DNA of 64,000 bases, taken from contig NZ_CP060694.1 of assembly GCF_014352935.1 (NCBI RefSeq), forward strand, positions 1,922,001 through 1,986,000. Reading direction: 5' to 3'. The stretch is from Aliarcobacter cryaerophilus. GTDB taxonomy: Bacteria > Campylobacterota > Campylobacteria > Campylobacterales > Arcobacteraceae. Under the pieces are notes generated by a model. The model had not been told where the DNA came from. It was given only the letters and a program-made list of their open reading frames with translations, and did not search any database. A program made the translations under genes and the position numbers. This document shows positions 1-64,000 of this stretch, piece after piece; within the stretch, counting starts at the first letter, position 1, and every line of letters begins with the position of its first letter.

Positions 1-453
1 TGTTCCAGTTGCTCTTGAAATTTTTATCTCTTCAAGTAAAGTTGGAACCCTTGTATAATAAACTCTAAATCCATCTATTATTGCTCTATTGCCTAATGCT
101 TGTGAAATATATGATTTTCCAGTACCCGTTTTACCCGTAATTATTATATTTTGATGATTTCTAATAAAGTTCATATTTGCTAAATCTTTTATTACTGATA
201 TATCAATTTTCCTTTTAATAGAGTAATCTATATCTTCTATTGCTGCTTGTTTATCTTTAATTTTTGAGAGTTTTAAATTCATTGATATTTTTTTGTTATG
301 TAAAAATATCTCTTGAGATTCTAATAAGTTATATAATCTCTCTTCGAAGCTGAGTTTATTGTAACTTATATCCTCTATTTGTCTTAAATATGCCTGTTTT
401 AATCCATCATATCTTAAATCATTTATTTTATTTATTATTGTAGTTTGGTTCAT
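1..453 (-). CDS. istB: IS21-family helper ATPase IstB, partial
   Basis: ATP-binding helper of an IS21-type transposon, which assists the IstA transposase in target capture. I translated this stretch by hand: 151 codons are present from an ATG at 451-453, and the gene runs off the left edge. The Walker A motif GKTGTGKS is visible near residue 110, followed by the N-terminal half of the AAA+ fold. An AAGG ribosome site lies about 8 nt upstream. It sits 24 nt downstream of istA on the same strand, the normal IS21 order. The Walker B motif and C-terminus are outside the window, so I cannot say whether the gene is intact. Confidence 0.9.
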   Translation of the reverse strand, partial: MNQTTIINKINDLRYDGLKQAYLRQIEDISYNKLSFEERLYNLLESQEIFLHNKKISMNLKLSKIKDKQAAIEDIDYSIKRKIDISVIKDLANMNFIRNHQNIIITGKTGTGKSYISQALGNRAIIDGFRVYYTRVPTLLEEIKISRATGT

Positions 454-477
454 TTTTTGCCTTTTTATTTTAGATTT

Positions 478-2016
478 TTATTTATAATAATCGGATCCAC
501 GAATATTTTCATGGTTATTAAATAGTGTTGATGTTGTAGTATTAGCAACAACTAAGTATAGTTTTTTTGATAAAATTGATTCTATTGATTTAACACTTTT
601 TGCATCAATTTTTATTGCATATGATAGTGCTAAATTTAACTCAATTTTTCCATATATTTTTGCTAAAGACAATATTGCAATTATCGTTCTATATGCTTTT
701 ACAGGGTATGGAGCTTCAGATAATCTTTTTTCAACAAACTCTTTAGTTTCATTTCCAATATTTTCACCCCAAGATATTAATCTTTGAGGATTCATCTTTT
801 CACTTTGATACTGATGATTTAAAGGCATATGCTCTTTTATTGTTGAAGAATCATTTATTTTATATAATCTTGGATGAGTAGCAACTATTTTCGATTTATG
901 ATATATTTCAACTAATGTAGTTGAATATTTTATCTCTACTCTCTCTTTTAGATATTTAAATGGTACTGAGTAATAACATTTTAAAAGTTCAACATGATAA
1001 TCTATATTTACAGTCGCAATTTTTAACTCTTTATAGATAAATCTATTTATTGGTAATTGTTGTAAATATGATTTTTCAAGTTCTATAAATAGTTCTGATC
1101 TACTTTTACCTATTTTTTTAATAATTTTATTATTATAAATATCAAGTAGTGGATTTATTGCTTGATTTATTTCATCAATATTAAAAAAGCTTCTATTTCT
1201 AAATCTTGCTATTATCCATCTTTGAATTGCTTGTACACCTTGTTCTACTTTTGCTTTATCTTGTGGTTTATATGGACGTGCTGCTTCTATTGCATAGTTA
1301 TAATGTCTTGAAAGTTCTGCATAATTTTCATTAAACACTATGCCATTCTTATTATTTGAAATAATTGCACTTTTTAGATTATCAGGAACAATTACTTTAG
1401 GAACACCTTCATAAAAATTAAATGCTTCTACATGAGATTTTATAAAATCTTCAACTTTTTGAGAAGAAGTTGCATGAACAAAGGTATATCCACTTAATCC
1501 TAGTACACTTACAAATATTTGTGCTTTTTCAACTTCACCTGTTTTTAAATTTATTACAGGAACAGTTAATCCACTATAATCTACGAACATTTTTTCACCA
1601 GCAACATATGTTTGTCTCATTGTAGGATTTAATTTTCTTTTATATTTATAGTAATACTCTTTAAATTGGCTACAACCATATCCATCTGGATGCATCTCTT
1701 TATACTCTTGCCACAACAGTTCAAAGGTTACACCTTTTTTTGTTATCTCTTTATGAATATATTCAACATCTGGTATTGGTCTTGATTTATAGCTTTTTGG
1801 TAAGGATTTTTCAGGAAATAGAATTTGACTAATTTCATCATCATCAAGATTAAGAAATTCATCAATTTTTTTATCTATTATTTCAAATCTTTTACAATAA
1901 TCCCCAACAGTTGATGAAGGTACATTTAAAGCTCTACTAATTTGACGGTACGATATATTGGTAATAAACTTTAATCTCAATATATCTTTTATTTTTTTCA
2001 TAGAAAGTCTCCTCAT
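478..2016 (-). CDS. istA: IS21-family transposase IstA
   Basis: DDE transposase of an IS21-type element, 512 aa, the usual IstA length. The N-terminus has a helix-turn-helix (about residues 20-45, with ISYRQISRALNVPSSTV). The catalytic triad is recognisable as D146 (FVDYSG), D212 (PDNLKSAI) and E258 (KAKVEQG). Two starts are plausible: ATG at 2016 with AAGGG close by, or ATG at 2001 with AGGAG 7 nt upstream. The longer one is given. istB follows directly and the presumed transposon end lies upstream at 2101-2193. No frameshift is visible, so the element may still be active. Confidence 0.93.
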   Translation of the reverse strand: MRRLSMKKIKDILRLKFITNISYRQISRALNVPSSTVGDYCKRFEIIDKKIDEFLNLDDDEISQILFPEKSLPKSYKSRPIPDVEYIHKEITKKGVTFELLWQEYKEMHPDGYGCSQFKEYYYKYKRKLNPTMRQTYVAGEKMFVDYSGLTVPVINLKTGEVEKAQIFVSVLGLSGYTFVHATSSQKVEDFIKSHVEAFNFYEGVPKVIVPDNLKSAIISNNKNGIVFNENYAELSRHYNYAIEAARPYKPQDKAKVEQGVQAIQRWIIARFRNRSFFNIDEINQAINPLLDIYNNKIIKKIGKSRSELFIELEKSYLQQLPINRFIYKELKIATVNIDYHVELLKCYYSVPFKYLKERVEIKYSTTLVEIYHKSKIVATHPRLYKINDSSTIKEHMPLNHQYQSEKMNPQRLISWGENIGNETKEFVEKRLSEAPYPVKAYRTIIAILSLAKIYGKIELNLALSYAIKIDAKSVKSIESILSKKLYLVVANTTTSTLFNNHENIRGSDYYK

Positions 2017-2100
2017 TTTTACCCTTTGTTTTTTACAAAGTGTAATTAAATATTTAGAAAATTTCTACTTGATAAATTCCAGCCGGAATTCTTTAAAATT

Positions 2101-2193
2101 GTCCGAATATAAATCGGCTAGCTGTCCGAATCAACTCCGGCAGAGTGTCCGGATGTAAATCGGCTGGCTGTCCGAATTGTTCCGGCGTATGCA
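2101..2193. repeat. IS21-type transposon end with 46-bp direct repeats
   Basis: Two copies of a roughly 46-bp unit start at 2101 and 2147. Each begins GTCCG, contains AAATCGGCT, then a second GTCCGAAT and a CCGGC. They are much richer in G+C than their surroundings. IS21-family ends carry multiple transposase-binding repeats and finish in CA. The last bases, TATGCA ending at 2193, fit that, so I place the outer edge there. The matching far end is outside the window, so the target duplication cannot be tested. Confidence 0.7.
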
Positions 2194-2222
2194 ATTGAAA
2201 AAATTTATAAAATGTTTTATGA

Positions 2223-2228
2223 TATAAT
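2223..2228 (+). promoter_or_regulatory. -10 hexamer of mntA-hepT promoter
   Basis: A perfect TATAAT lies 33 nt before the GTG start of mntA, in the short gap between the IS21 end and the gene. No convincing -35 hexamer is seen. The region upstream of 2194 belongs to the transposon. Confidence 0.5.
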
Positions 2229-2261
2229 CAAACAGAATATCATTTTAAAGGAGATATAACA

Positions 2262-2561
2262 GTGTCAAAACAAATTGATAAAACAAATATCTTAAATTAT
2301 TTAAAAGAGCATTATTCTGAATTCAAAAATAAATATAATGTTGAAAAAATTGGGCTGTTTGGAAGTTATGCAAGAGATGAAGCAACAGAAAATAGTGATA
2401 TAGATATTTTTGTAAAAATGAAACCATCCCTATTTGATATGGTAGCTATAAAAGAACAAATAGAAAATGATTTAAATAGAAAAGTAGATATTATAAGAGA
2501 ACACAAAAATATAAAACCTATTTTTTTAAAAATGATTCAAAAAGATTTAATATATGCATAA
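2262..2561 (+). CDS. mntA: MntA-type minimal nucleotidyltransferase antitoxin
   Basis: Antitoxin of the type VII MntA-HepT system. Proteins of this family transfer AMP groups to a tyrosine of HepT and so inactivate it. The 99-aa protein has the diagnostic GSX10DXD motif: G34-S35, then D46 and D48 (GLFGSYARDE to DIDIF). The start is GTG at 2262 with AAGGAG 8 nt upstream. It overlaps hepT by 8 nt, indicating translational coupling. It lies directly beside an IS21 end, so the pair may have moved with neighbouring mobile DNA. Plain MNT proteins have other roles, but the partner makes this reading firm. Confidence 0.9.
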   Translation: MSKQIDKTNILNYLKEHYSEFKNKYNVEKIGLFGSYARDEATENSDIDIFVKMKPSLFDMVAIKEQIENDLNRKVDIIREHKNIKPIFLKMIQKDLIYA

Positions 2562-2931
2562 TGAACAAAAAGAGATGCTTCTTTCTACGCTTGAAGATAT
2601 TAAATACTCTTTAGAACTAATTCTAAAAAGAGCAAACAATATAAATTCAAGTGATGATTTTTTAAAAGATGAAAATGGACTTCAAAAACTTGATAGTATT
2701 GCTATGAGATTGTCAGCTATCGGAGAAGGATTTAAAAATATTGATAAATTATCTAATAATCAACTTCTAATAAAATATCCAAATATTCCATGGAAAAATG
2801 TAAAAGGAATTAGAGATATTTTATCTCATCACTATTTTGATTTAGATGCTGAAGTAATTTTTAATATTTGTAAAAAAGATGCAAATGAATTACTTGAAAC
2901 TACTATTAAAATAATAGAAGAGCTAAATTAA
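2554..2931 (+). CDS. hepT: HepT-type HEPN-domain toxin
   Basis: HEPN-domain ribonuclease toxin, 125 aa (formerly DUF86). The catalytic and modification motif RX4HXY is present as R87, H92 and Y94 (GIRDILSHHY), preceded by the typical PNIPWKNVKG segment. In studied systems the tyrosine of this motif is the residue AMPylated by MntA. The gene begins inside the end of mntA, the classic operon order for this family. All key residues are intact, so the toxin looks functional. No further gene follows before the tRNA on the other strand. Confidence 0.9.
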   Translation: MHNEQKEMLLSTLEDIKYSLELILKRANNINSSDDFLKDENGLQKLDSIAMRLSAIGEGFKNIDKLSNNQLLIKYPNIPWKNVKGIRDILSHHYFDLDAEVIFNICKKDANELLETTIKIIEELN

Positions 2932-3013
2932 TTTTTTAATAACTGTAAACACTCTTTATTAACTCTTTTAAATTATTGTGTTTTAGAGTTTTGAATTAAG
3001 TTGGATTTTAAAG

Positions 3014-3090
3014 TGGTACGCCTGGTAGGAGTCGAACCCACAACCCCTCGGGTCGAAACCGAGTATTCTATCCAGTTGAACTACAGACGC
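3014..3090 (-). tRNA. tRNA-Arg (anticodon UCG)
   Basis: The reverse complement folds as a cloverleaf. The acceptor stem GCGTCTG pairs with CAGGCGT with two G-U pairs, and the discriminator A and an encoded CCA follow. The anticodon stem is CTCGG/CCGAG around a 7-nt loop TTTCGAC, giving anticodon TCG for CGA codons. The T loop GGTTCGACTCC is standard. Length is 77 nt including CCA. It stands alone on the minus strand between hepT and the prenyltransferase gene, and could be transcribed after the latter. Confidence 0.95.
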
Positions 3091-3137
3091 ACTTGAAAAA
3101 TTAGGATTGAAGTTTATCCTAATTTTGCTTAAAAATT

Positions 3138-4013
3138 TTAGAAGAAGATATTATCTAAAACTACTAAAAAGAAGAAAACTATTCCTAAATATCCATTTAC
3201 AGTAAAAAATGCTCTATCTATTTTTCTAAAATCTTTATTTACTAAATAGTGCTCATAACTTAGCATCAAAGCACTTATAATAACTGCCAAATATGTAAAA
3301 TATGAACCAGACGCATAAATCACAAATAAAAGCCAAAAAACAATAGTTAAAAAGTGAAAAACTTTTGAAAATAGCATTGTTTTTTTTGCACCAAATTTTG
3401 AAGGAATTGAGTGAAGACCTAGTTTTTTATCTACATCAATATCTTGTAGTGAGTAAAGTAAATCAAACCCAGCAACCCAAAACATAACTCCAATACTTAA
3501 AAATATCACCCATAAAGGAATAGTTTCACTAACAGCAACAACCCCAGCAATAGGAGCAAGAGCCAAAGAGACTCCCAAAATAATATGTGCTAAATATGAA
3601 AACCTTTTAAAGTATGAGTATGAACCAATAATTACCAAAATAGGAAGTGATAAAATCAAAGCCAAATCATTTACAAAATAAGCTACTAAAATAAATCCAA
3701 AAGCATTTGCCAAAAAGAATATAAACATAGCTTTAGGAGATACTCTTCCATCTACATTTGGTCTATTTTTTGTTCGTGGATTTAAAGCATCTATATCTCT
3801 ATCCATAAAACGGTTGAAACCCATTGCAAAGTTTCGTGCAAATACTGCACAAAGTGTTCCTAAAACCAGAAGTTTAAATCCAAACCAAGGAGTTCCATTT
3901 ATTTGTGAAGAAGATACAACCATCGCTATAAATATAAATGGTAAAGCAAAAACAGAGTGCTGAAACATCACTAATTCGCTAAAATCTTTTATTTTTTTTA
4001 TTAATTTTTCCAT
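3138..4013 (-). CDS. mqnP: UbiA-family prenyltransferase, probably menaquinone MqnP
   Basis: Integral membrane prenyltransferase that attaches a polyprenyl tail to an aromatic quinone precursor. Both aspartate-rich loops of the UbiA family are visible: NRFMDRDID followed by NPRTKNRP, and LQDIDVDKKLGLHS. Several hydrophobic helices surround them. In Campylobacterota, which make menaquinone by the futalosine pathway, this type is usually MqnP; a UbiA role is the alternative. I chose the ATG at 4013 (291 aa, starting MEKLIKKIKD). The longer frame to 4070 would run into the promoter of the divergent lipoprotein gene and adds a non-homologous-looking leader. Confidence 0.85.
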   Translation of the reverse strand: MEKLIKKIKDFSELVMFQHSVFALPFIFIAMVVSSSQINGTPWFGFKLLVLGTLCAVFARNFAMGFNRFMDRDIDALNPRTKNRPNVDGRVSPKAMFIFFLANAFGFILVAYFVNDLALILSLPILVIIGSYSYFKRFSYLAHIILGVSLALAPIAGVVAVSETIPLWVIFLSIGVMFWVAGFDLLYSLQDIDVDKKLGLHSIPSKFGAKKTMLFSKVFHFLTIVFWLLFVIYASGSYFTYLAVIISALMLSYEHYLVNKDFRKIDRAFFTVNGYLGIVFFFLVVLDNIFF

Positions 4014-4090
4014 GGGCTGGATTTTATCAAATAATGAGTAAATTAATGCTTTTTGGTTATAATCAATCAAATTTTAATCAGGAATTAATT

Positions 4091-4297
4091 ATGAAAAAAT
4101 ATATGTTTCTAATACTTTTAAGCCTTTTTTCTATAATTTTTACAGCTTGTAGCACAAAAATTGATGACTCAATAAGTAATTCAAATCAAGTTGATATTTC
4201 AAATCTTTTAGATCAACTTGCACAAAAAGAGAAAGAGATAAATGATATTATAAAAGAGCTTGAACAGTGCGGAGCTACAAAACAAAAAGCAAAGTAG
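4091..4297 (+). CDS. small lipoprotein of unknown function
   Basis: 68-aa predicted lipoprotein. The N-terminus MKKYMFLILLSLF is a signal peptide ending in the lipobox FTAC, so the mature protein would start at that cysteine and be lipid-anchored. The remainder is a short, charged helical segment (LLDQLAQKEKEINDIIKELEQ) likely to form a coiled coil. The start at 4091 is preferred over an upstream in-frame ATG at 4034 because AGGA lies 8 nt before it and the signal peptide begins there. It lies 8 nt before miaA and is probably cotranscribed. Function unknown. Confidence 0.8.
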   Translation: MKKYMFLILLSLFSIIFTACSTKIDDSISNSNQVDISNLLDQLAQKEKEINDIIKELEQCGATKQKAK

Positions 4298-4305
4298 ATT
4301 AGAAA

Positions 4306-5181
4306 ATGAAAGAATTAGCAATAATAGGAACAACTGCTTCAGGAAAAACAGCACTATCACTTGAAATAGCAAATAAAACAAACTCTATAATCTTATCTTT
4401 GGACTCTCTTTGTGTCTATAAAGAGATAGATATTGCAAGTGCAAAACCAACAAAAATAGAAAGAGGTGATATAGTACATTTTGGGATAGATGAAGTTTTT
4501 CCAAATGAAAAATTTGATGTTATTGAGTTTTTAAATTTGTATAAAAATGCAAAAGAATATGCAGAAAAAAATATGAAAAACTTAATAATAGTAGGTGGAA
4601 CAGGCTTTTATCTTAAAGCTTTGGTTGATGGAATAAGTGATGGTTTAAAAGAAAATACAAATTTAGATATGAGTTTAAATGATGCTTATAATTTGCTTTA
4701 TAGTTTGGATAAAGATTATATGCAAAAAATTGAACCAAATGATAAATATAGAGTAGAAAAAGCATATTCGATTTATAAACAAAGTGGACTAACTCCAAGT
4801 GAATATTTTTTGAAAAATCCTAAAATTGCACTGTCTCCAAAGCTTACTATTTTTGAGATTTTGTGGGAAAAAGATGAGTTAATAAATCGAATTTCTTTAC
4901 GAACAAAACAGATGATAAAATCAGGACTTATAGATGAAATTATCTATTTAGAAAAAAAATATACAAGAGGTCCAAATTGTATGGCAAGTATTGGAATAGT
5001 TGAAACTTTAGAGTATCTTGATGGAAAAATATCAAAGCAAGAATTAGAAGATAAAATCATACAAAATACTCTAAAACTTGCGAAAAGACAAAATACTTTT
5101 AATAAAGGTCAATTTACAAATAGAGTTTCAAATATAATTCCTAGCTTAAATTCAGAGATTATTAAGTATTTTTCGATATAA
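4306..5181 (+). CDS. miaA: tRNA dimethylallyltransferase
   Basis: Adds an isopentenyl-type group to N6 of A37 in tRNAs reading U-starting codons, from dimethylallyl diphosphate. The 291-aa protein has the P-loop GTTASGKT (residues 8-15) and the family segment SLDSLCVYKEIDIASAKPT, where most members read DS-QVY or DSMQVY, then HFGIDE and GGTGFYLKALVDG. It matches the family length. It follows a lipoprotein gene by 8 nt and precedes rpmE, from which it is separated by an 80-nt gap with a hairpin. No defects seen. Confidence 0.95.
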   Translation: MKELAIIGTTASGKTALSLEIANKTNSIILSLDSLCVYKEIDIASAKPTKIERGDIVHFGIDEVFPNEKFDVIEFLNLYKNAKEYAEKNMKNLIIVGGTGFYLKALVDGISDGLKENTNLDMSLNDAYNLLYSLDKDYMQKIEPNDKYRVEKAYSIYKQSGLTPSEYFLKNPKIALSPKLTIFEILWEKDELINRISLRTKQMIKSGLIDEIIYLEKKYTRGPNCMASIGIVETLEYLDGKISKQELEDKIIQNTLKLAKRQNTFNKGQFTNRVSNIIPSLNSEIIKYFSI

Positions 5182-5192
5182 TCGCCGTTCAA

Positions 5193-5227
5193 AAGTCTAT
5201 TAAAGGACCTGCAAAGACTTGCTCTTT
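5193..5227 (+). promoter_or_regulatory. hairpin with T-run in the rpmE leader
   Basis: AAGTCT (5193-5198) can pair with AGACTT (5215-5220), followed by GCTC and seven T residues. This may be a weak terminator after miaA or a leader structure that controls the ribosomal protein gene. The stem is only 6 bp, so this is tentative. Confidence 0.3.
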
Positions 5228-5261
5228 TTTTAGACGTTTAATATTTTAAAAGGAAATTGGA

Positions 5262-5465
5262 ATGAAAAAAGATATTCATCCAGATTACAAAGTATGTCAA
5301 GTTTCTTGTGCATGCGGAAATAGCTTTGAGTCAAAATCAGTTACTGAAACTTTAAGAGTTGATATTTGTTCAAATTGTCACCCATTCTTTACAGGAGAGC
5401 AAAAATTAGTTGATGCTGCTGGAAGAGTTGAGAAATTCAAAGCTAAATATAATATGGCAAAATAG
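5262..5465 (+). CDS. rpmE: 50S ribosomal protein L31 (zinc-binding type)
   Basis: Ribosomal protein bL31, 67 aa, bridging the two subunits. The zinc-binding cysteines of the C+ form are all present (C16, C18, C36, C39), so this is the zinc-containing version rather than the zinc-independent paralog. The start has AAGGAAATTGGA upstream. It precedes rsmI by 9 nt, the same order as in Campylobacter. It may serve as a zinc reserve, as in other bacteria; nothing in the promoter shows zinc regulation. Confidence 0.97.
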
Positions 5466-5474
5466 TTTATTGCT

Positions 5475-6296
5475 ATGTTGTGCTTAGTTCCAACACCAAT
5501 AGGAAACCTTGAAGATATTTCAAAAAGGTCTTTAGAGGCTCTATTGGAGGCGGAACTAATTTTTTGTGAAGATACAAGAGTCACAAAAAAACTTCTAAAT
5601 CTTTTGGCTGAAAAATATGAGTTAGATTTTTCACAAAAAGAGTTCAAATCTTTTCACTCTCACAATGAAAAAGAGATATTAAAAAGTTTAACAAAAGATA
5701 CTTTTACTAAAAATGTTGTTTATTGTAGTGATGCTGGTATGCCTTGTATTAGTGACCCTGGTGCATCTTTGGTTGATTGGTGCATACAAAATGAAGTTCC
5801 TTATGATGTAATCCCTGGTGCAAATGCAATTTTAACAGCTTTTGCTATGAGTGGTTTTAGTAGTACAGAGTTTACATTTTTTGGTTTTTTAGATCACAAG
5901 GGTACAAGTCGTGCTTCAAAACTTGAAGAGGTTTTAAATAGTTCTAGAGTTGGAATTTTATATGAATCACCTCATCGGCTTTTAAAACTTCTTGAAGAGT
6001 TAAATAAAAAAGAGCCAAATAGAACAATATTTTTAGTAAAAGAGATAAGCAAGTTTTATCAAAAAACATATAAAAATAGTGCAAAAAATCTATATGAAGA
6101 GTTAAAGAGTATTGAAATAAAAGGTGAATGGGTTGTAGTAGTTGAACCAAAAGAGAAATTTGGTTTTAATCTTGAATTAGATGATATTTTACCACTTGAT
6201 ATTGCACCAAAAATAAAAGCAAAGTTAATAGCAAAGCTTACAGGTGCTAGTGTAAAAGAGATTTATCAAGAATTATTGGATAAAATCCAAAATTAA
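5475..6296 (+). CDS. rsmI: 16S rRNA (cytidine-1402 2'-O)-methyltransferase
   Basis: Methylates the 2'-O of C1402 in the decoding centre of 16S rRNA. The 273-aa sequence opens with LVPTPIGNLEDISKRSLE and continues with EDTRVTKKLL, SDAGMPCISDPG and IPGANAILTAFAMSG, the hallmarks of the RsmI branch of the tetrapyrrole-methylase fold. The ribosome site is weak, so translation is probably coupled to rpmE, which ends 9 nt earlier. The gene is intact and of normal length. Confidence 0.95.
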   Translation: MLCLVPTPIGNLEDISKRSLEALLEAELIFCEDTRVTKKLLNLLAEKYELDFSQKEFKSFHSHNEKEILKSLTKDTFTKNVVYCSDAGMPCISDPGASLVDWCIQNEVPYDVIPGANAILTAFAMSGFSSTEFTFFGFLDHKGTSRASKLEEVLNSSRVGILYESPHRLLKLLEELNKKEPNRTIFLVKEISKFYQKTYKNSAKNLYEELKSIEIKGEWVVVVEPKEKFGFNLELDDILPLDIAPKIKAKLIAKLTGASVKEIYQELLDKIQN

Positions 6297-6311
6297 TTTA
6301 AATGAGAAAAA

Positions 6312-7001
6312 ATGATAGTATACGGAAAACAGATAGTTTTATATGTTCTTGAAAAACACCAAGATTTAATAGAAGAGATTTTTTTATCAAAAGAGATTGA
6401 TAGTAAACTTTTTTCAAGATTTGCAAAACTAAATAAAAAAATTCACAAAGTTGATAACCAAAAAGCTCAAGCTTTAGCAAAAGGCGGAAATCACCAAGGT
6501 CTTATTTTAAAACTTAGTGATTATGTTTACACACCTCTAAAAGATATAAAAAATATGAATTTTATAGTTGTTTTAGATGGTCTTACAGATGTAGGAAATA
6601 TTGGAGCAATTGCAAGAACTGCTTACTCTTTAGGAGTTGATGGAATGATTGCGGCTGATATAAAAACTATAAGCAACTCTGGAACTATAAGAACAAGTGC
6701 TGGAGCTTTGCTTGATTTACCTTTTGCAATTCATCCAAGAAGTGTAGATTTAGCAAGTGAGCTTATAGATGCTGGTTTCACATTAATAGGTGCAACAATG
6801 GATGGAGTTGATCTAAAAAAATATGGAAAAATAGAAAAAACAGATAAGGTTGCAATAATTTTAGGAAATGAAGGTGCTGGAATAAGTCCAAAAGTTGCAA
6901 AAAAATTAGACTTAAAAGTTTCAATAAAAATGGAACATGAATTTGACTCTTTAAATGTAAGTTCAGCAGCTGCTATTTTAATATATAATTTAAAAAGATA
7001 A
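6312..7001 (+). CDS. rlmB: SpoU/TrmH-family 23S rRNA 2'-O-methyltransferase (RlmB-like)
   Basis: Knotted SPOUT methyltransferase, 229 aa. An N-terminal substrate-binding part (to about residue 75) is followed by the catalytic domain with three SpoU motifs: DVGNIGAIARTA, ILGNEGAGISPKV and SLNVSSAAAILIYNL. The closest match among known enzymes is RlmB, which methylates G2251 of 23S rRNA; a tRNA target of TrmH type cannot be excluded. It sits 15 nt after rsmI in an rRNA-modification cluster conserved in Campylobacter. Confidence 0.88.
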   Translation: MIVYGKQIVLYVLEKHQDLIEEIFLSKEIDSKLFSRFAKLNKKIHKVDNQKAQALAKGGNHQGLILKLSDYVYTPLKDIKNMNFIVVLDGLTDVGNIGAIARTAYSLGVDGMIAADIKTISNSGTIRTSAGALLDLPFAIHPRSVDLASELIDAGFTLIGATMDGVDLKKYGKIEKTDKVAIILGNEGAGISPKVAKKLDLKVSIKMEHEFDSLNVSSAAAILIYNLKR

Positions 7002-7013
7002 AAAGGAAAATAT

Positions 7014-7820
7014 ATGAAAAAACTACTACTTATAATATTTTTATGCGTGAGCTTGAATGCAAATATCAATCAAGCTGTTTTAGGAATAATAGGAAGTAGT
7101 GATTTCAATACTCATAGAAATTTGATAAATAGCATCTTTAAGAATCAGAGCTATTTTTATACAAATGGAAGTCTTGATTATGCAAAAATTTCTCAAACTT
7201 TACAAAATAACAATCTTTTAAAACTAAATTTGGGTTCAACTCAAACTATTGAAGCAACTTTTATTTTTACTTCAAACCCTAAAAAATCTTTTAAAAATAT
7301 AAATGATATTTTAAAAACAATAGGTGTTCAAAACTTTGTAACAGTTGAGCAAAGTGTAATAGATAATCAACTAAAATGGAGTATAAAAGTACAAACAGCA
7401 GCCGCCATAAACCCTCTTAGATTATCTCAAGAGCTACAAAATACAAATTGTAGGGTTGTTGATATAAAAAAAGAGGGTAACAATAAATGGAGTTATTATA
7501 TTGACTCAAAAAAATCTTCTATTTATAAAGCTGAAGATTTAGTTACAAAGGCTAGTGTGTCATTAAAAAAACCTATAAAGCCATATATTTTGGAGATTGC
7601 AAATACAGATGCAATAAAAATTGATTCAAATATTGGAAATAACTGGTATCCAAATATTATTTTTTATGATGATGGTTTTAATGTAATTGATGTTTTTGAG
7701 AGCGAGAGTTTGCATAAAAATCTTAGAGTTGATATTCCAACAAATACAAGATTTATAAAAATTGATGATTTTTATGCTTTAACAAATATAAAAAATGGTT
7801 TAAATATTACTAAGGAGTAA
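7014..7820 (+). CDS. periplasmic protein of unknown function
   Basis: 268-aa protein with a signal peptide (MKKLLLIIFLCVSLNA) and a mature part without further membrane segments, therefore probably periplasmic. I do not recognise a named domain. The central region (about residues 80-160) has alternating strands that could be a small alpha/beta fold, and the C-terminal part (residues 185-265) looks like a beta-rich module with NWYPNIIFYDDGFNVIDVF. It lies between rlmB and the aminotransferase gene, with 4-12 nt gaps, an order also found in Campylobacter, so it is a conserved lineage gene. Confidence 0.75.
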   Translation: MKKLLLIIFLCVSLNANINQAVLGIIGSSDFNTHRNLINSIFKNQSYFYTNGSLDYAKISQTLQNNNLLKLNLGSTQTIEATFIFTSNPKKSFKNINDILKTIGVQNFVTVEQSVIDNQLKWSIKVQTAAAINPLRLSQELQNTNCRVVDIKKEGNNKWSYYIDSKKSSIYKAEDLVTKASVSLKKPIKPYILEIANTDAIKIDSNIGNNWYPNIIFYDDGFNVIDVFESESLHKNLRVDIPTNTRFIKIDDFYALTNIKNGLNITKE

Positions 7821-7824
7821 TAAA

Positions 7825-9036
7825 ATGTTTGATGAAATTGAATTTGAAAGAATGAAAAGACTTCCAAACTATGTATTTGCAGAAGTTAATGCTATTAAAA
7901 TGGAAGCAAGAAGAGCTGGTGTTGATGTTATAGATTTTTCTATGGGAAATCCAGATGGAGAGACTCCAAAACATATAGTTGATAAACTAAAAGATGCAGC
8001 TAGTAAGCCAAAAAACTATGGATATAGTGCTAGTATTGGAATTTATAAATTAAGACTTGCTATTTGTAATTGGTACAAAAGAAAATATAATGTAGATTTC
8101 TTAGACCCAGATAAACACGCTTGTGCAACAATGGGTTCAAAAGAGGGATATGTTCACCTTGTTCAAGCTATTGTAAATGTTGGAGATGTTGCTGTTGTTC
8201 CAGATCCTACTTATCCAATTCACTCATACGCATTTATGTTAAATGGTGCTGCAATTCATAAATTTGAGTTAGTATTTGATAGTGAGTTTAAAGTAGATGA
8301 AGAGTTGTTTTTTAAAAATCTTCAAAAAACAATTGATGAATCAATTCCAAAAGTAAAATATGTAGTTGTAAACTTCCCACACAATCCATCTTGTGCAACT
8401 GTAACTCCAGAGTTTTATACAAAACTTGTAGCTATGGCTAAAAAAGAGAGATTTTATATAATCTCTGATATTGCATACGCTGATATTACATTTGATGGAT
8501 ATAAAACTCCTTCAATTTTCCAAGCTGAAGGTGCTTTAGATGTTGCTGTTGAGTGCTTTACATTAAGTAAATCATACAATATGGCTGGATGGAGAGTTGG
8601 TTTTATTGTTGGAAATGAAAAACTTGTAGGTGCTTTAAAAAGAATAAAATCATGGCTTGATTATGGAATGTTTGCTCCAATTCAAATTGCTGCAACTGTT
8701 GCACTTGATGGTCCACAAGATTGTGTAGATGAGATAGTTTCAAAATATGAAAAAAGAAGAGATGTTATGCTTCAAGCATTTGCAGAAGCTGGTTGGGTTA
8801 TGGATAAACCAAATGCATCTATGTTTATTTGGGCAAAAATACCTGAAAAAGCTAGACATTTAGGAAGTTTAGAGTTCTCTAAACAACTTTTAAGAGAGGC
8901 TCAAGTTGCAGTTAGTCCTGGAATTGGTTTTGGACATTATGGTGACCAGTATGTAAGAATTGCTTTGATTGAAAATGAAAAAAGAATTAGACAAGCTGCA
9001 AAAAATATCAAAAGATATTTAAAAACATTAGAATAG
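7825..9036 (+). CDS. PLP-dependent class I/II aminotransferase (AlaC / DapL-like)
   Basis: Pyridoxal-phosphate aminotransferase, 403 aa. The fold-type I signature is clear: GNPDGETPKHIV near residue 42, NFPHNPSCAT for substrate binding, SDIAYADITFDG with the PLP-contacting Asp and Tyr, and SKSYNMAGWRVGF with the Schiff-base lysine. Sequence style resembles glutamate-pyruvate (AlaC) and LL-diaminopimelate aminotransferase-like enzymes. Because homoserine dehydrogenase follows 12 nt later, a role in aspartate-family or alanine metabolism is likely, but the exact substrate is not readable. Confidence 0.88.
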   Translation: MFDEIEFERMKRLPNYVFAEVNAIKMEARRAGVDVIDFSMGNPDGETPKHIVDKLKDAASKPKNYGYSASIGIYKLRLAICNWYKRKYNVDFLDPDKHACATMGSKEGYVHLVQAIVNVGDVAVVPDPTYPIHSYAFMLNGAAIHKFELVFDSEFKVDEELFFKNLQKTIDESIPKVKYVVVNFPHNPSCATVTPEFYTKLVAMAKKERFYIISDIAYADITFDGYKTPSIFQAEGALDVAVECFTLSKSYNMAGWRVGFIVGNEKLVGALKRIKSWLDYGMFAPIQIAATVALDGPQDCVDEIVSKYEKRRDVMLQAFAEAGWVMDKPNASMFIWAKIPEKARHLGSLEFSKQLLREAQVAVSPGIGFGHYGDQYVRIALIENEKRIRQAAKNIKRYLKTLE

Positions 9037-9048
9037 GAAAAAATAACC

Positions 9049-10311
9049 ATGCTTAAAGTTGGAATTATTGGAGTAGGAACAGTTGGAACAAGTGTTGTAA
9101 ATATTTTACGAGACAATAAAAATATTATAACTGCACGAGCTGGAGTTGAAATTGTTCCTACTATTGGAGTAGTTTCAAATTTGAATAAAAAAAGAGATGT
9201 GCAAATAGAGCTTACAGATGATGTTTCAAAAGTTTTAGAAGATGATAGCATTGATATAGTTGTTGAACTTATGGGTGGAATTGAAAAACCTTATGAGATA
9301 GTAAAAAGAGCTTTAGAAAATGGTAAGTCAGTGGTTACTGCTAATAAAGCACTACTAGCATATCATAGATATGAACTTCAAGAACTTGCTGGTGATTCAC
9401 CTTTTGAATTTGAAGCAGCAGTTGCTGGTGGAATTCCAATTATTAATGCTTTAAGAGATGGTTTGAGCGCAAATAATATAAAGTCTATTCAAGGGATTAT
9501 GAATGGAACTTGTAACTATATGCTTACTAAAATGATAGATGAAGGTATTGCGTATGATATTATCTTAAAAGAAGCTCAAGAGTTAGGTTATGCAGAAGCT
9601 GATCCTACTTTTGATGTTGGTGGATTTGATACTGCTCATAAACTTTTAATTTTGGGTTCAATTGCTTATGGAATTGATGTAAAACCAGAAGATATTTTAA
9701 TTGAAGGTATCCAAAATATCTCTAAAACAGATATAGAGTTTGCAAAAGAGTTTGAATATAATATAAAACTTCTAGGAATTGCAAAAAAAGTAGATAATCA
9801 AATAGAGCTTAGAGTTCACCCTGTTTTAATTCCTCAAGACAAGATGATAGCAAAAGTTGATGGTGTTATGAATGGAATCTCTGTAGTGGGAGATAAAGTT
9901 GGTGAAACTATGTTTTATGGAGCAGGTGCAGGTGGTGATGCAACAGCTAGCGCAGTTATTGCAAATATTATTGATATTGCAAGAAAAGGTAAAGGCTCAC
10001 CTATGCTTGGTTTTGAAAAACAAGTAGGGACAAAACCCACTTTAATGCCAAAAGATGAGATTAAAACAAAATATTATTTAAGACTTGAAGTTGCAGATAA
10101 AACAGGTACTTTAGCAAAGGTTGCAAAAGTTTTTGGAGATAATTCTATCTCAATAGAAAATATGATGCAAAAAGCAAAAAAAGATGAAAAAGCAAACCTA
10201 CTTTTAACAACTCACACTTGTGTTGAAAAAGATATTTTAAAAGCTATATATGAACTTGAACACTCTCAAGTAGTTCTTAAAAAACCTGCTATGATAAGAA
10301 TAGAAGATTAA
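9049..10311 (+). CDS. hom: homoserine dehydrogenase
   Basis: Reduces aspartate semialdehyde to homoserine, the branch point to threonine and methionine. The 420-aa enzyme has an N-terminal NAD(P) fold (IGVGTVGTSVVNIL), the catalytic segment GIPIINALRDG and NGTCNYMLTKM, and LGYAEADPTFDVGGFDTAHKL. A C-terminal ACT domain (about residues 345-420, YYLRLEVADKTGTLAKVAKVF) suggests feedback control by threonine. It ends the forward run, with a terminator hairpin overlapping its stop codon. Confidence 0.96.
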   Translation: MLKVGIIGVGTVGTSVVNILRDNKNIITARAGVEIVPTIGVVSNLNKKRDVQIELTDDVSKVLEDDSIDIVVELMGGIEKPYEIVKRALENGKSVVTANKALLAYHRYELQELAGDSPFEFEAAVAGGIPIINALRDGLSANNIKSIQGIMNGTCNYMLTKMIDEGIAYDIILKEAQELGYAEADPTFDVGGFDTAHKLLILGSIAYGIDVKPEDILIEGIQNISKTDIEFAKEFEYNIKLLGIAKKVDNQIELRVHPVLIPQDKMIAKVDGVMNGISVVGDKVGETMFYGAGAGGDATASAVIANIIDIARKGKGSPMLGFEKQVGTKPTLMPKDEIKTKYYLRLEVADKTGTLAKVAKVFGDNSISIENMMQKAKKDEKANLLLTTHTCVEKDILKAIYELEHSQVVLKKPAMIRIED

Positions 10312-10330
10312 ATTCTTCTACTCTTTTTTA
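10301..10330 (+). terminator. rho-independent terminator after hom
   Basis: A 7-bp stem TAGAAGA/TCTTCTA (10301-10307 and 10314-10320) with a 6-nt loop is followed by CTCTTTTTT. It overlaps the end of hom and lies between convergent genes, so it may also stop transcription from the minus strand. Confidence 0.6.
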
Positions 10331-11230
10331 AAAAAACTCATTTTTCAAATCTTGATTTTTTGAGTATATTTTATAAGTTATATTTTTATATGTAAACTCC
10401 AAATAGTTTGCATGAAGCCAAAGCCTACTTGAGCCTGTAACCTTAAATCTATCCTCTTTGCTTAGAGTTTTATTTAGATAATTTTCTGCATTTACATCAT
10501 CAACACCATAAATAGGGTCTCCTAAAATTGTATGTCCAATTGAGTGAAGATGGACTCTTATTTGATGTTGCCTTCCTGTTAGTGGAATTGCTTCAATAAG
10601 TGTCAAATCTTTTTCTTTGTTATATTTTATTGGTTTTATAATTGTAATTGACTCTTTACCACCCTCTTCTTTTTGGCAAGTTTTCATTTTAACACCAATT
10701 AAAAGTCCCTCTTTATCAATATTTTTATCTATTTTTAACTCTTTATCTATTTTTCCACAAACAATTGCAAGATATGATTTATGGTATTTTTTCTCTTGAA
10801 ACATATCTTTTAGCTCTATTTCACTCTTTTTATTTTTTCCAACTATTACTAAACCACTTGTTTCAGCATCAATTCTATGAATTAAATTTGCATTTTCTCC
10901 AAAGTGATATCTTATTTCATCAAGTAAAGAGTAAGGAGTGTTTTTAGATATAGGATGAACCATAAGATGTGTTGGTTTATCAAAAATTGCAAAATCTTGA
11001 AATTCTAATAAAGGTTTTAATCCTCTACTAATTCCTTCAAAAACTCCAATAGAAATCTCATCACAATCAATGATTTCACTTGGATTAAAAGCACTCATAT
11101 CACTTCTAAAAACTCTTCCTTTGCCTATTAGTTTTTGTGCAATTTTAGGGCTATATCCTAAATCATCTTCAAGAAAAAATTGAATTTTTTTATCTTTGAT
11201 TGCTTTGAATTTTTTAAGTGTAAACGGCAA
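10328..11230 (-). CDS. RluA-family pseudouridine synthase
   Basis: RNA uridine isomerase of the RluA family, 300 aa. An N-terminal S4-like RNA-binding region (YSPKIAQKLIGKGRVF) is followed by the catalytic motif LIHRIDAETSGLVIVGK, where the Asp is the nucleophile, and by LTGRQHQIRVHLHSIGHTILGD. These fit RluC/RluD-type enzymes acting on 23S rRNA; the exact target uridine cannot be read. It is a single minus-strand gene between the hom terminator and the purB promoter region. Confidence 0.9.
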   Translation of the reverse strand: MPFTLKKFKAIKDKKIQFFLEDDLGYSPKIAQKLIGKGRVFRSDMSAFNPSEIIDCDEISIGVFEGISRGLKPLLEFQDFAIFDKPTHLMVHPISKNTPYSLLDEIRYHFGENANLIHRIDAETSGLVIVGKNKKSEIELKDMFQEKKYHKSYLAIVCGKIDKELKIDKNIDKEGLLIGVKMKTCQKEEGGKESITIIKPIKYNKEKDLTLIEAIPLTGRQHQIRVHLHSIGHTILGDPIYGVDDVNAENYLNKTLSKEDRFKVTGSSRLWLHANYLEFTYKNITYKIYSKNQDLKNEFF

Positions 11231-11291
11231 AATTATCTTCCTATTTTAAGTTCATAATGGATACAATATCCCTTAATTTTTAACAAAATAA

Positions 11292-11297
11292 TATAAT
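11292..11297 (+). promoter_or_regulatory. -10 hexamer upstream of purB
   Basis: A TATAAT lies 35 nt before the purB start in the divergent gap between the pseudouridine synthase gene and purB. No clear -35 element is visible, as is common for promoters in this lineage. Confidence 0.45.
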
Positions 11298-11331
11298 AAA
11301 AAATATAGAAATACGATTAGAAGGGTAATTT

Positions 11332-12660
11332 ATGGTAGAAAGATACGCAAGAAAAGAGATGAGCTCAAAATGGACACAAGAAGCAAGATATGCAGCTTGG
11401 TTGGAAGTAGAAAAAGCAGCTGTAAAAGCTTGGAATAAATTAGGTCTTATACCAGATAGTGATTGTGAAAAAATAGTAAAAAATGCAAAATTTTCAGTTG
11501 AGAGAATTGAAGAGATAGAGGCTATTACTAAACACGATTTAATAGCATTTAATACAAGTGTAAGTGAGAGTTTAGGTGAAGAGTCAAGATGGTTTCACTA
11601 TGGAATGACATCTTCAGATGCCGTTGATACAGGTGTTGCTTTACAAATGAGAGACTCTTTACAAATTATAATTGATGATGTAAAAATGCTTATGGAATCA
11701 ATTAAAAAAAGAGCAAATGAACATAAATATACTCTTATGGTTGGAAGAAGCCACGGTATTCATGGAGAGCCAATAACTTTTGGTCTTACTTTAGCTGTTT
11801 GGTATGACGAAGTTAAAAGACATCTAAAAAACCTTGAAGAGACTATGGAGGTTATTGCAGTTGGTCAAATTTCTGGAGCTATGGGAAATTTTGCTCATGC
11901 ACCTTTAGAGCTTGAAGAGTATGCGATGGCTGAATTAGGACTTAAACCTGAACCTTGTTCTAATCAAGTAATTCATAGAGATAGATATGCAAGATTGGCT
12001 ACCTCTTTAGCACTTCTAGCTTCTAGTGTTGAAAAATTTGCGGTACAAGTTAGACATCTTCAAAGAACTGAAGTTTATGAAGCTGAGGAGTATTTTGCAG
12101 CTGGGCAAAAGGGAAGTTCTGCAATGCCACACAAAAGAAACCCTATTTTAACTGAAAATATAACTGGGCTTGCAAGAATAATTAGAGCATATGTAACTCC
12201 TGCTTTAGAAAATGTTGCTTTATGGCACGAAAGAGATATCTCTCACTCTTCAACAGAGAGATTCTGGTTACCAGATGCATTTATTACAACAGATTTTATG
12301 CTTCATAGAATGAATAGCGTTATTGCAAATCTTACAGTTATGCCTGAAAATATGATGAAAAATCTAAATTTAACTGGTGGACTTGTATTTTCTCAAAGAG
12401 TTTTACTAGAACTTCCACTTCAAGGAGTTAGTAGAGAAGATGCATATAAAATAGTACAAAGAAACGCTATGAAAGTTTGGCAAGAGATACAACAAGGAAA
12501 ACCAACTACAAATGAAAAAGGTGAGTCTTTATATCTTCAATATCTTCTAGCTGATGAGGAGTTAAGAAAATCTTTAAGCGAAGAGAAAATAAGAGAGTGT
12601 TTTAACTTTGATTATTACACTAAAAATGTAGATAAGATTTTTAATAGAGTTTTTAATTAA
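11332..12660 (+). CDS. purB: adenylosuccinate lyase
   Basis: Catalyses two fumarate-releasing steps of purine synthesis (SAICAR to AICAR, adenylosuccinate to AMP). The 442-aa sequence starts MVERYARKEMSSKW and contains the family signature GSSAMPHKRNPI near residue 262, plus TSSDAVDTG and the catalytic-histidine region GRSHGIHGEP. A good AAGGG ribosome site precedes the start. It is followed 13 nt later by nrdA, making a nucleotide-metabolism operon purB-nrdA-nrdB. Confidence 0.97.
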   Translation: MVERYARKEMSSKWTQEARYAAWLEVEKAAVKAWNKLGLIPDSDCEKIVKNAKFSVERIEEIEAITKHDLIAFNTSVSESLGEESRWFHYGMTSSDAVDTGVALQMRDSLQIIIDDVKMLMESIKKRANEHKYTLMVGRSHGIHGEPITFGLTLAVWYDEVKRHLKNLEETMEVIAVGQISGAMGNFAHAPLELEEYAMAELGLKPEPCSNQVIHRDRYARLATSLALLASSVEKFAVQVRHLQRTEVYEAEEYFAAGQKGSSAMPHKRNPILTENITGLARIIRAYVTPALENVALWHERDISHSSTERFWLPDAFITTDFMLHRMNSVIANLTVMPENMMKNLNLTGGLVFSQRVLLELPLQGVSREDAYKIVQRNAMKVWQEIQQGKPTTNEKGESLYLQYLLADEELRKSLSEEKIRECFNFDYYTKNVDKIFNRVFN

Positions 12661-12673
12661 TAGGGGATTTTAA

Positions 12674-15058
12674 ATGACAATAATGATTCAAAAAAGAAAT
12701 GGAAGAAAAGAGGTTTTGGATATTACAAAAATCCAAAAAATGACTATAGAAGCAACTGCAGGTCTTGAAGGAGTTAGTCAAAGTGAATTAGAACTAGACT
12801 CTCATATAAAATTTATTGATGGAATGAATTCAAGCGATATTCAAGATGCTTTGATAAAAACAGCTGTTGAAAAGATTGATATTGATGTTCCAAACTGGAC
12901 TTTTGTTGCTGCTAGACTTTTTTTATATGATTTATACCATAGAGTTGGAATTGCAACTTATGGAGTAAAAGGTGAAGCATATAGACACTTAAAAGAGTAC
13001 ATTAACTTTGGAATAGAAGCTGGAAGAATTATTCCAAATTTAGCAAATGGTTATGATTTAGATGATTTAAACTCATATATTGACCCAAGTAGAGACTTTT
13101 TATTTAACTATTTAGGAATTAAAACTCTATATGATAGATATTTAATTAAAAACTCTAAAGGTGAGCCAATAGAGTTACCACAACAAATGTTTATGGCAAT
13201 TGCTATGTTTTTAGCTCAAAACGAAGAGAAAAAACAAGAAAAAGCAAAAGAGTTTTATGATGTTATCTCTAAATTTGAAGTAATGCTTGCAACTCCAACA
13301 TTAAGTAATGCTAGAACAAATAGACATCAATTAAGCTCTTGTTATATTGGTTCAAGTCCTGATAATATTGAAGGTATCTTTGATGGTTACAAAGAGATGG
13401 CACTATTATCTAAATATGGTGGTGGAATTGGTTGGGATTGGAACCAAATAAGAAGTTTAGGTGGTTCTATTGATGGACATAAAAGTGCTGCTGGTGGAAC
13501 AGTTCCATTTTTAAAAATCACAAATGATATAGCAATTGCTGTTGATCAATTAGGTACAAGAAAAGGTGCAATTGCTGTATATCTTGAGCCTTGGCATATG
13601 GATATTATGGATTTTATTGATTTAAAGAAAAATAGTGGAGAAGAAAGAAGAAGAGCTCATGATCTATTTCCAGCACTTTGGATTAGTGATCTATTCATGG
13701 AAAGAGTTTTAGAGGATTCTCATTGGACACTATTTGATCCTGTTGAAGTAAAAGATTTAAGTGAATATTTTGGTGAAGAGTTTACTGCCAAATATATAGC
13801 TTATGAAAACAATGACAATATCACAAAAAATAGAATAAAAGCAAAAGATTTATGGAAAAAGATTTTAACTTCATATTTTGAAAGTGGAAGTCCATTTTTA
13901 TGTTTTAAAGATAGTGCAAATAAGGCAAATCCAAATCAACATGTAGGACACATAAGAAGTTCAAATCTTTGTACAGAGATTTTCCAAAATACAAACCCAA
14001 ATCACTATAAAATCAAAATAGAGTTTGAAGATGGTACTATCAAAACTTTTGAAGAGGAAGATTTAGTAATAGTTGATGGTGGAATTACAAAAAAAGCAAA
14101 TAAGGTAACTGCACTTGATAGTATAAATGGTAAAAAAATATTTATAGTTGAAAAACAAAAGATAGATGGAGATACTGCTGTTTGTAACCTTGCAAGTATA
14201 AATTTATCAAGAATCAATACAAGTGAAGATATAAAAAGAGTTGTACCAATAGCTGTAAATATGCTTGATAATGTAATTGATTTAAACTTCTATCCACTTA
14301 GAAAAGTAAAAGCAACTAACCTAAAATCAAGAGCAATAGGTCTTGGTGTTATGGGTGAAGCTGAGATGTTAGCAAATAATAAAATATCTTGGGGAAGCAA
14401 TGAACACTTTAAGAAAATAGATGAGATTATGGAGTATATTTCATATAATACTATTTTAGCAAGTTCAAATTTAGCAATAGAAAAAGGTTCTTACCCTACT
14501 TTTGATGGTTCAAATTGGAGCAAAGGTATTATGCCTCATGATCACACTCCACAAGCTGTAAACGCTATAGTAAATAAAGATTTATTTGATAACTCTTGTG
14601 ACTGGGATTTTTTAAGAGAAAAAGTAAAAAAAGATGGAATGAGAAATGGTTACCTAATGGCTATTGCTCCAACATCATCTATATCAATTTTAGTTGGAAC
14701 AACTCAAGCAATTGAGCCTGTTTATAAAAGAAAATGGTTTGAAGAGAACTTGAGTGGTTTAATTCCAGTAGTAGCCCCAAAATTAAGTCCAGATACTTGG
14801 TCTTTTTACACTCCTGCATTTGAAATAGATCAACTTCAAGTTGTAAAAGCAGCAGCAATAAGACAAAAATGGATTGACCAAGGACAAAGTACAAATATCT
14901 TTATGAGTTTAGATAAAGCAAGTGGAAAATATCTACATGAAATTTATACTTTAGCTTGGAAACTAGGTCTTAAATCAACATACTATTTAAGAAGTCAAAG
15001 TCCAGAAGCAAAAAATGATGTAGAAGATAGAAGTATGGAGTGTGCTGGTTGTCAATAA
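12674..15058 (+). CDS. nrdA: ribonucleoside-diphosphate reductase, alpha subunit (class Ia)
   Basis: Large catalytic subunit of aerobic ribonucleotide reductase, 794 aa. An N-terminal ATP-cone (about residues 4-90, MIQKRNGRKEVLDITKI) indicates allosteric activity control by ATP/dATP. Active-site blocks are seen as SSCYIGSSPDN, SNLCTEIFQNT and MAIAPTSSISILVGTTQ, and the C-terminus ends CAGCQ with the two redox cysteines. Between SNLCTEI and DTAVCNLASINLS there is an extra segment of roughly 58 residues compared with the E. coli enzyme (see findings). nrdB follows 31 nt later. Confidence 0.96.
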   Translation: MTIMIQKRNGRKEVLDITKIQKMTIEATAGLEGVSQSELELDSHIKFIDGMNSSDIQDALIKTAVEKIDIDVPNWTFVAARLFLYDLYHRVGIATYGVKGEAYRHLKEYINFGIEAGRIIPNLANGYDLDDLNSYIDPSRDFLFNYLGIKTLYDRYLIKNSKGEPIELPQQMFMAIAMFLAQNEEKKQEKAKEFYDVISKFEVMLATPTLSNARTNRHQLSSCYIGSSPDNIEGIFDGYKEMALLSKYGGGIGWDWNQIRSLGGSIDGHKSAAGGTVPFLKITNDIAIAVDQLGTRKGAIAVYLEPWHMDIMDFIDLKKNSGEERRRAHDLFPALWISDLFMERVLEDSHWTLFDPVEVKDLSEYFGEEFTAKYIAYENNDNITKNRIKAKDLWKKILTSYFESGSPFLCFKDSANKANPNQHVGHIRSSNLCTEIFQNTNPNHYKIKIEFEDGTIKTFEEEDLVIVDGGITKKANKVTALDSINGKKIFIVEKQKIDGDTAVCNLASINLSRINTSEDIKRVVPIAVNMLDNVIDLNFYPLRKVKATNLKSRAIGLGVMGEAEMLANNKISWGSNEHFKKIDEIMEYISYNTILASSNLAIEKGSYPTFDGSNWSKGIMPHDHTPQAVNAIVNKDLFDNSCDWDFLREKVKKDGMRNGYLMAIAPTSSISILVGTTQAIEPVYKRKWFEENLSGLIPVVAPKLSPDTWSFYTPAFEIDQLQVVKAAAIRQKWIDQGQSTNIFMSLDKASGKYLHEIYTLAWKLGLKSTYYLRSQSPEAKNDVEDRSMECAGCQ

Positions 15059-15089
15059 AGACACCATTTACATTTTTAAAGGAAAATAG

Positions 15090-16112
15090 ATGGAAAGAAA
15101 AATTATATACAACCCAAATTCAAAAGAGTCTTTAAACGATAGAAGAGTTTTTGGTGGAAATAGTGATGGAATGATTAACTTCACTAAAATGAAATATCAA
15201 TGGGCATTAAATCTTTGGGATACTATGGAAGCAAATACTTGGTTTCCTAGAGAAGTTCAAATGACACAGGATGCAAAAGATTATAAGTATCTGACACCAG
15301 CTGAAAAAAGAATGTATGATTTAGTATTAAGTCAATTGATTTTTATGGATAGTTTACAAACAAATAACCTAATGGATAATATAAACCCATATATAACTGC
15401 ACCTGAAATAAATGCTTGTCTAAGTAGACAATCTTACGAAGAGGCAAATCACAGTAAATCTTATGCTGTAATGGTTGAATCAATCTCGGATAATACAGAT
15501 TTAATCTATGATATGTGGAAAACAGATGCAAAATTAAAAGAGAAAAATACTTATATTGCAGAAGTTTATAAAAACTTATCTCAAGGTGAATTAACAGATG
15601 AAAAACTTCTTTTAGCGCTATTTGCTAATCAAATTCTTGAAGGTCTATACTTTTATGCAGGTTTTGCAGCTATTTATGCACTTGGTAAAAGTGGTAAAAT
15701 GCTTGGAAGTTCACAAATGATTAGATTTATTCAAAGAGATGAAGTTACACATCTTTTACTATTTCAAAATATGATAAATAGTGTTAGAAAGGAAAGGCCT
15801 GAACTATTTACTTCAGAACTTGAAGAGAAGGTAAGATCTATGTTTAGAAAAGCAGTTGAACTTGAAGCATCTTGGGGTTCTTACATAACACAAGGACAAA
15901 TTTTAGGATTTACAGATGCAATAATCACACAATATATACAATATTTAGCAGATAGAAGACTTGAAGCTGTTGGATATAAAGCAGAATACAGTGTAAAACA
16001 CCCTATTCCTTGGGTAGATGGATATGCAAGCTTTAATGACCAAAGAACAAACTTTTTTGAAGGAAATGTAGTAAACTACTCAAAAGGTAGTATAGATTTT
16101 GATGATTTCTAA
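15090..16112 (+). CDS. nrdB: ribonucleoside-diphosphate reductase, beta subunit (class Ia)
   Basis: Radical-generating small subunit, 340 aa. Iron ligands can be placed by eye at D87 (FMDSLQ), E118 and H121 (EEANHSKSY), a Glu in [11 protein letters not shown], and Glu/His in [10 protein letters not shown]. The radical tyrosine is Y125, four residues after H121 as in E. coli NrdB. So this is a standard tyrosyl-radical di-iron enzyme. It is in an operon with purB and nrdA, with AAGGAAAATAG before the start codon. Confidence 0.96.
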
Positions 16113-16139
16113 AATTTAGCACAAAAGATAGGGGCAAAA

Positions 16140-17129
16140 ATGTCAATTTTTATGAAGATTTTTATTTTAATGATTTTATTTATCTCTTTAAATATAGTTT
16201 CTATATATACTTTTAGTTACGAAGATTATTTTACAAATAAAAAAGAGGATATAGAACTAAAAGATAAAAATGGTATTTTCCAGTTTTTTGGTAAAGATTT
16301 CTTCAAAAAAGTTGGTTACAAACCATCTGAATTTGTAATTTCTAAAAACAACAATCTTTTATCTCTTGATGGTACATTTTCAAGCAATGAAGTTGCAAAA
16401 CAAGTTCTTGACTTTCTAAAAATAAATAGTATCCAAAATATTAAAATTGTCGAAAATAGTGAAGTTAGCAAAGATTTATTAAGAGAAATTTCAGAACTTA
16501 CTGAACTTTTAAAAGATAACTTTGAAAATGGTGCAAAATTAAGTTTTGATGGAAATATGTTAATCTTAGAAGGTGAGTTAAAAGATAATAGCCATAAAAA
16601 TTTAATAACAACTGTTATCTCAAAAATAGATAAATATGAGATACAAACAAATATTTATGAAAAAAAAGAGCATATAGTTGATGAAAATAAAGATAATGTT
16701 ACAAAAAATGAGAATTTTGAAGAAATAGATAAAAATAATGAACAAAAAGAGAAAATATTATCAAAAGATGATGTACAATCTCTTGTTAATAATATTTTTA
16801 TAACAGATAAAATTTCTTTTGAAAGACGAAGTGCAGAACCAACAGAAAAATCAAAAGTCCTTATAGAAAATCTTAGTAATATTTTAAAACAAAATCCTAA
16901 ATTTACTATAGAAGTTGGTGGTCACACAGATTCAAGAGGAAATAAAGAGCTAAATAAAAAGATATCTCAAGATAGAGCAAATAGAGTAAAAGAGATTTTA
17001 GAGAGCTTTGGTGTTGATAAAGATAGAATTAAAGCAGTTGGATATGGAAATGAAAGACCAATTGCACAAGATGATGAAAATGGATTGTCAGAAATAAACA
17101 GAAGAGTAGAATTTATTATAGGGGATTAA
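16140..17129 (+). CDS. OmpA-family peptidoglycan-binding protein
   Basis: 329-aa envelope protein. A hydrophobic N-terminal segment (residues 5-25) serves as anchor or signal. Two BON-like repeats follow (about 70-105 and 135-185, each with a LSLDGTF or LILEGEL strand), then a charged linker and a C-terminal OmpA domain (about 215-329) with TIEVGGHTDSRGN and RRVEFI. The OmpA domain normally binds diaminopimelate in peptidoglycan. The combination resembles ArfA-type proteins. It starts 27 nt after nrdB with AGGGG upstream and is probably cotranscribed with the next gene. Confidence 0.85.
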   Translation: MSIFMKIFILMILFISLNIVSIYTFSYEDYFTNKKEDIELKDKNGIFQFFGKDFFKKVGYKPSEFVISKNNNLLSLDGTFSSNEVAKQVLDFLKINSIQNIKIVENSEVSKDLLREISELTELLKDNFENGAKLSFDGNMLILEGELKDNSHKNLITTVISKIDKYEIQTNIYEKKEHIVDENKDNVTKNENFEEIDKNNEQKEKILSKDDVQSLVNNIFITDKISFERRSAEPTEKSKVLIENLSNILKQNPKFTIEVGGHTDSRGNKELNKKISQDRANRVKEILESFGVDKDRIKAVGYGNERPIAQDDENGLSEINRRVEFIIGD

Positions 17130-17133
17130 TAAT

Positions 17134-17634
17134 ATGCTAGTAGAGATTGCACAATATATTGTTATAAATTTATCAGTTGCATTTATTTTAGGTTTAATTC
17201 TTGGTTATGTTATTGGAAAAGGAAATAAAGAGAAATTTAACTCTATACAATGTAGTAAAAATAACGATGAAAACACTATTAAGAAAAACAAGTTTAAAAT
17301 AAATCCCATATTTAATAAAAGTGCTAGTTTAGATTTTAAGCCTATGATTTTAAGTTCATCAAATAAAAAAGATAATCTTAAAAAGATAAAAGGGATAGAT
17401 GAAGATATAGAAAATGAGTTATTTAAACTTGGAATTTATCATTTTGAACAAATATCAATTTGGTCTAGTAAAAATTCGGAGTGGATAGAAAACTTTTTAA
17501 ATCTTCCAAACTATGTACGAGCTAATCAATGGGTAGAGCAAGCAAAAATTCTAAAAACAGGAAGAGAGACAAGCTATAGCCAAAAGCTTTTAGATGAAGA
17601 AAATGAAGATAATATCGATTTAACTACAAAATAG
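17134..17634 (+). CDS. membrane protein with helix-hairpin-helix-like C-terminal domain
   Basis: 166-aa protein with one transmembrane helix (about residues 10-28, LSVAFILGLILGYVIGKG), a basic linker, and a C-terminal domain (about 85-150: DNLKKIKGIDEDIENELFKL, then GIYHFEQISIWS and ANQWVEQAKIL). This last part matches the small helix-hairpin-helix module often attached to respiratory or envelope proteins in proteobacteria; its role is unclear. It lies 4 nt after the OmpA gene, so the two probably act together at the cell envelope. Confidence 0.75.
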   Translation: MLVEIAQYIVINLSVAFILGLILGYVIGKGNKEKFNSIQCSKNNDENTIKKNKFKINPIFNKSASLDFKPMILSSSNKKDNLKKIKGIDEDIENELFKLGIYHFEQISIWSSKNSEWIENFLNLPNYVRANQWVEQAKILKTGRETSYSQKLLDEENEDNIDLTTK

Positions 17635-17661
17635 TAAATTCAAAAATCTTCTTAAAAAATA

Positions 17662-17691
17662 TCACACTTCATCACTCTTTTAAAATATAAT
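17662..17691 (+). promoter_or_regulatory. direct-repeat box and -10, TonB-receptor operon promoter
   Basis: TCACACT (17662-17668), TCA, then a degenerate second copy TCACTCT (17672-17678). Exactly 7 nt later comes TATAAT (17686-17691). The same box at the same spacing occurs at 22358 and 22824. A 10-bp repeat period overlapping the -35 position is typical of activator sites for OmpR/PhoB-type regulators, such as the one encoded at 21637. Confidence 0.65.
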
Positions 17692-17722
17692 ATTAAAAAA
17701 TCATTATTTAGGTGAATAAAAA

Positions 17723-19750
17723 GTGTATTTAAAAAAGCTTATCTTATTTTTCTCTTTCACAATAAGCTCATTTTCACAAGAGTTAGGAAATTTATTAGAT
17801 AATTTAAATAACTACACAGATAAAACTAATTTAAATATAGATTATAAACCAACTGCTATGACTGTTTTATATGCTTCTGATTTAGAATCTTTTGGAATAC
17901 ATAGTTTAGGAGAAGCTTTAGATTTTATTCCAGGTATTCAAACATACTCAGGAACTGCATTTGCTCCTTTTATATCAGTTCGTGGACAAACTCAACCTTT
18001 AAACACTATATATGAAAAAGTTGGATTTTTTATCGATGGTATTAGTATTGGTGCAAATAATTTTGAAAATTTTCCTATTAGTTTAATAGATAGAATAGAG
18101 ATATCAAAAGGTTCAACATTTGGATTAAACAATCCATATGGTTTTGTTGCAAGTATAAACATAATCACTAAAAGCTCTATCAAAAACTCAAATAATATTA
18201 GCTTTCAAACAGGAAGCTTTGATAAAAGATTTACATCTTTATCTTTAAGTGAAAAATTGGGCTCAATTGATATGGGATTAGGTTTTTACTATTTAAAAGA
18301 TAATAAAAAAGTAGATGCACCAAGTGCAACATTAACTACAGAAGAGTTTGGAACTTCTTTTGATAGAAAAAAAGAGTCTTTAGAAGGAAAAGAGGATGTT
18401 GGATTTTTATTATCATTTAAAAATGATAATTTTGAGTTTTCAAATAGATATATAAAAAGTGATAGACAAAATAACTATGGTATGTTTAATTTACTAGATT
18501 TTAATGATGATGGATATTCAAAATATGAAACTATTGCAAGTGAATTAAAATATGTACAAGATATTTCAGAGCATAATCTTCTTGAATCAAAAATAGGTTT
18601 TTTACAAAATAATTATCAATTTAATTCATATTTCTATAAACTCGAACCAAATAACCTAGGTTTATATAATCCACATTTTAATTTAGATTTTGCACAAAGA
18701 GATAAATATCTATCTTTTTTAATAAAAAATAGTACTTTTAATAATCATGAGATTGATTTTGGAGTACATCTTTCAAGAAAATCAACTGTAAAAAATGATT
18801 TTTATACAAATGTTGATGAAGATTATAAGATTGGAAGTTTAATTGGAAGCTCATATATCCCAAATACACCTCATCTTACAAAATTAAGTGGTAAAGATGG
18901 AAATATTTCAGATATAGAAGATAAAACAAATATCTCTTATTATTTTAATGATACTTACTCTTATAGTGAGAATTTAACACTCTCTTTTTTAGCAAAACTT
19001 GATGATTTTAAAGAGTTTGATAGTGCTAAAAGTTTTAAACTAGGAACAGTTTATTCAAATGACAATAAAAATATATATAAATTTATTCTATCAAAATCTA
19101 GCAAAACACCATCTTCTATGGAAGATTCAATGGTTGGGCATCTAAGAGTTTATGGTAATAAAGATTTAAAGAATGAAGAGATAGAAAGTGCTGAATTAAT
19201 ATATATTTACAGTGATAACAAAGATAAACTTAAATTAAATCTATTTTATTCTATCTATAAAAATGGTATTGATTCAAGAGAGTTTGATACAAATAAATAT
19301 AAATTTATTAATAAAAGTGACGATGAAAATAATTATGGTTTAGAGTTAGAGTATTCAAAACTATTTGAAAATCGTTCAAAACTATTTTTAAATAGTAGCT
19401 ATAATATTTTTGAATATAAAAATAGTTACTATAATTTTGATATTAATACACCTGTTGTATCTAAACTTACAACTACACTTGGATTTATCTATCCTTTAAG
19501 TTCAAAATTTACGATAAGTCCACTTTTAAGGTATTATGGAGATAAAAATCTATTAAATGGAACAGAGATTGGTGATGTTTTATTAACAGATTTAACTCTA
19601 TCATATAGGTTCTCAAAAGACTCTAAACTATCTTTTGGAGCTAAAAATCTATTTGACCAAAACTACTATTACTACGGAAATAAAACTAAAGATGAAAAGA
19701 TGCTAAGAGAAGGAAGAACTTGGTTTACAAGTTTTAGTTATGATTTCTAA
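17723..19750 (+). CDS. TonB-dependent outer-membrane receptor
   Basis: 675-aa TonB-dependent receptor. A signal peptide (MYLKKLILFFSFTISSFS) is followed by a plug domain (about residues 45-150: ESFGIHSLGEALDFIPGIQ, ISVRGQTQ) and a beta-barrel ending in a C-terminal phenylalanine (TSFSYDF). The start is GTG at 17723 with AGGTGA 7 nt upstream. No substrate can be inferred. It heads an operon with a YfiR-like periplasmic protein, a histidine kinase and a response regulator, which suggests a signalling or ligand-responsive receptor rather than a lone transporter. It is controlled by a repeat box 32 nt upstream. Confidence 0.9.
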   Translation: MYLKKLILFFSFTISSFSQELGNLLDNLNNYTDKTNLNIDYKPTAMTVLYASDLESFGIHSLGEALDFIPGIQTYSGTAFAPFISVRGQTQPLNTIYEKVGFFIDGISIGANNFENFPISLIDRIEISKGSTFGLNNPYGFVASINIITKSSIKNSNNISFQTGSFDKRFTSLSLSEKLGSIDMGLGFYYLKDNKKVDAPSATLTTEEFGTSFDRKKESLEGKEDVGFLLSFKNDNFEFSNRYIKSDRQNNYGMFNLLDFNDDGYSKYETIASELKYVQDISEHNLLESKIGFLQNNYQFNSYFYKLEPNNLGLYNPHFNLDFAQRDKYLSFLIKNSTFNNHEIDFGVHLSRKSTVKNDFYTNVDEDYKIGSLIGSSYIPNTPHLTKLSGKDGNISDIEDKTNISYYFNDTYSYSENLTLSFLAKLDDFKEFDSAKSFKLGTVYSNDNKNIYKFILSKSSKTPSSMEDSMVGHLRVYGNKDLKNEEIESAELIYIYSDNKDKLKLNLFYSIYKNGIDSREFDTNKYKFINKSDDENNYGLELEYSKLFENRSKLFLNSSYNIFEYKNSYYNFDINTPVVSKLTTTLGFIYPLSSKFTISPLLRYYGDKNLLNGTEIGDVLLTDLTLSYRFSKDSKLSFGAKNLFDQNYYYYGNKTKDEKMLREGRTWFTSFSYDF

Positions 19751-20276
19751 AAAAATATTTTTCATAATATTCTTACAATTTTCACTCTTTGCAAATAGTG
19801 TATATAATATAAATTTTTTAGATTTTCAAGCAAAAGTATTTCCAAAAATTATATTACTAGACAATAATTTTGAAGATAAGCTGTTAGAAAATAGTGTAGT
19901 TCTTACAATTTTATATGAAGAGATAGATTACAGTGTAGTAGAAATTTTAAAAGATAAGATAGAAAAAGAGTACAAATCTTTAAAAGATTATAATCTTAAA
20001 GTAAATAGTTTAAAATATAGTGAATTTAATAGAAATAAATTAAGTACAGCATATATTTTATTATTAGGAAAAGATGAAAAAATATTAGAAATATCTAAAA
20101 TCTTATCTTCTAATAGTAGACTTACTTTTGCTTATGATAATAGCTATTTGGATTTAGGAGTTATTTTTGGACTATCTATAACTTCAAAAATAGATATACT
20201 TTTAAATATTGAAGCTTTAAAAAATAGTAAAATCGAACTTCAAAACTCTATATTTAGTGTGGTAAAAATAAGATGA
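19740..20276 (+). CDS. YfiR-like periplasmic protein
   Basis: 178-aa protein with a signal peptide (MISKKIFFIIFLQFSLFANS). The C-terminal third, RLTFAYDNSYLDLGVIFGLSITSKIDILLNIEALKNSKIEL, has the strand-turn-strand pattern of the YfiR/DUF4154 family, whose members are periplasmic regulators of membrane sensor proteins. The assignment is by eye and not certain. It overlaps the receptor gene by 11 nt and the kinase gene by 4 nt, so the three are translationally coupled. I infer that it passes a signal from the receptor to the kinase. Confidence 0.6.
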   Translation: MISKKIFFIIFLQFSLFANSVYNINFLDFQAKVFPKIILLDNNFEDKLLENSVVLTILYEEIDYSVVEILKDKIEKEYKSLKDYNLKVNSLKYSEFNRNKLSTAYILLLGKDEKILEISKILSSNSRLTFAYDNSYLDLGVIFGLSITSKIDILLNIEALKNSKIELQNSIFSVVKIR

Positions 20277-21640
20277 GAAATCTAAGTATTGTAACTCAAA
20301 TAGCTATTATCAATATTTTTGTTTTTACTATTTTTATATCAATATTTATATATAAAAATTACGCTATTGTATCAAACCAGTTCGTTTTACTTCAAAATGA
20401 AAAGATTGATTCTATTATAAAAACTATATCTCCAGTAATCTCTATAAATTTAACTCTAGGTTTAGAAAACAATATAAAAGAGATTGTAAATGATAGTATC
20501 AAACTACATAAAGAGTTAGTTGGAATTGAGGTAACAAATAGCAACAATAAAATTGTATATAAAAATATAAATAGTGATATAAAAAATTCAAAAATTTATC
20601 ATACTATTTTAGAAGATACTATTTTAAAATCAAAGCTTGGTGAATTAAAGGTATTTTATACTTTTTCATCTATTTACTCAAAACTTTTAACTGAATTTTA
20701 TCAATTCTTAATTTTCATTGCTATCTTTTTTATTTTTTCTCTATTATTATCTTCATATTTAATTAAATATAACCTAAAGCCACTTATCAAATTAAAAGAG
20801 GGGATGAAAAATTATAGCTTAGAAAAAAATAGTACTTTAAAAGAAGATGAGTTTAAAAATGAGATCTCTGTAATAAATAATAGTGCAGTAAAAATGGTAA
20901 AAAAAATCGAAGAAGAGCTTGAAAAAAGAATTTTATATGAAAAAGAGATTATGCAAAAGAATCGTCTTGCCTCTATGGGTGAAATGATTGACAATATAGC
21001 ACATCAATGGCGACAACCTCTTATGAAAATAAATGCAATAGTTTTAAATACAGATAGAAGTATTGAACTTAAAAAATATGATGAAAAATATTTACAAAAT
21101 AGATTAGATGATATATCACAAGCTGTATATCATATGTCAAATACAATAGATACATTTAGAGAGTTTTTAAATCCACACAAATCTAAAGAGAGTTTTGAAA
21201 TATCAAACTCTATAAATAAAAGTTTAAAGGTTTTAAATACTTTATTAGTAGATATAGAGGTAAATATTAATCAAAAAGAGATTTATATAAATGCTTATGA
21301 AAGTGAATTTATGCAAGTTATAATATCTATATTATCAAATTCAATAGATATATTTAAAGCAAGAGATATAGAAAAAAAATATATAAATATAGATATTTAC
21401 GAAGATGATATTCACTATTTTATATCTATAAAAGATAGTGCTGGTGGTATAAAAGAGGATATTATAGATAAAATATTTGAACCATATTTCACAACAAAAC
21501 ATAAAAGTGGAGGTACTGGAATGGGCTTATATATCTCTAAACTTATTATACAAAGTAGTTTCAAAGGTGATATAAAAGTAAAAGCTGTAGATAATGGAGT
21601 AAAATTTATATTAGAAATACCAAAAGGAAAAGAGTTTTGA
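20273..21640 (+). CDS. sensor histidine kinase
   Basis: 455-aa membrane kinase. Two transmembrane helices (about residues 8-28 and 144-164) frame a periplasmic sensor of some 115 residues without a recognised domain. A HAMP-like linker and coiled coil lead to the phosphoacceptor H244 in NIAHQWRQPL, a variant H-box common in Campylobacterota. The ATPase domain shows the N box (VIISILSNSID), DSAGGI, FEPYFTT and GTGMGLY. It is encoded between a YfiR-like protein and its regulator with 4-nt overlaps on both sides. The input is probably the receptor or the YfiR-like protein. Confidence 0.92.
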   Translation: MRNLSIVTQIAIINIFVFTIFISIFIYKNYAIVSNQFVLLQNEKIDSIIKTISPVISINLTLGLENNIKEIVNDSIKLHKELVGIEVTNSNNKIVYKNINSDIKNSKIYHTILEDTILKSKLGELKVFYTFSSIYSKLLTEFYQFLIFIAIFFIFSLLLSSYLIKYNLKPLIKLKEGMKNYSLEKNSTLKEDEFKNEISVINNSAVKMVKKIEEELEKRILYEKEIMQKNRLASMGEMIDNIAHQWRQPLMKINAIVLNTDRSIELKKYDEKYLQNRLDDISQAVYHMSNTIDTFREFLNPHKSKESFEISNSINKSLKVLNTLLVDIEVNINQKEIYINAYESEFMQVIISILSNSIDIFKARDIEKKYINIDIYEDDIHYFISIKDSAGGIKEDIIDKIFEPYFTTKHKSGGTGMGLYISKLIIQSSFKGDIKVKAVDNGVKFILEIPKGKEF

Positions 21641-22323
21641 GAGAAAATTTAAAAAATTTTACATTGCTTTATGCTGAAGATGATAAAGCTATTCAAAAAG
21701 AGATGTTGGAGTATTTTTCTAGCTATTTTAAAGAGGTTTTTACTGCAAATGATGGTAAAGAAGCTTTAGAAATATATAAACAAAATAGACCTGATGTTAT
21801 GATACTTGATATTTATATGCCTCATTTAACAGGAATTGAATTAACAAAAATTTTAAGAGAAAATGACTATAAAACAAAAATAGTTTTAATAACTGCACAC
21901 TCAAACGACACTTTACTTTTGGAAGCCATAAACATAGATGTAAATTACTATTTAATAAAACCAGCAACTTTGAAAAAAGTAAAAGATATGCTTGATAAAA
22001 TCTCTATTGATTTATTAAGAAGCTCTGAAAAAATAGTAAGATTTGATGAAAATATATATTTTAATCAAACTAGTAAAAAACTCTATAATAAAAATATTGA
22101 GCTAAAACTTAGTAAAAAAGAGCTCTCTTTGCTAGAACTTTTTATAATAAATAGAAATAAAGATATAACTATTGAAGATATTATGTCTCATTGCTGGAGT
22201 GATATTTTTATTGAAGTATCACTTGATAGTGTAAAATCTTTGGTTAGTAACTTAAGAAAAAAACTTCCAAAAGATACTATTTTAAATGTTTATGGTGTTG
22301 GTTACATTTTAAAAAATAGTTAA
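21637..22323 (+). CDS. OmpR/PhoB-family response regulator
   Basis: 228-aa regulator. The receiver has the acidic pocket (E14, D15, D16), phosphoacceptor D58 (MILDIYMP), VLITAH and the lysine in LIKPA. A C-terminal winged-helix DNA-binding domain (about 135-228) contains LSKKELSLLELFI and ends NVYGVGYILK. The start is TTG at 21637, overlapping the kinase stop, with AAGGA about 10 nt upstream. It is the best candidate to bind the TCACACT repeats upstream of its own operon and the two neighbouring ones. A terminator overlaps its end. Confidence 0.92.
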   Translation: MRENLKNFTLLYAEDDKAIQKEMLEYFSSYFKEVFTANDGKEALEIYKQNRPDVMILDIYMPHLTGIELTKILRENDYKTKIVLITAHSNDTLLLEAINIDVNYYLIKPATLKKVKDMLDKISIDLLRSSEKIVRFDENIYFNQTSKKLYNKNIELKLSKKELSLLELFIINRNKDITIEDIMSHCWSDIFIEVSLDSVKSLVSNLRKKLPKDTILNVYGVGYILKNS

Positions 22324-22348
22324 AATCTTAAATTTAACTATTTTTTTA
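22315..22348 (+). terminator. rho-independent terminator after response regulator
   Basis: A 10-bp stem AATAGTTAAA/TTTAACTATT (22315-22324 and 22333-22342) with an 8-nt loop is followed by a run of T. It ends the TonB-receptor/sensor operon and makes the next repeat box (22358) a separate promoter. Confidence 0.75.
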
Positions 22349-22357
22349 TTAAAAACT

Positions 22358-22387
22358 TCACACTTCATCACACTCTTTTTTTATAAT
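22358..22387 (+). promoter_or_regulatory. direct-repeat box and -10, promoter of the two tiny genes
   Basis: TCACACT (22358-22364), TCA, TCACACT (22368-22374), 7 nt, then TATAAT (22382-22387). This is the perfect form of the box. It lies 33 nt before the start of the 43-aa gene. Confidence 0.7.
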
Positions 22388-22419
22388 TCACTTCTAGGAA
22401 ACAATTTATAGGATATTAC

Positions 22420-22551
22420 ATGTTAATTAATTATATAAATCATAACTATCAAAACATTGAGATTGCAAATAAGGGGATTTGCAATTTTATTATATTTGAA
22501 ATAGAAGAAGAGTTTGAAATAGATGATGAAGATAGTTGGATTAAGATCTAA
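22420..22551 (+). CDS. 43-aa acidic small protein, unknown
   Basis: A short open frame from an ATG at 22420 with AGGA 6 nt upstream. The product is 43 aa and begins MLINYINHNYQNIEIANKG. Its C-terminal half is very acidic (EIEEEFEIDDEDSWIKI) and there is no signal peptide. I recognise no family. Support comes from its position: it is the first gene after a regulator-type promoter box and is followed 20 nt later by another small gene with its own ribosome site. It might be a small regulator or a modulator of the neighbouring system, but nothing shows this directly. Confidence 0.5.
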   Translation: MLINYINHNYQNIEIANKGICNFIIFEIEEEFEIDDEDSWIKI

Positions 22552-22571
22552 TTATATATTTAGGAGTTAGT

Positions 22572-22757
22572 TTGGAAGATATTATTGTTTCAAAAGATGA
22601 GTTAATAGAGCTATTTGAAACAGAAAAAATAATTGATACTGGAAAAGGTTGGTATATGGATAATAGTTTTGTAAATATTATCGCACTGCATGAGATTGAA
22701 CCAAAGTTTCTTCAAAATATTACAAATGCTAAGTTTTATAAAATAATAAAAAAATAG
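22572..22757 (+). CDS. 61-aa small protein, unknown
   Basis: 61-aa protein starting at a TTG (22572) with AGGAG 6 nt upstream. It is soluble, with no signal peptide or membrane segment. It starts MEDIIVSKDELIELFETEKI and contains a central GKGWYMDNSFVNIIAL. No family is recognised. It is the second gene of the small transcription unit under the second TCACACT box, between the sensor operon and the two-partner secretion genes. Shared regulation suggests a link to that system; function is unknown. Confidence 0.55.
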   Translation: MEDIIVSKDELIELFETEKIIDTGKGWYMDNSFVNIIALHEIEPKFLQNITNAKFYKIIKK

Positions 22758-22823
22758 ATAGTTTTAAACTCTTTCAAATTCCATTTAAAAATCCCCAAAT
22801 TTCTTAAAAAAAGTCTAAAAACT

Positions 22824-22853
22824 TCACACTTCATCACACTCTTTATCTACAAT
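22824..22853 (+). promoter_or_regulatory. direct-repeat box and -10, two-partner secretion promoter
   Basis: TCACACT (22824-22830), TCA, TCACACT (22834-22840), 7 nt, then TACAAT (22848-22853). Box and spacing are the same as at 22358. It lies 38 nt before the start of the large secreted protein gene. Confidence 0.7.
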
Positions 22854-22890
22854 TAAGAAAAGTAATACAGAAATAGAGTAAGGAGAAGAT

Positions 22891-25800
22891 ATGTATTATA
22901 AAAACCGATTTTGTATTGTAAAATACTCAGTTATTTCACTAGTAGTTGCTTCAAATCTGTATGGTGCGCCAACAGGAGGAACCGTTGTAAGTGGAACTGC
23001 AACTATTTCTCAAAATGCAAATACAACAAATATAAATCAAAGCTCAAATAAAGCTGTCATAAACTGGCAAGATTTTTCAATTAAATCAAATGAGACTGTA
23101 AACTTTAATCAACCAAATGTAAACTCTATAACTCTAAATAGAGTAATTGGAAATGAAAAATCTATTATAGATGGAGCATTAAACGCAAATGGACAAGTAT
23201 GGCTTATAAACTCAAATGGAGTTTTGTTTGGTAAAAATGCAAAAGTAAATACAGCAGGAATTGTTGCCTCTACAAAAGATATCTCAAATGAAGATTTTAA
23301 TAAAGGTAACTATAACTTTAAAGGTAACTCAACTTCAAGTATAGTAAATGAAGGAGAGATAAAATCCCTAGCAAATACTCATGCAACATTTATAGCAAAT
23401 AGTGTAACAAATAAAGGGAAAATAGAAGTACATAAAGGAACTATAAACTTAATAGGTGCTTCTGATGTAACATTAACTTTAAATGAAAATCAAAATCTAT
23501 CTTTGAAAGTAAATAAAGGTGTAGTTGATGCCCTTGTAGATAATCAAAACCTAATAGTTGCAAATGGTGGACAAATATATCTTACAACAAATGCAAAAGA
23601 TGAATTGCTTAAAGGTGTTGTAAATCATAGTGGAATAATAGAGGCAAACTCTTTAGATGAATTAACACAAAGTGAAGTAATACTCTTTGCTCATGGAGGA
23701 ACAACAAATGTAGATGGAAGCATAATTGCTAAAAACTCTTTTGTTGAAACAAGTGGAGAGAAATTAAATGTTACTTCAAATACAAAAGTTGTTGCAAAAG
23801 ATTGGTTACTTGACCCAACAAATATATTAATAGCATCAACTGGTGGAAATGATCTTGCAGGAGAGAGTGTTAGTGCAACAGCTATTCAAAATAATTTAGA
23901 AACTACAAATGTACACTTGCAAGCAACTAATAATATAACTGTAAATCAAAATATCACTTGGAGTACAGATAAACAGTTAAAATTACAAGCAGATAATATA
24001 AATGTAAACGCAACAATAAATAATACAAACTCTACAAACGGTGGAGTATATTTTCAAGCAGCTAATACAACAGATAAAATAGTATTTGGAACAAATGGAA
24101 AAGTAGTAGTAAATAATCTGTATCAACTTCAATGGATAAACACTGCATTAAATGGAAAATATGAGTTAGGAAGTAATATAGATGCAAGTGCAACTTCAGC
24201 TTGGAATAGCAATGGAAGTGGTGGATACTTTGGATTTAATCCAATAGGAAATAGTATAAATAAGTTTAATGGAACATTTGATGGTTTAGGTTTTACTATC
24301 TCTAATTTATATATAAATTGTCCTTCTCAAAATTATGTTGGATTGTTTGGATATACAAAGAATGCAACTATAAAAAATCTTGGGCTTAAAAATGTAGGTA
24401 TTACTGGAAGTGTTTATGTAGGAGGTTTGGTTGGAGAAAATTATGGAACAATTTCAAACTCATATGCTACTGGAACAGTTAGTGGAAATAATTATGTAGG
24501 AGGTTTAGTTGGATATAATCATGGAACAATTTCAAACTCATATGTAAGGGGAACTGTAAGTGGAATTACGCATGTAGGAACATTGGTTGGATATAATGAT
24601 AGAACAATTTTAAACTCATATGCTTCAGGAACAGTTAGTGGAAGTATTGGAAGTAGTTATGCAGGAGGATTGGTTGGATATAATCATGGAACAATTTCAA
24701 ACTCTTATACTTCTGGAAATGTAGATGGATATTTTAGTGTAGGAGGCTTGGTTGGATATAATGATTTTGGAACAATTGAAAACTCTTTTTATGATAATGA
24801 AACAAATACAGCTTCTATGAATGATAGTTCTTATGGAAAAAGAAAAGCAGATATTTTAGCTCAATTTAAAGGAAAAGATGGTTGGATTACAAGTGGTGCT
24901 GAAGTTGAGGGATATGGAAAAGACAGTATTGAACTTCCTCAACTAAAAACTTTCTATAAACCTACAAACACACTTTTTCAAAGTGGTTATGGAACAACTC
25001 TAAATCCATATACAATTACAAACTGGACACAGTTGCAAAATATAAATAATTCAAATATCCTAACTAAAAATTACTATTTTAATCTTTTAAACAACATAAA
25101 TAGCTCAACAACTGGATATATGGGAAGTAGTGGAGAAGGGTGGAATCCAATAGGAGATTTTTCAAATAATTTTAATGGAACATTTGATGGTTTAGGCTTT
25201 ACTATCTCTAATTTATATATAAATCGTCCTTATCAAGATTATGTTGGACTATTTGGATATGCAAATAATGCAACTATAAAAAATATTGGGCTTAAGGATG
25301 TAGATATTACTGGACGAAATTCTACAGGAGGTTTGGTTGGATATAACGGTGGAACAATTTCAAACTCATATGCTACTGGAAGTGTAAATGGAAATTCTGA
25401 GGTAGGAGGTTTGGTTGGATATAACGATGGAACAATTTTAAACTCTTATGCTACTGGAAGTGTAAATGGAGATTATAGTATTGGAGGTTTGGTTGGATTT
25501 AATTTTGATGGAATAATCTCAAACTCTTATGCTACTGGAAGTGTAGTTGGAACTGATTTTTTAGGAGGATTTATTGGATCTAATTATGGAACAATCACAA
25601 ACTCTTATGCTACTGGAAATGTAAATGGAGATTCTGATGTAGGAGGTTTTGTTGGATATAACAGGTATGGGACAATCGAAAATACTTATGCCACTGGAAG
25701 TGTAACTGGAACTATTAAGGTAGGAGGTTTAATGGGAAATAACAATTCTGGAACAATCACAAATTCTTATGCTTCTGGAACTGCAAGTGGAAATACTAAT

Positions 25801-26274
25801 GTAGGAGGTTTGGTTGGATTTAATACTTATGATGGAATAATTACAAACTCTTTTTATGATAAAACAAAAAATCCAAATTATAATGTTTTAGGTACAGGAA
25901 AAACAACAGCTGAACTAGAAGATATAAATACTTTTAAAAATGCAGGTTGGAGCATAACTGCTGACAGTACTTTAGTAAAAGGAACTCCTATATTTAAAAA
26001 TGGCTCTTGGGTGATTTATGTTGCACCAACACCAACACCAAATCCAACACCTTCGGATAATAATCAAAAACCAAAAGTAGATGAAAAAGTACAAAGAGTA
26101 GTAGCTAGCATAGAGCCTAGTACTAACTCAAACTCATCTTCAAACCAAAGTGTGCCAAATAGTTTAAATATCAATATAAGAACTCTATCTTTTAATGGTG
26201 TAGATGAAACAAGAGTTATAAATGGTGGTGTAAGAGTGCCTGATGATATAGTAAATAGTTTAGATGAACTTTAA
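22891..26274 (+). CDS. two-partner secretion exoprotein (TpsA), filamentous-hemagglutinin type with GLUG repeats
   Basis: 1127-aa predicted surface or secreted protein. After an extended signal region (MYYKNRFCIVKYSVISLVVASNLYG) comes a TPS secretion domain (about residues 28-150) with INWQDFSIKSNETVNF, NRVIGNEKSIIDGAL and WLINSNGVLFGKNAKVNTAG. Then follow beta-helix sequence and two blocks of GLUG repeats, five and seven copies by my count (pattern VGGLVGYN-GTI-NSYATGSV-G). A proline/threonine-rich hinge (PTPTPNPTPS) precedes a short C-terminal tail. AGGAGA lies before the ATG. The partner transporter follows 16 nt later. Probable role: adhesion or surface interaction. Confidence 0.92.
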   Translation: MYYKNRFCIVKYSVISLVVASNLYGAPTGGTVVSGTATISQNANTTNINQSSNKAVINWQDFSIKSNETVNFNQPNVNSITLNRVIGNEKSIIDGALNANGQVWLINSNGVLFGKNAKVNTAGIVASTKDISNEDFNKGNYNFKGNSTSSIVNEGEIKSLANTHATFIANSVTNKGKIEVHKGTINLIGASDVTLTLNENQNLSLKVNKGVVDALVDNQNLIVANGGQIYLTTNAKDELLKGVVNHSGIIEANSLDELTQSEVILFAHGGTTNVDGSIIAKNSFVETSGEKLNVTSNTKVVAKDWLLDPTNILIASTGGNDLAGESVSATAIQNNLETTNVHLQATNNITVNQNITWSTDKQLKLQADNINVNATINNTNSTNGGVYFQAANTTDKIVFGTNGKVVVNNLYQLQWINTALNGKYELGSNIDASATSAWNSNGSGGYFGFNPIGNSINKFNGTFDGLGFTISNLYINCPSQNYVGLFGYTKNATIKNLGLKNVGITGSVYVGGLVGENYGTISNSYATGTVSGNNYVGGLVGYNHGTISNSYVRGTVSGITHVGTLVGYNDRTILNSYASGTVSGSIGSSYAGGLVGYNHGTISNSYTSGNVDGYFSVGGLVGYNDFGTIENSFYDNETNTASMNDSSYGKRKADILAQFKGKDGWITSGAEVEGYGKDSIELPQLKTFYKPTNTLFQSGYGTTLNPYTITNWTQLQNINNSNILTKNYYFNLLNNINSSTTGYMGSSGEGWNPIGDFSNNFNGTFDGLGFTISNLYINRPYQDYVGLFGYANNATIKNIGLKDVDITGRNSTGGLVGYNGGTISNSYATGSVNGNSEVGGLVGYNDGTILNSYATGSVNGDYSIGGLVGFNFDGIISNSYATGSVVGTDFLGGFIGSNYGTITNSYATGNVNGDSDVGGFVGYNRYGTIENTYATGSVTGTIKVGGLMGNNNSGTITNSYASGTASGNTNVGGLVGFNTYDGIITNSFYDKTKNPNYNVLGTGKTTAELEDINTFKNAGWSITADSTLVKGTPIFKNGSWVIYVAPTPTPNPTPSDNNQKPKVDEKVQRVVASIEPSTNSNSSSNQSVPNSLNINIRTLSFNGVDETRVINGGVRVPDDIVNSLDEL
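24418..25860 (+). repeat. GLUG repeat blocks in the exoprotein gene
   Basis: In-frame repeats of about 26 codons encode VGGLVGYN-type units. Each of the two blocks is preceded by a near-identical leader of about 60 codons (from 24256 and from 25156: FNGTFDGLGFTISNLYIN, YVGLFGY, NATIKN), about 300 residues apart. This indicates an internal duplication of leader plus repeats. Such repeats are prone to recombination that changes protein length. Confidence 0.8.
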
Positions 26275-26290
26275 AATTTAAAGGATTAAG

Positions 26291-27955
26291 ATGAGAAATA
26301 TAATTAAAGTATTTGGTTTATCAATACTAAGTAGTGTTGCTCTTTTAGGAGCAACACCTATAATAAATAGTGGAAATATAGAAAAACAAATTCAAGCACC
26401 AAGAGATATACCTACTTTAAAAAAAGATGATATAAAAATTGAAGGTATAAAAAATGATAGTTTAAAAAGTAGCGATAGCTCTAAAACAGTATTTATAAAA
26501 GATTTTACTTTTGCTGGAAATAGTGCTATTTCTAGTGAAGAGTTAAAACAGAATTTAAAAGCTTATGTAGGAAAAGAGTTAAGCTTTAATCAAATTCAAG
26601 AAGTATTAGCAGTTGTTACAAAAGTTTATAGAGATAAAGGCTACTTTGTTGCACGTGCATATTTGGGTAAACAAGATTTAGTTAAAAATGATAATACACT
26701 TTTTATCTCAATAATTGAGGGTAAATATGGAAAGATAAAACTAAATAATAACTCTCTTGTAAATGATAACTCTTTACAAGCTATTTTAGATAATGCAAAA
26801 TCAAATGGTATTATAAATGTTAAAGATATAGAAAGAGCACTACTTTTAATAAATGATAGAAATGGAGTGAAAGTATCTAACTCTGTAGTTGAAGCTGGCA
26901 AAGAAGTAGGAAGTAGTAATTTAAATATAGATACAACTTCTACAAAAAGAGTAGATGGATATATAGTAGCAGATAACTATGGAAGTAGATACACAGGTTA
27001 CAATAGAGTTCAAGGTTTGATAAATATAAATAGCCCTTTTAATATAGGTGATAAAATCTCTATCTCTGGTTTAGTATCAAATGGTGCTGATTTAAAAAAT
27101 GGAAAAATAGCTTATGAATTACCTTTAAACTCTTATGGTTTAAAATCTGATTTTGCATATACAAGAACAAACTATAATTTAGTAGAAGAGTATAAATCTT
27201 TAGATGCAAAAGGTAACTCAAGTATCTATGAAGCTGGATTATCTTATCCACTTATTAGATCTACAAATGAGAATTTATACTTAAAAGGTAAATACTATCA
27301 TAAAGATATGAATGATTATATGAGTGGAGATAAATATGAAGATAAATCTATAAACTCATTTGTAACTACTTTGGAATATGATAAAAATTACTCTATTGGA
27401 ACTTTACCAGCTAGAGTCTTTGCAAATTTAAATTTAACAACTGGACACTTAAGCTCAAAAAATAGCAATCCAAATAATGGAAACTATAATAAAGTAGATA
27501 CATATATCTCAAATGATATATACTTTAATGAGATATTCTCACTAAATACAAACCTAGCAGCTCAAAAAGTATTGGGAAATAAAAACCTAGATGGTAGTGA
27601 AGATTTAACTTTAGGTGGACCAAATGCAGTTAAACTATATCCATATAGTGAACAAAGTGGAGAAAATGGATATATAGCAAGCTTTGAACTATTTTCAAAA
27701 CTTCCTAATATTGCTTCATATAATCACAAAATTGGACTCTTTTATGATATGGGAAATGTATATCAAGAGAGAAATCTTGATACAACATTTCAAAGAAAAA
27801 CTTTACAAGATATTGGTTTGGGATACTACTCATCATTTGATGATTTCTTTTTAAGAACACAAATAGCTTGGAATTTAAACTCAAAACCAATAAGTAGTGA
27901 ATATACAAATCATAAAAATAGTAAGTTTTTAGTTCAAGCGGGGTGGGTGTTTTAA
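26291..27955 (+). CDS. two-partner secretion transporter (TpsB, ShlB/FhaC family)
   Basis: 554-aa outer-membrane beta-barrel that exports the preceding exoprotein. It has a signal peptide (to about residue 21, SSVALLGA), a linker, a ShlB-type POTRA region (about 70-155: VFIKDFTFAGNSAISSEEL, YRDKGYFVARAYL, IIEGKYG), a second POTRA-like stretch, and a C-terminal barrel from about residue 215 ending VQAGWVF. The gene begins 16 nt after the exoprotein gene with AAGGA upstream. It is followed by a bidirectional terminator. Family assignment is firm; client specificity is inferred from adjacency. Confidence 0.93.
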   Translation: MRNIIKVFGLSILSSVALLGATPIINSGNIEKQIQAPRDIPTLKKDDIKIEGIKNDSLKSSDSSKTVFIKDFTFAGNSAISSEELKQNLKAYVGKELSFNQIQEVLAVVTKVYRDKGYFVARAYLGKQDLVKNDNTLFISIIEGKYGKIKLNNNSLVNDNSLQAILDNAKSNGIINVKDIERALLLINDRNGVKVSNSVVEAGKEVGSSNLNIDTTSTKRVDGYIVADNYGSRYTGYNRVQGLININSPFNIGDKISISGLVSNGADLKNGKIAYELPLNSYGLKSDFAYTRTNYNLVEEYKSLDAKGNSSIYEAGLSYPLIRSTNENLYLKGKYYHKDMNDYMSGDKYEDKSINSFVTTLEYDKNYSIGTLPARVFANLNLTTGHLSSKNSNPNNGNYNKVDTYISNDIYFNEIFSLNTNLAAQKVLGNKNLDGSEDLTLGGPNAVKLYPYSEQSGENGYIASFELFSKLPNIASYNHKIGLFYDMGNVYQERNLDTTFQRKTLQDIGLGYYSSFDDFFLRTQIAWNLNSKPISSEYTNHKNSKFLVQAGWVF

Positions 27956-27964
27956 AAATTAAAC

Positions 27965-27986
27965 ATGGGATTTAAATCCCATTTTT
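27965..27986. terminator. bidirectional terminator
   Basis: A perfect 18-bp palindrome ATGGGATTTAAATCCCAT (27965-27982) with T-rich sequence on one side and A-rich on the other. It lies between the convergent transporter and quinone reductase genes. Confidence 0.7.
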
Positions 27987-28971
27987 AATTATCTATTTTT
28001 ACTAAATATCTTCCAACAGCAGTACCATTTAGAAGTTTTTCATAAGCATCTTTTATACCATCCAAGCTTATTTCATTTGTAATTTCATTTAGGTTTTTAA
28101 TACTATATTTACCAGCTAATTTTTCCCAAGCATCTTGTTTTTTATCTAAACTGCACTCAACACTATCAATTCCAATTAATCTTACACCTCTTAGAATAAA
28201 TGGAAAAATATTTGTATTTAAACTACTTGAAGCTGTAAGTCCACAACAAGTAACAACTCCATCATAATTTGTCTGTTTTAAAGCTGTTGATAAAATATCT
28301 CCACCTGTTGTATCAATTACTCCTGCAAATCTTGCTTTTAAAAGGGCTTTTGAGCTATCTTTTAAAAACTCTTCTCTTAAAACCACTTCACTCGCACCAA
28401 TTTCTTTCAAATAGCTAATTTTATCTTCCTTTCCAGAAAGGGCTACTACATTAAAACCTAATTTATTCAAAATTGCAACTGCCAAAGAGCCAACTCCACC
28501 TGTTGCACCAGTAACTAAAATATCACCACTTTCTTGTGTTATATTATTACTTATAAGTTCATTTATACTCAATGCTGCTGTAAGTCCTGCTGTTCCATAA
28601 ATCATAGCCTCTTTATCGCTTAAAGAGCTAGGAATTGCTACCACCCAAGAAGCAGGAACTTTAACATATTGACTATGCCCACCATTTGTATTCATACCTA
28701 AATCATATCCAGTAACAATAACTTTTTGCCCTACTTTAAAGATATTAGATTTTGTCTCAACAATCTCTCCTGCAACATCAACGCCAGTAATATGTGGAAA
28801 AACTCTAGTAACTCCAGGATTTCCAACTGAACTAAGAGCATCTTTATAATTTAAAGATGAATATGTAGCCTTAATAATAACTTCATTTTCACCACAAATT
28901 GGTTTAAGCACATCTTTTACACCAGAAATAATTTCATCATTATGATTTTTTTCAACTACAAAAGCTTTCAT
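27985..28971 (-). CDS. YhdH/AcuI-type zinc-less quinone oxidoreductase (acrylyl-CoA reductase-like)
   Basis: 328-aa medium-chain dehydrogenase of the YhdH/YhfP family, which uses NADPH to reduce activated double bonds such as acrylyl-CoA. Seen: the N-terminal GroES-like domain with SLNYKDALS and ITGVDVAGEIVE, the nucleotide-binding loop VTGATGGVGSLAVAILNKLG near residue 155, and YGTAGLTAALS. Zinc-binding cysteines of classical alcohol dehydrogenases are absent, as expected. It is divergent from an HxlR-type regulator 109 bp away, which probably controls it. The true substrate is unknown. Confidence 0.87.
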   Translation of the reverse strand: MKAFVVEKNHNDEIISGVKDVLKPICGENEVIIKATYSSLNYKDALSSVGNPGVTRVFPHITGVDVAGEIVETKSNIFKVGQKVIVTGYDLGMNTNGGHSQYVKVPASWVVAIPSSLSDKEAMIYGTAGLTAALSINELISNNITQESGDILVTGATGGVGSLAVAILNKLGFNVVALSGKEDKISYLKEIGASEVVLREEFLKDSSKALLKARFAGVIDTTGGDILSTALKQTNYDGVVTCCGLTASSSLNTNIFPFILRGVRLIGIDSVECSLDKKQDAWEKLAGKYSIKNLNEITNEISLDGIKDAYEKLLNGTAVGRYLVKIDN

Positions 28972-29032
28972 CTTCTTCCTTTTAACTTTTTTATTTAAAA
29001 CTTTAGCTAAAATGTTTTACAATAGCAAGAAC

Positions 29033-29065
29033 TATCTTTTAAGAAATGTACTTACTAAAAAGATA
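29033..29065. promoter_or_regulatory. inverted repeat, possible HxlR operator
   Basis: TATCTTTT (29033-29040) and AAAAGATA (29058-29065) form an 8-bp inverted repeat with a 17-bp spacer in the divergent gap between the oxidoreductase and HxlR-type regulator genes. The placement just before the regulator start fits autoregulation. Low complexity makes chance occurrence possible. Confidence 0.35.
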
Positions 29066-29080
29066 CTTTTGGAGTGAAAT

Positions 29081-29419
29081 ATGACTAAAAAAATAAACCA
29101 AGATAATATAAATACTGAGTTTAAATGCCCTGTAGAAACGGCTCTTGACGTATTAGCAGGAAAGTGGAAGATATTGATAATTTGGTATTTAAAAGATGAA
29201 AAGAAAAGGTTTAATGAATTACAAAAGTTATTACCAAAAGCTACTCAAAAGATGTTAATACAAAAATTAAGAGAGTTAGAAAATGATGGAATAGTTCATA
29301 GAGAAGTTTATCCAGTTGTTCCTCCAAAAGTTGAGTATTCTTTAACTGAATATGGAAAAAGTTTAAAACCGATTATAAAACAGCTTTATCTTTGGGGAGA
29401 TAGCCATAAAAAAAGATAG
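29081..29419 (+). CDS. HxlR-family transcriptional regulator
   Basis: 112-aa winged-helix regulator of the HxlR family. The family pattern is seen: [22 protein letters not shown] at residues 16-37, [35 protein letters not shown], and [16 protein letters not shown] single cysteine (C16) sits at the position used for redox or quinone sensing in YodB- and HypR-type members. It is divergent from an NADPH-dependent quinone-type reductase, an arrangement common for electrophile-responsive pairs, so it probably represses that gene. Confidence 0.9.
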
Positions 29420-29420
29420 A

Positions 29421-30317
29421 TTAATTTTTAAGTAAATCTTTTAAACTATCTTTAGGATTTTTACCATTTAGTATGAGTTTTACCTCATTTGCTATTGGTG
29501 TATAGATTTTATATTTTTTTGAAAGTTTATCTATTGCACTTGCAGTTTTTACACCCTCCGCAACTTCACCTAACTCATCTAAAATATCTTTTAAACTCTT
29601 ATTTTTTGCTAGTCCTAAACCAACTCTAAAGTTTCTACTCATTGTAGAATTTGCAGTCAAAAATAGATCACCTGCACCACTTAGACCCAAAAAAGTCATC
29701 TTTTTTGCTCCAAAATGTTTTCCAAATCTTTGCATCTCTACTAAACCTCTTGAAATAAGAGAAGCTTGTGCATTTTTTCCGAGATTTAATCCTTCACAAA
29801 TTCCACTTGCAATTGCTAAAACATTTTTATAAGCTCCTGCTATCTCAGCTCCAATAACATCTGAACTATAATATGTTTTTATAAAATTTGGGAAAAATTT
29901 ACTAAACTCTTCATATATTTTTTTTGATTTTGAATTAATCACCAAAGCACAAGGCAAACCTTTTATAACCTCAGCAGCAAAAGATGGTCCAGAGATAAAT
30001 CCAATATTTTCATCTGGTACAAATGATGAATAAATCTCGTTTAAAAACTCTCCACTATTTGCTTCAATCCCTTTTGAAGCAACAAGAATTTTTTGACCTT
30101 TAAAAACAAAATTCTCTTTTAGCCAAGTTTTTATCTCTTGAGCGGGAATTGCAATAATCAAATATTCACAAGATAGGGCAAAATCTAAAGGTACAAAATT
30201 TTTTATATCTCTTTTTGTTCTTGAAGTTATAAAACACTCTTGTTTTGAATTTAGTGCAAAATGAAGAGCCTGTCCCCATTTTCCAGCACCAATTACTGCA
30301 ATTTTGCCATTATTCAT
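29421..30317 (-). CDS. gpsA: glycerol-3-phosphate dehydrogenase [NAD(P)+]
   Basis: Reduces dihydroxyacetone phosphate to glycerol-3-phosphate for phospholipid synthesis. The 298-aa protein begins with the nucleotide-binding motif VIGAGKWGQALHFAL. It contains SGPSFAAEV, the catalytic-lysine region GAYKNVLAIASGI and GLSGAGDLFLTA. It is slightly shorter than the E. coli enzyme but complete. It overlaps gatB by one nucleotide. Confidence 0.95.
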   Translation of the reverse strand: MNNGKIAVIGAGKWGQALHFALNSKQECFITSRTKRDIKNFVPLDFALSCEYLIIAIPAQEIKTWLKENFVFKGQKILVASKGIEANSGEFLNEIYSSFVPDENIGFISGPSFAAEVIKGLPCALVINSKSKKIYEEFSKFFPNFIKTYYSSDVIGAEIAGAYKNVLAIASGICEGLNLGKNAQASLISRGLVEMQRFGKHFGAKKMTFLGLSGAGDLFLTANSTMSRNFRVGLGLAKNKSLKDILDELGEVAEGVKTASAIDKLSKKYKIYTPIANEVKLILNGKNPKDSLKDLLKN

Positions 30318-31756
30318 TATTTGCTTAATCTCTCTTTTATTAGCTCATTTACTTTTTGAGGATTTGCACTTCCTTTACTTGCTTTCATAGTTTGTCCTAC
30401 AAAAAATGCAAACATCTTCTCTTTTCCAGCTTTATATTCTGCAACTTTATCAGCATTTGCAGCTAAAATTTCATCAATAATTGCAAATAAAGCTCCATCA
30501 TCTGAAACTTGTTTAAGTCCTAATTTAAGAATTGTAGCATCTACATCTTTTGAAGAGTTTGCAATTAAATCATCTAAAACCTCTTTTGCAGCTTTTCCAG
30601 AGATTGTATTATCTTCAATTCTTTTTACAATTGTAGCTAGCGTTTTTGCATCTATTTGTGACTCTTCAATAGTAACACCCTCTTTTAATCTTCCTTGCAG
30701 CTCAACAGTTAGCCAAGTTGTAGCGTTTTTAGCACTAATTCCTTCACTCATCATCTCATCAAAATAGTTTGCCATCTCCAAAGATGAAGTTATAACAGAC
30801 GCATCATACTCTTTAAGTCCATACTCTTTTACAAATCTAGCTTTTTTCTCATCTGGTAGTTCTGGAATTTTTGAATACTCTTTTAGCATTTCATCTGTAA
30901 TAATTAAAGGTAAAAGGTCTGGATCTGGAAAATATCTATAATCAGCGGCATCTTCTTTACCTCTCATACTTCTTGTCTCTCCAGTAGTTGTATCAAAAAG
31001 TCTAGTCTCTTGTACAATTTGTGTAGAATGAACTCCATCTTCCCAAGCTTCAATATGTCTATTTACCTCATATGCAATTGCTTTTTCAATAAATCTAAAT
31101 GAGTTCATATTTTTAATTTCACATCTAGTGTAAAAGTTTGTATCACCTTTTGGTCTTATAGATACATTAACATCACATCTAAAACTTCCCTCTTGCATAT
31201 TTGCATCACTAATTCCTAAATATCTTACAATTGAGTGAAGTTTTTTAAGATATAAAATCGCTTCCTCAGCACTTCTCATATCAGGTTCTGAAACAATTTC
31301 AAGAAGTGGAGTTCCAGCACGATTTAAATCAACTTGTGAATGGTTACCACTATGGATATTTTTTCCAGCATCATTTTCTAAATGAGCTCTTGTAACTCCA
31401 ATAGTTTTTTGACTTCCATCTGGAAAATCAATAGTTAGTTCACCAAGACCAACAACTGGAGTACTTAATTGAGATATTTGATAACCAGTTGGTAAATCAG
31501 GATAGAAATAGTTTTTTCTATCAAAAACTGATACTTGATTTATTTGTGATTTCAAAGCAGTCCCAAGCATAATAGCTTTATGAACTGCCTCTTTATTTAA
31601 AACAGGAAGTCCTCCTGGAAGTGCTAGACAAGTTGGACAAGTGTTACTATTTGCCTCTTCTCCAAAACTTGTTGCACAAGAACAAAATAGTTTACTCTTT
31701 GTATTTAACTGTACATGAACTTCTAAACCAATTACTACTTCAAACATACTTGACAT
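30317..31756 (-). CDS. gatB: aspartyl/glutamyl-tRNA(Asn/Gln) amidotransferase subunit B
   Basis: Subunit B of GatCAB, which converts misacylated Glu-tRNA(Gln) (and Asp-tRNA(Asn)) to the correct form. The 479-aa protein has the signature [18 protein letters not shown], an N-terminal [22 protein letters not shown] with zinc-type cysteines, and the C-terminal GatB/YqeY domain. It lies in a minus-strand operon with a SurA-like gene upstream and gpsA downstream. Its presence fits the indirect glutaminylation typical of this lineage and gltX at 54974. Confidence 0.97.
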
Positions 31757-31767
31757 ATTTTAAATCC

Positions 31768-32595
31768 TTATCTTAATACTTTTATATCTGCTTTTACTTT
31801 TTGTTTTTCAAAATGATCTTTCAAAAATGTCTGTTCTCTTTGCTCCATAATATCATTAAAAACTCTAGGTTTTGCAACTTCAAAAGGAATTGCAACTTTT
31901 CCTTCTGCTTGTTTTAAAAATAGAGTTACATACTGCTTATCTGCTGTAAATATTGGAGTAAATGTATTTGGTTTTGTACCATTTAAAATATATTGTAGCT
32001 GAGCATGAATTTTATTACTCTCTAATTTTAATGGCACTTTTGTAACTTCACCTGAAGCCACTTTTGATGGATTTTGAATTGTATCAACAAGTGCATTTCT
32101 ATTTGTAGAGCTATATTGAACAACATCAAAATATTTTGAAGTTAAATATTTATTTATATTTTTTTCATAATGTAGTTGCATATCTTCATCATTTGCAATT
32201 GCTAATTGCCCACGAACCAAACTACTAATAAGCTTTTGTCTAATAACAGCATTTTTCGCCTCATTTTCAAAAACTTCATAATTTGGATACTCTTGTTTAA
32301 CTATTGATTTAAAGGCATATACATCCATTCCATTTGAGTTTGCAAGTTTTTCAATATACTCATTTGTTTCAAAAATATCAGCAGTGATATTATTTTTCTT
32401 AACTAGTTGATCATATAAAACCTTATCAATTAAGTAACTAACTGCCTCATTTTTTGAGATTTTATTTACAGACATTGTTTTTTCAATATCATACTGTGTG
32501 ATTGGTTCATCATTAACAGTTATTGCTATACCGTTTATTGTTGAAGCGTATGTTAAGCTTGAGCCTAATACTAAAGCTAGTAGAAATTTGTGCAT
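31768..32595 (-). CDS. SurA-like periplasmic chaperone / peptidyl-prolyl isomerase
   Basis: 275-aa protein with a signal peptide (MHKFLLALVLGSSLTYA) and a SurA N-terminal domain: TINGIAITVNDEPITQYDIEKTM followed by helices with SYLIDKVLYDQLVKK. The later part (about 150-240) is in the position of a parvulin-type domain but departs from the usual motifs, so isomerase activity is uncertain. Campylobacter has a comparable SurA-like protein. It lies 11 nt before gatB. Likely role: outer-membrane protein folding. Confidence 0.8.
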   Translation of the reverse strand: MHKFLLALVLGSSLTYASTINGIAITVNDEPITQYDIEKTMSVNKISKNEAVSYLIDKVLYDQLVKKNNITADIFETNEYIEKLANSNGMDVYAFKSIVKQEYPNYEVFENEAKNAVIRQKLISSLVRGQLAIANDEDMQLHYEKNINKYLTSKYFDVVQYSSTNRNALVDTIQNPSKVASGEVTKVPLKLESNKIHAQLQYILNGTKPNTFTPIFTADKQYVTLFLKQAEGKVAIPFEVAKPRVFNDIMEQREQTFLKDHFEKQKVKADIKVLR

Positions 32596-32648
32596 TTTGA
32601 GAATCCTTTCTTTGATAAAAGGGATATTTTATCGAAATTCCCTTAAAT

Positions 32649-33083
32649 TTATAAAATTTGCTCTATAACAACACCATTATCTTCTAAAAATTTTGAGATG
32701 ATTTGAGAGTTTGTATGTTCATAAGATTTCTCATATACTATTCTTTTTATTCCACTTGCTATTAAATTTTTTGAACATTCACTACAAGGCTCCAAAGTAA
32801 CATAAATTGTAGCTCCTTCTATACTAATACCTTTTCTTGCAGCCCAAATAATTGCATTCATCTCTGCATGAATTTCATAAGTTTTTGACCAATCGTGGTG
32901 ATCTTTTGTATATTTTCCATCCCAAAAATCACTACAATTTTGATAACCAGCAGGTGTTCCATTGTATCCAGTTGATAGAATTCTTCCATCTTTTACTATT
33001 ACAGCACCTACTTGTTTTGATACACATTTGGAAGCAAAAGATAACTCTTTTGCTATGTTTAAAAAGTTTTTATCACTAATCAT
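32649..33083 (-). CDS. dCMP deaminase-family protein
   Basis: 144-aa zinc-dependent deaminase. The catalytic motif is H72-A-E74 (IHAEMNAI) with zinc ligands C100 and C103 (LEPCSEC). The N-terminal VGAVIVKDGRILSTGYNGTP matches deoxycytidylate deaminases, which make dUMP for dTMP synthesis. ComEB-like uptake proteins share this domain, but no competence partner is nearby. Followed by the SurA-like gene on the same strand after a 53-nt gap. Confidence 0.9.
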   Translation of the reverse strand: MISDKNFLNIAKELSFASKCVSKQVGAVIVKDGRILSTGYNGTPAGYQNCSDFWDGKYTKDHHDWSKTYEIHAEMNAIIWAARKGISIEGATIYVTLEPCSECSKNLIASGIKRIVYEKSYEHTNSQIISKFLEDNGVVIEQIL

Positions 33084-33223
33084 AATTTTTGCCTAAATTT
33101 TTTTTCGATTATAACAAAATTTAATTTACAATCTTAAATAAAGCTTATTTTTATATCTAAAAATATAAAAATTAGAAACTTTTTGATATTATCATAGAAA
33201 TTTTTCTAAAAAAAAGGCTAAAT

Positions 33224-33709
33224 ATGGATTTTAAAGATATAAAAGAGTTAATTAGAGTTTTCGATAAAAGTGAACTTAATAAACTAAGAGTTAAAGAAGG
33301 AGAGTTTGAAATCTCTATGCAAAGAGGTTTTGAAGGTGGAGTTACTACAGTTTCTACGACACCTATGGTTCAAGCTGTTGCTCCTGTTACTCAAAATGCT
33401 TCTACATCTTCATCTGTTTTATCTACTCCTGCTGTTTCAAATGAAGCACCAAAAGAGAATGGAGCAAATGGTATAACAATAAATGCTCCAATGGTAGGAA
33501 CTTATTACTCTTCTCCATCTCCTGATTCTCCATCTTTTTGTGGAATTGGTGATATTGTTAGAAAAGGACAAACTCTTTGTATTTTAGAGGCTATGAAAAT
33601 CATGAATGAGGTTGAAGCTGAGTTTGATTGTAAAATTATTGATATTTTAGTTCAAAATGGAGCTCCTGTTGAATATGATATGCCAATATTTATAGTTGAA
33701 AAAGTTTAA
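33224..33709 (+). CDS. accB: acetyl-CoA carboxylase biotin carboxyl carrier protein
   Basis: Carries the biotin of acetyl-CoA carboxylase, the first step of fatty acid synthesis. The 161-aa protein has an N-terminal region, a flexible Ala/Thr/Ser-rich linker (about residues 45-75), and a C-terminal biotinyl domain with K125 in the motif EAMKIMNE. It is 9 nt from accC, forming the standard accBC operon. Confidence 0.96.
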   Translation: MDFKDIKELIRVFDKSELNKLRVKEGEFEISMQRGFEGGVTTVSTTPMVQAVAPVTQNASTSSSVLSTPAVSNEAPKENGANGITINAPMVGTYYSSPSPDSPSFCGIGDIVRKGQTLCILEAMKIMNEVEAEFDCKIIDILVQNGAPVEYDMPIFIVEKV

Positions 33710-33718
33710 GAGTAACAT

Positions 33719-35071
33719 ATGGCAGAAATAAAAAAGATTTTAATAGCAAATAGAGGTGAGATAGTTCAAAGAGCTATTAGAACTATAAAAGAGATGGGGA
33801 AAAAATCTGTTGCTGTTTATAGTGCTGGTGATAAAAATGCTTCATATTTAAAACATGCTGATGAAGCTGTTTGTATTGGTGGTGCAAAATCAAGTGAATC
33901 TTATCTAAATATTCCAGCTTTAATAACAGCTGCTGAAATGACAGGTTGTGATGCAATTTTCCCTGGTTATGGATTTTTATCTGAAAATCAAGATTTTGTA
34001 GAGATTTGTAAACTTCACAATATTAAATTTATTGGTCCTTCATCTGAAGTAATGGAGAAAATGGCTGATAAATCAAAAGCTAAAGAAGAGATGGTAAAAG
34101 CTGGAGTTCCTGTTGTTCCAGGAAGTAAAGGTGCTGTACGAACTCTTGATGAAGGTAAAAAAATTGCACGTGAGATTGGTTACCCAATTATGGCAAAAGC
34201 ATCTGCTGGTGGTGGAGGACGTGGTATGAGGTTAATCAAAGAGGAGAAAGACTTTGATGCTCAATATCTTGCAGCTTCAAGTGAAGCACTAGCAGCTTTT
34301 GGTGATGGAACAATGTATCTTGAGAGATTTATAAACAATCCTAGACATATAGAAGTTCAAGTTATAGGTGATTCTCATGGAAATGCGATTCATATAGGGG
34401 AGCGAGATTGTTCACTTCAAAGAAGACACCAAAAAGTAATAGAAGAGTCACCTGCAATTTTACTAAATGAAGAGACAAGACAAAAACTTCTGGATGTTGC
34501 AGTTAAAGCAACTAAATATTTGAAATATGAAGGTGCTGGAACTTTTGAATTTTTAGCAGATGATCAACAAAATATTTATTTTATGGAGATGAATACAAGA
34601 CTTCAAGTTGAGCATCCAGTTTCTGAAATGGTTTCAGGTCTTGATATTATTGAGTGGATGATTAAAGTTGCCGAAGGTGAAAAACTTCCTTCTCAAGATA
34701 CAATCAAATTTAGAGGTCATGCAATAGAGTGTAGAATTACAGCTGAAGATCCAAATACATTTTTACCATGTCCTGGAAAAATAACTCAATGGATGGTTCC
34801 AGGAGGAAGAAATGTAAGAGTAGATTCACATATCTATACAAACTATATAGTTCCACCACATTATGACTCAATGATTGGAAAACTAATAGTTTGGGGAAGA
34901 GATAGAGAAAAAGCTATTAATATAATGAAAAGAGCTTTAAGTGAATTTGAGGTTGAAGGAATTAAAACTAATATTCCATTTCATAAAAAAATGATGGAAA
35001 ACAAAGATTTCATAAGCAATAATTACGATACAAAATATCTTGAAAACTACAAAGGTCTTGATAGTATCTAA
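33719..35071 (+). CDS. accC: acetyl-CoA carboxylase biotin carboxylase subunit
   Basis: Carboxylates the biotin on AccB using ATP and bicarbonate. The 450-aa ATP-grasp enzyme has the glycine-rich loop AGGGGRGMRL near residue 163, IGERDCSLQRRHQKVIEESP, and MEMNTRLQVEHPVSEMV with the catalytic residues. Length and motifs are normal. It is the last gene of the accBC operon, followed by an 11-bp hairpin. Confidence 0.97.
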   Translation: MAEIKKILIANRGEIVQRAIRTIKEMGKKSVAVYSAGDKNASYLKHADEAVCIGGAKSSESYLNIPALITAAEMTGCDAIFPGYGFLSENQDFVEICKLHNIKFIGPSSEVMEKMADKSKAKEEMVKAGVPVVPGSKGAVRTLDEGKKIAREIGYPIMAKASAGGGGRGMRLIKEEKDFDAQYLAASSEALAAFGDGTMYLERFINNPRHIEVQVIGDSHGNAIHIGERDCSLQRRHQKVIEESPAILLNEETRQKLLDVAVKATKYLKYEGAGTFEFLADDQQNIYFMEMNTRLQVEHPVSEMVSGLDIIEWMIKVAEGEKLPSQDTIKFRGHAIECRITAEDPNTFLPCPGKITQWMVPGGRNVRVDSHIYTNYIVPPHYDSMIGKLIVWGRDREKAINIMKRALSEFEVEGIKTNIPFHKKMMENKDFISNNYDTKYLENYKGLDSI

Positions 35072-35082
35072 ATATTTGGTCT

Positions 35083-35108
35083 TTTAAGAAAGAGAAATCT
35101 TTCTTAAA
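35083..35108 (+). terminator. strong hairpin after accC
   Basis: TTTAAGAAAGA, a GAAA tetraloop and TCTTTCTTAAA form a perfect 11-bp stem (35083-35108) 12 nt after the accC stop. There is no T tract downstream, so it may act as a 3'-end stabiliser or processing site rather than an intrinsic terminator. Confidence 0.4.
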
Positions 35109-35290
35109 GCTAAATCTAATAATATTTTAGATAAACTCCGCAGATTTATACACATTTATATGCCTATCTTTTTTTAAGATTTAGTAATTTTATACTAAAA
35201 ACTTACATATTTTTTATATTTGATTATCCATTATAGGAAGGTTTTTTAATATAAGAGTGTATATTCACTATATATACTTAAGGATAAAAA

Positions 35291-36823
35291 GTGACTTTTC
35301 AAGACTTTAAATTTAAAGAAAATTTACAAAAAGCAATCGATGAAGCTGGTTTTAAAGAACCAAGTCCAATACAAATAGATGCAATTCCACATATACTTTT
35401 AGGAAAAGATATAGTTGGTCAAGCACATACAGGTACTGGTAAAACAGCAGCATTTGGTTTACCAGTTTTAAATCAATTAACAGGGAAAAATGCAGAAGCA
35501 GTTGTAATAGTTCCTACAAGAGAATTAGCAATGCAAGTAAGCGATGAATTATTCAAATTTGGAAAATTTCTAGGAATTAACACAGCAACTGTTTATGGTG
35601 GACAATCTTACTCAAGACAACTAAAATTAATAGAAACAGCAAGCGTTATAGTAGCAACTCCTGGAAGATTTTTAGATTTATTAAAAAATGAACATATAAA
35701 AATTAAACCAAAATTTGTAATCCTAGATGAAGCTGATGAAATGCTTGATATGGGATTTTTAGATGATATTAAAGATATTTTCACATATCTTCCAGAAGAT
35801 AGACAAACTCTACTTTTCTCAGCAACAATGCCTACAGCTATTAAAAATCTAGCAAAAACAATTTTAAAAGAGCCAGAATTTGTAACAATTACAAAATCTG
35901 ATGTTACAAATAAAAATATTACTCAAACTTTCTATGTAGTAGATGAAAAAGAAAGAGATGATGCATTAATTAGACTTTTTGATTATAAAAATCCAAAAAA
36001 ATCTATTATATTTTGTAGAACAAAAAAAGATGTTGATAGATTATCTACATTTTTATTATCTCAAGGTTTTATGGCTAAATCATTACATGGTGATATGGAA
36101 CAAAAACAAAGAGAAGAAGCTATAAAAGCATTTAAAACATCAAAACTTGAAATACTAATTGCAACAGACGTTGCAGCAAGAGGACTTGATGTAAATGATG
36201 TAACTCACGTATTTAACTATCATTTACCTTTTGATGGTGAATCATATGTTCACAGAATTGGAAGAACTGGAAGAGCAGGAAAAGATGGAATGGCTATTTC
36301 AATTGTAACACCTCATGAGTTTAGAACTCTTCAAAGAATTGAAAAAACAATTGGTGCAAAATTAGAATCAAAAGTTGTTCCAAATATTTCAACTGTTAAG
36401 CAGAAAAAAATAGATGAGCTTAAACAATCTATCTTAGATCAAGAGATAAAAGATTATGCAATAACGATTGTTGAAGAGCTAAAAGAAGAGTTTGATATTT
36501 CAACAATTGCATTTAAACTAGCTTCAATTATTGCTTCTAAAACTTATGTAAAAGGAAATAATCACATAGGAAAAAGCGAAAGTGATATAAGCAGACTAAT
36601 CGAAAATATGTTAAGAAATAGTGATAGAGGTGATGATAGAAGAGGACCTTCAAGAGGAAGAGGAAGAAGTGGTGGTGGACAAAGAAGAGATTCTGGTTCA
36701 AGAGATGATAGAGGTGGACAAAGAAGACCATCAACATCAAGAAGTAGAAGTAGCTCATCTAATTCAAATAAAGATTCATCTGACAAACCAGCAAGAAGCT
36801 CAAGACCTAGAAGAAGAGATTAA
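35291..36823 (+). CDS. DEAD-box RNA helicase (RhpA/CshA-like)
   Basis: ATP-dependent RNA helicase, 510 aa. Helicase motifs appear in order: AHTGTGKT (I), PTRELA (Ia), TPGR (Ib), DEAD in LDEADEMLDMGF (II), SAT (III), ARGLDV (V) and HRIGRTGRAGK (VI). The last 70 residues are rich in Arg, Gly, Ser and Asp, an RNA-binding tail. The start is GTG at 35291 with AAGGA upstream. Helicobacter pylori has one such helicase, RhpA, acting with RNase J, also encoded here (48909). Its neighbour is a cold-shock gene, so it may help unwind RNA in the cold. Confidence 0.93.
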   Translation: MTFQDFKFKENLQKAIDEAGFKEPSPIQIDAIPHILLGKDIVGQAHTGTGKTAAFGLPVLNQLTGKNAEAVVIVPTRELAMQVSDELFKFGKFLGINTATVYGGQSYSRQLKLIETASVIVATPGRFLDLLKNEHIKIKPKFVILDEADEMLDMGFLDDIKDIFTYLPEDRQTLLFSATMPTAIKNLAKTILKEPEFVTITKSDVTNKNITQTFYVVDEKERDDALIRLFDYKNPKKSIIFCRTKKDVDRLSTFLLSQGFMAKSLHGDMEQKQREEAIKAFKTSKLEILIATDVAARGLDVNDVTHVFNYHLPFDGESYVHRIGRTGRAGKDGMAISIVTPHEFRTLQRIEKTIGAKLESKVVPNISTVKQKKIDELKQSILDQEIKDYAITIVEELKEEFDISTIAFKLASIIASKTYVKGNNHIGKSESDISRLIENMLRNSDRGDDRRGPSRGRGRSGGGQRRDSGSRDDRGGQRRPSTSRSRSSSSNSNKDSSDKPARSSRPRRRD

Positions 36824-37250
36824 TTCTAAAAAGTTATTTCTTCATACTTATTTTCTTGCACTTAGGATTTTTAGAAGTATGTAACTTTATGATTATATGA
36901 AGAAAACTAGTAGAAATAAAGATATAAAAATTTAGAGAAAATTATTCAATTTCATAGAATTTACACTAAAAAATAGTTAAATTCTATGTATAAAAGTTTT
37001 GTAAATATTTATTTAATCGTATAATATAAATAAATTTAAAAATATTGTAAAATAGCTTGCTTTTATATTTTTATTCAGTTAGAATACTCGCCTTGAAGAT
37101 GATTTAGGGTTTTTGACTACATCTTTTGTTTGCTTTTATTGATAACTACAAGAAATTGATACTAACTTACTTAATACAAATTAAAACTCCACTTTAACTT
37201 TATAGATTACTTTTTAATTAAAGTAGAAAAATAAATTAAAAGGAAATGCC
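36824..37250 (+). promoter_or_regulatory. long leader region of the cold-shock gene
   Basis: 427 nt without a coding gene. A hairpin formed by AAAGTTA/CATACTT with AAGTATG/TAACTTT (36830-36888) follows the helicase gene and may end its transcript. A good -10 TATAAT lies at 37020-37025, which would give a 5' untranslated leader of about 215-220 nt for the cold-shock protein. Long structured leaders that act as temperature switches are known for cspA in E. coli; whether this one does so is inference. A second hairpin (TACTTT-TTAATT-AAAGTA) lies near 37206-37224. Confidence 0.5.
37020..37025 (+). promoter_or_regulatory. -10 hexamer of the cold-shock gene promoter
   Basis: TATAAT at 37020-37025, with a weak TTTTGT hexamer 17 nt upstream (36997-37002). 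Confidence 0.45.
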
Positions 37251-37469
37251 ATGGCAGATCAAAATATTGGAACAGTAAAATGGTTCAACTCAGAAAAAGG
37301 TTTTGGATTTATTCAAATAGAAAATGGAAATGATGAATTTTTCATTCACCACAGTGAAATTCAAAGTTCAGGATATGGAAGAGTATCTTTAGATGAAGGA
37401 CAAAGAGTATCTTTCGAAATTGGAAGAAATGAAAAAGGTCCTCAAGCAAAAAACGTTAGATCAATATAA
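37251..37469 (+). CDS. cold-shock protein (CspA family)
   Basis: Single-stranded nucleic-acid-binding protein, 72 aa, one OB-fold. The RNP1 motif KGFGFIQ and the RNP2 motif FFIHHSEI are both present, with [11 protein letters not shown] at the N-terminus. The ribosome site is AAGGAAATGCC. It is preceded by an unusually long leader. The protein likely acts as an RNA chaperone during cold or growth changes. Confidence 0.95.
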
Positions 37470-37482
37470 CTTTTTTAAAATC

Positions 37483-37517
37483 AGATTTTTTCTAGGCTAT
37501 CTAGCTTAGAAAAATCT
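37483..37517 (+). terminator. hairpin after cold-shock gene
   Basis: AGATTTTTTCTA (37483-37494) pairs with TAGAAAAATCT (37507-37517) with one bulged T. It starts 13 nt after the stop codon. No T-run follows, so terminator activity is uncertain. Confidence 0.4.
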
Positions 37518-37604
37518 AATTCACTTAAAACTAATATAACTACAACAAATTATAATCAACTATATAAAATAGTTAAACATCAAAAAAAATTATAAAAGAG
37601 AGAA

Positions 37605-37763
37605 ATGTCAATAACAAAAATAAATTTATCAATAAAACAGTCAGTTTTATTAAGACTTATAAAAAATGGAGAGTCTCTAGAAGATGCTTCCTCAAAAGCT
37701 GGATTATGTATTAATCTTGCAAAAAATTATTTAAAACCAAAAAATCCATTTGCAATATATTAA
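37605..37763 (+). CDS. 52-aa small protein with helix-turn-helix-like sequence
   Basis: A short frame from ATG 37605 with AGAGAGAA upstream. The 52-aa product is basic, without signal peptide. Residues 11-42 (QSVLLRLIKNGESLEDASSK, then AGLCINLAKNYL) have the spacing of a helix-turn-helix of the resolvase or sigma-region-4 type, so it may bind DNA. I recognise no named family. It is a lone gene between the cold-shock gene and a second small gene. Confidence 0.5.
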   Translation: MSITKINLSIKQSVLLRLIKNGESLEDASSKAGLCINLAKNYLKPKNPFAIY

Positions 37764-37898
37764 GTTTAGAATTAGCAATAATTAATATATTCAGATACAA
37801 TCACAACAATAAAACTTTTAGAATAAAAATGAATTAATAGCGATTTTTCTTCGATTACTTCTTTAACGATTATTATACATAATTTAAAAGGTTAATAA

Positions 37899-38093
37899 AT
37901 GGGAATAATTGAAGATTACTTAATAAAGAAATATAATACTAATATGTTGATAAAAGAATATGCAATGCTTGAATTGCAGATTGACAAATTACCAAAATAT
38001 TTTGATAAACAAAGATTTATTTCTACAACAGAAATAGAAAAACTAATAAATTCTGAATCTAAAAAAGGAAAATTAAATCTTAATATTATTTAA
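37899..38093 (+). CDS. 64-aa small protein, unknown
   Basis: 64-aa soluble protein starting at ATG 37899 with AAAGG about 8 nt upstream. The sequence is mostly helical and charged (IIEDYLIKKYNTNMLIKEYA). No signal peptide, membrane segment or known motif is seen. A TATAC/TATTAT-rich stretch at 37868-37878 may be its -10 region. It lies between a small HTH-like gene and the phosphate transporter gene and is probably transcribed alone. Function unknown. Confidence 0.5.
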   Translation: MGIIEDYLIKKYNTNMLIKEYAMLELQIDKLPKYFDKQRFISTTEIEKLINSESKKGKLNLNII

Positions 38094-38203
38094 TGTTAAG
38101 GTATAATTTATCTTCTTTTCATTTTTACTTATAACTAAACTTTAAATAAGATTAATTAAACTATAATGACTTCATTACAATTTAGTTACATAAGGAAAAT
38201 AAT

Positions 38204-39787
38204 ATGGATATTAAGACCATAAAAACCATAGAAAGTGCCACCGAAAAATCTATCTCAAGCTTTGCAAAATTATCTCTCTCTTTGCTATTTTTATTAGCTG
38301 TATTTCTTTGGACATATTCATCTCACGGTAAAGTACCTGATAATACTTTTTTAATAATTGGTGCTATTTTTGGGGCTTACATGGCTTTAAATATTGGAGC
38401 AAATGATGTCGCAAATAATGTAGGACCATCAGTTGGAGCAAAAGCTTTAACCTTAACAGGTGCAATTATAATAGCAGGAATATTTGAAAGTGCTGGAGCA
38501 ATTATAGCAGGAGGTGATGTTGTAAATACAATCAAAAGTGGAATTATAGACCCAAATTTAATTGCAGATAAAAATTCATTTATTTGGGCTATGACAGCTG
38601 GACTTCTTGCTGGTGCTGTTTGGTTAAATTTTGCAACATCTATTGGAGCACCAGTTTCAACAACACATGCAATAGTTGGTGGAGTAATGGGAGCTGGAAT
38701 TGCGAGTGCTGGTTTTTCTATATTAAATTGGGGAAGTTTATTTGAAATTGCATCTTCGTGGATTATATCTCCTTTACTAGGTGGTATTGTTGCAGCTGGT
38801 TTCTTATATTTCATAAAAAAACAGATTGTTTACAAAGAGAATATGCTTGAACAAGCGCAAAAATTTGTTCCTATTTTAATTGCAATAATGACTTGGGCAT
38901 TTACAACTTATCTTATTCTAAAAGGTTTAAAACAGTTAATAAATATAGGATTTTATAGTGCTTCAGGAATAAGTATTTTATTTGCTATTGTAGCTTATTA
39001 TCTTACTAAAAATAGTATTGAAAAGAATTTATCAAATTTAACAAATGATAGATCAAGTGTTAATAAACTTTTTACTCCTGCTTTAATATTTGGTGCAGCA
39101 CTATTATCATTTGCACATGGTGCTAATGATGTTTCAAATGCAATTGGTCCACTTGCAGCTATAAATGATGCAATTATGCATGGAGGTACAAGTGTACAAG
39201 CATCTGTACCATTTTGGATTATGTTTGTTGGTGCTATAGGAATTGTAATTGGATTGGTATTATATGGACCAAGACTTATAAAAACTGTTGGTAGTGAAAT
39301 TACAGAGCTTGACCAGATGAGAGCATTTTCTGTAGCTATGGCAACAGCTGTAACAGTTATTCTTGCAAGTCAACTGGGACTTCCTGTTTCTTCTACTCAT
39401 ATTGCAATTGGTGGTGTATTTGGTGTTGGTTTTTTAAGAGAAGCTCTTGATATGAGTGAGAAAAATTATGTTCAAGATATTAGAGAGAAATTTAAAAAAC
39501 ATAAAAAAGAACTTGAAAAGGCTCAAGCAGATTTAGCTAAACTTGAAGCTATTAAAGATAAAAATAAATCTACATATATAAAAATTGTTGAGTTATTTAA
39601 AAAAATCGATGAAATAGAAGATTTAGTAAAACAAGAGAAAAAAGATTTTAAAGAGGCAAAAGGTACTAAGTATGTAAAAAGAGATGCCGTAAAGAAGATT
39701 ATTGCTGCTTGGATTATTACAGTTCCTACTTCTGCACTATTGGCTGCAGGAATTTATTATATGATTAAAGGTATAGTTGCAGTATAA
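38204..39787 (+). CDS. pit: PiT-family inorganic phosphate transporter
   Basis: Inner-membrane phosphate permease driven by H+ or Na+, 527 aa. The two inverted PiT signature repeats are present: GANDVANNVGPSVGAKALT near residue 66 and HGANDVSNAIGPLAAI near residue 305. About ten to twelve hydrophobic helices surround a long cytoplasmic coiled-coil insertion (about residues 420-490, rich in Lys and Glu) before the last helix. It is flanked by its own promoter-like TATAAT (38162) and a strong terminator. Phosphate regulation cannot be read from the promoter. Confidence 0.93.
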   Translation: MDIKTIKTIESATEKSISSFAKLSLSLLFLLAVFLWTYSSHGKVPDNTFLIIGAIFGAYMALNIGANDVANNVGPSVGAKALTLTGAIIIAGIFESAGAIIAGGDVVNTIKSGIIDPNLIADKNSFIWAMTAGLLAGAVWLNFATSIGAPVSTTHAIVGGVMGAGIASAGFSILNWGSLFEIASSWIISPLLGGIVAAGFLYFIKKQIVYKENMLEQAQKFVPILIAIMTWAFTTYLILKGLKQLINIGFYSASGISILFAIVAYYLTKNSIEKNLSNLTNDRSSVNKLFTPALIFGAALLSFAHGANDVSNAIGPLAAINDAIMHGGTSVQASVPFWIMFVGAIGIVIGLVLYGPRLIKTVGSEITELDQMRAFSVAMATAVTVILASQLGLPVSSTHIAIGGVFGVGFLREALDMSEKNYVQDIREKFKKHKKELEKAQADLAKLEAIKDKNKSTYIKIVELFKKIDEIEDLVKQEKKDFKEAKGTKYVKRDAVKKIIAAWIITVPTSALLAAGIYYMIKGIVAV

Positions 39788-39820
39788 GTAGAGTTTTCTA
39801 CTTATACTATATTTTTTTTT
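39782..39820 (+). terminator. rho-independent terminator after pit
   Basis: A perfect 11-bp stem GTATAAGTAGA/TCTACTTATAC with loop GTTT (39782-39807) is followed by TATA and nine T residues. The pit stop codon lies inside the stem. Confidence 0.9.
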
Positions 39821-39831
39821 AGGATTTTCAA

Positions 39832-40746
39832 ATAGAAGCTATTCTTTCAGTTCTTCCAATATATTTTTTTATATTTTTAGGTTTTATTGCAAAAAAAAAT
39901 TTAAAAACACAAATAGATGAGAAGACTTTAGTCTTATTATCACTATATTTTCTTCAACCAATTATGATTTTTTGGGGATTAACAAAAGAACCAATTAATT
40001 ACGAATTTGTATTATCTCCAATATTTTTTCTTATTTGTATGGGTTCAACTCTACTTTTAATGCTTTTATACTCAAAATTTTTATTCTCTTCAAAAACAGA
40101 CGAAAATATATTTTTAGCAACAGCATTAATAGGAAATACAGGAAATTTAGGAATCCCTCTAGGAATTGCTTTATTTGGTGTTGAATCAGTTCCTTATACA
40201 AGTATTATTAATATTGCAAATATCTTTTTTATGTACACAATATCTATATACTTTTTTGCAAGAGATAAGTTTAATTTTAAAGAGTCAATAAAATCAATAT
40301 TTAAAATTCCAGTTATCTGGTTTGCAATTTTTGCTTTAGCTTTTAACTATTTTGAGTTTAAAATCCCAAAAGAGTTTGATTTTGCATTACAAATGGGAGC
40401 TTATACATCTTTAACTCTTCAATTGATAATTTTTGGGACTTATTTATACAGTGTAAAAGTCAAAACTATCCCTTGGAAACTATCATTACAGATAAGTTTT
40501 GCAAAGCATATTTTACTACCAATAATCGGTATTATAGTAGTTGTTAATTTTACAAATTTTAATCCTATGATTGCGTCAATTTTAGTTATGGAATTAATGA
40601 TGCCACTAGCAGTTAATAATGTAAATTTTTCTGTAGTATACAATACAAAACCAACTGATGTAGCAGCTACAATTTTAGTATCATCTGCAATTTTTATAGC
40701 AATTCTTCATTTTTATATTGAAATAATTGATTATTTTATAGGATAA
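39832..40746 (+). CDS. AEC-family transporter with non-canonical ATA start
   Basis: Permease of the auxin efflux carrier family. The frame extends 44 codons upstream of the first ATG (39964), and these encode the first transmembrane helix (EAILSVLPIYFFIFLGFIA), which family members need. No ATG, GTG or TTG occurs in this extension, but an ATA at 39832 has AGGA 7 nt upstream, exactly where a start is expected. The full product would be 304 aa, the usual family length. Conserved NTGNLGIPLG and LMMPLAVNN segments are present. Either ATA is used, or a point mutation has impaired the gene. It is followed 3 nt later by the asparagine-synthetase-like gene. Confidence 0.75.
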   Translation: MEAILSVLPIYFFIFLGFIAKKNLKTQIDEKTLVLLSLYFLQPIMIFWGLTKEPINYEFVLSPIFFLICMGSTLLLMLLYSKFLFSSKTDENIFLATALIGNTGNLGIPLGIALFGVESVPYTSIINIANIFFMYTISIYFFARDKFNFKESIKSIFKIPVIWFAIFALAFNYFEFKIPKEFDFALQMGAYTSLTLQLIIFGTYLYSVKVKTIPWKLSLQISFAKHILLPIIGIIVVVNFTNFNPMIASILVMELMMPLAVNNVNFSVVYNTKPTDVAATILVSSAIFIAILHFYIEIIDYFIG

Positions 40747-40749
40747 AAT

Positions 40750-42342
40750 ATGAAAAAATATAATTTTGAAGATTTAACTATATATTTTGAAGGTGAAATA
40801 TATAAATATGAAGAGTATTTAAGAAGTGATACTGCTGAAATTTTAAAAGATTTATATATAAAATACTCATTTGATTTTGTATCAAAACTTGATGGAGTTT
40901 TTGCTTTTTGTATCTATGATAAAATAAAAGATCTTTACTTTTGTTCAAGAGATAGATTTGGAAATATTCCATTTTATTACCACATACAAAATGAAAAATT
41001 TATATTTTCAACTTCTATAAAAGATATTCTAAAAGAGCTTCCAAATTTGCCAAAATTAAATAAAATTGCTCTTAGCAAGTATATTCAACATTTCTCTACA
41101 TTTGGTGAAGATACATTTTATTGTGATATTTTTAAGCTTGAAGATAGTTCATATCTGATTTTTGAACCAAAAAAAGATTTAATCAAAAAGAAATATTATA
41201 AAATTAATACATATAAAGCCGTAAACGATGAAAATATAGCTTTAAATGAGTTAGAAGAGCTTTTATACTCCGCAATTGAAAAAAGGCTTATATCGTCTCC
41301 TAGCACACTTTTAAGTGGAGGAGTTGATAGCTCTCTTATATCTTCAATTTATACAAAAATATCTGGTAGAAAAATAGATACTTTTAGTATTGGTTATAAT
41401 GAATACAAAAACTATTGTGAACTTCCATATGCCAAAATTACTTCAAATCATATAAAATCAAATCATCACGAAATAATAATTGATAAAAAGAACTATATAG
41501 ATAGTTTTTATAATACTTTAGAGTTTTTTGATGAACCTCATGGAGATAGTGCTGCTGTTCCACTAAATTTTTTATTAAAAAATGTTAAAGATTTTGGTGT
41601 AAATTCACTCCTATCTGGAGAAGGTGCTGATGAGCTTTTTTTTGGTTATGACAACTATGCAAAGTTTTTAAAGTACTATAATTTTGAAAAATCTTTATCA
41701 AAAGAACAAAATGAATTTTTAAATGAAATTATATCAGCTTTGCAAAATAATACAAAAGAGAGTGAATATTTAAGAAGAGTTGTAAAAAAACAAAATATAT
41801 ATAACTCTTTTGGAGAGATTTTTAATGATATTCAAAAAAGAAAGTTATTTGTAAAAGTTCCAACATTTAAAAGTGAAACACCAAAGCAAGACTTTGTTGA
41901 TAATATGAGTTATATTGATTTAAAACTTTGGGTTTCAAATCCTGTTTTAACAAAAGTTTACAAAGTTTCAAAAGAGAACTCTTTGCAAATTCATACTCCA
42001 TTTTTGGATAATGATTTACTTAAATATGTTTTTAGTATTGAAAGTTCAATAAAAATGGGGAATACAAATAAATATTTACTTAAAAAAATTGGATCAAAAT
42101 ATATTCCTGAACAAATTATAAATAGAACAAAAAAAGGCTTTAACTCACCTTTTAATGAGTGGCTTCAAGATGAATTTGGAAGCTCTATTTTAGATACTAT
42201 TTTGGAAGTAAATAGACAAACTGGATTTTTTAATGAAAATTATTTAAGACAAATTTATACACTTGCTAGTTCAAATAAATTTAAACAGCATCTGTACTCA
42301 CTTTTTGTTTTCTCTTTGTGGTACAAAAAAGTATATCTTTAG
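40750..42342 (+). CDS. asparagine-synthetase-like protein lacking the glutaminase cysteine
   Basis: 530-aa protein of the asparagine synthetase B family. The C-terminal ATP-pyrophosphatase domain is well formed: PP-loop SGGVDSS at 189-195, and SGEGADELFFGYDNY near 285. The N-terminal class II amidotransferase domain is truncated. The protein begins at a point equivalent to the F-GEIY strand, so the first 60-70 residues, including the catalytic Cys after the initiator Met and the RGPD loop, are absent. Later pieces (KLDGVFAFCIYD, CSRDRFGNIPFYY) remain. It cannot use glutamine in the normal way. It may use ammonia or act on another substrate. Confidence 0.82.
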   Translation: MKKYNFEDLTIYFEGEIYKYEEYLRSDTAEILKDLYIKYSFDFVSKLDGVFAFCIYDKIKDLYFCSRDRFGNIPFYYHIQNEKFIFSTSIKDILKELPNLPKLNKIALSKYIQHFSTFGEDTFYCDIFKLEDSSYLIFEPKKDLIKKKYYKINTYKAVNDENIALNELEELLYSAIEKRLISSPSTLLSGGVDSSLISSIYTKISGRKIDTFSIGYNEYKNYCELPYAKITSNHIKSNHHEIIIDKKNYIDSFYNTLEFFDEPHGDSAAVPLNFLLKNVKDFGVNSLLSGEGADELFFGYDNYAKFLKYYNFEKSLSKEQNEFLNEIISALQNNTKESEYLRRVVKKQNIYNSFGEIFNDIQKRKLFVKVPTFKSETPKQDFVDNMSYIDLKLWVSNPVLTKVYKVSKENSLQIHTPFLDNDLLKYVFSIESSIKMGNTNKYLLKKIGSKYIPEQIINRTKKGFNSPFNEWLQDEFGSSILDTILEVNRQTGFFNENYLRQIYTLASSNKFKQHLYSLFVFSLWYKKVYL

Positions 42343-42351
42343 ATTGTTTAT

Positions 42352-42402
42352 TTAATATATACTAAAGGCTGTTATTCCAATTTGATATTCTTGTGCAACC
42401 AT
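42352..42402 (-). other. 16-codon open frame, possible gene remnant
   Basis: Directly after the frame-broken gene upstream, an ATG (42402) with AAGGA about 8 nt before it opens a frame of 16 codons (MVAQEYQIGITAFSIY) and then stops. Good start signals with a premature end suggest the 5' scrap of a lost gene, or a very small peptide. I cannot identify it. Confidence 0.2.
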
Positions 42403-42405
42403 CTT

Positions 42406-42771
42406 TTAATCCTTGTTTTTATCTACAAAATGTATAAATATCTCATCTGCTTGTTTTTTTAAATTAGGACAATATATTAGTTTTTTAATAATAGCCAATA
42501 CCCAACCATTTCCATCAAAAATATATTTAAGATCTTCATCTTTGTCTTTTGACATACTTAACTCTTTTAACCTATCTAATAAAATCTTATTTTTAATATC
42601 ACTACAATTTAAACTTTTATTATTATTTTGAAAAGCATCTATTATTATAATCTCGTACAAAATTCTTATCTCATTATAAATATAAAACTCTTTACTTAAT
42701 TTTTGTTTTGCTAGAGGTAGATATCTATTTGAAAATTTTTTGTATATTGGATATATATATATATATATATA
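42406..42771 (-). pseudogene. C-terminal part of the frame-broken membrane protein gene
   Basis: Open frame that begins inside the AT repeat and runs to a stop at 42406, encoding about 120 residues (PIYKKFSNRYLPLAKQKL at its start, ending HFVDKNKD). It is in the frame that would follow the upstream gene if the repeat had one more AT unit or two fewer. A TTG at 42660 could start a short 84-aa product, but it has no ribosome site, so I read this as the detached C-terminal part of the gene at 42725-43402. Confidence 0.6.
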
Positions 42772-43402
42772 TTAAATTTCTTAAATGTTCTTCATCATAC
42801 TTCTCTTCATTTTCATAATTTTCTAATTTACCTCTAGCTGAAAGAGATAATTCATTTAATAAATCTATCATAAAATCAAATTTATATTCTGTTACTCTTG
42901 GTACATCGTAATTAAAATCATTTATCGCAAATCTTTTTATCTTATCTACTATTTCTTCATAATGTTTTTTATATTCTTCTTTTGTCAAAGTTGTTTTAAA
43001 AGCCATTGACATATCTCTTCTATCTGGTATTCCACCTATTCCATATATTCCTCTATAAAGTATCACATACCAATACACATCTTCTGCTGATGTTTCTGGA
43101 AGCAAAGATTTTCCTTTTTCATACTCTTCATTCATCTTATTAAATAATGGTCTCATTAAAAAATTATCATAATCTACAAATCTATGTAAATTTAAAATAT
43201 AATTCTTATATTCCATTGATTTTATAAAATGCTCTGTTGCTTGTGGATTTGGTGATTTATCTAAAGGAAATTCATTTGATAACATATTGATTGTGCTTTT
43301 TGAGAAAGTAGATATATAACTAAAAGTAAATAGCACTAATAAAATCAATATAATATATCTTATTCTTAATCTTTTAAACAGTTCTCTAAACAAAAATCTC
43401 AT
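42725..43402 (-). CDS. membrane-anchored protein of unknown function, frame-broken at an AT repeat
   Basis: 225-aa product as now encoded. An N-terminal membrane helix (about residues 13-34, RYIILILLVLFTFSYISTF) is followed by a soluble, mostly helical domain with NLHRFVDYDNFLMRPLFNKM and VYWYVILYRGIYGIGGIPDRRD. No family is recognised. The last 15 residues (IYIYIYISNIQ) come from an (AT)11 repeat and look artificial. The frame continues beyond it in another phase for about 120 residues. With 9 or 12 AT units the two parts join into one 330-332-aa protein. Confidence 0.7.
   Translation of the reverse strand: MRFLFRELFKRLRIRYIILILLVLFTFSYISTFSKSTINMLSNEFPLDKSPNPQATEHFIKSMEYKNYILNLHRFVDYDNFLMRPLFNKMNEEYEKGKSLLPETSAEDVYWYVILYRGIYGIGGIPDRRDMSMAFKTTLTKEEYKKHYEEIVDKIKRFAINDFNYDVPRVTEYKFDFMIDLLNELSLSARGKLENYENEEKYDEEHLRNLIYIYIYISNIQKIFK
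42751..42772. repeat. (AT)11 dinucleotide repeat inside a gene
   Basis: Eleven AT units in a row (22 nt) at the point where the reading frame of the membrane protein breaks. Changes of one or two units would switch between truncated and full-length forms. Confidence 0.9.
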
Positions 43403-43441
43403 TTATATTTCCCCTAATATATAAAAATTTTTATATGTTAA

Positions 43442-43457
43442 TGTTTCCCGTGAAACA
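43442..43457. promoter_or_regulatory. parS-like site, one mismatch
   Basis: TGTTTCCCGTGAAACA differs from the ParB-binding consensus TGTTTCACGTGAAACA at one position (the seventh). It lies between the membrane protein and the Phd-type antitoxin genes. A perfect copy is 4.8 kb away at 48260. Confidence 0.65.
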
Positions 43458-43460
43458 TTG

Positions 43461-43865
43461 TTATTTTTCCCAAAACTCTTTTAATGCTTGTGGTGTTTTT
43501 TGTTCATCATCTTCTTTAATACTAAAATCTGAACTAAAACTTATCTGCTCAATCTCTTTCATAGCAGCTTCATAATCTTCTTGACTAATTTTTGAATCAC
43601 TTTTTATAGTTTTTTCTTCAACTACTTTTTCATTTATAGTTTTTGTGTTTATATTTGTACTATTTCCAGCTTTTAAATTCAAATAATCTTTCATCAGTTT
43701 TTCATACTCTGAAAAGTCTAGCATCATTATAGATGGCTTACCATCACGAAGAATTATTGCTTTTTCTATCTCTTTTTTTTGTAACTTATCAAAAATAGAT
43801 TTGTTTTTTCTTACTAAATCTGTTGCCGAAAACATCTCATCTGATGTGTATTGTAATAAAGACAT
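43461..43865 (-). CDS. Phd/YefM-type antitoxin-like protein, no toxin partner
   Basis: 134-aa protein. The first 60 residues (FSATDLVRKNKSIFDKLQKK, then KAIILRDGKPSIMMLDFSEYEKL) match the DNA-binding domain of Phd/YefM antitoxins. The rest is an acidic, low-complexity tail. No toxin gene adjoins it: upstream is phoH and downstream the frame-broken gene. It could be an orphan antitoxin or a regulator derived from one. A near-consensus parS site lies just downstream of the stop codon. Confidence 0.7.
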   Translation of the reverse strand: MSLLQYTSDEMFSATDLVRKNKSIFDKLQKKEIEKAIILRDGKPSIMMLDFSEYEKLMKDYLNLKAGNSTNINTKTINEKVVEEKTIKSDSKISQEDYEAAMKEIEQISFSSDFSIKEDDEQKTPQALKEFWEK

Positions 43866-43931
43866 AATGTAATCCTTTACATAAGATATCTTGTATTATA
43901 ACACATTTTATAAGTTATTTATAATAAAAAT

Positions 43932-45335
43932 TTATTTACTAAAAATATTTTCTGCCCACTCTGTAATAGGTCCTCTTAAAACTTTTTCAAGCTTAATTGC
44001 AAAAATATTTACAAGATTATTCTCATTTTGAGTAGATTTTAGAAGAGTTGTTAGAGCATTTGTATATCTATTTACGTAGAAATTATCAATTTGTTTATTT
44101 GAACCAAGAATCACAACTTTACAACTACTATCAACTCTAGAAAGTACCATCTGCATTGTTTTATTTGACATGTTTTGTGCTTCATCAATTATAATAAATG
44201 AGTTTGAAAGTGTTCTTCCTCTCATCTCTCCAACCCACATAGTTTCAATACCATAATTTGAAATCATCTGCTCAACTCTTGAGCTTACTTCACTATCTTC
44301 AAGTGGAGTATATGAAATATCATCCCTTTTAATTCTTCTTCTTTTGTGTTCAGTTCGTATAATATACTCTAAACTATCCATTAAAGGATGATTATATATT
44401 CTAAATTTCTCTTCAAGTCCTGGTAAGTAACCAACATCTTCGCCTTTATCCAAAGACTCAATAGAGTTTCTTATATATATAATTTTTTGAAAATGTTTCT
44501 GTTTTACAAGTTTTAAAGCACCACTTAAAGCTAAAAGTGTTTTTCCACTTCCAGCTTTAGCTTCAACTATTAAAACATTATAAAAATGATTTATTATAGC
44601 ATTTGAGAAAAATAGTTGCTCTTTATTTAAAGGTGTAATTATTTGATTTCTTACCTCTTCTTCATCAAGGATTTTTATTTTATTGTTTTGAATTGAAGCC
44701 AAAATAACTTGATCTGAATGTTTAACTTTGAGACAATATGAGAAATCAGAAACTTTATATTCTTTATCAAAATTGATTATATCTTGATTATCTAAGTCTT
44801 CTAAATCTTCAAAGTTTATATCAATATTCTTTATAAAATCGAAATTAAATTTATCACTATCTTTACCATGAAGTGCTACACTTTTTATATCAAGAGATAT
44901 AGCTCTTGTTCTTGCCATAATATCCATAGAGACAAATTTTATATCTTTGTTATAATAATTTTTTGCAAACTTTGCAACTTCAAGTATTTTTCTATCATTC
45001 AAAATATTTAAAGATATATTTTTACTATTTATAGAGTATTCATCTTTAGAGATAATATCAACTATTGTTTCATCTTGATTTATAAGTTTTAATCTAATTA
45101 TCTTAAAATCTTCATATTTATTTGAGCTTAAAACTTCTGAATTCTCAAGAATTCTTGCAAACTCTCTAGCTTGAAAATTTATCTCATCATATCCGCTTTT
45201 TTTAGAGTCTAGTTCATCTAAAACTGTTTCGCTTAAGATTATTAAGTTTTTTGCACCATCACTTAATTTAAAGATATTTCTAGCATCTTCAAGTAGTATA
45301 TTTGTATCTAATAGGTAATATTTTTCAAAATTCAT
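43932..45335 (-). CDS. PhoH-family protein with PIN domain
   Basis: 467-aa fusion of an N-terminal PIN ribonuclease domain (YYLLDTNILLEDARNIF, with the first catalytic Asp) and a C-terminal PhoH ATPase with Walker A EAKAGSGKTLLALSG near 265 and Walker B FIIIDEAQNMS. This PhoH2/YlaK architecture is linked with RNA unwinding and cleavage in other bacteria. It overlaps hemJ by 11 nt. Phosphate control of PhoH in E. coli should not be assumed here. Confidence 0.9.
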   Translation of the reverse strand: MNFEKYYLLDTNILLEDARNIFKLSDGAKNLIILSETVLDELDSKKSGYDEINFQAREFARILENSEVLSSNKYEDFKIIRLKLINQDETIVDIISKDEYSINSKNISLNILNDRKILEVAKFAKNYYNKDIKFVSMDIMARTRAISLDIKSVALHGKDSDKFNFDFIKNIDINFEDLEDLDNQDIINFDKEYKVSDFSYCLKVKHSDQVILASIQNNKIKILDEEEVRNQIITPLNKEQLFFSNAIINHFYNVLIVEAKAGSGKTLLALSGALKLVKQKHFQKIIYIRNSIESLDKGEDVGYLPGLEEKFRIYNHPLMDSLEYIIRTEHKRRRIKRDDISYTPLEDSEVSSRVEQMISNYGIETMWVGEMRGRTLSNSFIIIDEAQNMSNKTMQMVLSRVDSSCKVVILGSNKQIDNFYVNRYTNALTTLLKSTQNENNLVNIFAIKLEKVLRGPITEWAENIFSK

Positions 45336-45849
45336 CTATTTTTTTCACCTTTTTTGGTTTCATAATCATATATGATATAAATGCAAATAATAAAACTATG
45401 ATTACTGTAAAAAGAATAGAAAAACTTTTTGTAATAACATAAGTAACAATTAAAATAGCAAGTAATGTTGGTTGCTCATTATACATTCTAAAGAATTTTC
45501 CACTTCTTTTGCAACTGTTATTTTCTAGTTGCTTTCTATAATAATCTAAAGAAAAAGAGTAAGCTATCAAAAGTGATAACATAAATAGCTTTGCAATCAT
45601 CCAATTTTGACTTAGAAGTGCTGGATTTAAAACTATCATACTAATTCCACTTAAAATAGTTATCCACATAGCTGGATGACCTATATACTTGTATATTTTC
45701 ATCTCTTGTATTTTCACAACTTCAACAAACTCTTTTTTATGACTATTTTCAACATGATATACAAAAAGCCTAGGAAGATAAAATAGCATCGCCATCCAAG
45801 ATAATACTGCTATTATATGCAGACTCAAAATCCAAGTATAATATTTCAT
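45325..45849 (-). CDS. hemJ: protoporphyrinogen oxidase HemJ
   Basis: 174-aa inner-membrane enzyme that oxidises protoporphyrinogen IX in haem synthesis. HemJ features are visible: H11 in SLHIIAVLSWMAMLFYLPRL, VYH at residue 32, and FRMYNEQPTLLAILIV. Four hydrophobic helices are present. The sequence belongs to the CopD/HemJ (formerly UPF0093) family; HemJ is the typical form in this lineage, which lacks HemG/HemY. Confidence 0.88.
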   Translation of the reverse strand: MKYYTWILSLHIIAVLSWMAMLFYLPRLFVYHVENSHKKEFVEVVKIQEMKIYKYIGHPAMWITILSGISMIVLNPALLSQNWMIAKLFMLSLLIAYSFSLDYYRKQLENNSCKRSGKFFRMYNEQPTLLAILIVTYVITKSFSILFTVIIVLLFAFISYMIMKPKKVKKIDEF

Positions 45850-45922
45850 TTAATTTCTCCTAATATATTAAACTCTATTCTATCAAAATTAACAAATATT
45901 AAAATGAAAATATATCTATATT

Positions 45923-47116
45923 TTAATTTTCATTCTTAATTTTTCTAATCCATTCACTTAAAGTCTTTTCAAATCCAATATCAAGTGAATTATAAAGTTT
46001 TAAATCCTCTTTTAAATACTCTTGTTCTACATATCCACCAAAATCATGAGGATAAAGATAACCAATATGCTGGCTATCTAGGTGTTTTGGGATATCAAGA
46101 ATTTTTCCATTTTTTATCTCTTCAAGAGCTTTATTTATTGCTTTATATGCACTATTTGATTTTGGACTTGAAGCTAGATAAATAGCACACTGTGCTAAAA
46201 TAATTCTTGATTCTGGATAGCCTATTTTATTACAAGCTTGCATTGTACTACTTGCTAGATTTAAAGCATTTGGATTTGCATTTCCTATATCCTCACTTGC
46301 AAATATTACAAATCTTCTAGTAATAAAATCAACACTCTCTCCACCATCTATTAATCTTGCCATATAGTATAATGCAGCATCAACATTTGAACCTCTTAGA
46401 GATTTAATCATTGCACTTGCTAAATCATAGTGAGAACTACTAGAACTAACCCCATCACCTATAACATTTGCTCTTAACTCTTTTAAACTGTTTAAACTAA
46501 TCTCTTGATCTACTTTATATGAAAAATTTAATAAAGTAAGCATCGCTCTAGCATCACCAGAACTTGAATAAATCAAGTAATCTTTAACTTCATTTGATAA
46601 AGTTATATCAATATCTTTTAAAACTATATTTAATATTTTTTCCATTTCATCATAAGAAAATGGTAAAAATTCATATAAAAATGATCTTGATCTTATTGCA
46701 TTTGTAAGAGTAAAAAATGGGTTTTCTGTACTTGCTCCAATTATTGTAGCATCATAATTTTCCATAATTGGAAGTAAAACTTCTTGTTGATTTTTTGAAA
46801 GTCTATGAACTTCATCAATAAATATTAAAGGCTTAATAAAGCTATTTTTATATCTATCAAATACCTTTCTTAAATCTTCAATTTTAAATGTTGTTGCGTT
46901 AAAATAGTGATAATCGCTACTTATCTCACGAGCTATAATTTTTGCTAAAGTAGTTTTTCCAGTTCCAGGTTTTCCATAAAAAAATAGATGAGGAATATCT
47001 TTTTGTTTTATTAATTTATAAAGAGCTTTATCTTTACTTATTATATGAGATTGACCAACAAAACTATCAAGTGATGTTGGTCTATATTTGTTAGCTAAGT
47101 CTATCATCTTCTTCAT
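45923..47116 (-). CDS. rarA: replication-associated recombination protein RarA
   Basis: AAA+ ATPase of the MgsA/RarA/WRNIP1 family acting at stalled replication forks. The 397-aa protein begins LANKYRPTSLDSFVGQSHII, with Walker A GKPGTGKTT and Walker B IFIDEVHRLSKNQQ, sensor 1 IIGASTENP, and the tetramerisation region with GNANPNALNLAS. It overlaps the upstream pseudouridine synthase gene by 26 nt on the same strand, indicating coupling. Confidence 0.93.
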   Translation of the reverse strand: MKKMIDLANKYRPTSLDSFVGQSHIISKDKALYKLIKQKDIPHLFFYGKPGTGKTTLAKIIAREISSDYHYFNATTFKIEDLRKVFDRYKNSFIKPLIFIDEVHRLSKNQQEVLLPIMENYDATIIGASTENPFFTLTNAIRSRSFLYEFLPFSYDEMEKILNIVLKDIDITLSNEVKDYLIYSSSGDARAMLTLLNFSYKVDQEISLNSLKELRANVIGDGVSSSSSHYDLASAMIKSLRGSNVDAALYYMARLIDGGESVDFITRRFVIFASEDIGNANPNALNLASSTMQACNKIGYPESRIILAQCAIYLASSPKSNSAYKAINKALEEIKNGKILDIPKHLDSQHIGYLYPHDFGGYVEQEYLKEDLKLYNSLDIGFEKTLSEWIRKIKNEN

Positions 47117-47939
47117 TTAAAAAGATTCGTAAATTTTTATACTCATCTTTTGTAAGGAATCTTGTTTTTCCAGTTGGTAGATTATTTAAACTAACCCCAC
47201 CATATTCAACTCTTTTTAAATCCATAACATCAAGTCCAAAATATCCAAAAAATCTTCTTAGTTCTCTATTTTTACCTTCACTAATTACTACTTTTATCTT
47301 AGAAATTTTTTCTCCATTTGTTTGAATGTCATATGCTAAAAATGGAGCAAAATTCATTGATTTTATCTTTGTCTTTTTATATGCACCTTTTGTTGCATCA
47401 TCTATCTCTAGACCTTTTTGCATAGCCATCTCAATTTTTGGAGATATTGGACCACTTACTTTTACCTTATAAACTCTTTCAAGATTTGAATGCATTAAAG
47501 CATTTACTACGTTTACACTGTCGCTTAAAAGCAAAACTCCTTCACTTGCATAGTCAAGTCGCCCTACACTATTAAAGTGCTTATATTTGCTATCTAAACC
47601 ATCATAAATAGTCTTTCTACCTTGAGGGTCACTTTTTGTTACTAGCTCACCTTTTGGTTTATTATAAACTATTACCGTGTACATTCTCTCTTTATCTTCT
47701 TTGATAATCTTTTTACCAATTTCAACTTTATCACTTACTTTAACTTTTGTAGCTAAATCTGTAATAACTCTATTATTAACTTTTACTTTTCCTTCAGCTA
47801 TTAAAGCATCTGCTTCTCGTCTTGAGTAATTACTGTTGTGAGATATAAATTTATTTAATCTTAACTCTTCAACTGCTCTTGTTCTTACTTCTGGCTTTTT
47901 TGTATATTTTTTTTGTTCTTTTCTTGTTTCATTTTTCAT
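47091..47939 (-). CDS. RluB/RsuA-type pseudouridine synthase
   Basis: 282-aa RNA pseudouridine synthase. A basic N-terminal tail leads to an S4 domain (LNKFISHNSNYSRREADALIAEGKVKVNNR) and a catalytic domain with GRLDYASEGVLLLSDS, where Asp is the nucleophile. Features fit RluB, which acts on 23S rRNA helix 89; RsuA or RluE-type targets remain possible. It starts 4 nt inside the end of kdsD and ends inside rarA. Confidence 0.88.
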   Translation of the reverse strand: MKNETRKEQKKYTKKPEVRTRAVEELRLNKFISHNSNYSRREADALIAEGKVKVNNRVITDLATKVKVSDKVEIGKKIIKEDKERMYTVIVYNKPKGELVTKSDPQGRKTIYDGLDSKYKHFNSVGRLDYASEGVLLLSDSVNVVNALMHSNLERVYKVKVSGPISPKIEMAMQKGLEIDDATKGAYKKTKIKSMNFAPFLAYDIQTNGEKISKIKVVISEGKNRELRRFFGYFGLDVMDLKRVEYGGVSLNNLPTGKTRFLTKDEYKNLRIFLNEEDDRLS

Positions 47940-48898
47940 TTTATACCTGCCTCTATTAGGTCGTGAATATGTAATAAACCTTTAAGCTCCCTATTTTTAT
48001 TAGTAATTATAAGAAGTTGTATTTTATAAGTCTCAATAATCTGTAAAGCATCACTTGCCAAAAGGTTCTCATCATCAAATGTCCTTGGATTTAAAGTTGC
48101 AATAGATTCAACATTGCAATCAATAGAAAAACCATCTTTCATCAAAGCTCTTCTTAAATCTCCATCACTCAAAACACCAATAACTTTTTTATTTTCATCT
48201 TCAATAATTACAGAACCTAGTCTTCCTTGGCTCATTACAATTATTGCATCTTTTAATTTTGTTTCACGTGAAACAATAGGAAGATTATCTTTTCTTAAAA
48301 GGTCATCTACTTTTACGAATAGCTTTTTACCTAAACTTCCACCAGGATGAAAAGATGCAAAATCCTCTTTTTTAAAATCTCTTCTTTTCATAAGGCATAC
48401 AGCAAGTGCATCTCCCATTGCCATAGTTAGCGTAGTAGATGATGTTGGAGCAGTATCAAGAGGACAAGCCTCTTTTTGTACGTTAATATTGATAAAATAG
48501 TCTGAATATTTTGCTAAAGTAGATTTTTCATCTTTTGCCATTGCAATCAAAGGAATATTAAATCTTTTTATATGTGGAAGAATTTGAATAAGCTCTTCGC
48601 TCTCTCCACTATATGAAATAGCCAAAACTATATCCTCTTTTCCAATCATTCCCAAATCACCATGCATCGCTTCTGTTGGATGAAGAAAAAACGAACTAGT
48701 TCCTGTACTTGCTAGTGTTGCTGCAATTTTTGCTCCCACAAGCCCAGATTTTCCAACTCCTGTGACAATAAGTTTACCTTTTGAATTTATAATAAGATTT
48801 ACAATATTTTCAATATCAAAAGAGATAGAGCTTGAAGCAATTTCAAGCTCTTTTGCTTCAGTAAGTAAAACTTCTTTTACTATCTCTTTGTAGTTCAT
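47936..48898 (-). CDS. kdsD: arabinose-5-phosphate isomerase KdsD (KpsF/GutQ family)
   Basis: Makes arabinose-5-phosphate for KDO, the inner-core sugar of lipopolysaccharide. The 320-aa protein has an SIS domain (GVGKSGLVGAKIAATLASTG, AMHGDLGMI, ISYSGESEEL) and two C-terminal CBS domains (about 200-320). I chose the ATG at 48898 because AAGGA lies 7 nt upstream; the longer frame to 48934 would overlap rnj. A perfect parS site is embedded in the coding sequence, encoding part of VSRETK between the two domain regions. Confidence 0.93.
   Translation of the reverse strand: MNYKEIVKEVLLTEAKELEIASSSISFDIENIVNLIINSKGKLIVTGVGKSGLVGAKIAATLASTGTSSFFLHPTEAMHGDLGMIGKEDIVLAISYSGESEELIQILPHIKRFNIPLIAMAKDEKSTLAKYSDYFININVQKEACPLDTAPTSSTTLTMAMGDALAVCLMKRRDFKKEDFASFHPGGSLGKKLFVKVDDLLRKDNLPIVSRETKLKDAIIVMSQGRLGSVIIEDENKKVIGVLSDGDLRRALMKDGFSIDCNVESIATLNPRTFDDENLLASDALQIIETYKIQLLIITNKNRELKGLLHIHDLIEAGIK
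48260..48275. promoter_or_regulatory. parS, perfect ParB-binding palindrome
   Basis: TGTTTCACGTGAAACA matches the bacterial parS consensus at all 16 positions and is a perfect palindrome. It lies inside kdsD. A 16-nt exact match is not expected by chance in 64 kb. Confidence 0.88.
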
Positions 48899-48908
48899 AA
48901 AGAATTCC

Positions 48909-50930
48909 TTATTGTACAAATATAGTTGGAACAATCATTGGATATTTTTTATATTTTCTTACACAATGTTTTCTTACAACTTTTCTAAGTTCATCTTCTA
49001 AAATTCTGCTATTTTTAAATATTCCAGGTTTTGCATTAACAAGGAAAGTATTCAAAATCTCTTCTATCTCATTTGTAAAGAATCTATCTTGCTTGTCTGA
49101 TATAAACCCAAATGTGGCAACTTTTGGTTTTGATGCAAGAGTTCTATCATTTTCATTAATTTGAGCAACTATCATAACAATACCCTCTTTTGCCATAGTT
49201 TGTCTATCTATAACAACATCGTCAGATATTTTATGATTTAACTGATTATCGATATAAACTTTCCCACTTTTAACTGTTTTTACTTTTTTAAGATACTTAG
49301 GATTTACTTCAATTTGTTCACCATCAGCCATAACATAAACATTTCTCTCTAAAACACCACAATCAACACCAGTCTCACCATGTTTTAAAGCATGATTATA
49401 CTCTCCATGCACTGGCAAGAAGAATTTAGGCTTAACTAGTCTTAGCATAAGTTTTTGCTCTTCTTGAGCAGCATGTCCAGATACGTGAATATCAGCAAAA
49501 TCTTGATAAGCAACTTTTGCTCCAGCTTTTAAAAGATGGTTAATAATCTCAGAAACACTTCCTTCATTTCCTGGAATTGCTTTTGCTGATAAAATTATTT
49601 GATCCTCAGGTTTAATTTTTACATGTCTATGCTCATGAATTGCCATTCTATATAAAGCACTCATTGACTCACCTTGACTTCCTGTTGTTACAATCATAAT
49701 CTCTTTATCAGTATATTTATTTATTTCATGAGCTTCTATAAATTGATCTTTAGGGAATTTTATATATCCTAAAGTCATAGAGATATCTAAGTTTTTCTCC
49801 ATAGAACGACCAATTACACAGATTTTTCTTCCATATTTAAGAGCTTTTTCAATTGCTTGAGCAACTCTATGAATATTTGAAGAGAATGTACTCATAATAA
49901 CTCTTCCTGTTGCTGTTGCAAATATTCTTTCAAAAGTTGGTCCAACAGCTTTTTCAGTTTTTGTAAATCCAGGAGAGTGAGAGTTAGTTGAATCAGAAGT
50001 CATAACTAAAACACCCTCTTCTCCATAATGTGCAAGTCTATGAATATCTGTTGGGAAACCATCATATGGAGTATGATCTATTTTAAAATCTCCTGTATGA
50101 ATCATAGTTCCAGCAGCAGTTTTAATAGCAATACAAGATGAATCAATAATTGAGTGAGTTACGTGCATCCACTCAATTTCAAAATCATTCCCTATTTTTA
50201 TTGGAACTCTTTTTGAAATAGCTCTAAAAAGTGCTCTGTGTTCTCTCATTTTATGTTCATCAAACTTACTTCCAATCATCTCCAAAGGAAGTGGTGAACC
50301 ATAAATTGGAAATTGCATCTCTTTAAATAGATATGGCATAGCTCCAATATGATCTTCATGACCATGAGTAATAATTACTGCAACAATTTTATCTTTTATC
50401 TCTCTAAGATATGTAAAATCTGGAATTAAGATATCAACTCCATGCATATCACCATCTGGAAAACTCATACCAACATCTACAATGATTGCTTCGTTCTCAG
50501 TCTCTACAACCATCATATTCCCACCAATTTCATTTAATCCACCAAGTGGAGTGATTCTAAGTTTTGCATTTGTATTTAGATTTAATTTATAATGTGGGTT
50601 TAATCTATCTTTATGAATTTTTTCATTTATCATATATGCTTTTTTAAGATCATTAGTCCAACCATCACCAGCTGTAGGTATATCTTTATTTATAAATCTT
50701 GGTTTATTGTTTGGTTTTTTCTTCTTAAAAGGTGTTCTTTTTTCTTGATTTTGTTCGCTATTATTTCTATTTTCTTGATTTTGTTCAGAATTTTGAGCTC
50801 TAGGAGGTCTAGGATTTCTTGGTCTGAACTCTCTTTTTTCAGAACCAGTATTAGTTGATGACTCTTCTCTTATTTCAGTTGTTTTTATTTCACTATTTTT
50901 TGAAATTTCTTCTTTATTTATCTCTTCCAT
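48909..50930 (-). CDS. rnj: ribonuclease J
   Basis: Major RNA-degrading enzyme with endo- and 5'-exonuclease activity, 673 aa. A beta-lactamase fold with HGHEDH at 189-194 is followed by beta-CASP and C-terminal domains (VHGEYNHALKHGE). The first 120 residues are a disordered extension rich in Asn, Glu, Gln and Arg with a doubled NSEQNQE element; an extension of this kind is also known in Helicobacter RNase J, where RNase J works with the helicase RhpA. It overlaps rsmA by 17 nt and is 10 nt before kdsD. Confidence 0.95.
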   Translation of the reverse strand: MEEINKEEISKNSEIKTTEIREESSTNTGSEKREFRPRNPRPPRAQNSEQNQENRNNSEQNQEKRTPFKKKKPNNKPRFINKDIPTAGDGWTNDLKKAYMINEKIHKDRLNPHYKLNLNTNAKLRITPLGGLNEIGGNMMVVETENEAIIVDVGMSFPDGDMHGVDILIPDFTYLREIKDKIVAVIITHGHEDHIGAMPYLFKEMQFPIYGSPLPLEMIGSKFDEHKMREHRALFRAISKRVPIKIGNDFEIEWMHVTHSIIDSSCIAIKTAAGTMIHTGDFKIDHTPYDGFPTDIHRLAHYGEEGVLVMTSDSTNSHSPGFTKTEKAVGPTFERIFATATGRVIMSTFSSNIHRVAQAIEKALKYGRKICVIGRSMEKNLDISMTLGYIKFPKDQFIEAHEINKYTDKEIMIVTTGSQGESMSALYRMAIHEHRHVKIKPEDQIILSAKAIPGNEGSVSEIINHLLKAGAKVAYQDFADIHVSGHAAQEEQKLMLRLVKPKFFLPVHGEYNHALKHGETGVDCGVLERNVYVMADGEQIEVNPKYLKKVKTVKSGKVYIDNQLNHKISDDVVIDRQTMAKEGIVMIVAQINENDRTLASKPKVATFGFISDKQDRFFTNEIEEILNTFLVNAKPGIFKNSRILEDELRKVVRKHCVRKYKKYPMIVPTIFVQ

Positions 50931-51711
50931 TTTTTACCTTTGTATGCATTTGGCTATACAAAGATGAACTAACTTCATGAGGTCTTAAGTTGTCGTTTAA
51001 CTCTAACTCTTCATAAAGAGCTAAAATCTTAGATTTATCAAGAATTGAGCTAAGATTTTTTGATAGTTTTTTTCTTGGCTGTACAAAACAAGCTTTCAAA
51101 AACCTATTAAAATCTTTATCAAATTTTAGCGATAAATCTTTTTTTATATAAAGAACAGAAGATGTAACTTTAGGCATTGGGTCGAATGCCTCAGCTGGTA
51201 CATCAAAAAGTATTTTTGACTCTTTAGAGATAAGTTCTGTCATTATCCCCAAAGATGAATACTCTTTATCATTTACTTTTGCAGTAAATTTTTGAGCTAC
51301 CTCTTTTTGAACCATTACAATAATGTGTTCACAAAGTTCATCTTCAAAAGCTCTTAATATAATATTTGTTGCAATGTAGTATGGTAAGTTTGCTATTAAA
51401 TCATATTTACCATCATGTAAAAATTTCAGCTCATCCCAAGCTCTTAAAACATCTATATGTTTTAGTGTGAATTTTTTACTCTCTATTTCATTTGCAAATT
51501 TCGACTTTAAGATACCAATTAAATCGGTATCAACCTCATAAGCTGTCACATCTTTGTACTTGACTAAATTTTTAGTCAAATCACCTAAGCCAGGCCCGAT
51601 TTCTACAATATGATTATTGTTATGGGGCATCGATTGGATGATTTTATCTAATATTGAACTATCTTTTAAAAAATTTTGTCCGAACTCTTTTTTTGCTTTT
51701 ACTTTTTCCAT
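50914..51711 (-). CDS. rsmA: 16S rRNA dimethyladenosine transferase
   Basis: Dimethylates two adjacent adenosines in helix 45 of 16S rRNA (KsgA). The 265-aa protein has KKEFGQNFLKDSSILDKI at the N-terminus, the SAM-binding loop VEIGPGLGDLTKNL and the catalytic NLPYYIATNI. It opens the minus-strand run rsmA-rnj-kdsD-rluB type-rarA and lies divergent from hisF across a 70-nt gap. Confidence 0.95.
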   Translation of the reverse strand: MEKVKAKKEFGQNFLKDSSILDKIIQSMPHNNNHIVEIGPGLGDLTKNLVKYKDVTAYEVDTDLIGILKSKFANEIESKKFTLKHIDVLRAWDELKFLHDGKYDLIANLPYYIATNIILRAFEDELCEHIIVMVQKEVAQKFTAKVNDKEYSSLGIMTELISKESKILFDVPAEAFDPMPKVTSSVLYIKKDLSLKFDKDFNRFLKACFVQPRKKLSKNLSSILDKSKILALYEELELNDNLRPHEVSSSLYSQMHTKVKNGRDK

Positions 51712-51781
51712 TAGGCAAGAGTATATCTTTTTTTAACTTACATTTAGGTAATATCTTTAACTAATTTTTAAGGAATTAAAA

Positions 51782-52543
51782 TTGAATAATCTAACAAAAA
51801 GAATAATCCCATGCCTAGATGTAAACAATGGAAGAGTTGTAAAAGGCGTAAACTTTGTAGGTCTAAAAGATGCAGGAGATCCTGTTGAAATAGCAAAAAG
51901 ATACAACGATGAAGGCGCAGATGAGTTAACATTTTTAGATATTAGTGCAAGTGTAGAAAATAGAGGAACTATTGTAGATATTGTTAAAAGTGTTGCTAAA
52001 GAGGTATTTATACCACTAACTGTTGGTGGAGGAATACGAAATTTAGATGATATTTATGCTTTATTAAATGTTGGATGTGACAAAATTTCTGTAAATTCAA
52101 GTGCTGTTAAAACACCAAACTTAATAGATGATGGAGCTAAAAGATTTGGAAGTCAATGTATTGTTGTGGCAATTGATGTTAAAAAAGTATCAGATGGCTC
52201 ATATCATGTTTTTGTTAAAGGTGGGAGAGAAGATACAGGACTTGATGCAATTTCTTGGGCAAAAGAGGTAGAAAATAGAGGTGCTGGAGAGATTTTATTA
52301 ACTTCTATGGATACAGATGGTGTTAAGAGTGGTTTTGATTTGGAAATTACAAAAGAGATTTCAAAAATTGTAAATATTCCAGTAATTGCAAGTGGTGGAG
52401 CTGGGAATATGTCTCACTTTAAAGATGCTTTTGAAGCTGGTGCTGATGCTGCTTTAGCTGCTTCAATTTTTCACTTTAAAGAGGTTGATATTATGGATTT
52501 AAAAAGATATTTACAAAAAAACAATATAAATGTAAGGATATAA
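51782..52543 (+). CDS. hisF: imidazole glycerol phosphate synthase subunit HisF
   Basis: Cyclase subunit of histidine biosynthesis, a TIM barrel of 253 aa. Catalytic aspartates are seen in [17 protein letters not shown] (residue 11-13 region) and [14 protein letters not shown]-type sequence near residue 130. Glycine-rich phosphate loops (TVGGGI, ASGGAG) are intact. The start is TTG with AAGGA 8 nt upstream. No hisH partner is nearby; his genes are scattered in this lineage. Confidence 0.96.
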
Positions 52544-53236
52544 ATGAAAAAACTATTAGCAGTTGCTATTCTTTTACCAATATTGAGTTTTTCTTATGAA
52601 ATAAATTTTAATAAATCATTTTCAAAAGTTGTAAACCCTGATTTATTAACAACAAATATAAATATAAGTGTTGAAAAAAAGGATGAAAAAAGTGTAAATA
52701 TTGAAGTAGAAAAATTTAATAATTTTTTAAAGAATACAAAAAATATTACAATAAAAAATACAAATTATAATTTGACTCCAAAATATGATTATGAGAATAA
52801 TAAATCAATATTTAAAGGATTTATAGCAAATACAAGATTTATTATAGAGTCAAAAGATCCAAAAGAGGTAAACAATTTTTTAGCTGATTTAATGGCTTTA
52901 AAAGATAGCTTAAAATCAGATGATATTAAAATAAATATATCAAATTTATCTTGGGAAATTGGTGAAAATTTACAAAATAAAAATATTGATGAACTAAGAG
53001 TAGAAGTTTTATTATGGATAGGAAATTATACAAAAGAACTTTCAAATAAGATTGGAAAAAAATGTGAAATTAAAAATGTAAATATAAACGAAAACTTTGA
53101 GTACCCTACTTTTAAAAATAGAGTAATGAGTTCTTCTTTAGATATGGTAAATTCATCTGAATCAATAAATATTTCACCAATAAATACAGAAGAAATTATA
53201 AAAATAAATACAAATTTTGTACTGGATTGTAAGTGA
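52544..53236 (+). CDS. SIMPL-domain (DUF541) periplasmic protein
   Basis: 230-aa protein with a signal peptide (MKKLLAVAILLPILSFS). The mature part fits the SIMPL/DUF541 family: an N-terminal strand KVVNPDLLTTNINISVEKKD, YNLTPKYDYENNKSIFKGF and RFIIESKDPKEVNNFLADLM. Such proteins are periplasmic or outer-membrane-associated, with no agreed function. It follows hisF with no gap and its stop overlaps the GTG of the next gene. Confidence 0.75.
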   Translation: MKKLLAVAILLPILSFSYEINFNKSFSKVVNPDLLTTNINISVEKKDEKSVNIEVEKFNNFLKNTKNITIKNTNYNLTPKYDYENNKSIFKGFIANTRFIIESKDPKEVNNFLADLMALKDSLKSDDIKINISNLSWEIGENLQNKNIDELRVEVLLWIGNYTKELSNKIGKKCEIKNVNINENFEYPTFKNRVMSSSLDMVNSSESINISPINTEEIIKINTNFVLDCK

Positions 53237-53784
53237 TTGTAAGTGCTGGAAATCAAGAAACTTTTACGTTTGCTAAATCAATAGGTGTTGGATTAGTTTC
53301 TAGTGCAATAAATCTAACAAAAATTTGTCTATTTAATAGACCAGAGTTTATTTTATTTATTGGAAGTGCTGGAAGTTATGGAAATCATAAAATATTTGAT
53401 ATTGTTGAATCAAAAAACTCTTCAAATATTGAGATGAGTTTTTTAGAAAATTTTTCATATACTCCAATAGATAATGCAGTTAGAATAGATACAAATTTAA
53501 CAAAAAGTGAAGTAGTTGTAAATAGCTCAAACTATATAAGCACAAATCAAACTTTATCAAAAGAGTTTTTACAATACAATGTCGAATTAGAAAATATGGA
53601 GTTTTTTTCTGTATTAAGTGTTGCAAAAGAGTTTGAAATACCAGCTTTTGGTATTTTTATTGTTACAAACTATACAAATGAAGATGCACACAATGATTTT
53701 TTAAAAAATCATAAAATTGCAATGGAAAAACTAACACAATATTTAATAGAAAAAAATATAATTAAAATAAAAGCAGAAGAGTAA
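53233..53784 (+). CDS. purine-nucleoside phosphorylase-like protein
   Basis: 183-aa protein related to the PNP/UDP phosphorylase and MTA/SAH nucleosidase fold but shorter than those (about 230 aa). Segments supporting this are [12 protein letters not shown], the nucleoside-site [15 protein letters not shown] and a C-terminal [10 protein letters not shown]. The usual phosphate-binding N-terminal GMG loop is not evident. It starts at GTG 53233, coupled to the SIMPL gene, and shares a base with the rlmN start. Substrate unknown. Confidence 0.7.
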
Positions 53785-54866
53785 TGACAAAAGAGATATT
53801 ATCATCTATATATGATTACACATTAGATGAGTTAAAAGAGAGATTAAAACCATCATTTAGAGCAAAACAAGTTTATAATTGGCTTTATAAAAAGTATGCA
53901 AACTCTTATGATGATATGAAAAATCTTCCAAAAGAGTTAATAGAGGATTTAAAAACAAACTATCCAATTGATATACTAAAAGTTGTAAAAAAAGAGCAAA
54001 GTCGTGATGGAAGTATAAAATATCTTTTTAAATTAAGAGATAACCACACTATTGAAGCTGTTTTACTTTTGATGAAAGATAAAAAAATTGATGAAGATGG
54101 ACAAATTGTAAGAAGTGAAAAATATACAGTTTGTATCTCTAGTCAAGTTGGATGTAAAGTTGGATGTAGTTTTTGTTTAACGGCACGTGGTGGATTTGTA
54201 AGAAATCTTACAATTGGTGAGTATATAGCTCAAATTGTTCATATAAAAAGAGATAATGAAATAGCTGAAAACAAGGCTTTAAATATTGTTTATATGGGAA
54301 TGGGTGAACCTCTTGATAATTTTGACAATTTTGTAAAAGCAGTTGAGATTTTCTCAGAACTTGATGGTTTAGCAATAAGTAGAAGAAGACAAACGGTTTC
54401 AACTTCAGGAATTGCAAGTAAGATTAAAAAACTAGGTGAAAAAGATTTACAAATTCAACTTGCCATTTCACTTCATGCTGTTGATGATGAGTTAAGAAGT
54501 GAGCTTATTCCTATGAATAAAGCATATAATATTGCATCAATTATTGAAGCTGTTAAAGAGTTTCCAGTAGATACAAGAAAAAAAGTTATGTTTGAATATT
54601 TGGTTATAAAAGATAAAAATGATAGTTTAGATGCAGCAAAAAAACTTGTAAAACTTCTAACTGGTTTACAAGCAAAAGTAAATCTAATATATTTTAATCC
54701 ATATCCTGGAACAACTTATCAAAGACCTCTTGAAACTGATATGATGAGATTTAAAGATTTTTTAAATTCAAAAGGTGTAATTTGTACAATTAGAGAGTCA
54801 AAAGGTTTAGACATAAGTGCAGCTTGTGGACAGTTAAAAGAGAAGGAGTTAAATGGGAATTCTTGA
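53784..54866 (+). CDS. rlmN: 23S rRNA (adenine-2503-C2)/tRNA methyltransferase RlmN
   Basis: Radical SAM enzyme that methylates C2 of A2503 in 23S rRNA and of A37 in some tRNAs. The 360-aa protein has the CX3CX2C cluster motif CKVGCSFC near residue 125, MGMGEPLDN, and a C-terminal AACGQLK with the catalytic cysteine. A second conserved Cys ([15 protein letters not shown]) is seen. It starts with a TAATG overlap with the preceding gene and overlaps the tiny membrane gene by 14 nt. Confidence 0.95.
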
Positions 54867-54972
54867 AATAGCTTTAATTATTTTTATAATAGTTGTAGTG
54901 CTTTCTAGTGCTATTGGATTTTATATTCATAATAAAGATGATAAAAAAAATGATAAATTTGAGGAGAATTAA
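54853..54972 (+). CDS. 39-aa single-pass membrane protein
   Basis: A short gene from ATG 54853 with the strong site AAGGAG 5 nt upstream. The 39-aa product has one membrane helix (residues 4-24, [20 protein letters not shown]) and a short charged C-terminal tail ([14 protein letters not shown]). It overlaps the end of rlmN by 14 nt and ends one base before the gltX start codon, which uses the GAGGAG in its last codons. It is probably translated and may serve to couple gltX to rlmN. Function unknown. Confidence 0.65.
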
Positions 54973-54973
54973 T

Positions 54974-56383
54974 ATGACAGTTACAAGATTTGCACCAAGC
55001 CCTACGGGATATTTACATATTGGTGGATTAAGAACAGCTCTTTATAGCTATTTATGGGCAAGAAAAAATGGTGGAGTTTTTAGACTTAGAATTGAAGATA
55101 CTGATTTAGAAAGAAATAGTCAAGAGGCTTTAAATGCAATTATTGAAGCTTTTAACTGGGTTGGTTTATCTTATGATGGAGAGGTTGAATATCAATCAAA
55201 AAGAACTGAAATATATAAAAAATATATAAATCAACTACTTGAAAGTGGAAATGCTTATAAATGTTATATGAGTAAAGAAGAACTTGATAGCTTAAGAGCA
55301 AAACAAGAAGCTGCAAAACAAACTCCAAGATATGATGAGACATGGAGACCTGAAGATGGAAAAGTTTTACCTACAATTCCAGAAGGAATTGAGCCAGTTA
55401 TTAGAATCAAAGCTCCAAAAACAGGAGAGATTAGATTTCTTGATGGTGTGAAAGGTGATATGAAATTTGATGCATCTTTTGTTGATGACTTTGTAATTGC
55501 AAGATCAAATGGAATGCCTACATATAACTTTGTTGTAACTATTGATGATATGTTAATGGAAATGACAGATGTAATTAGAGGCGATGATCACTTATCAAAT
55601 ACTCCAAAACAGATTGTTATTTATAATACTTTAGGTGTAAAGCATCCAAACTTTTATCATGTACCTATGATAAATAATCCAGAAGGTAAAAAACTATCAA
55701 AAAGAGATGGTGCAATGGATGTTATGGATTATAAGAGACTTGGATATTTACCAGAAGCTTTATTAAACTTTTTAGTAAGACTTGGTTGGTCAAATAAAGA
55801 TCAAGAGATATTTAGTATGAAAGAGATGCTAGAACTATTTGATCCAAAAAATATAAATAAATCAGCATCTGCATATAATGGTGAAAAACTTTTATGGTTA
55901 AATAGTGAGTATATAAAAACTGTTTCAAATGATAGATTAATAGAGGAGTTGAAATTTTTTGATTTAGATTTAACTAATTACTCTAAAAAAGAGGAGATTT
56001 TAAACCTTGCAAAACAAAGAGCAAATACACTATTAGAATTAAAAAAATCTATACTTGATATAAAAAACAGTCCTAATGAGTATGAAGAAGCTGGGGTTAA
56101 AAAATTTGTAAAAGATGATACAAATTCAATTTTAAAAGAGTATTTAGAGCTTTTAGAAGAGAATAAAAATAGTTTTGTATCTCCTAGTGAACTTGAAAAT
56201 ATTACAAAACCATTTATAGAAACAAAAGGCTTAAAATTTCCACAACTGTTCCAACCTATAAGAATTGCATTAACTGGTGGAACACAAGCACCATCAGTTT
56301 ACGATATACTTTTTATCTTAGATTTCGCTGAAAGTAAGATAAGAATTTCAAAAGCTTTGGAAAAAAATTTTAAAAACTCTTGA
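54974..56383 (+). CDS. gltX: glutamyl-tRNA synthetase
   Basis: Charges tRNA(Glu), and in this lineage often tRNA(Gln), with glutamate. The 469-aa class I synthetase has PSPTGYLHIGG (HIGH-type motif, H15), the KMSKS equivalent KKLSKRDG near residue 238, and the anticodon-binding helical C-terminus. I chose the ATG at 54974 with GAGGAG upstream; an upstream ATG at 54908 would lie inside the small membrane gene. Campylobacterota often have two GltX proteins; which one this is cannot be settled here. Confidence 0.94.
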   Translation: MTVTRFAPSPTGYLHIGGLRTALYSYLWARKNGGVFRLRIEDTDLERNSQEALNAIIEAFNWVGLSYDGEVEYQSKRTEIYKKYINQLLESGNAYKCYMSKEELDSLRAKQEAAKQTPRYDETWRPEDGKVLPTIPEGIEPVIRIKAPKTGEIRFLDGVKGDMKFDASFVDDFVIARSNGMPTYNFVVTIDDMLMEMTDVIRGDDHLSNTPKQIVIYNTLGVKHPNFYHVPMINNPEGKKLSKRDGAMDVMDYKRLGYLPEALLNFLVRLGWSNKDQEIFSMKEMLELFDPKNINKSASAYNGEKLLWLNSEYIKTVSNDRLIEELKFFDLDLTNYSKKEEILNLAKQRANTLLELKKSILDIKNSPNEYEEAGVKKFVKDDTNSILKEYLELLEENKNSFVSPSELENITKPFIETKGLKFPQLFQPIRIALTGGTQAPSVYDILFILDFAESKIRISKALEKNFKNS

Positions 56384-56435
56384 TTTAAGAAAAATATTAA
56401 GGCATAATGTCTAACTTTTTCAAAGGATAAGAATT

Positions 56436-56717
56436 ATGAACATTTACGTTGGGAATTTATCGTACAAAATGAACGATAATGATTTAGAAGCAGTTTTTGC
56501 TAAATTTGGTGCAGTTAAGAGCGCAAAAATAATTATGGACAAAGAAACAGGAAGATCTAAAGGTTTTGCTTTTGTTGAAATGGAAGAAGCTAGTGCAGGA
56601 AATGCTGCTATTGAAGCTTTAAATGGTAAAGAGACTGATGGTAGAACTTTAAGAGTAAACGAAGCTAAACCAAAAGAAGATAGACCAAGAGATAGCAGAC
56701 CAAGAAGAAATTTCTAA
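56436..56717 (+). CDS. RRM-type RNA-binding protein
   Basis: 93-aa protein with one RNA recognition motif. RNP2 is IYVGNL (residues 3-8) and RNP1 is KGFAFVEM (43-50). A short Arg/Asp/Pro-rich tail (KEDRPRDSRPRRNF) follows. Small RRM proteins of this kind occur in cyanobacteria and Campylobacterota and are often cold-induced. A clear terminator lies 7 nt after its stop. Confidence 0.92.
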   Translation: MNIYVGNLSYKMNDNDLEAVFAKFGAVKSAKIIMDKETGRSKGFAFVEMEEASAGNAAIEALNGKETDGRTLRVNEAKPKEDRPRDSRPRRNF

Positions 56718-56724
56718 GACTGCA

Positions 56725-56749
56725 AAGGGGTTTAAAAACCCCTTTTTTT
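56725..56749 (+). terminator. rho-independent terminator after RRM gene
   Basis: AAGGGGTT/AACCCCTT stem with a TAAA loop, followed by T7. It ends just before the response regulator start at 56758. Confidence 0.9.
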
Positions 56750-56757
56750 ATGCCAAA

Positions 56758-57414
56758 ATGAAAATTCTACTTCTAGAAGATGATTTAATCTTAAATGAAA
56801 TTCTTGAAGAACACTTAATAAAACAAAAACATCAAATTACTACAACTTTTTCTTCAAATGAAGCTATAAAAGAGCTATATTCAGAGACTTTTGATTTACT
56901 TCTATTAGATGTAAATGTGCCAGATTTAAATGGCTTTGAACTATTAAAAGAGCTAAGAGATAATAATATTTTAACTCCAACAATATTTATAACATCTCTA
57001 AATATGGTCGAAGATATGCAAAAAGGGTTTGATAGTGGATGTGATGACTATATTAAAAAACCTTTTGAGTTAAAAGAGCTTGATATTAGAATAAATAATA
57101 TAAAAAGGCTTTTTAATATAGATATAAAAATTATAAAAATAGATGAAAATAGTTATTTAGATTTACAAAACTTGGAGATAAATTTAAATAAAAAAAGTTT
57201 TATCATCTCAAAAAAAGAGTCTGAAATTCTTGCATATTTATTAAATAATCCAAAAAAAACTATCAGTATTGAAGAGATTATAAATAATATTTGGTCATAT
57301 GAAGATAGTGTAGAAAGCTCTACAATTAGAACTTATATAAAAAACCTGCGAAAAATATTAGGTGAAGATAAAATATTAAATATAAGAGGAGTTGGATATA
57401 GATTTAACTTCTAG
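56758..57414 (+). CDS. OmpR-family response regulator (second system)
   Basis: 218-aa regulator. Receiver with E7-D8-D9 acidic pocket, phosphoacceptor D51 (LLLDVNVP), FITS and the lysine in IKKPF. A C-terminal winged helix (about 125-218) ends NIRGVGYRFNF. The gene begins 8 nt after the terminator, so its own promoter must overlap the RRM gene end, or read-through is used. Its kinase follows directly. The repeat at 58553 before the efflux operon is a likely binding site; a role in metal response is inferred from the neighbours. Confidence 0.92.
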   Translation: MKILLLEDDLILNEILEEHLIKQKHQITTTFSSNEAIKELYSETFDLLLLDVNVPDLNGFELLKELRDNNILTPTIFITSLNMVEDMQKGFDSGCDDYIKKPFELKELDIRINNIKRLFNIDIKIIKIDENSYLDLQNLEINLNKKSFIISKKESEILAYLLNNPKKTISIEEIINNIWSYEDSVESSTIRTYIKNLRKILGEDKILNIRGVGYRFNF

Positions 57415-58543
57415 TGAAAAAAAAAGTTTTTTTAGCTTTTTAGCTCTTTATTTAGGATCATCTTTTATATTAATGTTAATTGCTCTATTTTTCTATTATC
57501 AAAATGAGAAAACACTTTATTTGGATTTAGTAAAATCAAATATGCAAAATATAGTATCTAAAGTTTCAAATGAAATAATAATATCTCATATGTTGGATGT
57601 CGAATTTGATAAAAATATATATTTGAATAATCAAGATTATAAAATCTCTTTTTATGATAAAGATAAAAATTTATTATTTGGAAATTTAGACGAAAAGTTA
57701 AATTTTGAACAAAATTTTTATAATGATGAAGAAAAATTAATTATTGTTGATAGTTCAACTGTAGGACATTTAGGAATTTGGTATATAGCTTTAAAAGACA
57801 ATAGCTTAAAAGAGAAAATATCAAATTTAAAATTAAATATTTTTCTTATTTTTTTAATATTTTATACAATTATTGCTATTCTTAGCTGGTCTTTAGCAAA
57901 ACTATTTCTAAAACCAATAAAAAATGAGAGAGAAAGATTAAATAACTTTATAAAGGATACTACTCATGAGTTAAATACTCCAATAAGTGCAATAATTATG
58001 TCTTGTGAAGATGATAATTTAACTAAAAAACAACTAGATAGAATAAAATTTAGTGCAAAAAGAGTTAGTGAGATTTATAAAGATTTGACGTATATATTTT
58101 TAGGAAATATTGAAAAAAAAAGTTTAGATAAAATAGATTTATCAAAAGTTATTAAAGAAGAGATAATAAATTTTGAGCCAATGATTGCTAGAAAAAGATT
58201 AAAAATAAACCTTAATATAGAAGAGTTCTTTTATGAAATAAATAAAGATGATTTTATAAGACTTTTTAATAATCTATTCTCAAATGCTATAAAATATAAT
58301 AAAACTGAAGGAAATATAGATATTATCTTGCAAAATAGCGAGTTAATAATAAAAGATAGTGGTATTGGAATATCAAAAGATAAAATAAAAGATATTTTCA
58401 ACAGATATTATAGAGCAACAAATCAAAGTGGAGGCTTTGGTTTAGGACTAAATATTGTAAATATGATTTGTAAAACTTACAATATCAAAATAGATGTTCA
58501 ATCTTCTGAAAATGTAGGCTCAACTTTTACTTTAAAACTCTAA
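57392..58543 (+). CDS. sensor histidine kinase (second system), unusual start
   Basis: 383-aa kinase. Two membrane helices (about residues 17-36 and 149-170) enclose a sensor part of about 110 residues; the phosphoacceptor is H192 in DTTHELNTPIS. ATPase boxes NNLFSNAIKYN, DSGIGIS and GGFGLGLNIV are present. The start is uncertain. The in-frame TTG (57392) has GAGGAG directly adjacent with no spacer, while a GTG at 57414 overlapping the regulator stop lies in the wrong frame by one base because of an A9 tract (see findings). Confidence 0.88.
   Translation: MDIDLTSSEKKSFFSFLALYLGSSFILMLIALFFYYQNEKTLYLDLVKSNMQNIVSKVSNEIIISHMLDVEFDKNIYLNNQDYKISFYDKDKNLLFGNLDEKLNFEQNFYNDEEKLIIVDSSTVGHLGIWYIALKDNSLKEKISNLKLNIFLIFLIFYTIIAILSWSLAKLFLKPIKNERERLNNFIKDTTHELNTPISAIIMSCEDDNLTKKQLDRIKFSAKRVSEIYKDLTYIFLGNIEKKSLDKIDLSKVIKEEIINFEPMIARKRLKINLNIEEFFYEINKDDFIRLFNNLFSNAIKYNKTEGNIDIILQNSELIIKDSGIGISKDKIKDIFNRYYRATNQSGGFGLGLNIVNMICKTYNIKIDVQSSENVGSTFTLKL
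57417..57425 (+). repeat. A9 homopolymer at kinase start
   Basis: Nine A residues directly after a GTG (57414-57416). With ten A residues, the GTG would open the kinase frame as MKKKSFFSF. Such tracts can vary in length or cause polymerase slippage. Confidence 0.6.
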
Positions 58544-58552
58544 AATATAAAT

Positions 58553-58589
58553 CTACACACAAACTACACAAAGCTTTTGGTAAATTTTC
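58553..58589 (+). promoter_or_regulatory. direct repeat and extended -10, efflux operon promoter
   Basis: CTACACA (58553-58559), CAAA, CTACACA (58564-58570), an 11-bp period. Eight nt later TGGTAAATT (58578-58586) fits an extended -10. The site lies between the second kinase and the first gene of the efflux operon and is a candidate target of the regulator at 56758. Confidence 0.6.
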
Positions 58590-58610
58590 ATAAATCAAAA
58601 TAAAGGATTA

Positions 58611-59000
58611 ATGAAAATGAAAAAAGTATTAAAAGCTTTTGTAGTTATGCTTCTAATGGCTACTATTTTAAATGCAAGCTCATTAAAAGAGAGTTTAAAT
58701 GTTGATGGATACAATCTTGAACTTACAAGCAAAAGAGATTTAAGTGCAGGAAGTAATGAGTTTTTTGTGAAAATCACAAAAGATGGAAAAGAAGTAAATG
58801 ATGCAAAAATAAAAGCTAAATTTTTTATGCCAGAGATGCCAGGAATGCCATATATGGAGCATGAAGGTGAAGGAAAATTTGAAAATGGCATTTATAGTTT
58901 TGTAATTAATTTCTGCATGGATGGAACTTGGCAATATAATATCAGATTTAAAACAGCTGATGATAAAGTTCACTCTGTAAAAAGTAGCGTGAGCTTCTAA
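58611..59000 (+). CDS. FixH/YtkA-like periplasmic protein
   Basis: 129-aa protein with a signal peptide (MKMKKVLKAFVVMLLMATI). The mature part is a beta-sandwich of the FixH/YtkA type, with a methionine-rich loop MPEMPGMPYMEH (residues 65-77) followed by FCMDGTWQYNIRFKT. Family members are often encoded with heavy-metal or copper systems and the Met-rich loop could bind metal. It starts the operon, 1 nt before the TolC-like gene. AAGGATTA precedes the first ATG. Confidence 0.75.
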   Translation: MKMKKVLKAFVVMLLMATILNASSLKESLNVDGYNLELTSKRDLSAGSNEFFVKITKDGKEVNDAKIKAKFFMPEMPGMPYMEHEGEGKFENGIYSFVINFCMDGTWQYNIRFKTADDKVHSVKSSVSF

Positions 59001-59001
59001 A

Positions 59002-60192
59002 ATGAAAAAAGTAGTTTTTACTTCACTAATTTTTGCTAGTTATTTATTTGGAACTTCGATTGAAAATATAGTACAAAAGAGTTTACAAAATAATTTTGAT
59101 ATTAAAAGCCTTGAAAACTCTATTGAAATTGCTAATTTCCAAATAAAACAGGCTAAAAATTGGGAAAATCCAATGATAAGCTTTAAAGCAAATGATATTA
59201 TGTTGAATAAAAACTATTTAAATAATCAAAAAGAGTATGGAATTGAGTTATCTCAAGCCATACCTATTGGTAAAAAACTTGAACTTGAAGAGAGTATTGC
59301 AAAAAAAGATAAATTATTGCAAGAACAAACTTTACAGGATATAAAGCTAGAATTTGAATCAAAAATTTATCTATATTCATACACTATTTTAATTTTAGAA
59401 AATAGATTAAAACTACTAAATGAATATCAAAAGAATTTAAACCGTCTAGAAGAGCTTTATACAAAACTATATTCATATGATAAAGTATCTTTAAATGAGA
59501 TATTAAATACACAAATTTCAAAATATGATTTACAAATGAAAATAAATGAACTTCAAACAACAAAAGATAATTTATATCTAAGTTTAGAGCAAATAAGTTA
59601 TGAGAAGATTGATAAAATTGATGATAACTTAGTACTAAAAGATATAAACAGACAACAAATTGAAGAACAATTAATATTTCATCCAAAGATACAAACACTT
59701 CAAACAACAAGCCAAAAATATAAAGATACTGCACAACTTGAAGATGCAAAAAAATTTTCAAGTATAACTTTAGCTTTAGAATATATGCAAAATAAAGAGC
59801 AAGATTATGCAAATATTACAATGTCTATGCCTCTACCAATTTATAATACAGAAAATATTAATAAATTAAAAGCAAATTTAAATACAAATGAAACTAATAA
59901 TAAACTAGATAGTCAAATTCATAATTTAAGATTACAAACGAAAATATATCTAAATAATTTAGAGCAATATAAAACAAATTATAAAATCCTTCAAGAAAAG
60001 ATTGTACCTATAAAACAAAAAATACAAAAGGTTTTAGAAGAGTTTGTAGGATTTGATAAAGAGAGTTTAAAAGAGAATCTAAATAGTTTAAATGAATTGA
60101 TTGATTATGAGATGAAAGCAAGTGAACAACTTGAAAAATATTTTGAAAACTACAGTGAACTTATATATTACTCAAATAAAGGTGTAAAATGA
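59002..60192 (+). CDS. TolC-family outer-membrane efflux protein
   Basis: 396-aa outer-membrane factor of an RND pump. It has a signal peptide (MKKVVFTSLIFASYLFG) and long alternating helical and strand segments, with NSIEIANFQIKQAKNWENPMISFKAND typical of the CusC/CzcC type. It is somewhat shorter than the usual 420-460 aa. It lies one nucleotide after the FixH-like gene and overlaps the adaptor gene by 4 nt. Confidence 0.85.
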   Translation: MKKVVFTSLIFASYLFGTSIENIVQKSLQNNFDIKSLENSIEIANFQIKQAKNWENPMISFKANDIMLNKNYLNNQKEYGIELSQAIPIGKKLELEESIAKKDKLLQEQTLQDIKLEFESKIYLYSYTILILENRLKLLNEYQKNLNRLEELYTKLYSYDKVSLNEILNTQISKYDLQMKINELQTTKDNLYLSLEQISYEKIDKIDDNLVLKDINRQQIEEQLIFHPKIQTLQTTSQKYKDTAQLEDAKKFSSITLALEYMQNKEQDYANITMSMPLPIYNTENINKLKANLNTNETNNKLDSQIHNLRLQTKIYLNNLEQYKTNYKILQEKIVPIKQKIQKVLEEFVGFDKESLKENLNSLNELIDYEMKASEQLEKYFENYSELIYYSNKGVK

Positions 60193-61169
60193 AAAAAATA
60201 TTCTTATCGCTAATACTTATAGCTATAAATCTTAGTTCAAATCCAATAGATGCTAAACAACTTTTTAATATTGAAAAAGTAAAAGTAAAGAAAGAGAGTT
60301 ATAAAGAATCAAAAGAGTTTTATGGGATTACAAAATTAAATGAGAGTAAAACTATTGATATTGTTAGTAGATTTGATGGATATATTACAAATTTAAATGC
60401 AAATAAAAATTATATGAATATTAAAAAAGGTGAAAGTTTATATACTATTTACTCAAGTGATATTGCATCAATAAAAGCTGAGATTGAAATAGCAAAAGAT
60501 TTAAATAAAAATTTATATGATAAAGCAAATAGTAAATTAGAAAATTTTGATATAAAAAATTCAAAGTTTATAAACAATGAAATAGTTATAAACTCCCCTA
60601 TCTCTGGAATAATCACACAAAAAAATATAAATAATAAAAGTTATGTTGAAAAAGGAAAAACTCTATTTCAGATTTCATCATTGGAAGATATTTGGTTTGT
60701 AGCTTCTATATATCAAGAAGATTTGAGTTTTATAAAACCAAATATGAATTCAATAATTAAACTTGATGGAGTAGAAAATCCAATTTTAGCAAAAGTTGAT
60801 TTTATATACCCAGTTTTTAATGAAGAGAAAAAAACAGTAGATATAAGATTTGTTATAGAAAATTCACAAAATAAAATTTTGCCTTCAATGTTTGGAAAAG
60901 TAAAAATAGAAAAAGAGAGTAAGGAAATTTTAGTTTTACCAAAAACTGCAGTTATAAAAAAATCAGAAAATTATTATGTATTTATTCCAAAAGAAAATGG
61001 ACAATTTACTCCTAAAAAAATTGAAGCAAAAAGATTAAGTGGTGATAGATATGAGATTTTAACTGGATTAAATATTGATGATGAGGTTATAAACAACTCT
61101 TTATTCTTATATGATGCTGATGCTATGACAAATAGACTTTATGATGAAACTTCCAATGAGGAGTGGTAA
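60189..61169 (+). CDS. RND efflux periplasmic adaptor (CusB/CzcB type)
   Basis: 326-aa membrane-fusion protein. It has a signal peptide (MKKIFLSLILIAINLSS), a lipoyl-like half motif (IVSRFDGYITNLNANKNYM), a hairpin helix, NSPISGIITQKNINNKSYVEKGKTLF, and a C-terminal beta-barrel (LPKTAVIKKSENYYVFIPKE). The N-terminal methionines that bind Cu/Ag in E. coli CusB are not seen. It overlaps the TolC-like gene by 4 nt and is 2 nt from the pump gene. Confidence 0.87.
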   Translation: MKKIFLSLILIAINLSSNPIDAKQLFNIEKVKVKKESYKESKEFYGITKLNESKTIDIVSRFDGYITNLNANKNYMNIKKGESLYTIYSSDIASIKAEIEIAKDLNKNLYDKANSKLENFDIKNSKFINNEIVINSPISGIITQKNINNKSYVEKGKTLFQISSLEDIWFVASIYQEDLSFIKPNMNSIIKLDGVENPILAKVDFIYPVFNEEKKTVDIRFVIENSQNKILPSMFGKVKIEKESKEILVLPKTAVIKKSENYYVFIPKENGQFTPKKIEAKRLSGDRYEILTGLNIDDEVINNSLFLYDADAMTNRLYDETSNEEW

Positions 61170-61171
61170 AA

Positions 61172-64000
61172 ATGGTTGAAAAAATAATAGACCTAAGTGT
61201 AAAAAACCGTTTTATTGTAATTTTTATTACTCTACTATTAGCTTTTGGCTCAATCTATGCTATAAAAAATACAAGTTTAGATGCTATTCCTGATTTATCT
61301 GCAAATCAAGTAATAATTGAAGTTGAATGGAGTAATCAAAGTGCAAAGACAATAGAAGAGCAAATAGCATATCCATTAATTTCAAATCTTATGAGTCTTC
61401 CTAAAATAGAGACAATAAGAGCTATGAGTAGTTTTTCAACATCTATGATATATGTAATTTTTAAAGATGGAGTTGATTTATACGATGCTAGAAGTAGAAT
61501 TTTAGAACAATTATCAACTTTACAAGGAACATTTCCCTCTCTTGCAAAAGTAAAATTAGGTCCTGATGCTTCAGGTGTTGGTTGGGCTTATGAATATGCA
61601 TTAAAATCAAAAAATAGAAGTCTTGATGAGCTTAGAACTTTGCAAGACTATTTTTATAAGTTTGCACTTTTAGGAGTTGATGGAGTTAGTGAGGTAGCAT
61701 CAGTTGGAGGATATGTTCGAAACTATGAAATTACTCTAAATCAAGATAGATTAATTCAATATGATTTAGATATAGAAGAGATTAAAGATGCAATTGTTAA
61801 AAATAACAATGATAGTGGAGCAAGAGTAATACTTGAAAATGGTTATGAACAAATTATTAGTGCAAGAGCATATTTAAAATCAAAAAAAGATATTGAAAAT
61901 ATAACTATAAAGACTCAAAATAATATCCCTTTGAAAATAAAAGATATAGCGGAGATTAATCTTACTTCAAATGATAGAAGAGGAGTTGCTGAACTAAATG
62001 GTGAAGGTGAGGTTGTTGGAGGAATTGTAGTAACTAGATATGGTGTTGATGTTCATAGTGTAATTAAAAATGTAAAAGCGAAATTACATTCTTTAAATAT
62101 TGATGATGTAGAAATAGTTGAGGTTTATGATAGAACCTCTTTAATTGATGCTGCAATTGATACTTTAAAAAGAACTTTGATTGAAGAGTCAATTATTGTT
62201 ATGTTAATAGTTGCAATATTCTTGTTTCATTTTAGAAGTGCTTTAATTATAATTATTACCCTTCCTTTAACTGTAATGATTAGTTTTTTACTTATGAAGC
62301 TATTTAATATTGGCTCAAATATTATGAGTTTAGGAGGAATTGCAATTGCAATTGGAGCTATGGTTGATGCAACAATTGTAATGGTTGAAAATGCTCATAA
62401 ACATCTTCAAGGAAAAGAAAATATAACAAAAGAGGAGAGGATAGAGATAATATTATCTTCTGCAAAACAAGTTGGACGACCTATTTTCTTTGCCCTACTT
62501 TTGGTTGTAGTATCATTTTTACCAATTTTTGCACTAAGTGGACAAGAAGGAAAACTATTTTCACCACTTGCTTTTACAAAAACATTTGCAATGCTTTGTG
62601 GGGCGATACTTTCAATTACCCTAGTTCCTATTTTGATGATATATTTTATAAAAGGTAAAATCATTCAAGAGGATAAAAATATCTTAAATAGTTTTTTTAT
62701 AAAAATTTATTCACCAATATTAAGATTAAGTTTAAAATTAAAATACTTGGTGGTTACTATATTTTTTATAATTATAATTTTTGCCTTATATACATATTCA
62801 AAACAAAAATGGGAATTTATGCCTACATTAAATGAGGCAACATTTATGTATATGCCTGTAACTCCTTATGGAATTGGAGCTGATTTGACAAAAGAGTTGG
62901 CACAAAAAACCAATATGGTTATAAAATCTTTTCCAGAAGTGCAAAATACTTTTGCAAAAGCTGGACGAGCAGCAACAGCAACTGATCCAGCACCACTTGC
63001 TATGATTGAAACAATTATTACTTTTAAACCACAATCACAGTGGAGAGAAGGAATGACTTATAAAAAATTAATTGAAGAAATGGATAAAAAACTTCAAATT
63101 CCTGGTCTTATCAATACATGGACATATCCAATTAAAGGTAGAATTGATATGTTACTTACAGGAATTAGAACACCTTTGGGAATAAAACTTTATGGTAAAG
63201 ATTTAGAAGTTTTACAAGAAGAGAGCTCAAAAATAGAGAACATTTTAAAAAAATATGAAGGCTCTATGAGTGTTAGCGCAGATAAGATAAATCAAGGATA
63301 TTATTTAAATATAAAAATAGATGATGAAGCAATAAGTAGATATAACATAAGCAAAAACACTATTTTAGAAACTTTAAGTATAGGAGTTGGAGCTGAGCAA
63401 TTAACTCTCTTTTTAGATAATTTAGAGAGATATCCAATAAGCTTAAGGTATGAATCAAATCAGAGAGAAGATATAAGGGCATTAGAAAATCTACAAATAA
63501 AAACTAATCTAGGATTTAAACCACTTAAAACATTTGCCACTTTGTCTTATGAAGAGAGTCCTTCAATAATTCAATCGGAAAAAGCACTTAAAGTTGCTTA
63601 CGTTTATATTAGTCCAAAAAGTGATTTTTCTATACAACAATATAAAGATGATTCAAATAAACTTTTAAAAGATTTAAAACTTCCAGATGGTTACTATTTT
63701 GAGTGGTCAGGACAAAGTGAATTTTTACAACAAGCAATGTCAAAATTAAGCTTTATTATTCCAATAGTTTTAATGTTTATATTCATTTTGATCTATTTAG
63801 CACTAAAGAATTTAAAATATACATTGATAATATTTTGTACACTTCCTTTTGCTTTAAGTGGTGGAGTATTTTATATAGAATATTTAGGATTTAATATCTC
63901 TATTGCTGTTATTGTTGGATTTATGGCACTTTTAGGAGTTGCTGCTGAAACTTCTATAGTTATGATGTTATATTTAGATGAAGCATATAAAAATATTAAA
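61172..64000 (+). CDS. heavy-metal RND efflux pump (CusA/CzcA family), partial
   Basis: Inner-membrane proton-driven pump; 943 codons are present and the gene runs off the right edge (full length about 1030 aa). The N-terminus MVEKIIDLSVKNRFIVIF, proton-relay D399 (GAMVDATIV) and E925 (GVAAETSIV), and GRAATATDPAPLAMIETIITFKP mark the heavy-metal RND branch. Of the three methionines forming the metal site in E. coli CusA, by my alignment M660 (RIDML) is present, but the other two are I726 (SRYNI) and I799 (SPSII). So the substrate may not be copper or silver. Confidence 0.9.
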   Translation, partial: MVEKIIDLSVKNRFIVIFITLLLAFGSIYAIKNTSLDAIPDLSANQVIIEVEWSNQSAKTIEEQIAYPLISNLMSLPKIETIRAMSSFSTSMIYVIFKDGVDLYDARSRILEQLSTLQGTFPSLAKVKLGPDASGVGWAYEYALKSKNRSLDELRTLQDYFYKFALLGVDGVSEVASVGGYVRNYEITLNQDRLIQYDLDIEEIKDAIVKNNNDSGARVILENGYEQIISARAYLKSKKDIENITIKTQNNIPLKIKDIAEINLTSNDRRGVAELNGEGEVVGGIVVTRYGVDVHSVIKNVKAKLHSLNIDDVEIVEVYDRTSLIDAAIDTLKRTLIEESIIVMLIVAIFLFHFRSALIIIITLPLTVMISFLLMKLFNIGSNIMSLGGIAIAIGAMVDATIVMVENAHKHLQGKENITKEERIEIILSSAKQVGRPIFFALLLVVVSFLPIFALSGQEGKLFSPLAFTKTFAMLCGAILSITLVPILMIYFIKGKIIQEDKNILNSFFIKIYSPILRLSLKLKYLVVTIFFIIIIFALYTYSKQKWEFMPTLNEATFMYMPVTPYGIGADLTKELAQKTNMVIKSFPEVQNTFAKAGRAATATDPAPLAMIETIITFKPQSQWREGMTYKKLIEEMDKKLQIPGLINTWTYPIKGRIDMLLTGIRTPLGIKLYGKDLEVLQEESSKIENILKKYEGSMSVSADKINQGYYLNIKIDDEAISRYNISKNTILETLSIGVGAEQLTLFLDNLERYPISLRYESNQREDIRALENLQIKTNLGFKPLKTFATLSYEESPSIIQSEKALKVAYVYISPKSDFSIQQYKDDSNKLLKDLKLPDGYYFEWSGQSEFLQQAMSKLSFIIPIVLMFIFILIYLALKNLKYTLIIFCTLPFALSGGVFYIEYLGFNISIAVIVGFMALLGVAAETSIVMMLYLDEAYKNIK

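What the first reader, a model, noticed from the sequence alone, without database searches (positions are those of the whole stretch)
17662..22853. Three identical promoter boxes define a small regulon around a TonB-receptor/two-component system
TCACACT-TCA-TCACACT occurs at 22358 and 22824, and as TCACACT-TCA-TCACTCT at 17662. In all three cases a -10-like hexamer (TATAAT, TATAAT, TACAAT) begins exactly 7 nt after the repeat. Repeats with a helical-turn period that replace the -35 region are the known binding mode of OmpR/PhoB-class activators, and one is encoded in the first operon (21637). The three targets are the receptor-YfiR-kinase-regulator operon, two tiny genes and the two-partner secretion operon. 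I infer positive autoregulation and joint control of a surface adhesin.
Basis: partly seen in the sequence, partly recalled or inferred. Interest (0 to 1): 0.82.

Follow-up and report, generated by a model that had tools for sequence, protein, structure and literature searches.

The report
Dedicated regulator box controlling surface adhesin
In this Aliarcobacter-type bacterium a sensor–regulator pair almost certainly switches on its own operon, two tiny genes and a secreted adhesin through one exact 17-letter DNA box that occurs nowhere else in the genome, and the same regulator–box pair recurs in distantly related bacteria.

Summary
Boxes lie at 17662, 22358 and 22824, each exactly 7 nt before a -10 hexamer. 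They are the only three matches (up to 1 mismatch) in the complete 2.02-Mb genome. The three-box layout recurs in three related species (two boxes in a fourth); across species the box is 98% identical and its flanks about 55%. The box tracks the operon's own OmpR/PhoB-type regulator: it is missing from family genomes without the regulator, apart from one deletion remnant. The same 17-mer, with the same 7-nt spacing, lies beside a 44%-identical regulator in another family of the order. Regulators near a box share recognition-helix residue Ser198 (11 of 11, against 0 of 62 others). Two further regulators with the signature, found afterwards, also had boxes, altered ones; six regulators without it, searched alongside, had none. 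Best reading: the phosphorylated regulator binds as a tandem dimer over -36 to -20 and activates its own operon, two small genes and a two-partner secretion adhesin. Binding is strongly supported; activation rather than repression is inferred; the signal is unknown. The "YfiR" label is not supported. Kind: a new regulon of a known type.

The parts
17662..17678 (+). Box 1 (TCACACTTCATCACTCT), promoter of the receptor-kinase-regulator operon
17686..17691 (+). -10 hexamer TATAAT of P1
   Evidence: conserved in 5 species
17723..19750 (+). TonB-dependent receptor, 675 aa (plug at residues 43-132, so no room for a FecA-type signalling domain)
   Evidence: Pfam PF00593/PF07715
19740..20276 (+). 178-aa protein with signal-like N-terminus, family unassigned ('YfiR' not supported)
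   Evidence: within the genus, orthologues only in genomes with the system
20273..21640 (+). Sensor histidine kinase, 455 aa
   Evidence: PF02518; kinase core 44% identical to the box-linked kinase of G214, sensor part unrelated
21637..22323 (+). OmpR/PhoB-type response regulator, 228 aa
   Evidence: PF00072+PF00486; box-linked branch
22219..22263 (+). Codons of the recognition helix SLDSVKSLVSNLRKK (residues 195-209)
   Evidence: Ser198 11/11 box-linked vs 0/62 other regulators
22311..22346 (+). Perfect 14-bp hairpin followed by Ts: likely terminator of the first operon, ending just before box 2
   Evidence: -10 kcal/mol, z -4.35
22358..22374 (+). Box 2 (TCACACTTCATCACACT), promoter of the two small genes
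22382..22387 (+). -10 hexamer TATAAT of P2
22420..22551 (+). Small gene, 43 aa
   Evidence: reading frame kept in 4 species; in-frame repeat expansion in G013
22572..22757 (+). Small gene, 61 aa; second copy of a family found in 94 of 104 genomes of the bacterial family
   Evidence: third-position changes dominate between the more distant species
22824..22840 (+). Box 3 (TCACACTTCATCACACT), promoter of the two-partner secretion operon
22848..22853 (+). -10 hexamer TACAAT of P3
22891..26274 (+). TpsA: TPS secretion domain plus GLUG repeats, 1127 aa, adhesin-type
   Evidence: PF05860, PF07581; TIGR01901
26291..27955 (+). TpsB: ShlB/FhaC-type transporter with POTRA domain, 554 aa
   Evidence: PF03865, PF08479
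27965..27982 (.). Palindromic terminator-like hairpin after tpsB, usable from both strands

Best explanation
The operon at 17723-22323 encodes a receptor, a small exported protein, a sensor kinase and an OmpR/PhoB-type regulator. When the kinase phosphorylates the regulator (at Asp58), two molecules bind head-to-tail on the direct repeat TCACACT-TCA-TCACACT (10-bp period). This places them over about -36 to -20 of three promoters that have no -35 hexamer, and they recruit RNA polymerase to the -10. The result is positive feedback on the operon itself and joint switching on of a pair of small genes and a two-partner secretion adhesin. Shown by sequence: the boxes, their uniqueness and conservation, their coupling to the regulator and its recognition helix, three separate promoters. 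Inferred: binding in vitro, activation, the input signal, adhesion.
For: Only three sites in the whole genome, all at promoters in one 5.2-kb stretch. Same three boxes in G007, G013, G030 and two in G028 (which lacks the small genes), all 7 nt before a -10; box identity 98% and -10 identity 95%, against 56% upstream and 53% downstream. Regulator orthologues of 70% or more occur only in those genomes and in G005, where an insertion sequence splits the gene. Outside the family, G214 has two exact boxes beside a 44%-identical regulator, and G203, G225, G168 and G156 have variants beside its orthologues, all at 7 nt. Box-linked regulators form one branch and share Ser198 (11/11 vs 0/62) and Ser204 (11/11 vs 6%) in the recognition helix. 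Out-of-sample test: G431 and G264 carry the helix signature with changes next to it, and have altered boxes at exactly 7 nt; six control regions had none. A perfect hairpin ends operon 1 before box 2. Mycobacterium PhoP (5ED4) reads direct repeats of TCACAGC with helix residues aligned to these (PMC4832192). [quoted passage not shown]
Against: No binding or expression data. The 10-bp period differs from the 11 bp of mycobacterial PhoP, in which a 3-bp spacer cut affinity about 20-fold (PMC4832192). In Salmonella PhoP a box moved to 7 nt from the -10 gave little expression (PMC3335776), so the geometry here must be its own. The support for the box-linked branch is moderate (SH-aLRT 80).
Confidence: 0.82

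Rival explanations
1. The regulator binds the boxes but represses: sitting on -36 to -20 it blocks RNA polymerase, and the signal lifts repression.
For: The box overlaps the core promoter and ends only 7 nt from the -10, closer than the 12 nt of Salmonella PhoP class II sites; a PhoP box moved to 7 nt hardly worked (PMC3335776).
Against: The promoters have no -35 hexamer or extended -10 of their own, so they look activator-dependent; PceP, from the same order, is held to activate from repeats on both sides of the -35 box (PMC7755780); the identical 7-nt spacing at targets in several families points to a fixed contact with polymerase.
Confidence: 0.12
2. The box is a site for another factor (a global regulator or a promoter class), and the linkage to this regulator is incidental.
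For: No direct binding evidence; related genomes hold many paralogous regulators.
Against: Family genomes without a regulator of this type have no box at a promoter except the G008 deletion remnant; other 17-mer matches in the order lie inside genes without a -10; helix and box covary.
Confidence: 0.04
3. Recent duplication of a promoter fragment with no regulatory meaning.
For: Boxes 2 and 3 share a few flanking bases (aaaaact...cttt).
Against: The three boxes persist in several species with 53-56% identical flanks, and recur in other families of the order.
Confidence: 0.02

Closest known systems
PhoP of Mycobacterium tuberculosis (structure 5ED4, PMC4832192)
   Same: OmpR/PhoB-family regulator; tandem dimer on a direct repeat of a 7-bp half-site starting TCACA; helix ESYVSYLRRK aligns with KSLVSNLRKK here, with two serines in common
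   Different: Spacer 4 bp instead of 3 (period 11 vs 10); most base-contacting residues differ; distant homology over the whole protein; another phylum
PceP/PceS of Sulfurospirillum (PMC7755780)
   Same: Same bacterial order; OmpR-type regulator with its own kinase; small local regulon including its own operon; [quoted passage not shown] activation inferred by its authors from induction; regulator genes disrupted by transposases in some strains, as in G005
   Different: Repeat CTATW spaced 17 bp; controls tetrachloroethene respiration; the site at its own operon lies 85 bp upstream
PhoB / Pho boxes (PMC4415409) and Salmonella PhoP class II promoters (PMC3335776)
   Same: Direct repeats that take the place of the -35 hexamer, head-to-tail regulator dimer, autoregulation
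   Different: 11-bp period (own knowledge for PhoB); Salmonella PhoP box 12 nt from the -10; no orthology to PhoB (82.5 of 296.2 bits)
hecA/hecB of Arcobacter butzleri (PMC2147049)
   Same: Filamentous-haemagglutinin-type two-partner secretion pair in the same group of bacteria
   Different: Orthology not tested here; the passages read assign no regulator to them

Membership tests
OmpR/PhoB-family response regulator | Receiver domain plus winged-helix Trans_reg_C domain | tested here: met
   PF00072 and PF00486 above cut-off
OmpR/PhoB-family response regulator | Conserved phospho-acceptor Asp in the receiver | tested here: met
   Asp58 in LDIYMP, invariant in the three aligned orthologues
OmpR/PhoB-family response regulator | Binding of direct repeats about one helical turn apart | not testable with these tools
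   Inferred from box conservation and helix-box covariation
PhoB orthologue | PhoB equivalog score | tested here: not met
   82.5 bits against a cut-off of 296.2
Two-partner secretion system | TpsA with TPS domain next to TpsB with POTRA and ShlB domains | tested here: met
   PF05860; PF08479 and PF03865
FecA-type TonB transducer | N-terminal periplasmic signalling domain before the plug | tested here: not met
   Plug starts at residue 43; no such domain found
   No Pfam match for this protein up to E 10, no relevant NCBIfam or PDB match; model confidence too low for a fold search (pLDDT 49)

The most novel reading that the evidence does not exclude
The regulator and its box form a conserved output module that keeps the same 17-bp site and 7-nt spacing across families of the Campylobacterales, while sensors and targets are exchanged around it (receptor plus TPS adhesin in Aliarcobacter; other kinases with large secreted proteins elsewhere). 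Recognition-helix position 197 sets the second base of the half-site: Asp with C/T, Gln with A, Gly with G.
Probability: 0.35. Interest if true: 0.66.

Novelty: new member of a known kind. Interest (0 to 1): 0.55.

Why it matters
No paper found in the searches made here describes the control of two-partner secretion adhesins in Aliarcobacter. Here a regulator, its exact binding box, and a closed list of three target promoters can be named from sequence, so one shift assay and one deletion mutant would settle it. The series of related regulators with slightly different helices and boxes is also a natural data set for how this large regulator family chooses its DNA sites.

Tried and rejected
Other 17-mer matches in the order (G397, G479, G353, G109, G118) and one in a viral contig lie inside genes without a -10 at the right place: chance. 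The YfiR label: no profile or PDB support, and the AlphaFold model was too poor for a fold search. The regulator model (pLDDT 60) was not used for DNA-contact claims. Naming the window's species was not attempted beyond its genus: G028 and G030, called same genus, hold contigs of the same length as Arcobacter vandammei and Aliarcobacter vitoriensis records. A literature search for the Campylobacter DccR direct repeat, remembered as similar, returned nothing usable, so it is not evidence here.

Full report
What was checked. An unbiased scan for any spaced 7-mer repeat 7 nt before TANAAT finds only these three in the 64-kb window; simulated sequences give 0.2 per window and never a shared half-site. 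In the complete genome (one contig, 2,020,388 bases) there are three matches with at most one mismatch, all here. Of the 11 sites with two mismatches, nine lie inside open reading frames and two lack a -10 at +7. The regulon in this genome is therefore predicted to be exactly three promoters.

Anatomy. P1 drives a TonB-dependent receptor, a 178-aa protein with a signal-like N-terminus, a histidine kinase and an OmpR/PhoB-type regulator; their reading frames overlap, so they form one operon. A perfect 14-bp hairpin followed by Ts ends this operon and box 2 follows 11 nt later. P2 drives two small genes. They look like real genes: the frames are kept in four species, in the 61-aa gene most changes between the more distant species fall at third codon positions, and the 43-aa gene has an in-frame 18-bp repeat expansion in one species. 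P3 drives tpsA (TPS domain, GLUG repeats) and tpsB (ShlB, POTRA), followed by a palindromic terminator-like hairpin.

Related genomes. Among 104 genomes of the family, the 17-mer (up to 1 mismatch) occurs three times in G000, G007, G013 and G030, twice in G028, and once each in G005, G008 and G089; the reversed control pattern gave none. Regulator orthologues of 70% identity or more occur only in G000, G007, G013, G030, G028 and, split by an insertion sequence, G005. G028 lacks the small genes and also lacks that box. G008 keeps only a box and the start of the receptor frame. In G005 the box lies in front of a gene for a binding-protein/GGDEF protein that precedes the receptor. In species pairs more distant than the two close pairs, mean identity is 98% in the box, 95% in the -10, 56% upstream and 53% downstream. 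Second TPS systems in G000 and G013, and relatives at 57-60% in G009 and G024, have no box: the box follows the regulator, not the TPS genes.

Beyond the family. A scan of 399 genomes of the order for box plus 7 nt plus -10 found two exact boxes in G214, in another family; the reversed control gave one chance match each in two genomes, and one further match (G220) was not linked to this regulator type. The first G214 box starts just after the stop codon of a kinase-regulator pair; both precede large proteins with lipoprotein-like N-termini. The regulator is 44% identical to the window's; the kinase core is 44% identical but the sensor half is unrelated. Orthologues of that regulator in G203, G225, G168 and G156 also have the box, as TYACACTTSATYACMCT, at the same 7-nt spacing and in front of large secreted-type proteins. 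G089, in another genus of the window's family, has the box just downstream of a partial regulator gene of this type. Other matches in the order that were examined are inside genes and have no -10.

Helix-box covariation. In a tree of 73 regulators the ten box-linked ones form one side of a branch (SH-aLRT 80). In the recognition helix Ser198 is present in 11 of 11 box-linked and 0 of 62 other regulators, and Ser204 in 11 of 11 against 6%. As an out-of-sample test the order was searched again with the G214 regulator. Two further regulators carry the signature with changes beside it: G431 (SIQSVKFQVTLLRKK) and G264 (SIGSVKSLVSKLRKK). Both have boxes at exactly 7 nt: TAACACTTCATAACGCT in G431, and TGACACTCTATGACACT (in front of the regulator gene) and TGACACTTCGTAACACT (in front of the next operon) in G264. 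Six control regions around regulators without the signature had none. So Asp197 goes with TC or TT, Gln197 with TA, and Gly197 mostly with TG. This is a pattern in few lineages, not a proven code.

Mechanism. Mycobacterial PhoP reads direct repeats of TCACAGC with its recognition helix in the major groove; its residues Asn212, Val213, Glu215, Ser216, Tyr217 and Tyr220 contact bases (PMC4832192). By alignment on the shared LR(R/K)K these correspond to positions 197, 198, 200, 201, 202 and 205 here (inference). With the usual numbering the box covers about -36 to -20. The promoters have no recognisable -35 or extended -10, which argues for activation. PceP of Sulfurospirillum, in the same order, binds direct repeats on both sides of the -35 box and is held by its authors to activate (PMC7755780). 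Against this, a Salmonella PhoP box set 7 nt from the -10 worked poorly (PMC3335776), so repression stays possible (about 12%). The receptor's plug begins at residue 43, leaving no room for a FecA-type signalling domain; how the receptor or the 178-aa protein informs the kinase is unknown.

Verdict. It is a new regulon of a well-known type; its unusual strength is how tightly regulator, helix and box travel together across families.

Noticed in passing
window 22572-22757; G000:C1:1192086-1192265 (in L155): The 61-aa protein is a second copy of a small family present in 94 of 104 genomes of the bacterial family; in all four core loci examined that copy sits directly downstream of another regulator-type gene, suggesting a small partner of regulators.
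   Followed up: partly
L060, G013 copy of the 43-aa gene: An 18-bp in-frame tandem repeat (EEEFEI) lengthens the protein from 43 to 79 residues.
   Followed up: no
L063:13658-15040: In G005 the regulator gene is split by a transposase gene (DDE_Tnp_1), much as the PCE regulator gene is disrupted by transposases in some Sulfurospirillum strains (PMC7755780).
   Followed up: no
L064 (G008): Remnant of the system: one box and a 65-residue start of the receptor, near an unrelated kinase-regulator pair.
   Followed up: no
tpsA in window, L059, L060, L061, L062: TpsA length varies widely between species (1127, 1402, 1667, 1561 and 2092 aa) while its N-terminal secretion part is conserved.
   Followed up: no
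L145, L146: A sister group of regulators (G214, G128) follows a long protein that resembles the NMT1-type binding proteins; a similar binding-protein/GGDEF gene is the first gene after the box in G005.
   Followed up: no
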